Of a stretch of DNA of 36,230 nucleotides, positions 1-36,230 are shown piece after piece. Where the stretch lies: the IMG/VR virus record IMGVR_UViG_3300020472_000079, positions 1-36,230 of that record; one strand, 5' to 3'. Below the pieces are notes generated by a model. That model saw only the letters and a program-made list of their open reading frames with translations. It ran no database searches and had not been told where the DNA came from. The translations under genes were made by a program, and so were the position numbers. How positions within the stretch are numbered: position 1 is the first letter of the stretch; every line of letters begins with the position of its first letter. Source of the DNA: a virus.

Positions 1-522
1 GTAAAAGATCCTACCAATCCTCAGAATGAGGGTGGAGTATTCCTCTACAAGTTTGGTAAGAAGATCTTTGATAAAGTAATGGAAGCAATGCAACCAGAGT
101 TTGAGGATGAAACTCCAATCAATCCTTTTGACTTCTGGCAAGGTGCAAACTTCAAGTTGAAGATTGTCAAAAAGGATGGTTACTGGAACTATGATAAGTC
201 AGAGTTTGATAAAGTAGCACCATTACTTGAAGATGATGATGCACTAGAAGCACTATGGAAGAAAGAGTATTCTCTTGCTGCTGTAACTGCTCCTGATCAG
301 TTTAAATCTTATGAAGATCTTCAGAAGCGTCTTAAGTATGTTTTAGGACAGAAACCACCTGCACGTCGTGTAGATGAGGAAGTTTCTGATGAGGATAATA
401 GTCGTGGTTCTTATACTCCTGACTTTAATGCTCGTAAAGCAGAACCAGTCGCTGCTGTAGCATCTGCTAGTTCAGATGAGGATGATGCTCTAAGTTATTT
501 TCAGAAACTTGCTGAAGAGTAA
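1..522 (+). CDS. 32: gp32 single-stranded DNA-binding protein (3' part)
   Basis: The frame is open from base 1 and ends at TAA 520-522, so the N-terminal half, including any zinc-binding motif, lies outside the window. The visible part matches the T4 gp32 core: KFGKKIFDK, then a PFDFW-QGANFKLKI segment and YDKSEF, all typical of the OB-fold ssDNA-binding domain. The C-terminus is acidic (SSDEDDALSYF), as in T4 gp32, where this tail recruits replication and recombination proteins. The protein coats ssDNA during replication, recombination and repair. An internal ATG at 79 exists, but the homology continues upstream of it, so it is not the start. A rho-independent terminator follows at 559-591. 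The family call is recognition from sequence and is confident. Confidence 0.93.
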   Translation, partial: VKDPTNPQNEGGVFLYKFGKKIFDKVMEAMQPEFEDETPINPFDFWQGANFKLKIVKKDGYWNYDKSEFDKVAPLLEDDDALEALWKKEYSLAAVTAPDQFKSYEDLQKRLKYVLGQKPPARRVDEEVSDEDNSRGSYTPDFNARKAEPVAAVASASSDEDDALSYFQKLAEE

Positions 523-1194
523 CTAAGAATAAAGTCTAATATTTTCTGCTTCTTTAAGGGTTTCACTCACATATTGAGTGGAACCTTTTTTGTATGTCAT
601 CAATTCTTCCATATCATCCATCACAATACCTAGATAACGTGCTTTTAATAAAAATATATTTCTTTTTGCATCTTCTATTTTTTCTTCATATTGATAGTTA
701 GTAATAGGAGTTACTGTGTTGGCATTAGTAATATCTTGTTGTTCTTGCAACCACCAGTCAAAATAAGAAAATGTGAAGTCTGATTTGACTTGCATTTCTT
801 TTTCTAACATTACTACACCTTTACTATTTTTTATTTCTTGTGTTTCATAGTGATGAATACTTTCTAATTCTGCATAAGTACCATATTTGTCCAAAAGAAA
901 TCTATCAAAGTCTCTTTGCATCATAGGCCATTCTGTTTGAATGTTTACAATATTATTAGATATTAAAACTAACCAATCTAAAGTAGGGTCACTGTAAAAA
1001 TCATTAGCAACATTATCAGGTCTATCATCACCTTTAATTTGATATTTTTCAAAAGTTGTCATATCTTGGAAAATATCTTCCCTTAATTTTCCTCTTTTGA
1101 ATAGATTTTTTACAGTAATAAAATCCGATATCTTAGCATCTGGAAGACGACTAACATAATCAAAATCTGGAACTTGTGAAAAATAACTTGACAT
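523..1194 (-). CDS. 53: gp53 baseplate wedge subunit
   Basis: A 223-residue protein resembling T4 gp53 (196 residues), which joins baseplate wedges into the hexagonal baseplate. Supporting features are the N-terminal SSYFSQVPDFDYVSR, a central DNVANDFYSDPTLDWLVL segment (the LysM-like baseplate wedge pattern with a W-L-I-L core), and a C-terminal EKIEDAKRNIFLLK helix. It is the last gene of the leftward block and starts one base after the gp48 stop, so it is probably translationally coupled to gp48. Its TAG stop abuts the gp32 TAA stop with no spacer, and its last codons carry the gp32 terminator. The assignment is by sequence pattern and by adjacency to gp48. Confidence 0.85.
   Translation of the reverse strand: MSSYFSQVPDFDYVSRLPDAKISDFITVKNLFKRGKLREDIFQDMTTFEKYQIKGDDRPDNVANDFYSDPTLDWLVLISNNIVNIQTEWPMMQRDFDRFLLDKYGTYAELESIHHYETQEIKNSKGVVMLEKEMQVKSDFTFSYFDWWLQEQQDITNANTVTPITNYQYEEKIEDAKRNIFLLKARYLGIVMDDMEELMTYKKGSTQYVSETLKEAENIRLYS
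559..591 (+). terminator. Rho-independent terminator for gp32, inside gp53
   Basis: An 11-bp stem (559-569 paired with 575-585, one G-U wobble) closes a 5-nt loop (CATAT) and is followed by six T residues (586-591). It lies 36 nt after the gp32 stop codon and is oriented to end rightward transcription. It sits entirely within the C-terminal coding part of the leftward gene gp53. In the leftward direction the hairpin has no U-tract, so it should work one way only. Seen directly in the sequence; activity is inferred. Confidence 0.85.
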
Positions 1195-1195
1195 C

Positions 1196-2458
1196 TTAGA
1201 AACCTATTGAATTTTCAGGTAATTTACTATAATCATCATTGAATATTGGTTCAAGTTCAGTGAATGACATTGTTATTTGGTATTGTGTCATAACACCATC
1301 ACCGAATGTTGAGTAATTTCCTGTCGGTGTATACTGTACTCCAAATCCTTGTAAAGCACATTCTTTAAATTTATTCAAGAATGCATGGTCACTTTCTCCA
1401 CCACCTCCTCTATACTTATATTCAAGTTGGAAAGTATGAGGAGATTTAAGGAATAAATTTGATTTACTTCTAATAGGTGCCATTCCTTGTTTGAAGAAGC
1501 GGATTAATTTAATTACTTGTTCACTTTCTTTTTTATTTCTTGGAGATAGATTAAAACTAAAACTAAAAGGACGTAATTGAGGTCCACCAAAGAGTAATTC
1601 CATATTTGGATTCAACACTGCACCACTAGTCCTTGTCAATAAATTCTGGTTACCTGATGCCATTCCAGCAAGAGTTCTAGCAAGACCTTGACCTGATTCA
1701 CCTGAATTTTTTGCTACTTTTTTAGCACTATCTACTAAACTATCAACTGCCCTACCAGGACCTTCTAGAATACCGTCTAGTGCTGCTTGTGCCAGTGCTG
1801 CTTGCATAGCATTCATAGAATCACTACCCCAAGATACTGCTTGGTTATCTGCGATACCTGATGGAATTGGTAAAATAACAGTTCCTATTATATCTCCTTT
1901 TTCTCTTTCTCCAAAACCAAATTTCTCTTGATCAAAGTCTTTTGGTCTATATTTCATCATATTGAATTTAATTATATCTTGTCTAGTTGTTCTAATAGCC
2001 TCAGGGAATACGTAAGTTCCAAAACCAGATGTTTTTGTACCATCTGCATTTGTTTTTGTATTGCTTGATTGTAATGCGGTGGATGCTGCTTGAAGGTCTT
2101 CTCTTGCTTTAGCAGTTGCTGCATTTGATCCTGTCAATTCTTTTACTTCTGCAGTTGTAAGATCTGTCTCTGCAGTAACCATATCGATTGCTTTTTTCTT
2201 TATACTTCCATCTGCGATTCCGTTTTCAGCAAATATTTTATCATTCTCAGTTACTTTATTCCACCAATCTGCATTATAATCCACTGACCCTTCTTTGTAT
2301 ATGGTTCCTACAAGTCCATCTGTGCTTAATTCGTCATTATATAATTCTATTTCACCAGTTTTTTCATTAACTAGGTTGAAATATGTTTCATTAGTTTTTG
2401 GATCAGGGAATTTATACTTAGTATCGTCCGATCCGTAATATCCCGACTTTGTAGCCAT
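1196..2458 (-). CDS. 48: gp48 baseplate tail tube cap
   Basis: A 420-residue protein. The C-terminal half (about residues 270-420) has the tail-tube-like pattern of T4 gp48/gp54: LNPNMELLFGGPQLRPFSFS, then a KESEQVIKLIRFFKQGMAP helix and a closing GVMTQYQITMSFTELEPIF strand pair. In T4, gp48 binds the hub-wedge baseplate and, with gp54, begins tube polymerisation. The first 130 or so residues are polar, little conserved in character, and make it longer than T4 gp48 (364 residues). A late-promoter-like box (GCTAAATA, minus strand 2486-2479) ends 20 nt before the start codon, so it may have its own transcript. It sits between an unknown gene and gp53. Confidence 0.82.
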   Translation of the reverse strand: MATKSGYYGSDDTKYKFPDPKTNETYFNLVNEKTGEIELYNDELSTDGLVGTIYKEGSVDYNADWWNKVTENDKIFAENGIADGSIKKKAIDMVTAETDLTTAEVKELTGSNAATAKAREDLQAASTALQSSNTKTNADGTKTSGFGTYVFPEAIRTTRQDIIKFNMMKYRPKDFDQEKFGFGEREKGDIIGTVILPIPSGIADNQAVSWGSDSMNAMQAALAQAALDGILEGPGRAVDSLVDSAKKVAKNSGESGQGLARTLAGMASGNQNLLTRTSGAVLNPNMELLFGGPQLRPFSFSFNLSPRNKKESEQVIKLIRFFKQGMAPIRSKSNLFLKSPHTFQLEYKYRGGGGESDHAFLNKFKECALQGFGVQYTPTGNYSTFGDGVMTQYQITMSFTELEPIFNDDYSKLPENSIGF

Positions 2459-2478
2459 TTAAACAATAACTTTTTTAT

Positions 2479-2486
2479 TATTTAGC
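2479..2486 (-). promoter_or_regulatory. Late-promoter-like box upstream of gp48
   Basis: The minus strand reads GCTAAATA, two mismatches from the T4 late -10 box TATAAATA. It overlaps the stop codon of the upstream gene and ends 20 nt before the gp48 ATG, the same spacing as other boxes in this window. Confidence 0.5.
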
Positions 2487-2922
2487 GAGGATTAAGTATG
2501 TATTTACCATAAGGTATGGCAAGTAGGTCATCAAGTTCATTATATTGAACCACATAGAGTTGTCCTGCTAATTCATCCCATGTATAGTTTCTATATTTTT
2601 GCCAATGAAAGTTAAGTCCTCTGAATCCCCATTGGAATAAACCTACACATGCAATAAGAGGGTGTTGATCATAACTTTCACCAGGAGTCTTGGCATTATA
2701 TACAAAGGTATAGAATTTTCCTACTTCGGGAATAGGTTCTACAGTATCGTTAAGAGCTTCCATAATTTCTAACATCATTTCTTCAGGATCATTAGTTTTA
2801 TTATTCAAGTCACTTAAATATTGTCTAACACGATTATCCTCTCCACCATCAAACCCAAAATTTTCTTCTGCTTCTCTAGCAGCATCTCTTTCTCTTCTTT
2901 CTTTAAGGGTTTTTCTTGGCAT
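2482..2922 (-). CDS. Conserved-looking phage protein of unknown function
   Basis: A 146-residue protein whose function I cannot assign. The first 30 residues are a charged, probably coiled segment (KERRERDAAREAEENF). The rest looks like a compact alpha/beta domain containing TPGESYDQHPLI, WGFRGLNFHW and a closing IPYGKYILNPR. The 'YD-x-x-PLI ... GF-x-GLN-x-H' arrangement is, to my recollection, common in small proteins of marine T4-like phages, without an established role. Its ATG overlaps the gp4 stop (TAATG, sharing base 2922), which indicates translational coupling in the gp4-gp48-gp53 leftward operon. A minor virion or head-tail role is inference from context only. Confidence 0.6.
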   Translation of the reverse strand: MPRKTLKERRERDAAREAEENFGFDGGEDNRVRQYLSDLNNKTNDPEEMMLEIMEALNDTVEPIPEVGKFYTFVYNAKTPGESYDQHPLIACVGLFQWGFRGLNFHWQKYRNYTWDELAGQLYVVQYNELDDLLAIPYGKYILNPR

Positions 2923-3362
2923 TATCTAATACCTAGTTCTTTTTCGGTTATAATTTTAAATTCAATTTTTCTATCTTTACACCATTCATTTGCAGCAGAC
3001 CATTTTGCTTGGTTAGTTGCATATGTTTTGCATTCATAAATGTATGATTTAGTCACTCTTTTTCGTGGTTTGGGTTGTCTTGTTTGTTTATCTGGTTTAA
3101 CTTCAACTACATATGTTTTAATTTGACCTGTAGTTTCTTTTACTTTAATAATAAAGTCTGGAAAGTAACGACGAGTCTTACCATCAGGAGCACGATAGGG
3201 AATCCAAAATTCTTCACTTCCCCACTGTATAATATTTTCATTTAGATCGCAGTAATTACAAAATCGTCTTTCCCAACTACTTCTACAAATAATATTTTTA
3301 ATATCACCTTTATATTTTTTGGGTTTGGTTGGTTTAAACCTACTTTTAATACTTTCTGCCAT
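2922..3362 (-). CDS. 4: gp4 head completion protein, PD-(D/E)XK nuclease fold
   Basis: A 146-residue protein resembling T4 gp4 (gp50/65-type head completion protein, about 150 residues). The N-terminus YKGDIKNIICRSSWERRFC and the segment EEFWIPYRAPDGKTRRYFPD follow the T4 pattern. Putative nuclease residues are visible: E31 in the first helix, P68-D69, and E87-V-K89, matching the PD-(D/E)XK layout seen in TnsA-like and other phage endonucleases. In T4, gp4 acts after DNA packaging to ready the head for tail joining. It is the first gene of the leftward block, 34 nt downstream of a perfect late box TATAAATA (3403-3396, minus strand). Confidence 0.88.
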   Translation of the reverse strand: MAESIKSRFKPTKPKKYKGDIKNIICRSSWERRFCNYCDLNENIIQWGSEEFWIPYRAPDGKTRRYFPDFIIKVKETTGQIKTYVVEVKPDKQTRQPKPRKRVTKSYIYECKTYATNQAKWSAANEWCKDRKIEFKIITEKELGIR

Positions 3363-3378
3363 TATCCCGTATACATAA

Positions 3379-3386
3379 TATATAAG
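3379..3386 (+). promoter_or_regulatory. Possible late promoter for the gp54-like gene
   Basis: The 42-bp divergent gap must hold the rightward promoter if the gene has its own. TATATAAG at this position is the best candidate, with a start site about 10 nt before the ATG. The match to TATAAATA is weak. Confidence 0.3.
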
Positions 3387-3395
3387 GTCAAAAAG

Positions 3396-3403
3396 TATTT
3401 ATA
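3396..3403 (-). promoter_or_regulatory. Perfect T4-type late promoter box, leftward
   Basis: The minus strand reads TATAAATA, identical to the T4 late -10 consensus. It ends 33 nt before the gp4 ATG and would drive the gp4/unknown/gp48/gp53 operon. It overlaps the leader of the divergent gp54-like gene, whose ATG starts two bases further on. Confidence 0.75.
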
Positions 3404-3404
3404 A

Positions 3405-4178
3405 ATGGCTGGCACTAAACCTACTAAGAGAACCGTATCAGATATTAAGTCTAATCTTCTGAGACCTGCTACTACTTCTCATTTTGAAGTGGAGATTCCT
3501 CTACCTTCAGGTTTGACAAATAATTTAGGAATACAGAAAGATAAGTTGCAATTGATGTGCGATTCTGCTTCTCTTCCTGGATCTAATCTTGCGACATTAG
3601 ATATTAATAATGATTATGCAGGTGTTACTGAAAAACACGTACATAGGAGAGTATTTGATGATCGGATTGATTTAAGTTTTTATGTGGATGCAGGAAACTA
3701 TCTTCCTATAAGATTTTTTGAGAGTTGGATGGAATATATTACTAATGGTAGAAATATTACTCCAAGAGATAATGTAACTCAGTTAATGCAGTCTAATTAT
3801 TTTTATAGGATGAGTTATCCTGATGATTATATTGCTGGTCAAGGATTGATTGTTAGAAAATTTGAAAAAGATTATAATGGTATGCTAGAATATGAATTTG
3901 TAAGGAGTTTTCCTCTTGCTATATCTTCTATGCCTGTTTCTTATGATGGATCTGCACTTTTAAAGTGTAATGTATCATTCAGTTATATTAGATATGTGAT
4001 ACATCCTGCCACTCCTTCAGGTAATTTGGGATCAAATAATCCATTCCAACAATCTGAGTATAACAATGGTGGACTTAGTGGACTCTTAGGAAATGTGGCA
4101 GATGCTGCTGTAACCACTATTACTGGTAACAGATTCTTAGGAGATCTTGCTGGAGCAGCAACGAGGATTTTTACTTAA
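3405..4178 (+). CDS. 54: gp54-like baseplate tail tube initiator
   Basis: A 257-residue protein with the tail-tube fold pattern shared by T4 gp19, gp48 and gp54. An N-terminal strand (SHFEVEIPLP) is followed by LMCDSASLPGSN, a long-hairpin segment with HVHRRVFDDRIDLSFYVD, an IRFFESWMEYI helix, and a terminal RSFPLAISSMPVSYDGS plus CNVSFSYIRYV strand. The last part closely follows the T4 gp54 segment ending in SPELSYDGDN and FDVTFAYRV. T4 gp54 (320 residues) sits on gp48 and starts tube assembly. The last 50 residues are glycine- and asparagine-rich. It is transcribed divergently from gp4. gp19 tube protein is the main alternative, but the length and neighbourhood favour gp54. Confidence 0.75.
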   Translation: MAGTKPTKRTVSDIKSNLLRPATTSHFEVEIPLPSGLTNNLGIQKDKLQLMCDSASLPGSNLATLDINNDYAGVTEKHVHRRVFDDRIDLSFYVDAGNYLPIRFFESWMEYITNGRNITPRDNVTQLMQSNYFYRMSYPDDYIAGQGLIVRKFEKDYNGMLEYEFVRSFPLAISSMPVSYDGSALLKCNVSFSYIRYVIHPATPSGNLGSNNPFQQSEYNNGGLSGLLGNVADAAVTTITGNRFLGDLAGAATRIFT

Positions 4179-4185
4179 AATCTTC

Positions 4186-4193
4186 TCTAAATA
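4186..4193 (+). promoter_or_regulatory. Late-promoter-like box upstream of gp26
   Basis: TCTAAATA, one mismatch from TATAAATA, begins 8 nt after the upstream stop and ends 28 nt before the gp26 ATG. An identical box stands before the gene at 18897. Confidence 0.55.
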
Positions 4194-4221
4194 AACATAC
4201 TGAAATAATCTATAGGATATT

Positions 4222-4941
4222 ATGCCTTTACCAAAGATTGCGACACCGACATATGAGTTGGAACTTCCCTCAACTGAACAAACAATTAAATATAGACCTT
4301 TCTTAGTTAAGGAAGAGAAATTACTTGTTATTGCACTGGAGAGTGAAGATAATAAACAGATCACTAATGCTATTAAAGCTGTTATTAAAGGATGTATCCT
4401 TACAAAAGGAATCAAAGTAGAAACACTTCCTACATTTGATATTGAATTTTTATTCCTTAATATTAGAGGTAAATCTGTTGGAGAAGAAATTGAAGTGAAT
4501 GTTTATTGTCCAGATGATGGTGAAACTCAAGTTCCTGTGACAATTAACTTAGATGACATTCAAATTCAAAAGAATGAAGATCATACTAATAAAATCAAGA
4601 TCGATGCTAATGTGATGATGGAGATGAAATATCCTTCTCTTGATCAATTTATTAAAAATAATTTTGATTTTAATGAAAAGAATGCAATGGATCAATCTTT
4701 TGAATTGATTGCTTCTTGCATAGGTAAGATCTATACAGAAGAGGAAGTATGGTCAACTGCAGACTGTACTAAGAAAGAAGTGAAGGAGTTTCTTGAGTCT
4801 ATGAATTCTACACAATTCAAAGATATAGAGAAGTTTTTTGAAACTATGCCTAAACTATCTCATACAATTAAGGTTAAGAATCCAGCAACAGATGTTGAAA
4901 GTGACGTTGTACTTGAGGGTTTAGCGTCTTTTTTCGGGTAG
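4222..4941 (+). CDS. 26: gp26 baseplate hub assembly protein / tail chaperone
   Basis: A 239-residue protein matching the T4 gp26 baseplate hub assembly family (T4 member 208 residues). It starts LPKIATPTYELELPSTEQ, followed by KYRPFLVKEEKLLVIALES and a middle PTFDIEFLFLNIRGKSVGE, all characteristic of this family. The C-terminal half (about 130-239) is largely helical. It is a non-structural factor needed for hub assembly. An AGGA-containing sequence lies shortly upstream of the ATG. Four bases before the TAG stop is the heptamer TTTTTTC in the X-XXY-YYZ phase. A -1 slip there would fuse gp26 to the next ORF, as in lambda gpG/gpGT tail-assembly chaperones. Confidence 0.88.
   Translation: MPLPKIATPTYELELPSTEQTIKYRPFLVKEEKLLVIALESEDNKQITNAIKAVIKGCILTKGIKVETLPTFDIEFLFLNIRGKSVGEEIEVNVYCPDDGETQVPVTINLDDIQIQKNEDHTNKIKIDANVMMEMKYPSLDQFIKNNFDFNEKNAMDQSFELIASCIGKIYTEEEVWSTADCTKKEVKEFLESMNSTQFKDIEKFFETMPKLSHTIKVKNPATDVESDVVLEGLASFFG
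4929..4935 (+). promoter_or_regulatory. Candidate -1 ribosomal frameshift site
   Basis: The heptamer T-TTT-TTC lies in the correct phase of the gp26 frame (codons TCT TTT TTC GGG TAG). After a -1 slip the ribosome would read CGG GTA GGC ATG and continue in the next ORF, giving a product of 303 residues (238 + RVG + 62). A 9-bp hairpin follows at 4956-4978. The heptamer and frames are seen directly; slippage is inferred from the known tail-chaperone mechanism. Confidence 0.7.
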
Positions 4942-4943
4942 GC

Positions 4944-5132
4944 ATGATTCATATGAACCTAGAGTCTTACTTTAGGTTGAATTTTTCTTTGATGCAGTAT
5001 CATAAATACAGCTTAACAGAGATTGAAAATCTTATTCCTTGGGAACGAGATATCTATGTTGGTCTCCTTCAAGCACACCTTGAAGAGGAAGAGTTAAAGC
5101 AAAAGCAACAAAGAGCGAATGCCAGCTACTAA
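4944..5132 (+). CDS. Small gp51-position protein, possible frameshift domain of gp26
   Basis: A 62-residue ORF containing LNFSLMQYHKYSLTEIENL and WERDIYVGLLQ, ending in a charged helix (EEEELKQKQQ). It occupies the place of T4 gene 51 (hub assembly) between gp26 and the tape measure, but is much shorter than T4 gp51 (249 residues). Short helical segments of this kind, with a W-x-R-D/E core, are typical of the 'T' extension of tail-assembly chaperones made by -1 frameshift. It lies in the -1 frame relative to gp26, two bases after its stop, and the frame is open back to the slippery site. It may be translated from its own ATG, as a fusion, or both. It overlaps the next gene by 14 bases. Confidence 0.65.
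   Translation: MIHMNLESYFRLNFSLMQYHKYSLTEIENLIPWERDIYVGLLQAHLEEEELKQKQQRANASY
4956..4978 (+). other. Hairpin downstream of the frameshift site
   Basis: A 9-bp stem (4956-4964 with 4970-4978, one G-U pair) closes a 5-nt loop TCTTA. It starts 20 nt after the slippery heptamer, further than the usual 5-9 nt for a stimulatory element, so its role is uncertain. It has no U-tract and is not a terminator. Confidence 0.45.
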
Positions 5133-6933
5133 GTTTGAAAAAGGAAAAGTTAAGGAGAAGATAGATCCAAAGGTTTTATCTGCTCTTAGTAATGCCTTTG
5201 GATATAAAGTAGATGACGTTGATGATTTGGATTATGAAGAATATCATAATGAGTTAAGAGAAGCAATACAAATAGGAAAAGAATCACTGTCTTCAGCAGA
5301 GATGGGTCTTCTTGTCATGGAGAGGAAGAGAATTAGATCAGAGAAGTCTGTATATAAAGAAGACTTTAAAGAGAAAAAGACAACGATGACTGCTGCTGAT
5401 ATAAAGAAAGGCAGTGCGATGCAACTCGCAGAAAATAGTGCTCTTTCATTATATAAGGGTGGAGTTGGTCAATCTTCTGAAGAAACTGATGAGAATTTAG
5501 TAGATATTGAAGATAAACTTGATGATATATTAGAGAGTTTAAAGGAAGAAGGAAAGTTAGGAAAAGATCAAGCAGCAGCAGCAAAAAAGAAGGCAGAGCA
5601 AGAAAAGAGAGCAAAGAAAGAAAAGAACTTAGAAAGGTGGACAGCATTAAAAAAGACTACCAGTAAAGTACTTAAACCATTTAGAAGTATATGGGATAAA
5701 ATATTTGGATTTCTTAAAACAATTCTTTTAGGAAGTGCTTTATTTAATATTATAAAATGGATGGGTGATCCTCAGAATCAAGATAAACTTAATAATATTT
5801 TTAGATTTTTTAAGGATTGGTGGCCAACTTTATTAGCAGCATATCTGTTGTTTGGTAACGCCTTTGGTCGAATGGCAGTCAAGTTAGGTGTGATGGTTAG
5901 TAAGTTTGCCGTCAGACTGTTAACTAAACTTATACCTAAACTTTTATTAGGATTAGCAAAAATCAAAGCAGGATCATTATTGAAGGGAGGTCTTGTTACT
6001 GGTGCTGTAGTTGGAACGACTCTCCTTATGGGTAAGATGATAGGTAAGGATAAAGAAGGAGAGAATCTAGCAGAAGCACAGAATCAATCAAGAGAAGCAA
6101 TAGTAGATGAAGGAAATATGGATGAGGGTGAGGCAGGTGTATTGAGTCAGTCAGTAGTATCGAGTGATATTGGTAGAATGACACAAGGAGATACTAATAT
6201 TAGATCCGACACTAATATGCTCCAAACAGGGATGAATGATCCTTTAGGTGGTGGTTTAGGTGGTGATAGATTAGGACTTAATGAAGGTGGAGAAGTTCCT
6301 GGTCAAGGGGATACTGATACAGTTCCTGCTATGCTAACTCCTGGTGAGTTTGTGATGAGCAAGGGTGCAGTTGAGAAGTATGGTGCTGATACTATGGCAG
6401 GATTGAATGCAGCTGCTGGTGGAACTAATAAACCAACAATAGCAAGTAATACTTCAGGAATAACAGGCGGTCTTGGAGGAAGTGGTGGTGGTACAGACAA
6501 TGCTATTAATGATGCTTTTTCTGATTACTTGAGTGGTGAAGATCAGTCTATTAGTCCTACTACTTCTTTAGTCCCTGCAGGTAGTAGTGGAATAGTTCCT
6601 ACTGGAGGAGATCCTGAAAAAACTAGTAAACCTTCTATTCAAGGATTGCGGGGTGGTGGTTTAGTTCCTATTCAAGGATTGAATAGCGGTGGTTTAGTTC
6701 AAGGTTTCCAAGGTGGAGATCAGGTTAGAAAAATGGAAATGGCACCATCAACAGTAAAGGTTCCAAAAATTAATCCACCAGTTAAAAAGAGTCCTGTAGT
6801 TCTCACTCAAAAGATACAGAATATTTCTAAGAAGAATCAAGCATTAAGTAATACTGGTACTAAAATTCCAGAATTTGATGCAGAAAAATATATTTCAGTA
6901 CAGAAAATAAAAACATTGGGGATAACAGTATAA
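5119..6933 (+). CDS. Tape-measure-like tail protein 1
   Basis: A 604-residue protein, close in length to the T4 gp29 tape measure (590 residues). Residues 100-185 are a highly charged predicted coiled coil rich in K and E. Hydrophobic segments follow at about 194-216, 234-260 and 285-310, as in tape measures, which can insert into the host membrane. Around residues 390-425 is the sequence DTVPAMLTPGEFVMSKGAV followed by an N-A-A-A-G-G stretch. This 'VPALLTPGEFV' motif recurs in phage tape-measure proteins. The C-terminal third is glycine-rich and then lysine/proline-rich. It follows directly after the chaperone pair, the classical chaperone-to-tape-measure order. It overlaps the upstream ORF by 14 nt. 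A tail fibre is unlikely given this context. Confidence 0.65.
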   Translation: MPATKFEKGKVKEKIDPKVLSALSNAFGYKVDDVDDLDYEEYHNELREAIQIGKESLSSAEMGLLVMERKRIRSEKSVYKEDFKEKKTTMTAADIKKGSAMQLAENSALSLYKGGVGQSSEETDENLVDIEDKLDDILESLKEEGKLGKDQAAAAKKKAEQEKRAKKEKNLERWTALKKTTSKVLKPFRSIWDKIFGFLKTILLGSALFNIIKWMGDPQNQDKLNNIFRFFKDWWPTLLAAYLLFGNAFGRMAVKLGVMVSKFAVRLLTKLIPKLLLGLAKIKAGSLLKGGLVTGAVVGTTLLMGKMIGKDKEGENLAEAQNQSREAIVDEGNMDEGEAGVLSQSVVSSDIGRMTQGDTNIRSDTNMLQTGMNDPLGGGLGGDRLGLNEGGEVPGQGDTDTVPAMLTPGEFVMSKGAVEKYGADTMAGLNAAAGGTNKPTIASNTSGITGGLGGSGGGTDNAINDAFSDYLSGEDQSISPTTSLVPAGSSGIVPTGGDPEKTSKPSIQGLRGGGLVPIQGLNSGGLVQGFQGGDQVRKMEMAPSTVKVPKINPPVKKSPVVLTQKIQNISKKNQALSNTGTKIPEFDAEKYISVQKIKTLGITV

Positions 6934-6937
6934 GAAT

Positions 6938-9115
6938 ATGGCAGTAGATACCCAAAAGTTATTAGCATTAGCACCTGCAAAGAAGGGAGGAAATTTAGCG
7001 TCTGCTATTAAACCTAAAGAGTCTTCTAAGGAAACTGCTGGTGGGAAACTTGTAGTTATTAAGACTAAAATAGTTAAAGCATCTGATATATTAAAGGGAA
7101 CTCTTGCTGCAGAAAAGAAAAATATTAATGATCAGAGAAAAATAGAAGAACAAAAGAAAAGAAAGAGTGAAGAAAAAGATCTAGAAACTCCAGAGAATAA
7201 AGATACGAAGGAATCAAAAAAACTTGGTATAAAATTACCAAAAATGAGTTGGTTAGATTCAGTTAAGAATTTTATTTTCACAACTCTTTTCGGTTTTGTT
7301 GCTGTTAGATTCTTAGAATTTTTACCCGCATTAATTAAACTTCTTAAACCATTAGCATCTATTGCTGGTTTTATAATGAAGATTGGGGAATTTGCACTTA
7401 AAGCCTTAATTGCGTTTGTTGATATAGGTTATAAAGCCTATGATGCAACTAGGGGATTTATAAAAAATCTATTTGGTGAAGAGGGAGCACAAACATTTGA
7501 TAATATCAGTGGACATTTAAATAAACTTTTTAATCTTATTAGTGCTATTGCATTAGGTGTTCTTTCCATTGGTAATGAATCTAATAGACAAAAGCAAAAT
7601 GAGATAAACAGAAGAACTAAAGGGAAACCAAAATTAAAAGAAAGATACGAACGTCGTCAAAATTATAAGAAGCAGAAATTAAAAAATAATAAACTTAAAA
7701 CTAATAAACTTAAAACTAATAAACTTAAAACTAATAAACTTAAAACTAATAAATTAAAAACTAATAAACTTAGTAATAAGAGTAACTTAAAGAATAAACT
7801 TGCAAAATCTAATAAATTAAATACTAAACTTACTAAATTAAATTCTAAACTTACTAAAATTAATACTCAATTAAAGACTAGTCTAAGTAACTTAAAGACT
7901 AGTCTAGGTAACTTAAAAAGTAAGTTAAAAGATAACGTAAGTAAAGCAACTAATAACTTAAAGAATCAACTTACAAAAGCTAATAAATTAAATTCTAATC
8001 TTACTAAAGCAAATACTCAATTAAAGACTAATCTAAGTAAATTAAAGACTGGTGCAAGTAATTTAAAGACTGGTGCAAGTAACTTAAAGACTACAGGTGG
8101 TAAGATTGTCAAAAGATTGGGGATGAAGATGAATACTGGGATGGTCCAAAATATGAAAGGACTATCTAAAATGGCAAAGGGTGTGAGAATACCTATTGTA
8201 GGTCCATTAATATCTGCTTTGTTTTCATATCTTTCAGATGGTAAGTGGGATAAAGCATTATTTGTAGGAATAGGAACTGCATTAGGTGAAATGCTTGGCA
8301 CAGCAATTCCTATTCCAGTTTTAGGTACCATATTAGGTGGGTTAGTTGGTTTTTATATTGGAGATTTATTATTTACCTTATTCAGAGGTGGAGGGGTTAA
8401 AGAAGTTATCAATAAGTTGAAAGAGGATTTGGTAAAAGCTTTTAATGTTGGTAAGACAGTTGCTAAATGGGGCAAAACTGGATTTGAAAGATTGGTAGAA
8501 GGTATTCCTACAATAAACGTGCCTTTCGTTGGAGAACAACCAAATTTAGCATGGTTATTAAATCCTGCTAATGTTGTTGCTAAAGCTAAATTACTTGCTA
8601 AAGCATTTTTATCAAGAGATCCGATGAAAGAGGAGAAGGATAAGAAGGTTAAGGAGAAGAAAAAAACTAATATTAAAAAAGATGAAGAAGGTTATTTGTC
8701 TATGTTGAGTTCAGGAGAAAAAGGTAAAATAGAACAAGCTTTATATGAACTGAGGATTAATTCTCTAAAAACTGGAGAATCACATAGTGATATGGTTGGA
8801 AATCCAAAATATGCTGGAGATGTTGATTTAATTATGAAGCATGGAATACAAAAGGTAGAGATTAATAATGGACGGGTGACTCTTCAGGGTAATGCTAGTA
8901 GTATTGTTCCGCTAGATGTTAATTCTGTGAAAGTAGATAATATTTCCACCAGTGCCTCTTATGAGGATGGATCAAATAATGAAGTTGTAGTTGAAGATGT
9001 CACAGGTTCAGGAGATGATGATAGTGAGGTAATCTCTACTGTTGTTTCTGGTGGTAGTGATGAAAGTGGTTCTCTTAGTGAGTCTTCTGCTTTACAGTAT
9101 AAAAAAGCAGGTTAA
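6938..9115 (+). CDS. Tape-measure-like tail protein 2 with tandem repeats
   Basis: A 725-residue protein beginning four bases after protein 1. The layout resembles its neighbour: a charged N-terminal coil (about 50-95), a hydrophobic stretch (about 111-175), then a long basic K/N/L/T repeat region (about 246-386) starting with five KLKTN units, and a second strongly hydrophobic glycine-containing region (about 420-483). The last 150 residues are acidic and serine-rich. Repeats plus membrane-like helices suit a tape measure or an inner-tail protein ejected into the cell. T4 has only a small protein (gp28) and gp29 here, so correspondence is unclear. I infer a tape-measure or tail-lumen role from architecture and location between the chaperones and the gp27-like hub. 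Confidence 0.5.
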   Translation: MAVDTQKLLALAPAKKGGNLASAIKPKESSKETAGGKLVVIKTKIVKASDILKGTLAAEKKNINDQRKIEEQKKRKSEEKDLETPENKDTKESKKLGIKLPKMSWLDSVKNFIFTTLFGFVAVRFLEFLPALIKLLKPLASIAGFIMKIGEFALKALIAFVDIGYKAYDATRGFIKNLFGEEGAQTFDNISGHLNKLFNLISAIALGVLSIGNESNRQKQNEINRRTKGKPKLKERYERRQNYKKQKLKNNKLKTNKLKTNKLKTNKLKTNKLKTNKLSNKSNLKNKLAKSNKLNTKLTKLNSKLTKINTQLKTSLSNLKTSLGNLKSKLKDNVSKATNNLKNQLTKANKLNSNLTKANTQLKTNLSKLKTGASNLKTGASNLKTTGGKIVKRLGMKMNTGMVQNMKGLSKMAKGVRIPIVGPLISALFSYLSDGKWDKALFVGIGTALGEMLGTAIPIPVLGTILGGLVGFYIGDLLFTLFRGGGVKEVINKLKEDLVKAFNVGKTVAKWGKTGFERLVEGIPTINVPFVGEQPNLAWLLNPANVVAKAKLLAKAFLSRDPMKEEKDKKVKEKKKTNIKKDEEGYLSMLSSGEKGKIEQALYELRINSLKTGESHSDMVGNPKYAGDVDLIMKHGIQKVEINNGRVTLQGNASSIVPLDVNSVKVDNISTSASYEDGSNNEVVVEDVTGSGDDDSEVISTVVSGGSDESGSLSESSALQYKKAG
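7688..7762 (+). repeat. 15-bp tandem repeat, five copies
   Basis: Four perfect copies of AATAAACTTAAAACT (7688-7747) and a fifth with one or two changes (7748-7762) encode successive N-K-L-K-T pentapeptides in tape-measure-like protein 2. A degraded sixth copy follows. Degenerate related repeats continue to about 8095, including a 21-nt tandem unit (AAAGACTGGTGCAAGTAA-type) encoding KTGASNL twice. Confidence 0.95.
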
Positions 9116-9138
9116 ATAGAAGTAGGAGGAAATAACTA

Positions 9139-10641
9139 ATGGCAGGAGCAGTAACAGCAGACACAAGAAAGAAAACTCAACAGTCGCAGAAAGATGCTCA
9201 AAAGGCAACTGCTGCAGCTTCTATTGAGAAGGTAACCATTACTGCTAATGGTGGAAAATCAAATAAAAGAGGTAGAGATACTAGTAAGAGTGCTGATGTT
9301 GCAAGTGGTGTTATTAATTTAAAATATTATGAGAGTTTACTTCAAGATCACGTTGTAGTAGAACTTACTTTTGCCGATAGTGGTGGTGGGATGGATAATA
9401 AGAGTGTTGTAGATGGTTTACCTGTCGAGAATGAATGTAATGTTGATCTAAAAATTAAAGATACTCAAGGAGAGATTTTAGATTTTCGTACCAGTAAAAA
9501 TAATTCCTTTAAGGTAGAGAAGGTTACTAATATTGGTGATGATGCAACTAAATCTGTTGTTAGTCTTCAATTAATTACTACTGAGGCAGTTAAGAATAAT
9601 TATAGTGGAGTTGAAATAAGAAAAGATGGTAAAATATCTGAGCACGTAAAAAGAATTTTAACGGATAAAGAGTATCTTAATTCAAAGAAAAAACTTAATA
9701 TAGATGAGACTGCTAATAATTTAAATTATTGTTTTGCAAAGAATAAACCATTTTTTGTAATAAATCGAATAGCAAAGGATGCTGTTCCTCAAGGTGCAGA
9801 TGGGAGTTCTGGATCCAAACTTGGAAAGAGTGCAGGATTTCTTTTTTATGAAACTTATGAAGGATATTATTTCAGAGGTATTGATACTTTATTTGGACAA
9901 GAACATAAAATAAAAGTCATTTATAATAATACACCAGGAACTACAATTCCAGATAATTATGATGCAAAGGCACTTACATATCATAAAGAAGGAACTCCTA
10001 GTTTGACTAAGAAATTGCAAGCAGGTTTCCAAAATACTAAAATAACTCAATTCAATCCTCTTACGATGGAATATAAAGTTTCATCTTTTAATGCAGAGGA
10101 CATGGAAGAATCATTGACTTTGGCAGGTAAAGAATTTCCAGCCTTGAATCAGGAATTTAATAATCAAGAGTTGAATAAAAATTATTCTCGTTCAACTTTT
10201 ATAGTTGATATGCCAGGAGTTCTACCTACAGGAGATGGAACTGGTGATAAACAAGAGCAATTGGGAGATAAGTCTAAAGAACTTAATTTTGATTCTGCAT
10301 CTATATTAAATCAATCGATTATGAGATATAACCAAATGTTCTTTCAAAAGGTTACTATCACTATACCAGGAGATTTTTCTTTACATGCTGGTGATGCTAT
10401 ACGTATTGATACAGTTGAACACAAGGAAACTGAGAATCAATCTTGTGGAGATGATGTTGATAAAAAGAATGGTGGTAAATATATCATTTCTACATTATGT
10501 CACTACTTGACTCCTGACAATACTTATACTAAATTAGTATTGATCAGAGACTCTGTAGGAAGAACTCCTTCTAAAGGTGGTGGAACAACAGATTTTCATG
10601 GATCTAAGGTTCCAAAAGGATCTGGAGGCAATATTATCTGA
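9139..10641 (+). CDS. 27: gp27-like baseplate hub protein
   Basis: A 500-residue protein. From about residue 58 it reads NLKYYESLLQDHVVVELTF, then NVDLKIKDTQGEILDF, KVEKVTNIGD and SLQLITTEAVKNNYS, the strand pattern of hub proteins of the gp27/gpD/gp44 class that form the trimeric ring between tail tube and spike. Later segments include AGFLFYETYEGYYFRGIDTL and a GDFSLHAGDAIRI beta-barrel motif with an SCGDDV and IISTLCHYLTP ending, consistent with the second tube-like domain. T4 gp27 is 391 residues. A strong ribosome site AGGAGG (9124-9129) sits nine bases before the ATG. It precedes the gp5-like gene, as hub and spike genes usually do, with the CP12-like gene in between. Confidence 0.78.
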   Translation: MAGAVTADTRKKTQQSQKDAQKATAAASIEKVTITANGGKSNKRGRDTSKSADVASGVINLKYYESLLQDHVVVELTFADSGGGMDNKSVVDGLPVENECNVDLKIKDTQGEILDFRTSKNNSFKVEKVTNIGDDATKSVVSLQLITTEAVKNNYSGVEIRKDGKISEHVKRILTDKEYLNSKKKLNIDETANNLNYCFAKNKPFFVINRIAKDAVPQGADGSSGSKLGKSAGFLFYETYEGYYFRGIDTLFGQEHKIKVIYNNTPGTTIPDNYDAKALTYHKEGTPSLTKKLQAGFQNTKITQFNPLTMEYKVSSFNAEDMEESLTLAGKEFPALNQEFNNQELNKNYSRSTFIVDMPGVLPTGDGTGDKQEQLGDKSKELNFDSASILNQSIMRYNQMFFQKVTITIPGDFSLHAGDAIRIDTVEHKETENQSCGDDVDKKNGGKYIISTLCHYLTPDNTYTKLVLIRDSVGRTPSKGGGTTDFHGSKVPKGSGGNII

Positions 10642-10645
10642 TCAT

Positions 10646-10653
10646 GATAAATA
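10646..10653 (+). promoter_or_regulatory. Late-promoter-like box upstream of the CP12-like gene
   Basis: GATAAATA, one mismatch from TATAAATA, ends 21 nt before the ATG of the small gene at 10675. The same octamer occurs before the genes at 19376 and 28199. Confidence 0.55.
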
Positions 10654-10674
10654 CTAAAATAACGGACTAATTCT

Positions 10675-10941
10675 ATGTCAGAAATCAAACACGATTTAGA
10701 CCACGAAGTCTACCTTGACCCTAAAGATGGTAAAGAGCATACTAATCATGGTATGCACGAGTATACTAAAGAAGACTTAGAATCTTCTCATGCTTATTAT
10801 GATGAATATCATAAAGGTGAAGAGGTAGATACTAATGATGCTAAAATTAATGATTGGCATACAAGGCACGAGGATAGTCATTTAGAAATCTATTGTGATA
10901 ATCATCCTGATGCAGATGAATGTAAGGTATACGACGATTAA
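10675..10941 (+). CDS. CP12-like C-terminal domain protein
   Basis: An 88-residue acidic, histidine-rich protein. The last 20 residues, HLEIYCDNHPDADECKVYDD, carry the CP12 C-terminal signature: C74 and C83 separated by eight residues with a central N-x-P, followed by K-V-Y-D-D. In cyanobacteria and plastids this redox-controlled disulphide loop inserts into GAPDH and, with the rest of CP12, inhibits the Calvin cycle together with PRK. Cyanophages are known to carry CP12 genes. The N-terminal cysteine pair and the AWD-x-VEEL core are not visible, so only GAPDH binding would be expected. It stands between the hub gene and the gp5-like gene, three bases before the latter, behind its own late-type box. 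A structural protein with a coincidental motif is possible but less likely. Confidence 0.65.
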   Translation: MSEIKHDLDHEVYLDPKDGKEHTNHGMHEYTKEDLESSHAYYDEYHKGEEVDTNDAKINDWHTRHEDSHLEIYCDNHPDADECKVYDD

Positions 10942-10944
10942 AAA

Positions 10945-12735
10945 ATGGCAGAAGGAGTATTAACAAACCAAGGATTTTATGGAGCTGATGGACGACAATG
11001 GCCTTTTATAGGTCAGGTTGCCGATGATTCCACTTGGAGAGATAATACTCTTCCTGGAAAATTTAAAAGTGCTAAGACTATTCCTGGTTGGGGTCGAAGA
11101 GTAAAATTAAGGATCATGGGAGTTCATGATCAGGAACAAGAAACAATTCCTGATGATCAACTTCCGTGGGCAACTATTGAGTATCCTACTACAGCAGGAT
11201 CGGGTGGAGCAAATGCATTCCAAACAGTAAACATTCGACAAGGGATGTTTGTTACTGGGTATTTCTTAGATGGAGCAGATCAAAATGTTCCTGTGATTAC
11301 TGGAGTCATGGGTCAAAATGCTCAGACTGAAATGCAAAACACGACTGGTATGACTGGTGGTAAGGCATTCAAGTCGATGAGTGGGTTTGCAAAAACTAAA
11401 GAACCATATAAAGGACAAACAAAACCAAAAGTTCCTGATGAAGCTTTGGTAGTTGATGAGGAATCTGAAGATACTGCAACTCCACCACCAGGATCTCCAC
11501 TTAATAAGTTTGGACTATCAGGTACACCCACTGCCAAACAACTTGCAATGATTGCAAGTGCCACAACAGATGCTGATGCATTAGGATTGGTAGGTGATAA
11601 ATTAGATACTTTTGTTAAAAATACCGTTACTACAGGAGTCGATAATCTTAGAAAAACTGAAAAATTAGCAACAAGACCTCCTTTAAAGAATGCTACAAAG
11701 GAGAATCCTGATGCTGTTCATATGATGAGTGCTGGTGATATAAAGAGAAATAAGAAGATGTGTGAAAAGATTGTCACTATGAAACCAGATGACATAGTTC
11801 AATCATCATTGAAAGCAGTTCAAACTGTTACTGAAAATCTTAGTAAAGAAATAGAAGATATTCAGGATGCTATTAAAAGTTATACTGGTGCTGTGTCTTC
11901 AACTGGTAGTCCTGTACAAGATATGAAGGAGGTTATTGGTAAAGCAGCATGTCAAATAGCAAAATATATGAAGATAGTTTTTGATAAGATTATGAATTAT
12001 GTGATGGATACTTTAAATGCTAATATGACAGATGTAGTAGCATCAGTTCCATCTAGTATGAGATATCAATTGTCTGACATGAAAAAAGTTATTGGTGAAT
12101 TGACTCTGTGTATGTATGGTAAAATTACTAATAGTCTTTGTGGTAGTATTGAAGGAATATTAAATGGTTTATTCGATCCTGATAAGTTAAAGAAACAAGC
12201 AGAAGAAGATGCATTAAATCCCAATGCTAATCAAGATACATATCCTTCAGTTCCTGCTTGTGCAGCAGAAGATATGATGGGAGAAGTACTTTCAATACAT
12301 AAGGATGCTATTAACGAGGCAAATAATAGTTTAATTGATAATATTAATAGTTTTCTAGATGATATTCAAAGTCAATTAGCAGGTGTCAGTGGTGCAATGG
12401 GTGATATTATGACAAAGATGGGTGGTATTAATGGTAGTATGACTTCTGCTTTAGGTTTTGCTAATATCAAATTAAATGTTTTTGGTTGTGAATTAAAACC
12501 TTCTGCATCAATGTCTGATTATTATACATTATGTACAGGAGGTGCAGGAGCTCCACAACAACAGTTGCCAAGTAATAAGGCAGTAGAGAATAGAGCAACT
12601 CAAACTGCAACGAATAATGTTCCACCAGAGACTAATTACTTAGAACCAACTAAAGGTCAAGAAGAGGTCGATTTAACAGTATCCGAAGCAGTTGCAGAGA
12701 ATACTGCTCAAGAAACTGAGTTCAACATGTTTTAA
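10945..12735 (+). CDS. 5: gp5-like baseplate hub protein (OB-fold, no lysozyme seen)
   Basis: A 596-residue protein. Residues 10-130 match the N-terminal OB-fold of gp5/VgrG-type spikes: FYGADGRQWPFIGQVADDS, GWGRRVKLRIMG, DQLPWATIEYP, NIRQGMFVTGYFLDG and VPVITGVMG. This part docks on the hub trimer. T4 gp5 continues with a lysozyme and a C-terminal beta-helix; neither is seen here. Residues 260-530 look mainly helical, with about seven scattered cysteines (for example KMCEKIV, AACQIAKY, SLCGSIEG, FGCELKP) and no recognisable lysozyme motif. The beta-helical needle seems to be the separate protein at 17146. The C-terminal 60 residues are polar. It lies directly after the CP12-like gene. Confidence 0.8.
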   Translation: MAEGVLTNQGFYGADGRQWPFIGQVADDSTWRDNTLPGKFKSAKTIPGWGRRVKLRIMGVHDQEQETIPDDQLPWATIEYPTTAGSGGANAFQTVNIRQGMFVTGYFLDGADQNVPVITGVMGQNAQTEMQNTTGMTGGKAFKSMSGFAKTKEPYKGQTKPKVPDEALVVDEESEDTATPPPGSPLNKFGLSGTPTAKQLAMIASATTDADALGLVGDKLDTFVKNTVTTGVDNLRKTEKLATRPPLKNATKENPDAVHMMSAGDIKRNKKMCEKIVTMKPDDIVQSSLKAVQTVTENLSKEIEDIQDAIKSYTGAVSSTGSPVQDMKEVIGKAACQIAKYMKIVFDKIMNYVMDTLNANMTDVVASVPSSMRYQLSDMKKVIGELTLCMYGKITNSLCGSIEGILNGLFDPDKLKKQAEEDALNPNANQDTYPSVPACAAEDMMGEVLSIHKDAINEANNSLIDNINSFLDDIQSQLAGVSGAMGDIMTKMGGINGSMTSALGFANIKLNVFGCELKPSASMSDYYTLCTGGAGAPQQQLPSNKAVENRATQTATNNVPPETNYLEPTKGQEEVDLTVSEAVAENTAQETEFNMF

Positions 12736-12740
12736 AAATA

Positions 12741-15700
12741 ATGTCAGAATTTAATCTCTTCGGACCCGCTACTAAAGATCAAATTAGAGTTGCTTATATC
12801 TCTACTGAGAGAGGATTGGTTGATAATGTAACTGTTTGTGAGGCAAATAGTTATGCACAATTAAATCCAGGTACTCAATTTATTTTTAGTAATAGAGAGT
12901 TTACCAAATATATGAATATTAATGGAGTTAATAAACTGACTCCTGATGACATGACACCAACGCAAGGGTGTGATGGTATTGAAATGACTAAGGAATGTGG
13001 TCCTCCTCAAGTATTCTTTTCTGGTGGAGATGGAATTGGTATTAAGGGAAATCCTATCATTGGACAAGATGGTTCAATAATGGCAATTGATTTAGTTTCT
13101 GGTGGATTTGGTTTTCAATCTCCACCTCATGTTGAAGTAAAGGATAATTGTGGAATTGGTGCAGGTGGTAATTTTAGAGCAGAATTGGGTGATATAGCCG
13201 AAACTGTAGAATATTATGATTTAGAAGAAGATTTTGAAGAGTATGAAATATGTAACGCTATTAGTGATATTACTGCATATGGTGATGTATATGGTAGAAG
13301 ATTTGGAGTAAATGGTGAGGACTTGGGAGTGTGGGAACCCAAGATGTATGCAAACTTTGATAATGATCCTATACGTAAGGAGATTGTAAAGTATCAGCAG
13401 GTTCTTCAAGAAGGAACTAATCCTTTTTGGACTACTAGAAAGCAATCTCCATTATCTTTGACTGGTGAGAAAGGAACCACTAGAAGGGTATATAATGTTG
13501 ATGCTCCTCGTGCATGGGGCGATTTCATGAATACTTATGCAGTATCACCTAAACCTAAATCAAATGCATCTGGTAGTGATTTTGCAGGTATACCCTATAC
13601 CTTTGTATGGGAAGAAGAATTTCCTTATGATGGGGAGTATATTTTTAGAGCACAGTGTGATAATAAAGCAGAACTTTATTTTGATAATTTACCACTTTCT
13701 AATTTTAAAATAGGATTTGGTGGAGCTGCAGGACATACACTATCTGCTCCTGAATCAATTAAAAAAACTGTAAAAGCAGGTGTTCATCAGATCAGAGTTG
13801 ATTTGTTGAATCTTCCTATTATGGAAACTATAATAGAACAGGAACCTGTTGCTACAGATGAATCAACAACTAAAACTGTAGTATATGTTGGGTTACATGG
13901 TGCAAATAAACCTATTAGAGTAACTGAAGATAAGAAAGGAATTGAATTAAAAGATGGTGATGGTGATGATACTAATTGTTCTTTGCGTATTAAGTCGGGA
14001 GATTTAAAATTTTCTGATGATGGTAAGAGTATTATAGGACCTGGCACTGCCACTATTGAAATGAATTGGAATGATAGACCTCGTACTGCTGGAGTTGCTG
14101 TTGAAAAGATTACCATAGCAGGTACGACATGGACTCAAGCAGGTCGTAGTGGTACTGAAACACATCTAGTTACCATAGATGCTCCACCTAAACCTGTAGT
14201 AAAGTCTACAAAATCTCAAGAGATGGAGATTAGTAAAGTTTTTAATACTATTGATTATATGAATAAGGCTAATAGGCCTCTTTGGAGAACTAATGTTATT
14301 AATAAGGGTGGATTTATAAATGAGTATGGAGTTTGTCCTTTTGATACTAGAGTTACTTTAGATGATAACCCTTATGCAGGAACTCATACTATTAGGTGGA
14401 ATAATATTAAATTTCCTATTGATGGTAATTATGATATAGGAATACAAGTAGATGATAATGTTACTCTTCATATTGAAGACCCGACAAGAGGGACAAAAGA
14501 AACAATAAGAAAGATTGGATTTGCTGGTGATACTAATACAAGCACTGGAAAATCTAATTATGTAAGGAATTTTTTAAAGGGTACATATACAATCACTGCA
14601 GAATTAGAACAAATACCTGGTGGTAGATTTGGATTTGAACCTGGTGTTCCTGCGGGATTTTCTAAAATTATTTACAATGGATTACATCCAGCAAACAATC
14701 CAATTAGAGTTGTTAATGCTGGTAAGAAAATTGAATTAAAAGATGGACATGGTAATGATGCTAATGCAACTTTACAGATCACTTCTGGAAATGCTCTTTT
14801 TTCTGCTGATGGACAAAAATTAGAAGGTTCTGGTGAGGTTAGATTAGCATTCTCATGGAATGATAGAAGAACTGCTGGTCGTGCTATTAATAGTATTAGA
14901 ATTGGAACTGCTACTTTTAAAAGAAGTGGTACTAGTGGTAATTCTTCTCATACTGTAATTGTAGGTAACGATTTAAAGGGTGTTAATCCTATGGCTTTAG
15001 CAGTTAATATAGAAACTGCTTTCACAGCAAAGCAGGTTATTTCTGCCAAATCTTGGAATGAAAATCCTATGGGGATTGCATTAACCATTGATTCACCTGA
15101 TCCTCCTATACCACAAGAAAAGATACCAGAAGCACCTGGTAGATGTCCTAGAAATCCAATGTGGAGTACTAGACATCCAAATGCTGATCAAAAATGGTAC
15201 CCTGTAAGAATTGAAGGTTGGAGTTCCTTTCTTAATCGTTATGCTATGTCTCCAGTTCCACCTAGAGCTGATGTAAGTAGTGATGCTGGAGGAACAGTAT
15301 TTACAAGCACTTGGCAACAAGAAATTCCTTATAGTGGTTTCTATAAACTTAGAGCAGAAGTAGATGATATTTGTAGAATTTATGTTAATGGTGTAAAACA
15401 GATAGATCTTTCTAGAAGAGTAGATAAGATAAGAGGAGAAAAGAAATTCTTCATAGTTGGTGGAGACGATGTAACTGCGGAAATAAAAGTTGAAGTAGAG
15501 AATTATGATACTACAGTTTATGAAACCATAGATAAAAAGATTTTTAACACTGCTGATTGGGCAGTTACTAAAAAACAGATTATTGGTGGTGGATCTAATA
15601 GTGTAGATATACCCTATGTTGGATTACATCCTGCTAATAAACCTATTAGAGTAACTAGTGATGGTAAGAAAGTTGAACTGAAAGATGGTCATGGTGATGA

Positions 15701-17141
15701 TGCTAATGCTTCCTTTACTATTACTAGTGGAGATGTAAAATTTTCTCCTGATGGTAAGAAGATAGAAGGTACTGGATCTGCTACTTTAGTATTGTCATGG
15801 AACGATAATCCAAGAACTGCAGGTGTTGCTATAGAAAGTATTACTCTTAGTGGTAAGACATGGACAAGAAGTGGAAGAAGTGGTAGCCAAACTCATGTTA
15901 TTGATATGGGTGCTGCTTCTGTAGAAACTGCTGGATCTACTGCGGGTGGAACTTCTAAAGATGGTGTGAGTTATACTGGACCAGAATTAGCAACTTATAC
16001 TAGTGGAGAGTTAGGTGCTGCATTAACTCCAAAATGGGATTTTACTGGTGATGCTAAGATTGATAATGAAAATTATCGTTCTAATTATATGGATAAGGCA
16101 TGGACTTCGACATGGAGTAGTGTTGAGTTTCCTGAGGATGGACAATATCAGATTCAATGTATGGTTGATGATACATTAAGTATAAAATTAGATGGTGTTG
16201 AGATAGCAAAAACTTTTATAGGAGAAAATCTTATTCCAGGTCAAAATTATAGAGTATCTCCAGTAAAGACAGTAACCTTTAATGCTATTAAAGGAAAGAG
16301 AACCTTAAGTGCTACTTATACTAATATTCCAGGAAATCAAGGTAGTACTTTTTATACTAATCCTGTACATTTTTCTTTTAAAATTACAAGGAAAATAAAT
16401 GTTGGTAGTGGAAATAGTAGATCATGGGTTGATAATCCCATTGGTATATCTGCTGTTCTTATTCCACCTCCATGTCCTAAGGTAGTATCTGGAAAGGGTA
16501 CTGTTACTAAGGTTATAGTAGATGATCCTGGAAATGGATTCCCTAAACCTGATGGTGATGGTTATCCTGTGGGTCTTGGTTTATCTGCCATAAACATTAC
16601 TGATTGTGGAATAAACTATGATTGTAGTAAAGATAGATTGGTGATTGAACCTAGTAATGGTGCGAGTGCATCATTAATATGTGATAATTTTGGTAGAATT
16701 TCTGATGTAATTGTTGATGAACCTGGTCTTGGTTTTACTGAATGGCCTTCGATAAGAATTGAAAGAGATCCTGGTGTTGGAGCTCCAGATGATCAACCAA
16801 CTGGTGTTAACTTTGAGGCAGTTCCAGTTTTTGATATAATACGTGATCCTATTGTGGTAAATAGGGATAAGTTACTTCAAGTAACAGATTTAGTTGGTGT
16901 TAAACAAACTGGATATTATGAGGGAAGACCTTACTATGGTGCTGTTTTCTATAAAGATAATGTTCGTTATGCTGGTTGGTATGAAACTGTTGGAGAGTTA
17001 GTTCAGATCTATGATACTCTACAAGAGAGTATTGACGCTGAAGTTACTACACCTCAATCTGCGATCCTTAGACAGGGTAGTGATGTTTCTAGTAATGATC
17101 CTAAACTTAATATTCCAGGTACTCCTGAAAACTTAACTTAA
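12741..17141 (+). CDS. Large repeat virion protein with PA14-like modules
   Basis: A 1466-residue protein beginning five bases after the gp5-like gene. It has an N-terminal region with a GSIMAIDLVSGGFGF motif that recurs near the C-terminus. Four PA14-like segments follow, centred on FVWEEEFPYDGEY, IRWNNIKFPIDGNY, STWQQEIPYSGFY and STWSSVEFPEDGQY, each followed by a D-D/D-N core (for example QVDDNVTLHI). Three copies of a roughly 100-residue module start YVGLHGANKPIRV, YNGLHPANNPIRV and YVGLHPANKPIRV and contain K-x-x-ELKDG-x-G-x-D and SWNDR/NPRTAG. PA14 domains bind carbohydrate in other systems. I recall large VrlC-like proteins at this place in marine T4-like phages, but cannot verify this. 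A tail-tip or baseplate adhesin is inferred. Confidence 0.6.
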   Translation: MSEFNLFGPATKDQIRVAYISTERGLVDNVTVCEANSYAQLNPGTQFIFSNREFTKYMNINGVNKLTPDDMTPTQGCDGIEMTKECGPPQVFFSGGDGIGIKGNPIIGQDGSIMAIDLVSGGFGFQSPPHVEVKDNCGIGAGGNFRAELGDIAETVEYYDLEEDFEEYEICNAISDITAYGDVYGRRFGVNGEDLGVWEPKMYANFDNDPIRKEIVKYQQVLQEGTNPFWTTRKQSPLSLTGEKGTTRRVYNVDAPRAWGDFMNTYAVSPKPKSNASGSDFAGIPYTFVWEEEFPYDGEYIFRAQCDNKAELYFDNLPLSNFKIGFGGAAGHTLSAPESIKKTVKAGVHQIRVDLLNLPIMETIIEQEPVATDESTTKTVVYVGLHGANKPIRVTEDKKGIELKDGDGDDTNCSLRIKSGDLKFSDDGKSIIGPGTATIEMNWNDRPRTAGVAVEKITIAGTTWTQAGRSGTETHLVTIDAPPKPVVKSTKSQEMEISKVFNTIDYMNKANRPLWRTNVINKGGFINEYGVCPFDTRVTLDDNPYAGTHTIRWNNIKFPIDGNYDIGIQVDDNVTLHIEDPTRGTKETIRKIGFAGDTNTSTGKSNYVRNFLKGTYTITAELEQIPGGRFGFEPGVPAGFSKIIYNGLHPANNPIRVVNAGKKIELKDGHGNDANATLQITSGNALFSADGQKLEGSGEVRLAFSWNDRRTAGRAINSIRIGTATFKRSGTSGNSSHTVIVGNDLKGVNPMALAVNIETAFTAKQVISAKSWNENPMGIALTIDSPDPPIPQEKIPEAPGRCPRNPMWSTRHPNADQKWYPVRIEGWSSFLNRYAMSPVPPRADVSSDAGGTVFTSTWQQEIPYSGFYKLRAEVDDICRIYVNGVKQIDLSRRVDKIRGEKKFFIVGGDDVTAEIKVEVENYDTTVYETIDKKIFNTADWAVTKKQIIGGGSNSVDIPYVGLHPANKPIRVTSDGKKVELKDGHGDDANASFTITSGDVKFSPDGKKIEGTGSATLVLSWNDNPRTAGVAIESITLSGKTWTRSGRSGSQTHVIDMGAASVETAGSTAGGTSKDGVSYTGPELATYTSGELGAALTPKWDFTGDAKIDNENYRSNYMDKAWTSTWSSVEFPEDGQYQIQCMVDDTLSIKLDGVEIAKTFIGENLIPGQNYRVSPVKTVTFNAIKGKRTLSATYTNIPGNQGSTFYTNPVHFSFKITRKINVGSGNSRSWVDNPIGISAVLIPPPCPKVVSGKGTVTKVIVDDPGNGFPKPDGDGYPVGLGLSAINITDCGINYDCSKDRLVIEPSNGASASLICDNFGRISDVIVDEPGLGFTEWPSIRIERDPGVGAPDDQPTGVNFEAVPVFDIIRDPIVVNRDKLLQVTDLVGVKQTGYYEGRPYYGAVFYKDNVRYAGWYETVGELVQIYDTLQESIDAEVTTPQSAILRQGSDVSSNDPKLNIPGTPENLT

Positions 17142-17145
17142 AATT

Positions 17146-17808
17146 ATGTCAAAAATTATAGATAGATTACCTAATAAAGAAGGCACTGGTACTACCAAGG
17201 GTAATTATACTGCCAGTGGAATGGGTAATGATAAGGGTTCTATTGGGTTTGGTCAGATCCATGAGAAAGGTGATGTGACTGCAGGTGTTATGCTTAGGAC
17301 ACCGAATGGAAAACATTTCATGGCAATGGATATTGATGGTGAGAGACCAGGATGGACTACCTTTGCTGGACCAGGAAATTTTAGTATTGAAGCAGGAGAG
17401 AAGAGAAATAAGATAGATTCTGTTATAATGATCAATGCAAAGAATGGGGATATACAAATCATTGCTACTGATGGTAATATAAGAATGGAAGCAAACAATA
17501 TTGAATTGATTGCTAGAGGTGAGGGTGGAAGTGCTGGTAATATCACTTGTACTGCTACTGAAAGTTTTGTTGTTAAAGACACGAAGAAAATTTTATTAGA
17601 TTCTTCTAAACTTTTTACTCTTTCAACTACAGATGAAGGTGAAATAGTTGCCAAAGGAACACTTAGCATTTATAGTAGTATAATTATGGGTGTGACTGAT
17701 GCAGTTAGAAACAAAGGTGCAAAGAATACCAATCAAAAATATTGGGAGAAATGGAATGGTAATGTATTGCGAAGACGAGCAGATGCAGCTGCCGTCAATG
17801 ATCAGTAA
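17146..17808 (+). CDS. Beta-helical needle-like protein (gp5 C-terminal/VgrG type)
   Basis: A 220-residue protein. Residues 85-190 are a run of short alternating strands: MINAKNGDIQIIATDGNIR, then MEANNIELIARG, NITCTATESFVVKDTKK, and GEIVAKGTLSIYS. This is the repetitive 'G-x-I-x-I-x-A' pattern of the triple-stranded beta-helix in T4 gp5C and VgrG tips, which pierces the outer membrane. The N-terminal 80 residues (GFGQIHEKGDVTAGVMLRTP) could connect it to the OB-fold hub. It begins four bases after the large PA14-like protein and ends 18 bases before the next gene. I infer that this supplies the needle missing from the gp5-like protein. Confidence 0.7.
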   Translation: MSKIIDRLPNKEGTGTTKGNYTASGMGNDKGSIGFGQIHEKGDVTAGVMLRTPNGKHFMAMDIDGERPGWTTFAGPGNFSIEAGEKRNKIDSVIMINAKNGDIQIIATDGNIRMEANNIELIARGEGGSAGNITCTATESFVVKDTKKILLDSSKLFTLSTTDEGEIVAKGTLSIYSSIIMGVTDAVRNKGAKNTNQKYWEKWNGNVLRRRADAAAVNDQ

Positions 17809-17826
17809 TTAACGGAGGACAAATCA

Positions 17827-18624
17827 ATGACAATGAATTTCGATGATGCGAACATAGGTGGACAACTTATAGTTGGGAGTGGAGTATGGCCTGCTATTAA
17901 AGCAGCATGGAAGAGAATTAATGGTTCTATGGGAGTAGAGGGCCCTGCTGTTATTGGAGATCAAGAATCTTTTGCAGAGAATGAGGCAACTTTAATGGTT
18001 GCAAGGACTACTAATACTGATGAGGATTGTGATCCTGCAGATAGATCTTTACATGTTAAAGGTAATACTTTTTTAGAAGGTGATGATGGAACTGCTGATG
18101 CTTTGGTAGTTCAAGGTGATCAAACTATCAATGAAGGGAATCTTCATAATACTAATTTTTTAGCATGTACAGGACAAGGGGTTGCTTTAACAAATAGTAC
18201 AATTAACACTCAAGGATGGAAAGGATTTGATATTAAACACCCAACTAAAGAAAATTATAGATTGAGATATGTTTGTTTAGAAGGCCCTGAAGGTGGTGTA
18301 TATTACAGAGGAAGAGTTACTAATAATACTATAATACAACTTCCAGATTATTGGAAAGATTTGGTAGATCCTACATCAATTACTGTAAGTTTGACTGCTA
18401 TTGGAGCACATCAAGATCTTATTGTAAAAAGGGTAGAACCAACACAGATTCATTTACAATCTAAAAGTGGTATACCTATCAATGCTTTCTTCCATGTATT
18501 TGGTGCTCGTGCTGACGGTGAAAGACTTACTCCAGAATATGAAGGACAGACTCCACAAGATTATCCAGGAAAGAATGATCAGTATTCTATTGCTGGATAT
18601 CACTATGATAGAAGGACATTGTAA
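17827..18624 (+). CDS. Putative virion structural protein with HP-EGPE-type domain
   Basis: A 265-residue protein with a good ribosome site (GGAGG 17814-17818, eight bases before ATG). The N-terminal half has short strands that look fibre-like (SLHVKGNTFLEGDDGTADAL). The C-terminal half starts with GWKGFDIKHPTKENYRLRY and continues VCLEGPEGGVYYRGRVTN, a motif I know from many marine phage tail and fibre-associated proteins and similar to the region near the S74-type chaperone domains of fibres, although no S74 catalytic motif is visible. It closes the hub/needle group and is followed by a sigma70-type promoter. Probable baseplate or fibre component; no precise function assigned. Confidence 0.55.
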   Translation: MTMNFDDANIGGQLIVGSGVWPAIKAAWKRINGSMGVEGPAVIGDQESFAENEATLMVARTTNTDEDCDPADRSLHVKGNTFLEGDDGTADALVVQGDQTINEGNLHNTNFLACTGQGVALTNSTINTQGWKGFDIKHPTKENYRLRYVCLEGPEGGVYYRGRVTNNTIIQLPDYWKDLVDPTSITVSLTAIGAHQDLIVKRVEPTQIHLQSKSGIPINAFFHVFGARADGERLTPEYEGQTPQDYPGKNDQYSIAGYHYDRRTL

Positions 18625-18629
18625 TAAAC

Positions 18630-18658
18630 TTGACATTATCCTATAGATAGGATATAAT
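18630..18658 (+). promoter_or_regulatory. Consensus sigma70 promoter
   Basis: TTGACA (18630-18635) and TATAAT (18653-18658) are separated by exactly 17 bp: both hexamers and the spacing are perfect consensus for the host housekeeping sigma factor. Unlike the late boxes elsewhere, this would be recognised without phage factors. It precedes three small genes. A perfect palindrome fills the spacer. Confidence 0.9.
18637..18654 (+). promoter_or_regulatory. Palindrome in promoter spacer, possible operator
   Basis: TATCCTAT-AG-ATAGGATA is a perfect 8-bp inverted repeat with a 2-bp centre, covering most of the spacer and the first two bases of the -10 box. The placement suits a dimeric repressor that blocks polymerase. 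The protein is unknown. Confidence 0.65.
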
Positions 18659-18661
18659 AGC

Positions 18662-18865
18662 ATGAGTATGATGAGTGCTTGGATGGACGAAGAGTATTTA
18701 ATGAAATGTGTTGTTGATCCAGTTAAGAAAACATTTTATCTATATTCCAATGAAGGGGATACTAAGGAAGTAGTATGTGATAATACGGATCAGTTTATGA
18801 ATGTGTTGAGTTTAGTACGGGAAACTTGTCCTGAGGGAAGACTATCTTATGCTAACCCACTGTAG
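18662..18865 (+). CDS. Small protein of unknown function
   Basis: A 67-residue protein, not recognised. It contains AWMDEEYLMKCVVDPVKKTF and YLYSNEGDTKEVVCDNTDQF, suggesting a small beta-sheet domain followed by a helix (MNVLSLVRE). The start is uncertain: ATG codons lie at 18662, 18668, 18671 and 18683. The consensus promoter just upstream would begin transcription at about 18665, after the first ATG, so either a (near-)leaderless start at 18668/18671 or an internal start at 18683 is more likely from that promoter. It is the first of three small genes probably expressed at a different time from the surrounding structural genes. Confidence 0.65.
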   Translation: MSMMSAWMDEEYLMKCVVDPVKKTFYLYSNEGDTKEVVCDNTDQFMNVLSLVRETCPEGRLSYANPL

Positions 18866-18867
18866 GG

Positions 18868-18875
18868 TCTAAATA
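18868..18875 (+). promoter_or_regulatory. Late-promoter-like box upstream of the gene at 18897
   Basis: TCTAAATA, one mismatch from TATAAATA and identical to the box before gp26, ends 21 nt before the ATG. Confidence 0.5.
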
Positions 18876-18896
18876 TAGAAAATAGGCTTTAGTCCT

Positions 18897-19166
18897 ATGA
18901 AATACCGAATTGATACCAGATATTGCTGGTATAATCACAAGACACAAATTGTTTTAATGTATTTCATCAATCAAGTTCCTTTTACTTTTGAAGACCTTCC
19001 TCTAATTGCCAAAGATGATCCTGAGATAGTTGAAATTGCAGATAATGAAAGATCTTATGAGACAGAAGATTTGTATAAGGCATATCAATATCTTATGGCA
19101 GAGCAATGTCACCCTTTAGAATTTGAGTTAGAATTAGAAAACGCTGATTTACTTCCTGTAGATTAA
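18897..19166 (+). CDS. Small acidic protein of unknown function
   Basis: An 89-residue protein, not recognised. It begins MKYRIDTRYCWYNHKTQIVL, followed by a FTFEDLPLIAKDDPEIVEI segment and an acidic C-terminus (FELELENADLLPVD). No membrane segment or catalytic motif is seen. A late-type box lies 21 nt upstream, and its stop codon overlaps the start of the next small gene (TAATG), so the two are probably coupled. The function remains unknown; a host-modifying or regulatory role is possible given the distinct promoter arrangement of this island. Confidence 0.65.
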   Translation: MKYRIDTRYCWYNHKTQIVLMYFINQVPFTFEDLPLIAKDDPEIVEIADNERSYETEDLYKAYQYLMAEQCHPLEFELELENADLLPVD

Positions 19167-19318
19167 TGAATATTAAATTGTGGTATTCAAAAAGTATGCA
19201 ACAGTGGCGATGGACTTTGATGGATGATAATTTAGACCAAGCATCTGGTCAACAACCTGACCTTAGAGATGCTTTGGAAGAAATCGCCAAGATGGTGGAA
19301 CGATTTCAGTTGAAGTAA
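19166..19318 (+). CDS. 50-residue protein of unknown function
   Basis: A short ORF whose ATG overlaps the previous stop codon (TAATG). The product begins MNIKLWYSKSMQQWRWTLMD, continues through a polar linker, and ends in an amphipathic helix (LRDALEEIAKMVERFQLK). Support comes from the coupling signal and the coherent strand-turn-helix composition with four aromatic residues near the N-terminus. I recall small 'WYS...WRW' proteins in related phages, without a known role. It ends 57 bases before the next large gene. Confidence 0.6.
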   Translation: MNIKLWYSKSMQQWRWTLMDDNLDQASGQQPDLRDALEEIAKMVERFQLK

Positions 19319-19337
19319 ATAATGCCTTTCCTTGGAT

Positions 19338-19345
19338 GATAAATA
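19338..19345 (+). promoter_or_regulatory. Late-promoter-like box upstream of the 1983-residue gene
   Basis: GATAAATA, one mismatch from TATAAATA, ends 30 nt before the ATG at 19376. A second, weaker copy (AGTAAATA) lies at 19314-19321. Confidence 0.55.
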
Positions 19346-19375
19346 ATCCATAACAAGAACTATAATGCGAGTAAG

Positions 19376-22300
19376 ATGGGTCTCTCCAGATTAGATAATT
19401 TTCTGAAGTCAGCAAGAGGAACAATCCTCTATGTTAATCCAAATGATTTGGATGCTACAGATAGTATCGAAAACCAAGGTAATTCACTTACCCGTCCGTT
19501 TAAGACTATTCAACGTGCTTTGATAGAGGCATCTAGATTTTCCTATCAGAAGGGGTTAGATAATGACCGCTTTGGTAAGACTACTATTTTACTATATCCT
19601 GGAGAACATTTAGTAGATAATAGACCTGGTTATATTCCTACCGCTTCCAATACTTTCTTGTTAAGGAATGGAACCACATCAAATGACCTTCCTGCATATG
19701 ATTTAACAACTAATTTTGATCTAGAGACTGCTGATAATGAATTGTTTAAACTTAATAGTATATACGGTGGTGTTATAGTTCCCCGTGGTACTTCTATTGT
19801 TGGTTTAGACCTTAGAAAAACAAAGATAAGACCCAAATACGTTCCAAGTCCTACAAACGATAATATCGAGAGAACTGCACTTTTCAGAATTACTGGAGGA
19901 TGCTATTTCTGGCAGTTCTCAATGTTTGATGCCAATCCAAATGGCAAGTGCTATATTGATTATACTTCAAACGAATTTGTTCCTAACTTCTCTCACCATA
20001 AGTTAACATGTTTTGAATATGCTGATGGTGTTAATGCGGTTAGTATTAACGATACATTTAACACGTATGCTACAAGTCGTACTGACTTGGATATGTACTA
20101 TGAGAAGATTAGTCTTGTTTATGGACAATCTTCTGGTCGTGCAATTGAACCAGATTATCCATCTGCTGCAATTGATATTCAACCTAAGATTGATGAATAT
20201 CGTATTGTTGGTTCAACTGGTGAATCTACAGGAATTACAAGTATTAGATCTGGTGATGGTGTAACTCCAAATACAAGTATTACTGTTAGTACTTCTACTA
20301 ATATATCTGGATTAGATGTAGATACTCCATTCAGAGTCACTGGTATTACTGCTGCAGGATATAATGGACAATTTGTGGTTGCAGAAAGACCTGATAGTGA
20401 TGTCAATTCTTGGCCTGATGTTGTATATTCTGTTCAGAATGCTCCAACTGCAGCTCTTCCTGCTGCTACTGGATCTACACTAACTCTTTCTTCTGATACT
20501 GTTACTTCTGCTTCTCCATACATCTTTAACTGCTCATTAAGATCAGTCTATGGTATGTGTGGTATGACTGCTGATGGTGCAAAGGCAACTGGATTTAAGT
20601 CAATGGTCGTTGCTCAGTTTACGGGTATCGGTCTACAGAAAGATGATAATGCATTTGTTGTATATAATACAGATTCTCCTCCAACTGGTACATGGGATGA
20701 TAATACCGTTGCAGGTAATGAGAGTTTAAGTACTAATTCTAATGCAATAACAAAACCATCTTATAGAAACTATCATGTTAAAGTAATTAACAAATCAGTT
20801 ATTCAGGCAGTTTCTGTTTTTGCTATTGGATACTCAGAGCATTTTATAACTGAGAGTGGTGGTGATATATCTCTTACTAACTCTAACTCAAACTTTGGTG
20901 CCAAAGCATTGGTATCAATGGGATTTAGAGATGATTCATATACTCAAGATGATTATGGTTATATTACTCATATTATTCCACCAAAAGAACTTCCTCTTAC
21001 AGAAACTTCTGTAGAATTTGAAGCAATTGATGTAGGTTGGACTGTTGGTGTTGGTTCTACAGCTCATCTTTATCTTTATGGACAGAGTAATGCTGATGCA
21101 CCTCCAGAAAATGTATTAGAAGGATATAGAGTTGGTGCAAAGGCAGAAGATAAATTAAATGTTCTTATATCTTATGCTGGTACTGTAACTGAATATAATG
21201 CTCGCATAGTAATGCCTGATTCTGAATTCAGTGCAGAGAAGACTTCTACTGTTAAGAGAAGTATTGCTGGTATTAATAGTATTGGATCACGTAGTGATGG
21301 TAGTGTTGATAATGTTATAACCTTCACTGGAGATCATAGTTTCCTTTCAGGAGAATCAGTTCGTGTTATTGGTGATACAGGACAACTTCCTGATGGATTA
21401 GATGCAAATTCACTATATTATGCTATTCCTGTTAGTGGATATGGATCCAATCTTAAACTTGCTAAGACTAAGAACGAAGCAATCAATGGTACTGCTTTAA
21501 CAATTAATAATAAAGGTGGAGTTCTTAAAGTTGTTAGTAGAGTAGCAGATAAGAATTCTGGTGATATTGGACACCCAATTCAATATGATGTTACTAGAAG
21601 TAATTGGTATATTAATGTTGCTAGTGCTTCTTCTGGTAGTCCTGCCACTGATAATACTATCTTCTCTATTGATAGTGGACGTGGTGGTGTAGTTGGACTT
21701 GGATCTACAGCTCTTGGAGATGCAACATCTAGAACCTTTATCAGAAGAAAGAGTGATAATAGAAATTCTCTTGATACCATTTATCGTGCAAGATATGTAA
21801 TCCCACAGGATAATGGTGGAGTAATTGCAAGACCTCCTTCTGATGGATATATTATTCAGGAGTCTAATACTTCTATTGGATCAACCGATGGAGAGATTGC
21901 AACTTACTTTGGAAGTGGATCTTTAGGTAATGAGAATCAGCAACGTAACTTTAGATTTATTGCTGATGCACGTTGGGATGGGGATAATGTTTATGTAACA
22001 ACAGAACTTCCTCATGATCTTACTCAAGGATCACAAGTTGAGATTAATAATGTTACAAGTACTGTAAACCTAACAGGTATTGCTAATTCATCTTATAACC
22101 AGAAATTTACTGTTACAGGTATTTCTAGTGCAAAAACATTTGTAGTTGGATTAACAACTGATCCTGGAACCTTTAGTAATGATACTAGTTCTAGAACTAC
22201 TTCTCTTCCATACTTTAAAAAGAAACAATTTAGTAATACATACTATTCTTATAGAAGTGAAGAATCTCAGAAGTATGTTCCTGGAGATCAAGATGGTGTT

Positions 22301-25300
22301 TACTACTTAACATTAATAAATGCTTCTAATTCTCCAACAACTGCTCCATTTACTAACGAGAAATTCTCTCAACCAATAACAGAATTATATCCACAAACTC
22401 AAAGAGATAATCCTACTTCTGATCCAGCTGCAGCAGAGTGTTTTGCTAATAATAAGATAATTGGTGAAGTTACTATTAATGATCCTAAGAATAGTATTAC
22501 TAAGGAAACATTAAACAAATGGAATATTGATAATGTTATTGGTGTTGGTATTACTAATATCACATCAGCAACAGGACTTGCTCATACTATTACAACTGTA
22601 ATTGATCATGGATTAAATCGTATCACTCAAGTAAGTATTGCTAATAGTGGTGCTGGTTATGGATCTGGTACATCTGGAGACATTTATAATGCACGTTTAG
22701 TTTCTATTGGTTCTTCTATTACTGGTAAGAATGCAACTGCTAAATTAACCGTAGATGGTGCAGGTGGAATAACTGCTGTTAAGATCATGGATGGTGGTAG
22801 TGCCTATGGTATAGGTAATACTATGAATGTCGTTGGTGTAGGAACAACAACTGGATTCTCTCAGGCAGTATTACAAGTTACTGGTATTTACAATAATGTT
22901 AATGATGTAATTAGAATTTCTGGAGTAACCTCTGAATCCTTTGCTGGATATAATGACCTGTATAGAATCACAGGTATTGGAACAGTCGGGGTAGGTACGG
23001 ATAATGCTAGAACTATTAATGTTGCATCTGCATCTACAATTACTGGATTTACAACATCTGGTGTTGCTGCACAGTGTACTAATGCATTCTTATATCAAAC
23101 TGGTCAATGTAATCCAGTTAGTGCTTTAGCATATGATTATACTTCTGGTATTGCAACTATAACAACTTTAGAATCTCATGGATTTGGAGTTGATAAGAAA
23201 ATTAGAGTAGTTGGTGCTGCTCAGACACAATATAATGGTAGTTTCGTAGTTACTAAGAATATTAGTTTGACTAAATTTGCAGTCAACATGGGAACTGGTA
23301 CTACAGAACCAACTGCATCAGGCACTATTAAGGTATTCCATGAAGGATTTGGTTCCAATGATGGTGTCATTACTGAAAATAGTGAGAATTTAAGTGGTAG
23401 AATGGAATCAGTTTATGCTGGTATTACTACTACACTTTCTGCTGATATTTTAAATGCAACTACTGATGAGATTAATTTAAATAATATTAGTAATTGGAAT
23501 ATTAATATTGGTGATTATCTTACAATTGATGATGAAATTGTAAGAGTTAAGACTACAACTAATGGTGGAGCAGCTCCTACTGGTTCATCTAATCCACTAT
23601 ATGTTTTCCGTGGTGTTTTAGGAACTAGAGCAGTAGCACATGATGTTTCTAGTGTGATTAGAAAAGTTTATATTAATCCAATTGAACTTAGAAGACACTC
23701 TCTTATTCGTGCTTCTGGTCATACCTTTGAGTATGTTGGATTTGGTCCTGGTAACTACTCCACTGCATTCCCATCGAAGCAGAATAGAGAGATTACATTC
23801 ACTGAGGAATTACTAGCACAGTCTACTAAACAGTCTGGTGGTGTTAACTTCTACACTGGTATGAATGATCAGGGTACATCCTTTGCAGGTAATAAGAAGT
23901 TAAGCACTCTTACTGGTAAGGAAGAGATCTTTGATACTCCAGTACAAACTGTAACTGGTGAGGACATTTCTCAGATTCCTGGACTTAATGTTAGTGATGT
24001 AACTGAAATTAATATAAGTCGTTCACTTAAAGTGGAAGGTGGATCTGACAACAAGGTTATTTCTGAATTTAGTGGCCCTGTAGTTATTAACAATAAGGTT
24101 ACTTCAAATAATGTTGAAACAAATAACATCTTCTTACAAGGTGATGCAACAGTTTCTAGAAAATATACTGTTGGTATTTCAACCCCTTCTCTTGCAGGTA
24201 ACCCTGGTGATATTGTTTACTCTGCTAACCCTAATGAAGGTGGATATGTTGGTTGGGTCTATGCTGTAGAAAATGATTGGCGTAGGTTTGGTAATGTAAG
24301 TCTTAATAAAAATAATGATATCTATACCTTTGAACAGGTGGGTATCGGAACCACAACACCTGGATCAAATACATTCCAAGTCGGAATGGCATCATCTATC
24401 TTTGTTATTCAAGGTGATGGTGGTGTTGGTATTGGAACTGATGATGCTGCTGATTTTGCCTTACAGGTATACGGTAGTACGAATATTGTAGGAACATGTA
24501 CTGCAACCAAGTTTGTTGGTGATGGTTCAGACCTATCAAACTTAAGTGTTGCCAATGCTGGATGGACTAATGCAAGGAGTGGTACGGGTGTTACCTTTAC
24601 ATATAACACTTCCTTTGAAGCAAAAGGTCTGGTTGGTATAGGTACTTCACTTCCAACAGTTACCTTGGAAGCAGGTCATGTAGGAATGGGATCAACATCC
24701 TTAATCACACATGGTATTACTGATCTTAAGGGACAGTCAAAACTTAACCTAGTTAATGTTTCTGGTATTATTACTGCATCCTCGTTCGATTTACAGAGTT
24801 CTTCTGGTGATATCACTGCAGGAATTGTTACTACAACTAATTTGAATGTTGGAACTTCTAGCACAACATTAACTACCAGTTCTAATGCAATTGGTATTGG
24901 TACTGCTACGATTAGAGCTGGTGCTAAGTTAGATATTGAAGGTCATGCAAGATTTAAGACTTACTCTGAAAATTCTTATGCAACATCAAGTAGTTCTAAT
25001 GTCATAACAATTGACCTTGCTACTGCACAGACATTTACATTTACTACTAGTGAAGCAGTAAATCAATTTACTCTATTAAATATCCCTGATGGATCCACAT
25101 CATTTACAGTTAAGATTCTACAAGGATCTACTGCTTATGGTGTTGGTATAGATACCTTTAAGAACTCATCGGGATCTGCAATTCCAGTCTACTGGCCTGG
25201 AGGAACTATTCCTTATGTAACTAGGACTGCTGCTAAGACTGATATATACTCCTTTAAAATATTTGATGGTGGTAGTGCGACAAGTGCAGGTATGTACGGT

Positions 25301-25327
25301 GTTGTTGGAGGGCAGAATTACTCCTAA
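19376..25327 (+). CDS. Giant pectin-lyase-type virion protein
   Basis: A 1983-residue protein. Near the N-terminus (about 15-60) it reads ARGTILYVNPNDLDATDS, then NSLTRPFKTIQRALIEASRF, the opening of pectin-lyase-type beta-helix tail proteins, and continues with helix-coil signatures such as TTILLYPGEH, GGVIVPRGTSIVGLDL and FRITGGCYFWQFS. The centre has several beta modules with a 'HG/HD...G..V.I...YN..F.V' pattern (for example SHGFGVDKKIRVVGAAQTQY). The C-terminal part has fibre repeats VGIGTT and VGIGTD, GDIVYSANPNEGGYVGW and WRRFGNVS. It resembles large conserved structural proteins of T4-like cyanophages. A baseplate-attached spike or fibre platform is inferred. Its stop overlaps the next ATG (TAATG). 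Confidence 0.7.
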   Translation: MGLSRLDNFLKSARGTILYVNPNDLDATDSIENQGNSLTRPFKTIQRALIEASRFSYQKGLDNDRFGKTTILLYPGEHLVDNRPGYIPTASNTFLLRNGTTSNDLPAYDLTTNFDLETADNELFKLNSIYGGVIVPRGTSIVGLDLRKTKIRPKYVPSPTNDNIERTALFRITGGCYFWQFSMFDANPNGKCYIDYTSNEFVPNFSHHKLTCFEYADGVNAVSINDTFNTYATSRTDLDMYYEKISLVYGQSSGRAIEPDYPSAAIDIQPKIDEYRIVGSTGESTGITSIRSGDGVTPNTSITVSTSTNISGLDVDTPFRVTGITAAGYNGQFVVAERPDSDVNSWPDVVYSVQNAPTAALPAATGSTLTLSSDTVTSASPYIFNCSLRSVYGMCGMTADGAKATGFKSMVVAQFTGIGLQKDDNAFVVYNTDSPPTGTWDDNTVAGNESLSTNSNAITKPSYRNYHVKVINKSVIQAVSVFAIGYSEHFITESGGDISLTNSNSNFGAKALVSMGFRDDSYTQDDYGYITHIIPPKELPLTETSVEFEAIDVGWTVGVGSTAHLYLYGQSNADAPPENVLEGYRVGAKAEDKLNVLISYAGTVTEYNARIVMPDSEFSAEKTSTVKRSIAGINSIGSRSDGSVDNVITFTGDHSFLSGESVRVIGDTGQLPDGLDANSLYYAIPVSGYGSNLKLAKTKNEAINGTALTINNKGGVLKVVSRVADKNSGDIGHPIQYDVTRSNWYINVASASSGSPATDNTIFSIDSGRGGVVGLGSTALGDATSRTFIRRKSDNRNSLDTIYRARYVIPQDNGGVIARPPSDGYIIQESNTSIGSTDGEIATYFGSGSLGNENQQRNFRFIADARWDGDNVYVTTELPHDLTQGSQVEINNVTSTVNLTGIANSSYNQKFTVTGISSAKTFVVGLTTDPGTFSNDTSSRTTSLPYFKKKQFSNTYYSYRSEESQKYVPGDQDGVYYLTLINASNSPTTAPFTNEKFSQPITELYPQTQRDNPTSDPAAAECFANNKIIGEVTINDPKNSITKETLNKWNIDNVIGVGITNITSATGLAHTITTVIDHGLNRITQVSIANSGAGYGSGTSGDIYNARLVSIGSSITGKNATAKLTVDGAGGITAVKIMDGGSAYGIGNTMNVVGVGTTTGFSQAVLQVTGIYNNVNDVIRISGVTSESFAGYNDLYRITGIGTVGVGTDNARTINVASASTITGFTTSGVAAQCTNAFLYQTGQCNPVSALAYDYTSGIATITTLESHGFGVDKKIRVVGAAQTQYNGSFVVTKNISLTKFAVNMGTGTTEPTASGTIKVFHEGFGSNDGVITENSENLSGRMESVYAGITTTLSADILNATTDEINLNNISNWNINIGDYLTIDDEIVRVKTTTNGGAAPTGSSNPLYVFRGVLGTRAVAHDVSSVIRKVYINPIELRRHSLIRASGHTFEYVGFGPGNYSTAFPSKQNREITFTEELLAQSTKQSGGVNFYTGMNDQGTSFAGNKKLSTLTGKEEIFDTPVQTVTGEDISQIPGLNVSDVTEINISRSLKVEGGSDNKVISEFSGPVVINNKVTSNNVETNNIFLQGDATVSRKYTVGISTPSLAGNPGDIVYSANPNEGGYVGWVYAVENDWRRFGNVSLNKNNDIYTFEQVGIGTTTPGSNTFQVGMASSIFVIQGDGGVGIGTDDAADFALQVYGSTNIVGTCTATKFVGDGSDLSNLSVANAGWTNARSGTGVTFTYNTSFEAKGLVGIGTSLPTVTLEAGHVGMGSTSLITHGITDLKGQSKLNLVNVSGIITASSFDLQSSSGDITAGIVTTTNLNVGTSSTTLTTSSNAIGIGTATIRAGAKLDIEGHARFKTYSENSYATSSSSNVITIDLATAQTFTFTTSEAVNQFTLLNIPDGSTSFTVKILQGSTAYGVGIDTFKNSSGSAIPVYWPGGTIPYVTRTAAKTDIYSFKIFDGGSATSAGMYGVVGGQNYS

Positions 25328-28155
25328 TGGAAAGTCAAATTTTTAGGGACATAAGTACAGAATTGGACCTTAATGGTCCTTATCTGACATTTTCTACCCA
25401 ACCCTCAGATCAAAGTGCAGATACTGGAGATTCAATTTCTTATACAGGAATTGCTACTAATTCTTATGGAATCAGTGGTACTCCAGAAAATATTGGTACA
25501 GTAACTTATCAGTGGTATGAGACTGGAGTAGGTGCTTTAAGCAATGGTGGAGTAATAAGTGGTGCTACTACAAATACTTTAACATTTTCTTCTGTTACTG
25601 GTGGAACAGATGATAATAGGACATTTTATTTGCAAGCAGAATTTACTCCTGCAGTAGTAGATTATGAATCTGGTCATGCTATTGAAGATCCAGCAACTTC
25701 AAATACTGTGGGTATGACAATTACTCCTGATATTGAAATTGTTGCTCAACCAGTAAGTGCTCAATCATCTACTAATGTAGAACAAACATTTACAGTAGAT
25801 GCTAAATTAACCAGTGGAAGTAGAACAGGATTATCATATCAATGGTATGTTGATGGTGTTGCAGAAACAAATAGAACTAAAGAAGTAACGATTAGTGGAA
25901 GTACAACATCTTCAAGTCCATTTAGTTATGCAACATCATCTGATGCAAGTTATTCTATTCCTCCAGCTGCAACTGATGTAAAGGTTACTCTTGCAGCTGG
26001 ATCAGGTGGAAAGGGTGGTGAGGATGCTCCTTGGAATGGAACAGGTGGTGTAGGAAGAGGGGGAAGAGTTGGTGATTTTACTTTGAGTGCTCCTAGTGTT
26101 AAAGGAAATACATTAAACTTTAGAATTGGTGGAAAGGGAGGAGATGGAAGTCATGGACAAGCTCTGGGTTCTGTTGGACCTGCAGGAACAATAAGTGGAA
26201 CTTCTGGTAATGCTGATGTAGATATACAATTTGATGTTAGAGATAATGCAGGTGCTAGTAATTGGATCACCATTGGTGGTGTAGAGTTTAATGGACAATC
26301 TAATTATTCAGTACATAAAACGTTTCAAAGTGGTAAATCTTATAATGTCACTGCAAGATCAAGTTGTGGTGGAGCATGGCTTCGAGTTGGTCCTCCATCT
26401 AGAATAAATTTAGATGATTGTAAACCAGGTGGTGATAATGATTATAATGACCAACAAATAACAGCATCTAGGGGTACTTTTAGTAATGCAAATGGAAGTA
26501 GTGCTACTTATACTATAGGTGGTGTTACTGCTCCTGGTGGTGCAGGAAGTGGTACTAGAGGTGGTAAAGCTGGTTCTAGGGGTGGATCAGGAGGAGGAGG
26601 CGGTGGTGGTGCTGCTAGTGCTCTACAATTTTCTAATGGTACTAATATTTTAGTCGCTGGAGGCGGTGGAGGTGGAGGCGGTGGATCTAATGGGGTGACT
26701 TCACCAAATGCTACTCCTTATGGTCCTAGTCATCCTGGTGTAGGTGCTTTCTTTTTAACCTCACCTTCAACAATGTCTTCTGGTACACTAGCACCAACAA
26801 CCGATCATCCAGACAGTAATGATGGTGGTGGTGGAGGAGGAGGCGGTGGTGGAGCACCTGGTGGATCTGCTGGTATTAGAGGAAATGATGGACAAAGTGG
26901 TGGAACTACTGGATGGGGTGGAGGATCTTATTATGATAGTTCTACTTCAACTCTTGTTCGTCAATATGAAAATAGTGGAAATGGATATGGAACTCTTTCT
27001 TATAATACTACCACTACAGAAACAACAACAGAAGTAAGAAAAACAGTTATTTCTGGTGTTAATACTCCTACCCTTACACTTAAATCCGATTGGAATGGTA
27101 CTCAGACAGTTAAATGTAGAGTTTCTCATGGAAGTGTTACTAATTCTCCAGTAGATAGTGATACAGTTACATTTGCAATGGTTCCTGGATTGGGGTCTCA
27201 AAATCTTATAGTTGAATCAATTGATAATACTTCTACTGCACAGGTTAATACAATTGATCTTTCTAATGGTGATTATACAATTGATACATCATCTAATTGG
27301 GCAAATCAAGCTGGACAATCAAATGTAGTGAGTCTTTATGCACCTAATCAAGATCTTAAAATTCAAATGGATCTTTATGGTGGAAAGGGAAGAGGCAACG
27401 TTGCAAATCCAGGAGGCGAAGGAGGATATTCAAGAATTGAATTTACAATGGAACAAAATCAAGAATATGTAATTGCTGGTCTTTCAACTTATATTAATGC
27501 ACCTTTTGTTTATGCTGGTTCTACATTAATAGCAGTTGTTGGTGGTGGAGGAGATGGTGGTAAGCCTGGTACTGGTGGACCAGGTGGTGGTGTAAATATA
27601 AGTGGTGAGTCTGGATTTGGATTAGAAGGTAGTCAACCTGGTGGTAAGGTTGTTCCTTTGGGTACAAATGGTAAATTTGGATCTAATTTTAGAGCACCTT
27701 TCTTATATCCTGGAGATACTCAAGCAAATGTCGGTGCCGAATATGATCCTCGTATTATTGGAAATGAAGGTGGACAAACTATTTTAAACCCTAAAGGAAT
27801 TTATTGGAATCAACAAGGAAAATCTCCATCTGAAAGTTTAGGAACAACTCAATTCCGTCTGGGAAATGGTACTATAGTTTCTAATACTGCATCTATCACA
27901 AGAGGATATAAAGCAGGGTATAATATTATTCAAACTGCAGGTAAACGAAGTGCATCGCCTGATGGATTTGATTTTGGTTGGGGAAGAAGTGGTAGTGGTG
28001 CTACTGGTGGAACTGGTGGAACAGGTAATAATTCAAGAGGAGGAAGTGCTGGTGGAGGTTCTGGATATGCTAACACTAATGTTGTGACTGTTAAAGATGC
28101 ACGTGTTGGTGGAAGCACAGAGAATGCTAAAGTAATTGTCAGAGTTGTAGTTTGA
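25327..28155 (+). CDS. Ig-like and glycine-rich adhesin-type tail protein
   Basis: A 942-residue protein, translationally coupled to the giant protein upstream. Domain order: an Ig-like domain (about 15-130, TVTYQWYETGVG); the first half of a second Ig-like domain (about 136-193, LSYQWYVDGVAET); a mostly glycine-rich block (about 220-558) with long G runs and, inside it, a beta insert ending CKPGGDNDYNDQQ; the second half of the Ig-like domain (about 572-621, TLTLKSDWNGTQTVKCRVSH); and a C-terminal glycine-rich domain (about 650-942) with GGEGGYSRIEFTMEQNQEYV and LIAVVGGGGDGG. Glycine-rich sandwiches form the host-binding tips of T-even-type gp38 adhesins, and Ig-like domains often decorate tails. 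Receptor binding is inferred. No chaperone domain is visible. Confidence 0.65.
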   Translation: MESQIFRDISTELDLNGPYLTFSTQPSDQSADTGDSISYTGIATNSYGISGTPENIGTVTYQWYETGVGALSNGGVISGATTNTLTFSSVTGGTDDNRTFYLQAEFTPAVVDYESGHAIEDPATSNTVGMTITPDIEIVAQPVSAQSSTNVEQTFTVDAKLTSGSRTGLSYQWYVDGVAETNRTKEVTISGSTTSSSPFSYATSSDASYSIPPAATDVKVTLAAGSGGKGGEDAPWNGTGGVGRGGRVGDFTLSAPSVKGNTLNFRIGGKGGDGSHGQALGSVGPAGTISGTSGNADVDIQFDVRDNAGASNWITIGGVEFNGQSNYSVHKTFQSGKSYNVTARSSCGGAWLRVGPPSRINLDDCKPGGDNDYNDQQITASRGTFSNANGSSATYTIGGVTAPGGAGSGTRGGKAGSRGGSGGGGGGGAASALQFSNGTNILVAGGGGGGGGGSNGVTSPNATPYGPSHPGVGAFFLTSPSTMSSGTLAPTTDHPDSNDGGGGGGGGGGAPGGSAGIRGNDGQSGGTTGWGGGSYYDSSTSTLVRQYENSGNGYGTLSYNTTTTETTTEVRKTVISGVNTPTLTLKSDWNGTQTVKCRVSHGSVTNSPVDSDTVTFAMVPGLGSQNLIVESIDNTSTAQVNTIDLSNGDYTIDTSSNWANQAGQSNVVSLYAPNQDLKIQMDLYGGKGRGNVANPGGEGGYSRIEFTMEQNQEYVIAGLSTYINAPFVYAGSTLIAVVGGGGDGGKPGTGGPGGGVNISGESGFGLEGSQPGGKVVPLGTNGKFGSNFRAPFLYPGDTQANVGAEYDPRIIGNEGGQTILNPKGIYWNQQGKSPSESLGTTQFRLGNGTIVSNTASITRGYKAGYNIIQTAGKRSASPDGFDFGWGRSGSGATGGTGGTGNNSRGGSAGGGSGYANTNVVTVKDARVGGSTENAKVIVRVVV

Positions 28156-28161
28156 TAAATA
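28154..28161 (+). promoter_or_regulatory. Late-promoter-like box upstream of the fibre gene at 28199
   Basis: GATAAATA overlaps the upstream stop codon and ends 37 nt before the ATG. One mismatch from TATAAATA. Confidence 0.55.
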
Positions 28162-28198
28162 GATAAAGATTAAACTTTCGAGGGGATAGTGAACCCGA

Positions 28199-30346
28199 AT
28201 GGCAGTAAATAAGAATTTTGTAGTAAAAAATGGCCTAGAGGTCAACGAGAATTTAATTGTCGCCAATGCAACGGATAGCTTCGTTGGCGTAGGAACCTCA
28301 ACACCAAATAATACCCTCCATGTTTTTGGTGGAATTGGAGCAACTGATGCTCGTGTAACAGGTATATCGAGTTTTATTCAAAGCATTTATGTTGGTACAT
28401 CAGGAACTACCTTTGCTGTTGTAGATACAGAGTCTGGTGGAGGTGGAACTAATCCTGCAGTAGGTATAGGAACAGATCTTCCAGCCTATATGCTGGATAT
28501 TAGATCTGCTGTAAGTACTGGACAGACAGCATTATATGTTCAAGGTGATGCAAGGATAACTGGTGATTTAATTGCTGATGATATCGTTCTTGATCAAGCA
28601 AATTTCACTAATATTGATGTAGCAGGATTTACTACTACAAGGGAACTTGTGGTGGGTTATGGTGCATCTATAGCAGGTATTACAACGATTGGTGCTCTTA
28701 CTCGTGCATCTGCTGGATCAGGTGGAACTAGTTTTACCTTTAATGCTGCTCCTGGACTTTCAACTAACCTTACTGTTATAGGTGATAGTTATTTTGAAGG
28801 TCGTTTAAAGATTAAGGAGGATCTAGATGTTGATACTAATTTATTCATTGTTGGTATTCTTACCTCACAGAGTATTCATGTAGGTTCTGCATTCACAGTG
28901 GCAGGTATTTCTACCTTCATGAGTGATGTAAATGTTGGTGGTAAGGTACAGACAGGTTTAGAAATTGCTGGTGTTACTACAACTGCATCCTCTGGTGGTA
29001 TTACTACTACTGGGGGAGATTTATATGTTGGTGGTAATATCTTTATTAATGATGGTGTTACAGTAGAAAGTGATCTTAATATCTTAGGTATTGCTACTGT
29101 TGGAGTTCTAAGTGCTAGAGATGCAGTCGTTTCTGGTGGATCTACAGTCAATGGTAATGTAACTATTGGTGGTACAACTGCTGGTATTGGATCGATCTAT
29201 CTTCCAGATGATTCAAGATTATCATTCGGAACTGGTACTGGAGATTTACAACTATATCACGATGGATCGAACTCATACATTCGAGATTTAGGTACAGGTA
29301 ATCTTTATATTAATGGAAGTAGCGTTCAACTTAACAATAGTACTCAAACAGAAAATATGCTAACTGCTTTTGAAAATGGAGCAGTCAGCCTGTATTATGA
29401 TAACACTAAGCGTTTTGAAACTAGCCCAACGGGAGCTGTTGTTACTGGTATCTTAACTGCTAGTGGAATTGGTAGTTTTGGAAGTAGTGTTAATGTTGTT
29501 GGTGCTCAATTTGTTGGTGGTAATTTAACTGTTGGTGGTGATCTTAATGTTACTGGTGATATTTCTTATGATGAGGTAACAGGTAGAAACCTTAATATTA
29601 CTGGTATTGCTACAATTGCTAATCTTGGTGTTACTAGCACTACAACTACTACTGATTTATCTGTAGGTGCAGCTGCAACTGTGGGTGGTAGATTAACTGC
29701 TCAAGATGTTTTAGTTGGTAATGCTTCTACTATTACAGGAAGACTTACTGCTCAAGATGTTTTAGTTAGTGGTGGTGCTACTATTACATCAGATTTGACT
29801 GTAAGTGGTGACCTTAATGTCACTGGTGATATTACATATGATGAAGTAAGTGGTAGAAACCTTAACATCACTGGTATTGCTACTATCCATACATTGGGTG
29901 TAACAAGTACTACAACTACTACAGATTTAGCTGTAGGTGCTGCTGCTACAGTTAGTGGTGGATTAACTGCTCAAGATGTTTTAGTTGGTAATGCTTCTAC
30001 TATTACTGGTGTTCTTAAAGTCAGTGCTACAACAGAATCTACTACTAAAGATACTGGTGCTGTTATAATAGAAGGTGGTGTTGGTATTGAGAAGAATTTA
30101 AATCTTGGTACTACCATCAAGATGGATTCCACTGCTGGTGTTATCACTGCTACTAAATTTAGTGGTGTTGGTGAAGTAATCGGCATTGGATCTGAAGGTA
30201 CTCCTATTGGTACTGGTGTTAGTTTCATTGATTTCAGAACTACAAATGGTACAGGAGTCAGTTGTCAACCTGCGGTTAATGGAATCGCTACTGTTACATT
30301 TACTCCAGGTGCTTCACTTGGAATGGTACTCGCACTTGGCGGGTAA
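28199..30346 (+). CDS. Repeat-rich tail fibre protein
   Basis: A 715-residue protein starting MAVNKNFVVKNGLEVNENLI, a common N-terminus of marine phage fibres. It is built of short beta repeats: VGVGTSTPNNTLHVFGG, AVGIGTDLPAYMLDIRS, and many 'ITGIATI/VGGxLxV' units. It also has the motif GDLQLYHDGSNSYIRDLGTG, widespread in phage tail fibres. Residues about 448-602 hold an imperfect 90-residue tandem duplication. The C-terminus (TVTFTPGASLGMVLALGG) is short and nonpolar. A purine-rich ribosome site (GAGGGGA) precedes the ATG. It is probably a trimeric fibre shaft. The host-binding tip may be supplied by neighbouring glycine-rich proteins. Confidence 0.72.
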   Translation: MAVNKNFVVKNGLEVNENLIVANATDSFVGVGTSTPNNTLHVFGGIGATDARVTGISSFIQSIYVGTSGTTFAVVDTESGGGGTNPAVGIGTDLPAYMLDIRSAVSTGQTALYVQGDARITGDLIADDIVLDQANFTNIDVAGFTTTRELVVGYGASIAGITTIGALTRASAGSGGTSFTFNAAPGLSTNLTVIGDSYFEGRLKIKEDLDVDTNLFIVGILTSQSIHVGSAFTVAGISTFMSDVNVGGKVQTGLEIAGVTTTASSGGITTTGGDLYVGGNIFINDGVTVESDLNILGIATVGVLSARDAVVSGGSTVNGNVTIGGTTAGIGSIYLPDDSRLSFGTGTGDLQLYHDGSNSYIRDLGTGNLYINGSSVQLNNSTQTENMLTAFENGAVSLYYDNTKRFETSPTGAVVTGILTASGIGSFGSSVNVVGAQFVGGNLTVGGDLNVTGDISYDEVTGRNLNITGIATIANLGVTSTTTTTDLSVGAAATVGGRLTAQDVLVGNASTITGRLTAQDVLVSGGATITSDLTVSGDLNVTGDITYDEVSGRNLNITGIATIHTLGVTSTTTTTDLAVGAAATVSGGLTAQDVLVGNASTITGVLKVSATTESTTKDTGAVIIEGGVGIEKNLNLGTTIKMDSTAGVITATKFSGVGEVIGIGSEGTPIGTGVSFIDFRTTNGTGVSCQPAVNGIATVTFTPGASLGMVLALGG
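29540..30006 (+). repeat. 270-bp tandem duplication within the fibre gene
   Basis: About 29540-29736 repeats at about 29810-30006, offset by exactly 270 nt (90 codons). The last 46 bases of each copy (29691-29736 and 29961-30006) are identical, while the rest has drifted. The identical part encodes LTAQDVLVGNASTIT. Confidence 0.9.
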
Positions 30347-30351
30347 CCTTT

Positions 30352-30359
30352 ACTAAATA
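30352..30359 (+). promoter_or_regulatory. Late-promoter-like box upstream of the gene at 30381
   Basis: ACTAAATA, two mismatches from TATAAATA, ends 21 nt before the ATG. It fits the NNTAAATA series in position. Confidence 0.45.
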
Positions 30360-30380
30360 TTCATACGATCTTAAAGAACA

Positions 30381-30920
30381 ATGGCAGAATCATTTACTAA
30401 TTCACTTGGCAGAGCAGTTGGAGTGGTGACAAGTACCTCTACTGGTGCTATCGGAATCACAACTAATATGATCACTGGGATTTCGACAGTTGGACTTGCT
30501 GTTAGTTCCTTTGTAGATAACCAACACTTTATTGCAGGTACAAAAGTTTCTTCAATCGGAGTTTCTTCTGCAATTTGTGATCGAGATTCATCTAATACTG
30601 CTTCTGCATCTTCTCAAAGTATTAAATTCTTAGGAGTAACAACTTCTTATACATCCACTGCAGGAGAAAAGGCAATTCTTATTGGTGGAACATTTGCCAA
30701 TAATACAAATAATAGTGTAAACTTAACAGTATCAACTTATGATGCAAGTGCTGGTGTAGAAGCACAAATAGCAAGTAAGATTCCTGTTCCTTATGGAAGT
30801 TCATTTGTTATTGCTGATACTGGTAAAACACTATTGGAAGGTTTAGATGAGGTTAGGGTTTATTGTGATACTGCAAATGCAATTGATGTAAACCTTAGTA
30901 TACTTAAAGGGGTTAGCTAA
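30381..30920 (+). CDS. Small beta-rich virion protein
   Basis: A 179-residue protein. The N-terminus is fibre-like (SFTNSLGRAVGVVTSTSTGA and ITTNMITGISTVGL). The C-terminal 110 residues form a beta domain: a KAILIGGTFANNTNNSVNL strand pair, then KIPVPYGSSFVIADTGKTLL and EGLDEVRVYCDTANAIDVN. This 'I-x-x-x-N...P-x-G-x-x-x...L-x-x-x-D-x-V' order is typical of small jelly-roll-like proteins in phage tail regions and is shared, loosely, with the protein at 31999. A fibre-associated or capsid-decorating role is inferred. The next gene starts two bases after its stop, so they are probably co-transcribed. Confidence 0.55.
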   Translation: MAESFTNSLGRAVGVVTSTSTGAIGITTNMITGISTVGLAVSSFVDNQHFIAGTKVSSIGVSSAICDRDSSNTASASSQSIKFLGVTTSYTSTAGEKAILIGGTFANNTNNSVNLTVSTYDASAGVEAQIASKIPVPYGSSFVIADTGKTLLEGLDEVRVYCDTANAIDVNLSILKGVS

Positions 30921-30922
30921 AG

Positions 30923-31972
30923 ATGGCGGATAAGACTGGTTATATAGGGAGGAATCCTGGAGATTCGTCAGTAAAAGTCGCTAGACAGACTTTTACTCCT
31001 ACTACTTCAACTACAGATTTTACGTTTGCGGCAGGATATACTGTTGGTTATCTTGATTTATTTTATAATGGTTCAAAATTAATTGAAGGAACGGATTATA
31101 ATGCTAATAATGGTACAACCATTAGTATGCTTGTTGATGCCATAGATGGAGATGTTTTAGAAGCAGTTGCATATAAAGCATTTAACGTTGGAGATGCTGC
31201 AGCATCATCAACTGGAAACTTTACGGTTGGTAATGATTTAACTGTTACTAATGATGCTGCAATAAGTCAAAATCTTAATGTAACTGGTGTTACTACTACT
31301 GGGTTAGGACTAAATGTAAGTGCTGGTGGTGCTAATATATCTGGTGTTGTAACTGCTACCAGTTATAAAGGTGATGGATCTGCATTAACTGGTATTGCTG
31401 CTACAGATACGATTGCAGCAGCAAGTTTAACTGTATCAGGTATTACTACATTAACTGGAGTAGTTAAAGGTCTTAGTGATGTAAGAATAACTGGTAATAT
31501 TAATGCTGGTATTGCTACATTTTCAGGTGATGTTAAAGTTGGTGCTAGTGCAACAACATTGTTTGCTGATATTAGTCACGGTAGAATTGGTATTGGAACT
31601 GATAGCCCAGAAAGAACTTTACAATTGGGTCAAATTCAGAGTGGAGCTCCTGCATCCGCCAATCCACCTACTCTTAGTTTAGGAAGTGGTTATAGTTCTG
31701 TTGCTAATGCTAATCCTAAATTATACATTTGGGATAGAAAAAGCGACAATAGTTATATGGCATTGGGTGTATCCGATAATCAACTTGATTATATGGTGGA
31801 GCAGTCTAACTATAGTCATAACTTTTATGTTGCTTCTACTAAAAGACTTCAAGTTAATAATAGTGGAGTTATCGTAACTGGTGTTGCAACTGCAACATCA
31901 TTCAAAGGTGATGGATCTGCATTAACAGGAGTTGGTGGTGATACTGACATCACTTCCTGTTTATTCATTTAA
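30923..31972 (+). CDS. Tail fibre protein
   Basis: A 349-residue protein. The N-terminal 95 residues (ADKTGYIGRNPGDSSVKVAR, then FTFAAGYTVGYLDLFYNGSK and LIEGTDYNANNG) form an attachment-type domain often seen at the start of marine myovirus fibres. Residues 100-210 are beta repeats, including ATSYKGDGSALTGIAATDT and ATFSGDVKVGASATTLF. After a middle GRIGIGTDSPERTLQLG motif comes a smaller globular part (NPKLYIWDRKSDNSYMALG), then a second SFKGDGSALTGVGG and a short end ITSCLFI. The ribosome site AAAGGGG lies just upstream. It is probably a short fibre attached to the baseplate or to another fibre. Confidence 0.68.
   Translation: MADKTGYIGRNPGDSSVKVARQTFTPTTSTTDFTFAAGYTVGYLDLFYNGSKLIEGTDYNANNGTTISMLVDAIDGDVLEAVAYKAFNVGDAAASSTGNFTVGNDLTVTNDAAISQNLNVTGVTTTGLGLNVSAGGANISGVVTATSYKGDGSALTGIAATDTIAAASLTVSGITTLTGVVKGLSDVRITGNINAGIATFSGDVKVGASATTLFADISHGRIGIGTDSPERTLQLGQIQSGAPASANPPTLSLGSGYSSVANANPKLYIWDRKSDNSYMALGVSDNQLDYMVEQSNYSHNFYVASTKRLQVNNSGVIVTGVATATSFKGDGSALTGVGGDTDITSCLFI
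31367..31926 (+). repeat. Pair of identical 23-bp direct repeats in a fibre gene
   Basis: The 23-mer beginning AAAGGTGATGGATCTGC occurs at 31367-31389 and 31904-31926, 537 nt apart and in frame, encoding KGDGSALT. Recombination between them would delete the middle of the fibre in frame. Confidence 0.9.
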
Positions 31973-31978
31973 TAAATA
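31971..31978 (+). promoter_or_regulatory. Late-promoter-like box upstream of the gene at 31999
   Basis: AATAAATA overlaps the upstream stop codon and ends 20 nt before the ATG. It is part of TAAATAACTAAA, a 12-mer also found before the genes at 34772 and 35247. Confidence 0.55.
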
Positions 31979-31998
31979 ACTAAACCAAGTAAAAAATC

Positions 31999-32421
31999 AT
32001 GGCACTTAAGAAGACAAAATTAGTAAATCTACAGACAGTTACTGGAGTTAGTACTGTTGGTATATTTACTGCTGGAATGAACAGCACTCCTGTTGGTGTT
32101 GCTTCGACATCTTATGTAAAAAGTGTCATCTTCCACAACACTGGGTTAGGTACAGCGAGATGTTCCTTGTTTGTTTACCCTAATACATTATCTGCAGAAC
32201 GTGCTCCTGCTACTAGTGCTGGTTCTGTTGGGGTTGGTAGTACAGCATTTAGAATATTTCAAGTTGATGCAGCTCCTGCGGAAACGGTATTTTTTGAATC
32301 AAACTATCCTATAGTGCTGACACCTTATAATGCATTGGCAGTTGAGGTAAATGCTGCAACATCTGGGGCAGGAATTGGATCTGCGGTTAATGTCCAAGTC
32401 AATGGCGATTGTGAACTTTAA
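31999..32421 (+). CDS. Small beta-rich virion protein, possible paralogue of 30381
   Basis: A 140-residue protein beginning MALKKTKLVNLQTVTGVSTV. The remainder is a beta domain with SYVKSVIFHNTGLGTARCSL, FRIFQVDAAPAETVFFES and YPIVLTPYNALAVEVNAATS. The order of strands resembles the C-terminal domain of the protein at 30381, so the two may share a fold, although residue identity is low by eye. No membrane segment or enzyme motif is seen. A fibre-associated or decoration role is inferred. Its stop codon runs into the strong ribosome site AGGAGG (32421-32426) of the next gene. Confidence 0.5.
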   Translation: MALKKTKLVNLQTVTGVSTVGIFTAGMNSTPVGVASTSYVKSVIFHNTGLGTARCSLFVYPNTLSAERAPATSAGSVGVGSTAFRIFQVDAAPAETVFFESNYPIVLTPYNALAVEVNAATSGAGIGSAVNVQVNGDCEL

Positions 32422-32435
32422 GGAGGTATAGTAAA

Positions 32436-34727
32436 ATGGGAGTTAAATCACAAGGTATTACTGGACCAGGAGGTAATTATATTAGTAGTACTTTTAGGGA
32501 TATTTTTGGAAGAACTAAAGAATCTTTAGCAGAAAGACCAGTAAATTTACCACCTTCTGGAATAACTGCAACAGGTGGAGTAATACAAGATGTACAAGAT
32601 CCTTCAGGTAAATATTATAGAAGTCATATTTTTACAGCAACAGGATCTCTCGTAGTTAGTGATGCAAGTACTGAGGGTTCTATAACTGCTGCATCCGATT
32701 TTCTTGTAGTAGGTGGTGGAGGTGCTGGTGGACAAGGAAATAGTCATGGTTCTGCAGGAGGTGGTGCAGGTGGATTTAGGACTAGTATGCCTACTGAGAG
32801 TCCTGGTGGTCCTGGCACATCATCTGAAACTGCAATAACACTAACAGCTACTACATATCCAGTTATAGTAGGTGCTGGTGGTGCTGCACAAGCAGAGTCT
32901 GCTTCACCTGGTGCTGTAGGAGGTTATAGTCAATTTATGGCTCCTACTCAAACTGGGTTTATAAGATCTGAAGGTGGAGGTGCTGGTTCTGGTTATGGTT
33001 CTGGTGCTCCTAATAATAACAAGAAAAATGGTGGTTCTGGTGGAGGTGCTGATGGTCAGACTTCATCTGATCCAGGTGGTAATGGTAGTTATGAGGCTGG
33101 AACTGGTACTCCATCACCAATAACACAAGGATATCCTGGTGGTAATTCAGCTGTTGGAGGTCCTAATTATGGTGGTGGTGGAGGCGGTGGTGCAGGTGCT
33201 GCAGGAGGTGCTCCTGCAACAACTCCTACAATGCCAGCACCTCAGGCAAAAGCGGGTGCTGGTGGTGATGGAAAATTATCAACTATAATTGGTTCCCCTC
33301 CTACTATTAATTCTGGTACTGGTTGGTATTTCGCTGGTGGTGGCGGTGGTAATGGATATCGTGGTCCTGGAACTCCTGCTGATAATCAAGATGGAGAAGG
33401 TGCTGGAAACGGTGGTAATGGTGGTGGCGGTGGTGGTGAAACTGAGACTCCTTGGGGAGGTGGACCTCCTACTTCAGGAAGTGGAGTTGGTACTGGTGGA
33501 GTAGGTTTTAATCCAGGAGCAGATGGAAATAGTGATGCTCCTCCTGCTGGTGTTCCATCTGCTGTTGCTGGTGCTATGGGTGGTACTGGTGGACAAAACA
33601 CTGGCGGTGGAGGCGGTGGTGGAACTACTGATACTTTCCCTTCCCAAAGTTCACCAGCATTGTTTAGTCCTACTGGATTCAGAAGTAAGGGTTCTTCTGG
33701 TGCTGGTGGTAGTGGAATCGTAGTCGTTAGATATGAAATAGGTGCTACACAAACATCAATTACGAGTGCAAAAGCAACTGGTGGTGCGGTAAGTTTTTAT
33801 AATAGTAAAACAATTCATACTTTTGCGGGTTCTGGTACATTTGTCTTACCAGGATCCTTCAGTGAAACCATAGAATACTTCGTTGTTGGCGGTGGCGGCG
33901 GTGGAGGTAGTGACCGTGCAGGTGGTGGAGGTGCTGGTGCTTTAAAGACAGGTACTGTTTCTGCTTCTGGACCTGCTAATGTTGTTGTTACTATTGGTGG
34001 AGGAGGAAATAGTGGTTCTAATAATCAACCTGGTTTTAATGGTAATACTACTACACTCACACTTCCCAGTGCAATAACTGCTCCTGGCGGTGGTGGAGGT
34101 GGTGGTGCTTCTGGAAATGGTCCTGGTGGACCTCCACAATCAGGATATGGTTATGGATTGCCTGGTGCTTCTGGTGGTGGTGCTTCTAGATATAACCCAG
34201 TGCAATCAGGATTAAGTCCTAATAATGCAGCTGCTAGTGATCCATCAGGAAATGTAGGTGGTAAAGGATATAACTCTGGTCCATCTGATCCTAATGGTGA
34301 TGCTGGTGATGCTGGTGGTGGAGGAGGTGGAACTGGCGGTGCTGGTGCTAATGGTGCTGATGGTGCTCTTGGTGGTCTCGGTGGTGCTGGAACTGCAATC
34401 CCATCTACTTTCCAAAATCCTATATCTCCTTATGGTTCTCATGCAACAACTGCAGATACTCCAGGATGGTATTTCGCTGGTGGTGGCGGTGGTGCTGCTT
34501 GGGGAGGCCCTCCTGGTATGGGTACTCCTGGAACTGGTGGTCTTGGTAAAGCAGGTGGTGGTAAAGGTGGACAAGCAGGACCAGGAACTCCTAATATGAA
34601 TGCACAAGCAACTTCTGGTAGATCTGCTAGTGGTTCTGGTGGTGGAGGCGGTGGTGGACACCCAGGTGACAACTTTACATCAGGTAGAGGCGGATCTGGT
34701 ATTGTTGTTATAGCATACCCAACCTAA
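32436..34727 (+). CDS. Two-domain glycine-rich adhesin-type protein
   Basis: A 763-residue protein with a strong ribosome site nine bases upstream. After a 40-residue N-terminus (SSTFRDIFGRTKESLAERPV) come two related glycine-rich domains. Domain 1 (about 75-435) runs from SDFLVVGGGGAGGQGNSHG through TGWYFAGGGGGNGYRGPG to GSGIVVVRYEIG. Domain 2 (about 440-763) runs from IEYFVVGGGGGGGSDRAGG through PGWYFAGGGGGAAWGGPPG to GSGIVVIAYPT at the very end. Each therefore has the same start, middle and end marks. Such polyglycine-rich domains build receptor-binding tips in T-even-type adhesins. It is probably a surface-exposed tail or fibre tip protein. The large antisense frames here are by-products of GGN codons. 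Confidence 0.68.
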   Translation: MGVKSQGITGPGGNYISSTFRDIFGRTKESLAERPVNLPPSGITATGGVIQDVQDPSGKYYRSHIFTATGSLVVSDASTEGSITAASDFLVVGGGGAGGQGNSHGSAGGGAGGFRTSMPTESPGGPGTSSETAITLTATTYPVIVGAGGAAQAESASPGAVGGYSQFMAPTQTGFIRSEGGGAGSGYGSGAPNNNKKNGGSGGGADGQTSSDPGGNGSYEAGTGTPSPITQGYPGGNSAVGGPNYGGGGGGGAGAAGGAPATTPTMPAPQAKAGAGGDGKLSTIIGSPPTINSGTGWYFAGGGGGNGYRGPGTPADNQDGEGAGNGGNGGGGGGETETPWGGGPPTSGSGVGTGGVGFNPGADGNSDAPPAGVPSAVAGAMGGTGGQNTGGGGGGGTTDTFPSQSSPALFSPTGFRSKGSSGAGGSGIVVVRYEIGATQTSITSAKATGGAVSFYNSKTIHTFAGSGTFVLPGSFSETIEYFVVGGGGGGGSDRAGGGGAGALKTGTVSASGPANVVVTIGGGGNSGSNNQPGFNGNTTTLTLPSAITAPGGGGGGGASGNGPGGPPQSGYGYGLPGASGGGASRYNPVQSGLSPNNAAASDPSGNVGGKGYNSGPSDPNGDAGDAGGGGGGTGGAGANGADGALGGLGGAGTAIPSTFQNPISPYGSHATTADTPGWYFAGGGGGAAWGGPPGMGTPGTGGLGKAGGGKGGQAGPGTPNMNAQATSGRSASGSGGGGGGGHPGDNFTSGRGGSGIVVIAYPT

Positions 34728-34737
34728 GGATTATTAT

Positions 34738-34745
34738 CCTAAATA
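34738..34745 (+). promoter_or_regulatory. Late-promoter-like box upstream of the gene at 34772
   Basis: CCTAAATA, followed by ACTAAA, ends 26 nt before the ATG and lies 10 nt after the upstream stop. A short inverted repeat (AGGAT-TATT-ATCCT) just before it has no U-tract. Confidence 0.55.
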
Positions 34746-34771
34746 ACTAAAAAATTACCTTAGATATAAAG

Positions 34772-35224
34772 ATGGCTCATTTTGCAAAATTAGATGGAAA
34801 CAATCTTGTTACTCAAGTTATTGTTGTGAGTAACAATGATACATCAGATGGTGACGGCAAAGAATATGAATCAATTGGTATTGCCCATTGTCAAAAAGTA
34901 TTTGGCGGTGACACTGTATGGAAACAAACCTCATATAATGCTTATGAAGGTTTAGGTTACAGAGGTAACTATGCAGGTATAGGAATGACATTCATGAGTG
35001 ATGTTACTACTTTGGGAGTTGCAAAAACAGATGTTTTTATTGATAACCAACCACATCTTTCATGGACAGTTGGAGTTAATACTGCAACATGGTATCCTCC
35101 TGCTAACCCAGGATCTGCTCCTGCATTAACTGATGCAGAGAAAAATGCAATGAAGTATTATGCATGGAATGAAAGTAATTATCAATCAAACCCATCAACT
35201 GCATGGGTTCTAACTGATCCATAA
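34772..35224 (+). CDS. Conserved marine phage protein, MAHFAKLD family
   Basis: A 150-residue protein starting MAHFAKLDGNNLVTQVIVVS. It continues with GIAHCQKVFGGDTVWKQTSY, YRGNYAGIGMTFMSD, an FIDNQPHLSWTV segment and ATWYPPANPGSAP, ending in a short helix and AWVLTDP. I recognise this as a small protein very common among marine T4-like and other phages, usually near fibre genes. The 'W-x-V/L ... W-x-P-P' tail is typical. Its biochemical role is not established. It may be a fibre chaperone or capping protein, which is inference. It is flanked by late-type boxes on both sides, suggesting separate transcription of the neighbouring fibre gene. Confidence 0.65.
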   Translation: MAHFAKLDGNNLVTQVIVVSNNDTSDGDGKEYESIGIAHCQKVFGGDTVWKQTSYNAYEGLGYRGNYAGIGMTFMSDVTTLGVAKTDVFIDNQPHLSWTVGVNTATWYPPANPGSAPALTDAEKNAMKYYAWNESNYQSNPSTAWVLTDP

Positions 35225-35227
35225 ATA
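35220..35227 (+). promoter_or_regulatory. Late-promoter-like box upstream of the fibre gene at 35247
   Basis: CATAAATA, one mismatch from TATAAATA, overlaps the upstream stop codon, continues as TAAATAACTAAA, and ends 19 nt before the ATG. Confidence 0.6.
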
Positions 35228-35246
35228 ACTAAAAAGTAACTATAAA

Positions 35247-36230
35247 ATGTCACAGGTTAATGTAGATAGAATTAAAAGCCGTGCGGGGACAGGTTCTCCT
35301 ACTTTTACCAATGGTTTAGTTTGTAGTGGAGTAGGAACCTTTTCTAGTCAGGTTTCTATTGCTGGTACTTTGACATATGAAGACGTAACCAATGTAGATT
35401 CGGTTGGTATTGTTACTGGTAGATTAGGATTAAGAGCGAGTGGTGGTGGTTTAGATGTAGTAGGAGTATCTACTCTAACTGCTGCCCAAGCAGATGTTGC
35501 AACATTTACATCAAATCAATCTGCTTCAGTAGTATATGTTAAAGATAGTGATGGAGATGGTATTCTTATCAGTGGAAGTTCTTTATATGGTCATAGAATT
35601 TATACAACTACCACAGAGGATTTATTATTAGGAACTAATACCACAGAAAGAGTTCGCATTACATCAGCAGGTAGAGTTGGTATCGGAACTGATAATGTTG
35701 ATTCAAGATTAGAAGTAGTTGATACGAGTGGTCTTGGTATTATTTCACGATCTGCAGCAACACAAGCAACTGATAGTAACAAAGGACTTAAGGTAAGAAA
35801 TAATAGTACAACAGATACTTTCAATGTAAGTTACAAAGGACAAGGTTACTTTGCAGGTAATGTTGGTATCAAAACTGATTCTCCAGCAGTAGATCTCCAT
35901 GTACAAGATGGAAGTGGAACCATAAGAGTTGAATCCACATCTGATGCTACTTCTGCGAGAATAGAAATTCTTGGAAAAAATAATTCATATGCTGGATTGC
36001 ATATGGGAGATACTGATGATGTAGATGTAGGTGGTTTGAGGTATTACAACACTGATAATTTTTTACAAATCAGAACTAACGCAAGTGAAAGAGTTCGCAT
36101 TACATCAACGGGTGGATTAACTCTTAGTAATGGAGAATTAATAGAGAAATGTCATATACAATCATCACCAGCATGGAGTTCTAATGGTGCTGTTGATTTG
36201 GATAATGGAGTAGTTCAGTATAATACAACA
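35247..36230 (+). CDS. Tail fibre protein (5' part, cut by window end)
   Basis: The frame opens at ATG 35247 and runs without a stop to the last base (328 codons), so the C-terminus is missing. It begins MSQVNVDRIKSRAGTGSPTF followed by TNGLVCSGVGTFSSQVSIAG and LTYEDVTNVDSVGIVTGRLG, a common start of marine phage fibres. Two copies of ERVRITS-x-GR/G-x-x (35646 and 36087) precede RVGIGTDNVDSRLEV and similar beta repeats, the shaft pattern of fibres ending in a chaperone or binding domain. Whether a peptidase S74 domain follows cannot be seen. A late-type box stands 19 nt upstream. The missing end would carry the host-binding region. Confidence 0.7.
   Translation, partial: MSQVNVDRIKSRAGTGSPTFTNGLVCSGVGTFSSQVSIAGTLTYEDVTNVDSVGIVTGRLGLRASGGGLDVVGVSTLTAAQADVATFTSNQSASVVYVKDSDGDGILISGSSLYGHRIYTTTTEDLLLGTNTTERVRITSAGRVGIGTDNVDSRLEVVDTSGLGIISRSAATQATDSNKGLKVRNNSTTDTFNVSYKGQGYFAGNVGIKTDSPAVDLHVQDGSGTIRVESTSDATSARIEILGKNNSYAGLHMGDTDDVDVGGLRYYNTDNFLQIRTNASERVRITSTGGLTLSNGELIEKCHIQSSPAWSSNGAVDLDNGVVQYNTT
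35646..36107 (+). repeat. Pair of identical 21-bp direct repeats in a fibre gene
   Basis: GAAAGAGTTCGCATTACATC plus A occurs at 35646-35666 and 36087-36107, in frame, encoding ERVRITS in two fibre-shaft modules 441 nt (147 codons) apart. Confidence 0.9.

Follow-up and report, generated by a model that had tools for sequence, protein, structure and literature searches.

The window analysed here is the whole of a 36,230-base virus record from a marine T4-like phage, and the features of its gp26 locus lie on the plus strand. It encodes a gp26-like protein of 239 aa (positions 4222 to 4941, with a TAG stop at 4939–4941) that is predicted to be a short tail-assembly chaperone (TAC-N). The 3′ end of this gene reads GAG GGT TTA GCG TCT TTT TTC GGG TAG. 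A slippery heptamer, T TTT TTC (4929–4935), sits two codons before the stop, and it was found, as claimed in an earlier sequence-only reading, in the X XXY YYZ phase of gp26 and followed by GGG TAG. Past the slip, the −1 frame begins CGG GTA GGC ATG ATT, runs RVGMIHMNLESYF... and ends at 5132. Translation of this −1 extension (RVGMIHMNLES..., 4935–5132; gp51-like, putative TAC-C) also agreed with that reading, in that the frame is open until the stop at 5130–5132 and yields a gp26-gp51 fusion of 303 aa. Gene callers would instead list a stand-alone small ORF of 62 aa in the same frame (4944–5132), which lacks a good SD.

In-phase T TTT TTN is rare in the window (only 4 among the 9,666 codons of its long ORFs), and gp26 alone among these ORFs has a canonical X XXY YYZ within 10 codons of its stop. 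The gene contains a second in-phase X XXY YYZ, G GGT TTA (4917–4923), twelve bases before the main heptamer and likewise close to where the open −1 frame begins; its bases are variable among relatives.

The end of the −1 ORF is overlapped by a possible tape-measure protein gene (5119–6933, 604 aa), which resembled tape-measure PHROGs only weakly and over short stretches (best 6.8e-6). Gene 51 of T4 is separated from the tape-measure gene 29 by genes 27 and 28. Further along the window, amid tail genes, an 88-aa ORF (10675–10941) matches the CP12 domain (PF02672, E = 2e-7) as well as phrog_2603/627. Cyanophages are known to encode CP12, which regulates the Calvin cycle. A 1,466-aa protein, also in the tail region (12741–17141), has a match to the PA14 domain (E = 1e-13).

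Conservation of the heptamer and its codons

The nearest relatives of gp26 were found in the Synechococcus myoviruses SynMITS9220M01, Bellamy and S-SM2 (82% identity), of which S-SM2 is classified as Kyanoviridae. In a close set of 80 IMG/VR relatives (gp26 identity 71–86%), T TTT TTC was present in all 80 with the stop one codon on, and the −1 frame was open for approximately 60 codons, with one contig stopping short. A wider set of 328 usable gp26 ORFs was obtained by adding loci fetched with S-PM2, P-HM2 and phiN3 queries and 17 annotated phage regions, and the search patterns that retrieved relatives excluded the heptamer stretch. In-phase T TTT TTN was found near the gp26 stop in 323 of these 328 ORFs (TTC in 286, TTA in 22, TTT in 15, none in 5), and where the second Phe was replaced, the substitute was Leu encoded by TTA, with all six Ts retained. 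The sequence-only reading had proposed an alignment of related phage genomes for conservation of the heptamer and −1 frame, and comparative sequence analysis establishes that the heptamer, its phase and the frame are indeed conserved. The heptamer also occurs in Acidovorax phage ACP17, Aeromonas phage 65, Schizotequatrovirus-type Vibrio phages and Rhizobium phage IG49. Queries for further relatives with the gp26 of Vibrio K475 retrieved no loci, and those with T4 gp26 retrieved six only.

The five exceptions comprised four Vibrio/Ackermannviridae-type phages and one Tevenvirinae phage with a separate gp51. The former four have kept the −1 extension, and their site reads CTT TTC, CTT TTT or ATT TTC. 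These loci (L088, ~4180–4400; L089, ~4180–4405; L091, ~4200–4445; and L093, ~4250–4450; Vibrio K475/D494-type, Ackermannviridae) have no X XXY YYZ, and any shift in them would have to use another site, perhaps through a single-tRNA slip on T TTC.

Codon choice at the site is strongly constrained. The first Phe codon was TTT, and the codon preceding it ended in T, in 271 of the 271 unique frameshift-type loci used for codon statistics, which were selected for the heptamer (the independent figure is 323/328). That preceding codon was one of eight (AGT, TCT, GAT, AAT, GCT, GGT, ACT or CAT), encoding seven amino acids. In synonymous variability the two heptamer Phe codons ranked lowest (first and second) among 61 conserved columns. 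The four other conserved Phe columns had mixed TTT and TTC, matching codon usage, and Phe is encoded by TTT just 70% of the time overall. The Phe-Phe pair itself is generally conserved in gp26, including T4 (KEFFELL). However, the codons at this place are GAG TTC TTT in T4, whose gp51 is separate, and GAA TTC TTC in a Cronobacter relative, neither of which forms an in-phase heptamer. On these sequences, T4 and its close relatives with a separate gp51 may be regarded as a natural control for the heptamer. A divergent T4-type relative (L339) has GAG TTT TTT, without the preceding T.

The gp51-like frame and T4 genes 26 and 51

The gp26 protein belongs to the PF12322 family (E = 1.5e-76, score of 257 against a cutoff of 24.5) and matched phrog_150 (E = 9e-80). 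The 303-aa fusion matched phrog_150 end to end (1–287 to 5–280, E = 1.3e-89), and its residues 193–301 matched phrog_634, the gp51 family, whereas the phrog_634 match of the stand-alone small ORF was limited to profile positions 60–119 of 121. T4 gp51 (249 aa) was itself found to match PF12322, the gp26 family, over residues 1–201 (3.9e-52), and the gp51 family over residues 147–246. The long form thus has the same domain order as T4 gp51, a gp26 domain followed by the gp51 C-terminal domain, a make-up that the profile comparisons make plain. Based on this composition and the end-to-end match of the fusion, T4 gp26 and gp51 correspond to the predicted short and long products. The earlier statement that T4 has separate genes 26 and 51 can accordingly be sharpened: gp51 combines a complete gp26-like domain with the domain of the small ORF. 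The two T4 genes lie on opposite strands. A full-length gp51 query matched 1,340 phage records, with no cyanophage among the matches listed, and in an Acinetobacter phage record gp26 as well as gp51 already bears the name "tape measure protein assembly chaperone."

An AlphaFold model of gp26 was confident (pLDDT of 87) and matched gp26 proteins of other phages. In a fold search of the PDB with this model, the HK97 tail assembly chaperone 2OB9 ranked second with a non-significant score (E = 0.85, probability of 0.28), which only hints at a fold common to the predicted gp26 structure and 2OB9. A PDB sequence search with the gp26 profile gave no match.

The small ORF could alternatively be a second gene, translationally coupled to gp26, in which case ribosomes that terminate at 4939 would reinitiate at ATG 4944 (or 4953), and a free gp51 of 62 residues would result. 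ATG 4944 is only 2 nt past the gp26 stop in the window, and public records, such as those of S-PM2 and P-SSM2, list gp51 as a gene of its own. Nonetheless, the first ATG in the −1 frame lay anywhere from 1 to 33 codons past the slip across the 271 loci. No ATG was present in the first ten −1 codons of 103 of them, and in one (L067) the earliest start of any kind was codon 14. Nor was any SD detected before the first possible small-ORF start in the 271 loci (median anti-SD pairing of −0.1 versus −3.9 kcal/mol at gp26). Moreover, conservation extends to the −1 residues encoded ahead of any start (R, I/V/L, A/G/S, L/M, then H), coupling would leave the invariance of the heptamer without a reason, and T4 gp51 carries a fused gp26 domain. 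Hence, we consider a coupled second gene very unlikely. The choice of stop codon also points to use of the −1 frame: gp26 ends in TAG in 210 of 271 loci (77%), compared to 51 of 531 other ORFs (10%), a bias that is expected if the bases of the stop also encode −1 residues. Judging by these comparative data, gp26 and the gp51-like ORF very probably constitute one tail-assembly chaperone gene, with short and long products made via a −1 slip.

Candidate stimulators around the slip site

A candidate upstream stimulator, the SD-like GAGGG (4915–4919), lies 9 nt before the heptamer. A scan for anti-SD pairing from 200 nt upstream to 60 nt downstream showed that mean pairing with the 16S 3′ end was strongest just upstream of the heptamer (−6.7 versus a mean of −0.5 kcal/mol, 271 loci), where the peak 8-mers end 6–9 nt before it. 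The element falls on conserved Glu-Gly codons, and part of its conservation is thus protein-driven. Nonetheless, Glu was encoded by GAG in 155 of 238 cases at this site versus 292 of 941 elsewhere, and GAA was linked to GGG here (p = 4.5e-4), as compared with a background of p = 1. An SD-like element approximately 10 nt upstream, as a dnaX-type cassette requires, is therefore present, with a putative function.

The 45 nt past the heptamer had a mean folding energy of −10.0, compared to −5.0 ± 1.0 elsewhere, and folded more stably than synonymous recodings in both the window clade (z of −2.3) and the P-HM2 clade (−3.1; controls −0.2 and −0.7). For the window alone, folding z-scores were modest (−1.3 to −1.9). 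Among 77 relatives in the window clade, a five-pair stem (4946–4950 with 4955–4959) had two-sided changes at all five pairs. This covariation amounted to 46 two-sided cells versus 8.8 ± 4.1 when shuffled (0/500 shuffles, in counts that ignore the relatedness of the sequences), and it collapsed when the stem was slid. In the window, this conserved hairpin position (GAUUC AUAU GAACC, 4946–4959, 10 nt past the heptamer) forms four of the five pairs, the remaining one being an A-C mismatch. Another hairpin, AACCUAGAGU CUU ACUUUAGGUU (4956–4978, −10.8 kcal/mol, z of −1.9 versus synonymous recoding), is predicted to be more stable and is the window's own strongest, but conservation was seen only for the other stem, and this one begins approximately 20 nt past the heptamer versus the usual 5–9 nt. 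Because of the A-C mismatch and the stabler competing structure, the argument for the window contig is weakest at the hairpin.

The distance from heptamer to hairpin was 10 nt in the window clade and 5–6 nt in the P-HM2-like and related clades. Single-register pair counts in the mixed P-HM2-like set gave no covariation, which is attributable to two sub-clades with registers two bases apart; the second register had modest covariation support. Six loci (L227, L236, L238, L239, L240 and L249) have perfect or near-perfect hairpins of 7–8 bp just past the gp26 stop (e.g., GGCUCUC-ACAU-GAGAGCC), starting 5–6 nt past T TTT TTA, in a register two bases off that of P-HM2-like phages.

The run of six Ts also raises the prospect of transcriptional slippage, which would give mixed mRNAs and a long form made by ordinary translation. 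Such slippage has been described in bacteria for A/T runs that are longer, about nine (PMC5009743). The run here has only six Ts, its codon phase is the same in every positive locus although slippage during transcription would not depend on it, and the flanking SD-like and hairpin elements fit a ribosomal event, making this explanation exceedingly improbable. The probability is negligible that a chance poly-T over the Phe-Phe pair, which is conserved even in T4, merely adjoins an overlapping downstream gene, given that both Phe codons and the wobble base before them are fixed despite 70% TTT usage and variable other Phe columns, and that stop choice and RNA folding provide independent signals.

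For the ribosomal −1 slip, we see about an even chance that a more far-reaching proposal is right: that the cyanophage chaperone frameshift uses a full dnaX-like three-part cassette, with a hairpin register that drifts between lineages, that TAG is kept at the end of gp26 by −1 reading, and that a single ancestral frameshift gene gave rise, via duplication in the T4 group, to genes 26 and 51.

Proposed short and long chaperone products and known systems

From these sequence comparisons we infer that ribosomes slip, how efficiently they do so, what the stimulators contribute and that the proteins act as chaperones. On reaching 4939, most ribosomes would terminate and release a 239-aa product, the short form (TAC-N). 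In a minority, the two tRNA-Phe at TTT TTC (P and A sites) would shift back by one base to T TTT TT, and translation would continue to 5132, producing the long form (TAC-NC, 303 aa). Slippage is probably made more efficient by the SD-like GAGGG behind the site and the hairpin ahead, much as in the Escherichia coli dnaX cassette. If lambda gpG/gpGT is a guide, the short form, in many copies, and the long form, in few, may cover the tape-measure protein and bring in tail-tube subunits. Chaperones of the lambda type are not known to occur in virions. T4 would make the same two proteins from separate genes 26 and 51, the latter with its own copy of the gp26 domain.

Frameshifting is reportedly kept in several T4-like groups, T4 being said to use genes 26 and 51, according to the abstract of a 2022 study by Vladimirov and colleagues. 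The PRFect paper (PMC10885494) credits that study (Vladimirov, Gautam and Davidson 2022, Virology 566:9–15) with identifying the chaperones for tail assembly in T4-like phages, and cites it for members of this group in which the short chaperone and the fused long one have a gene each. A second paper, PMC12846349, cites it for poly-T −1 signals in T4-like TAC-N genes. Hence, the sequence-only reading was right to propose a G/GT-type pair made by a −1 slip, for which the conserved heptamer, phase and frame provide strong comparative evidence, but wrong, going by these citing papers, to regard it as undescribed in T4-like phages. A 2016 review (PMC5009743) described G-T frameshifting as conserved in long-tailed phages, with T4 as the exception.

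As far as those citations convey, the 2022 chaperones resemble the present case in having gp26/gp51 as TAC-N/TAC-NC and poly-T −1 signals, whereas the window is an undescribed IMG/VR cyanophage contig, and the SD-like element, TAG bias and covarying hairpin did not come up in the papers covered. Lambda gpG/gpGT and other TAC frameshifts (Xu, Hendrix and Duda 2004) share with the mechanism proposed here the −1 slip near the end of the short ORF, the tail-gene setting and the minor long form, although the heptamer here is T TTT TTC rather than the lambda site. The putative three-part arrangement of an SD-like element upstream, a heptamer and a hairpin downstream is shared with the E. coli dnaX cassette (PMC3711429), which, however, belongs to an unrelated gene; slippage in the window would give the longer product, and the hairpin is further off (10 nt or more in the window clade). 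The TAC locus of Vandenendeviridae/Andersonviridae (phage Adele, PMC12846349) similarly combines a conserved −1 frame with a poly-T motif at the TAC-N end, but there the motif is GTTTTT and the phages are of other families. In the literature covered, in which the 2022 Virology paper was represented by the papers citing it, we found no description for cyanophages of the SD-like element, the hairpin or the bias towards TAG. The kind of system is thus already known, having been proposed for T4-like phages in 2022 according to those papers, and the stimulators are details that we did not find reported.

The evidence for stimulators makes the cassette directly testable in a reporter. In many cyanophage records, the entry "gp51" probably does not represent a protein of its own, and annotations such as "baseplate hub subunit" and "hub assembly catalyst" would hide a tail-assembly chaperone pair. 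The long-standing exception of T4 to the near-universal frameshift of long-tailed phages would likewise be explained by its having the two forms in separate genes.

Follow-up and report, generated by a model that had tools for sequence, protein, structure and literature searches.

A T4-GC 63-type cp12 gene between the gp27-like and gp5-like genes of an environmental T4-like cyanophage

The 36,230-base stretch of DNA analyzed here (the window; IMG/VR virus record IMGVR_UViG_3300020472_000079) includes the baseplate-tail gene region of a T4-like cyanophage; at the DNA level, it matches marine single-cell virus records as well as phages of Prochlorococcus and Synechococcus. A small ORF with an ATG start (positions 10675-10941, plus strand) encodes 88 amino acids; it begins 33 nt past the gene of a gp27-like tail protein (9139-10641, plus strand; phrog_350, E 5e-74) and ends 3 nt ahead of the gene of a gp5-like baseplate hub and tail lysozyme (10945-12735, plus strand; phrog_33098, E 6e-188). 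The initial annotation described its product as a CP12-like regulator of the Calvin cycle placed between these two genes, a location borne out by the ORF coordinates. The locus raises the question of whether such a protein regulates host carbon metabolism, belongs to the virion, or combines GAPDH binding with some other role. With a probability of about 85%, the gene is the cyanophage auxiliary metabolic gene cp12 in its T4-GC 63 form, encoding a GAPDH-binding protein.

The C-terminal region of the protein (residues 49-88; positions 10819-10938, plus strand) carries the predicted GAPDH-binding loop. The initial annotation had called for a profile search against CP12: Pfam PF02672 matches residues 49-87 with 32 bits (E 2.1e-7), above its curated gathering threshold of 22.7 bits. 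All six sequences matched by phmmer in the PDB are CP12 or CP12 fusions, the first being 3zdf (E 0.001, residues 69-88), followed by 6gfo, and the entire protein (residues 1-88) matches phrog_2603 with an E-value of 4e-24. C74 and C83 are separated by eight residues, the N-x-P motif corresponds to N76-H77-P78, and the chain ends with Y86-D87-D88, i.e., it shows the Cys pair spaced by eight and the terminal Y-[DE]-[DE] that are characteristic of CP12. The loop is present just as initially described, and the Pfam and PDB matches agree with it. A chance resemblance of the C-terminus to CP12 was rejected on the grounds of the Pfam score, the PDB matches, and the invariance of both cysteines, Y86, and D87 among relatives. 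Judged from its sequence, the ORF is a real gene with a genuine CP12 C-terminus.

The type of CP12 is indicated by PSSM2_066 from P-SSM2 (YP_214298.1), which is equal in length (267 bp with the stop codon) and 82% identical over all 88 amino acids; with this full-length homology, the window protein falls within the T4-GC 63 type. The two genes differ in their surroundings: PSSM2_066, annotated as 'hypothetical protein, T4-GC: 63', lies in a small-ORF region, not beside gp5, and has no late promoter box just upstream, whereas the window gene adjoins the gp5-like gene and is preceded by such a box. Table 3 of Sullivan et al. 2010 (PMC3037559) lists T4-GC 337 and 63 as 'CP12 = carbon metabolic regulator', and one of its entries has 267 bp, the length of PSSM2_066. 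In the same study, cp12 was found in 15 of the 16 cyanophages tabulated, and the positions of talC and cp12 were variable, near gp5 among them (PMC3037559). An ambiguous sentence there could be taken to mean that T4-GC 63 is transaldolase; this reading was rejected, as Table 3 gives TalC as T4-GC 239. Both the family assignment and the position are therefore in the literature, and the initial annotation was right to call CP12 a known cyanophage gene, its T4-GC 63 form having been named CP12 as early as 2010 (PMC3037559). The locus is not new in kind: the CP12 type and the tail-gene position were published in 2010, and the window represents one more environmental phage with the T4-GC 63 form. 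The phage records that the window protein matched all bear names of Synechococcus phages, Prochlorococcus phages, cyanophages, or uncultured marine viruses.

Canonical CP12 of the green lineage has an N-terminal Cys pair and an AWD_VEE core (PMC3906501). The window protein has neither: its first cysteine is residue 74, and the region of the core aligns in the profile comparison described below, with the motif absent. What it has in common with cyanobacterial and plant CP12 is the C-terminal GAPDH-binding loop, in line with a review according to which cyanophage proteins resemble chiefly the C-terminal region of CP12 (PMC3906501). The initial annotation correctly reported that the N-terminal cysteines and AWD are missing, but the oddness that it implied did not hold, as the five standard cyanophage CP12s examined likewise lack both. 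A similar arrangement occurs in the GapB subunit of plant A2B2-GAPDH, whose C-terminal extension is also a CP12-like Cys-pair tail without the N-terminal part; this tail suffices to inhibit the NADPH-dependent activity (PMC4436894). The GapB tail is part of an enzyme subunit, whereas the window CP12 is a separate protein.

In known complexes, the oxidized Cys-pair loop puts its acidic end into the cofactor site of GAPDH, facing an arginine; the penultimate E79 of Chlamydomonas CP12 contacts R82 of GAPDH, while in plant GapB the corresponding role belongs to the last residue, E362 (PMC4436894). E79 corresponds to D87 of the window protein. Upon oxidation, a C74-C83 disulfide would bend the C-terminal 20 residues into a loop; inserted into the cofactor pocket of the host photosynthetic GAPDH, this loop would block the use of NADPH by the enzyme. 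The resulting slowdown of the Calvin cycle would make both NADPH and carbon available to nucleotide synthesis and the pentose phosphate pathway. A link between phage cp12 and inhibited carbon fixation has been described before (PMC5082946). Even without the N-terminal Cys pair, the protein may bind GAPDH, but the second disulfide that canonical CP12 uses in the complex with PRK is precluded; binding of PRK by other means is possible. Most likely, the protein acts by binding the host GAPDH and thereby inhibiting the Calvin cycle.

Conservation was assessed in 82 sequences (72 distinct), i.e., the window protein, its P-SSM2 homolog, and the best 80 of the 451 IMG/VR stretches that encode a relative. 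Both cysteines, Y86, and D87 are invariant in this set, and residue 88 is either D or E. The acidic, His-rich N-terminal region (residues 1-48; positions 10675-10818, plus strand), which contains no cysteines, is conserved as well: its invariant residues include H6, L8, H10, E11, V12, Y13, D18, K20, E21, H22, N24, H25, G26, E29, Y30, D34, L35, H39, A40, Y42, Y45, H46, and K47. The protein has 11 histidines in 88 residues, ten of them invariant. Median pN and pS are 0.117 and 0.665, respectively, and the median dN/dS of the computable pairs is about 0.08, a rough figure because synonymous sites are near saturation. Purifying selection acts across the whole gene, and the invariance of the N-terminal part together with these figures therefore indicates that it is constrained as much as the loop. 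The initial description of an acidic, His-rich N-terminal part stands in that the region is strongly conserved, but it is not wholly unrelated to standard cyanophage CP12. When the T4-GC 63 group was compared with standard cyanophage CP12 at the profile level, the match had a probability of 97% over residues 24-88 of the window protein; residues 24-48 align with the pre-loop region of standard cyanophage CP12, where the alignment is gapped and tentative. The CP12 homology may accordingly extend ahead of the loop.

The conserved residues ahead of the loop have no established counterpart in host CP12, and an extra function for them is possible. They might form a site rich in His, Asp, and Glu for a second target or ligand, such as a metal or another host enzyme, so that GAPDH binding would be only part of the role of this CP12 derivative. 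The invariant histidines and the selection acting over the whole gene speak for such a site, as does the branch-specific nature of the region: in Syn1, S-CAM1, and RB11-B, whose T4-GC 63 proteins are shorter, much of it is missing, which makes it a feature of this branch. Against it stand the lack of any Pfam family match for residues 1-45 and the low confidence of the AlphaFold2 model (pLDDT 46.5, pTM 0.28), computed from an alignment of the window and IMG/VR sequences only, in which a helix spanning residues 32-45 is predicted at low confidence. These values would fit a conditionally disordered protein without proving one. On balance, such a second target or ligand is unlikely. It is similarly improbable that the CP12 of this T4-GC 63 branch binds a second partner, is expressed late from its own late promoter, and hence acts at another stage or on another partner than standard phage CP12.

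The timing of cp12 expression is suggested by a box, GATAAATA (positions 10646-10653, plus strand), which agrees with the cyanophage consensus NATAAATA, reported as the late promoter of S-PM2 and found in Syn9 too (PMC2984593). Its ATAAATA core (10647-10653) lies 22 nt ahead of the cp12 start. The window contains seven ATAAATA sites (5002, 10647, 19339, 28155, 31972, and 35221 on the plus strand, and 3402 on the minus strand), fewer than in shuffled sequences (mean 17.9). All but the one at 5002 precede a same-strand gene start by 20-38 nt, with gene starts taken by hand from the ORF list; random placement would give such a six-of-seven pattern with a probability of about 3e-10. This placement and the fit to the consensus thus make 10646-10653 a credible late promoter, and the late-type box reported in front of the gene is real. 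The six sites constitute a clean set of candidate late promoters in the window. The possibility of a sigma-70-like promoter in this region was rejected, since the 22 matches obtained are about what chance would give (17.1 in shuffles, sd 3.8). Late-type boxes also precede cp12 in S-SSM5, which additionally has TTGACA-17-TAGAAT, and in WH25-B; among the best 80 of the 451 IMG/VR relatives, 15 have a TAAATA core within 60 nt upstream. With a late box in front of it and a late structural gene on either side, the gene is probably transcribed late, and the late-acting variant suggested in the initial annotation is consistent with this box. The cp12 gene of P-HM2 is expressed in the middle cluster (PMC5082946), which may differ from the timing implied by the box found here and may count against the GAPDH-directed role.

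The structural neighborhood also bears on the suggestion of the initial annotation that a CP12 tail had been reused in a virion protein. If the protein were a tail-hub or other virion component with a borrowed CP12 tail, its gene would be expected in the structural operon, and the window gene indeed runs in the same direction as the hub genes and has a late box ahead of it; moreover, 58 of the 80 nearest of the 451 IMG/VR relatives have the gene after a gp27-like gene. The other 22, however, are found elsewhere (19 among small ORFs, and three before wedge genes of the gp25-gp6 type), as is the P-SSM2 homolog, so that the gene is not restricted to the structural operon. It is conserved equally in both settings: median identity to the window CP12 is 0.83 inside the slot and 0.82 outside it. 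In all but one relative, gp27 is only 22-43% identical to that of the window, while CP12 is about 80% identical, unlike a co-evolving partner. In P-HM2, the tail protein directly abuts gp5, and since the slot is empty there, the hub does not need CP12. The published virion lists of S-CREM2 and S-CREM1 name no CP12: the six named non-structural proteins of the S-CREM2 virion do not include it, and the S-CREM1 set of 14 is described as four structural proteins, nine with unknown function, and one lacking any match (PMC10665884, PMC9964418). These lists argue weakly, as small proteins are easily missed and the CP12s concerned are of another type. Taken together, the suggested reuse in a virion protein is not supported, and a hub component is very improbable. 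Identity that is independent of location, combined with a divergent gp27, therefore indicates that cp12 moves about as an auxiliary gene with a preference for certain slots and does not behave as a part of the hub.

The slot between the gp27-like gene and gp5 is a known cp12 site, a tolerated insertion position. CP12 of S-SM2 (T4-GC 337, phrog_627) occupies the identical slot, between the tail protein T4-GC 15 and gp5. It shares with the window CP12 the C-terminal Cys pair and the absence of N-terminal cysteines, yet it has 75 amino acids, a different N-terminal half, and an identity of only about 32%, compared with 43-48% for the flanking proteins. In S-SSM5, S-CREM1, and WH25-B, CP12 likewise comes after a tail protein of this kind, and other small genes separate it from gp5, whereas in P-TIM68 it is ahead of baseplate wedge genes. 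Two divergent CP12 forms hence share their insertion slots (near gp5 and near gp25-gp6), and a genome apparently carries only one of them: a single CP12-type place was seen in each of the 437 phage records that the window protein matched at E up to 10, and likewise in each of the six genomes searched with Pfam. One form thus seems to take the place of the other, though a very divergent second copy could have escaped detection.

The practical value of these results lies in annotation. Although their members are CP12, phrog_2603 (T4-GC 63) and phrog_627 (T4-GC 337) are listed with 'unknown function', and relatives go by 'CP12', 'carbon metabolic regulator', or 'hypothetical protein' in their records, the last being the name of many GenBank members.

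Two scans of genome contigs for CP12 of the picocyanobacterial hosts gave no locus in the first scan and four loci (L105-L108) in the second, in assemblies labeled as other organisms. These are cyanophage-like CP12 genes in contigs labeled Euryarchaeota, Nonlabens, and Rhodopirellula; the contigs are probably of phage or cyanobacterial origin. Elsewhere in the window, dense tandem repeats of 15 and 21 nt (7682-8093, within the ORF at 6938-9115) encode KLKTN-like repeats rich in Lys and Asn in a tail-region protein. Positions 12741-17141 encode a virion structural protein of 1466 amino acids that matches PA14 and contains repeated segments (phrog_32965, nine matched stretches). Two small ORFs precede a long tail-fiber gene, one matching DUF7294 and phrog_662 (18662-18865) and the other phrog_4134 (18897-19166).
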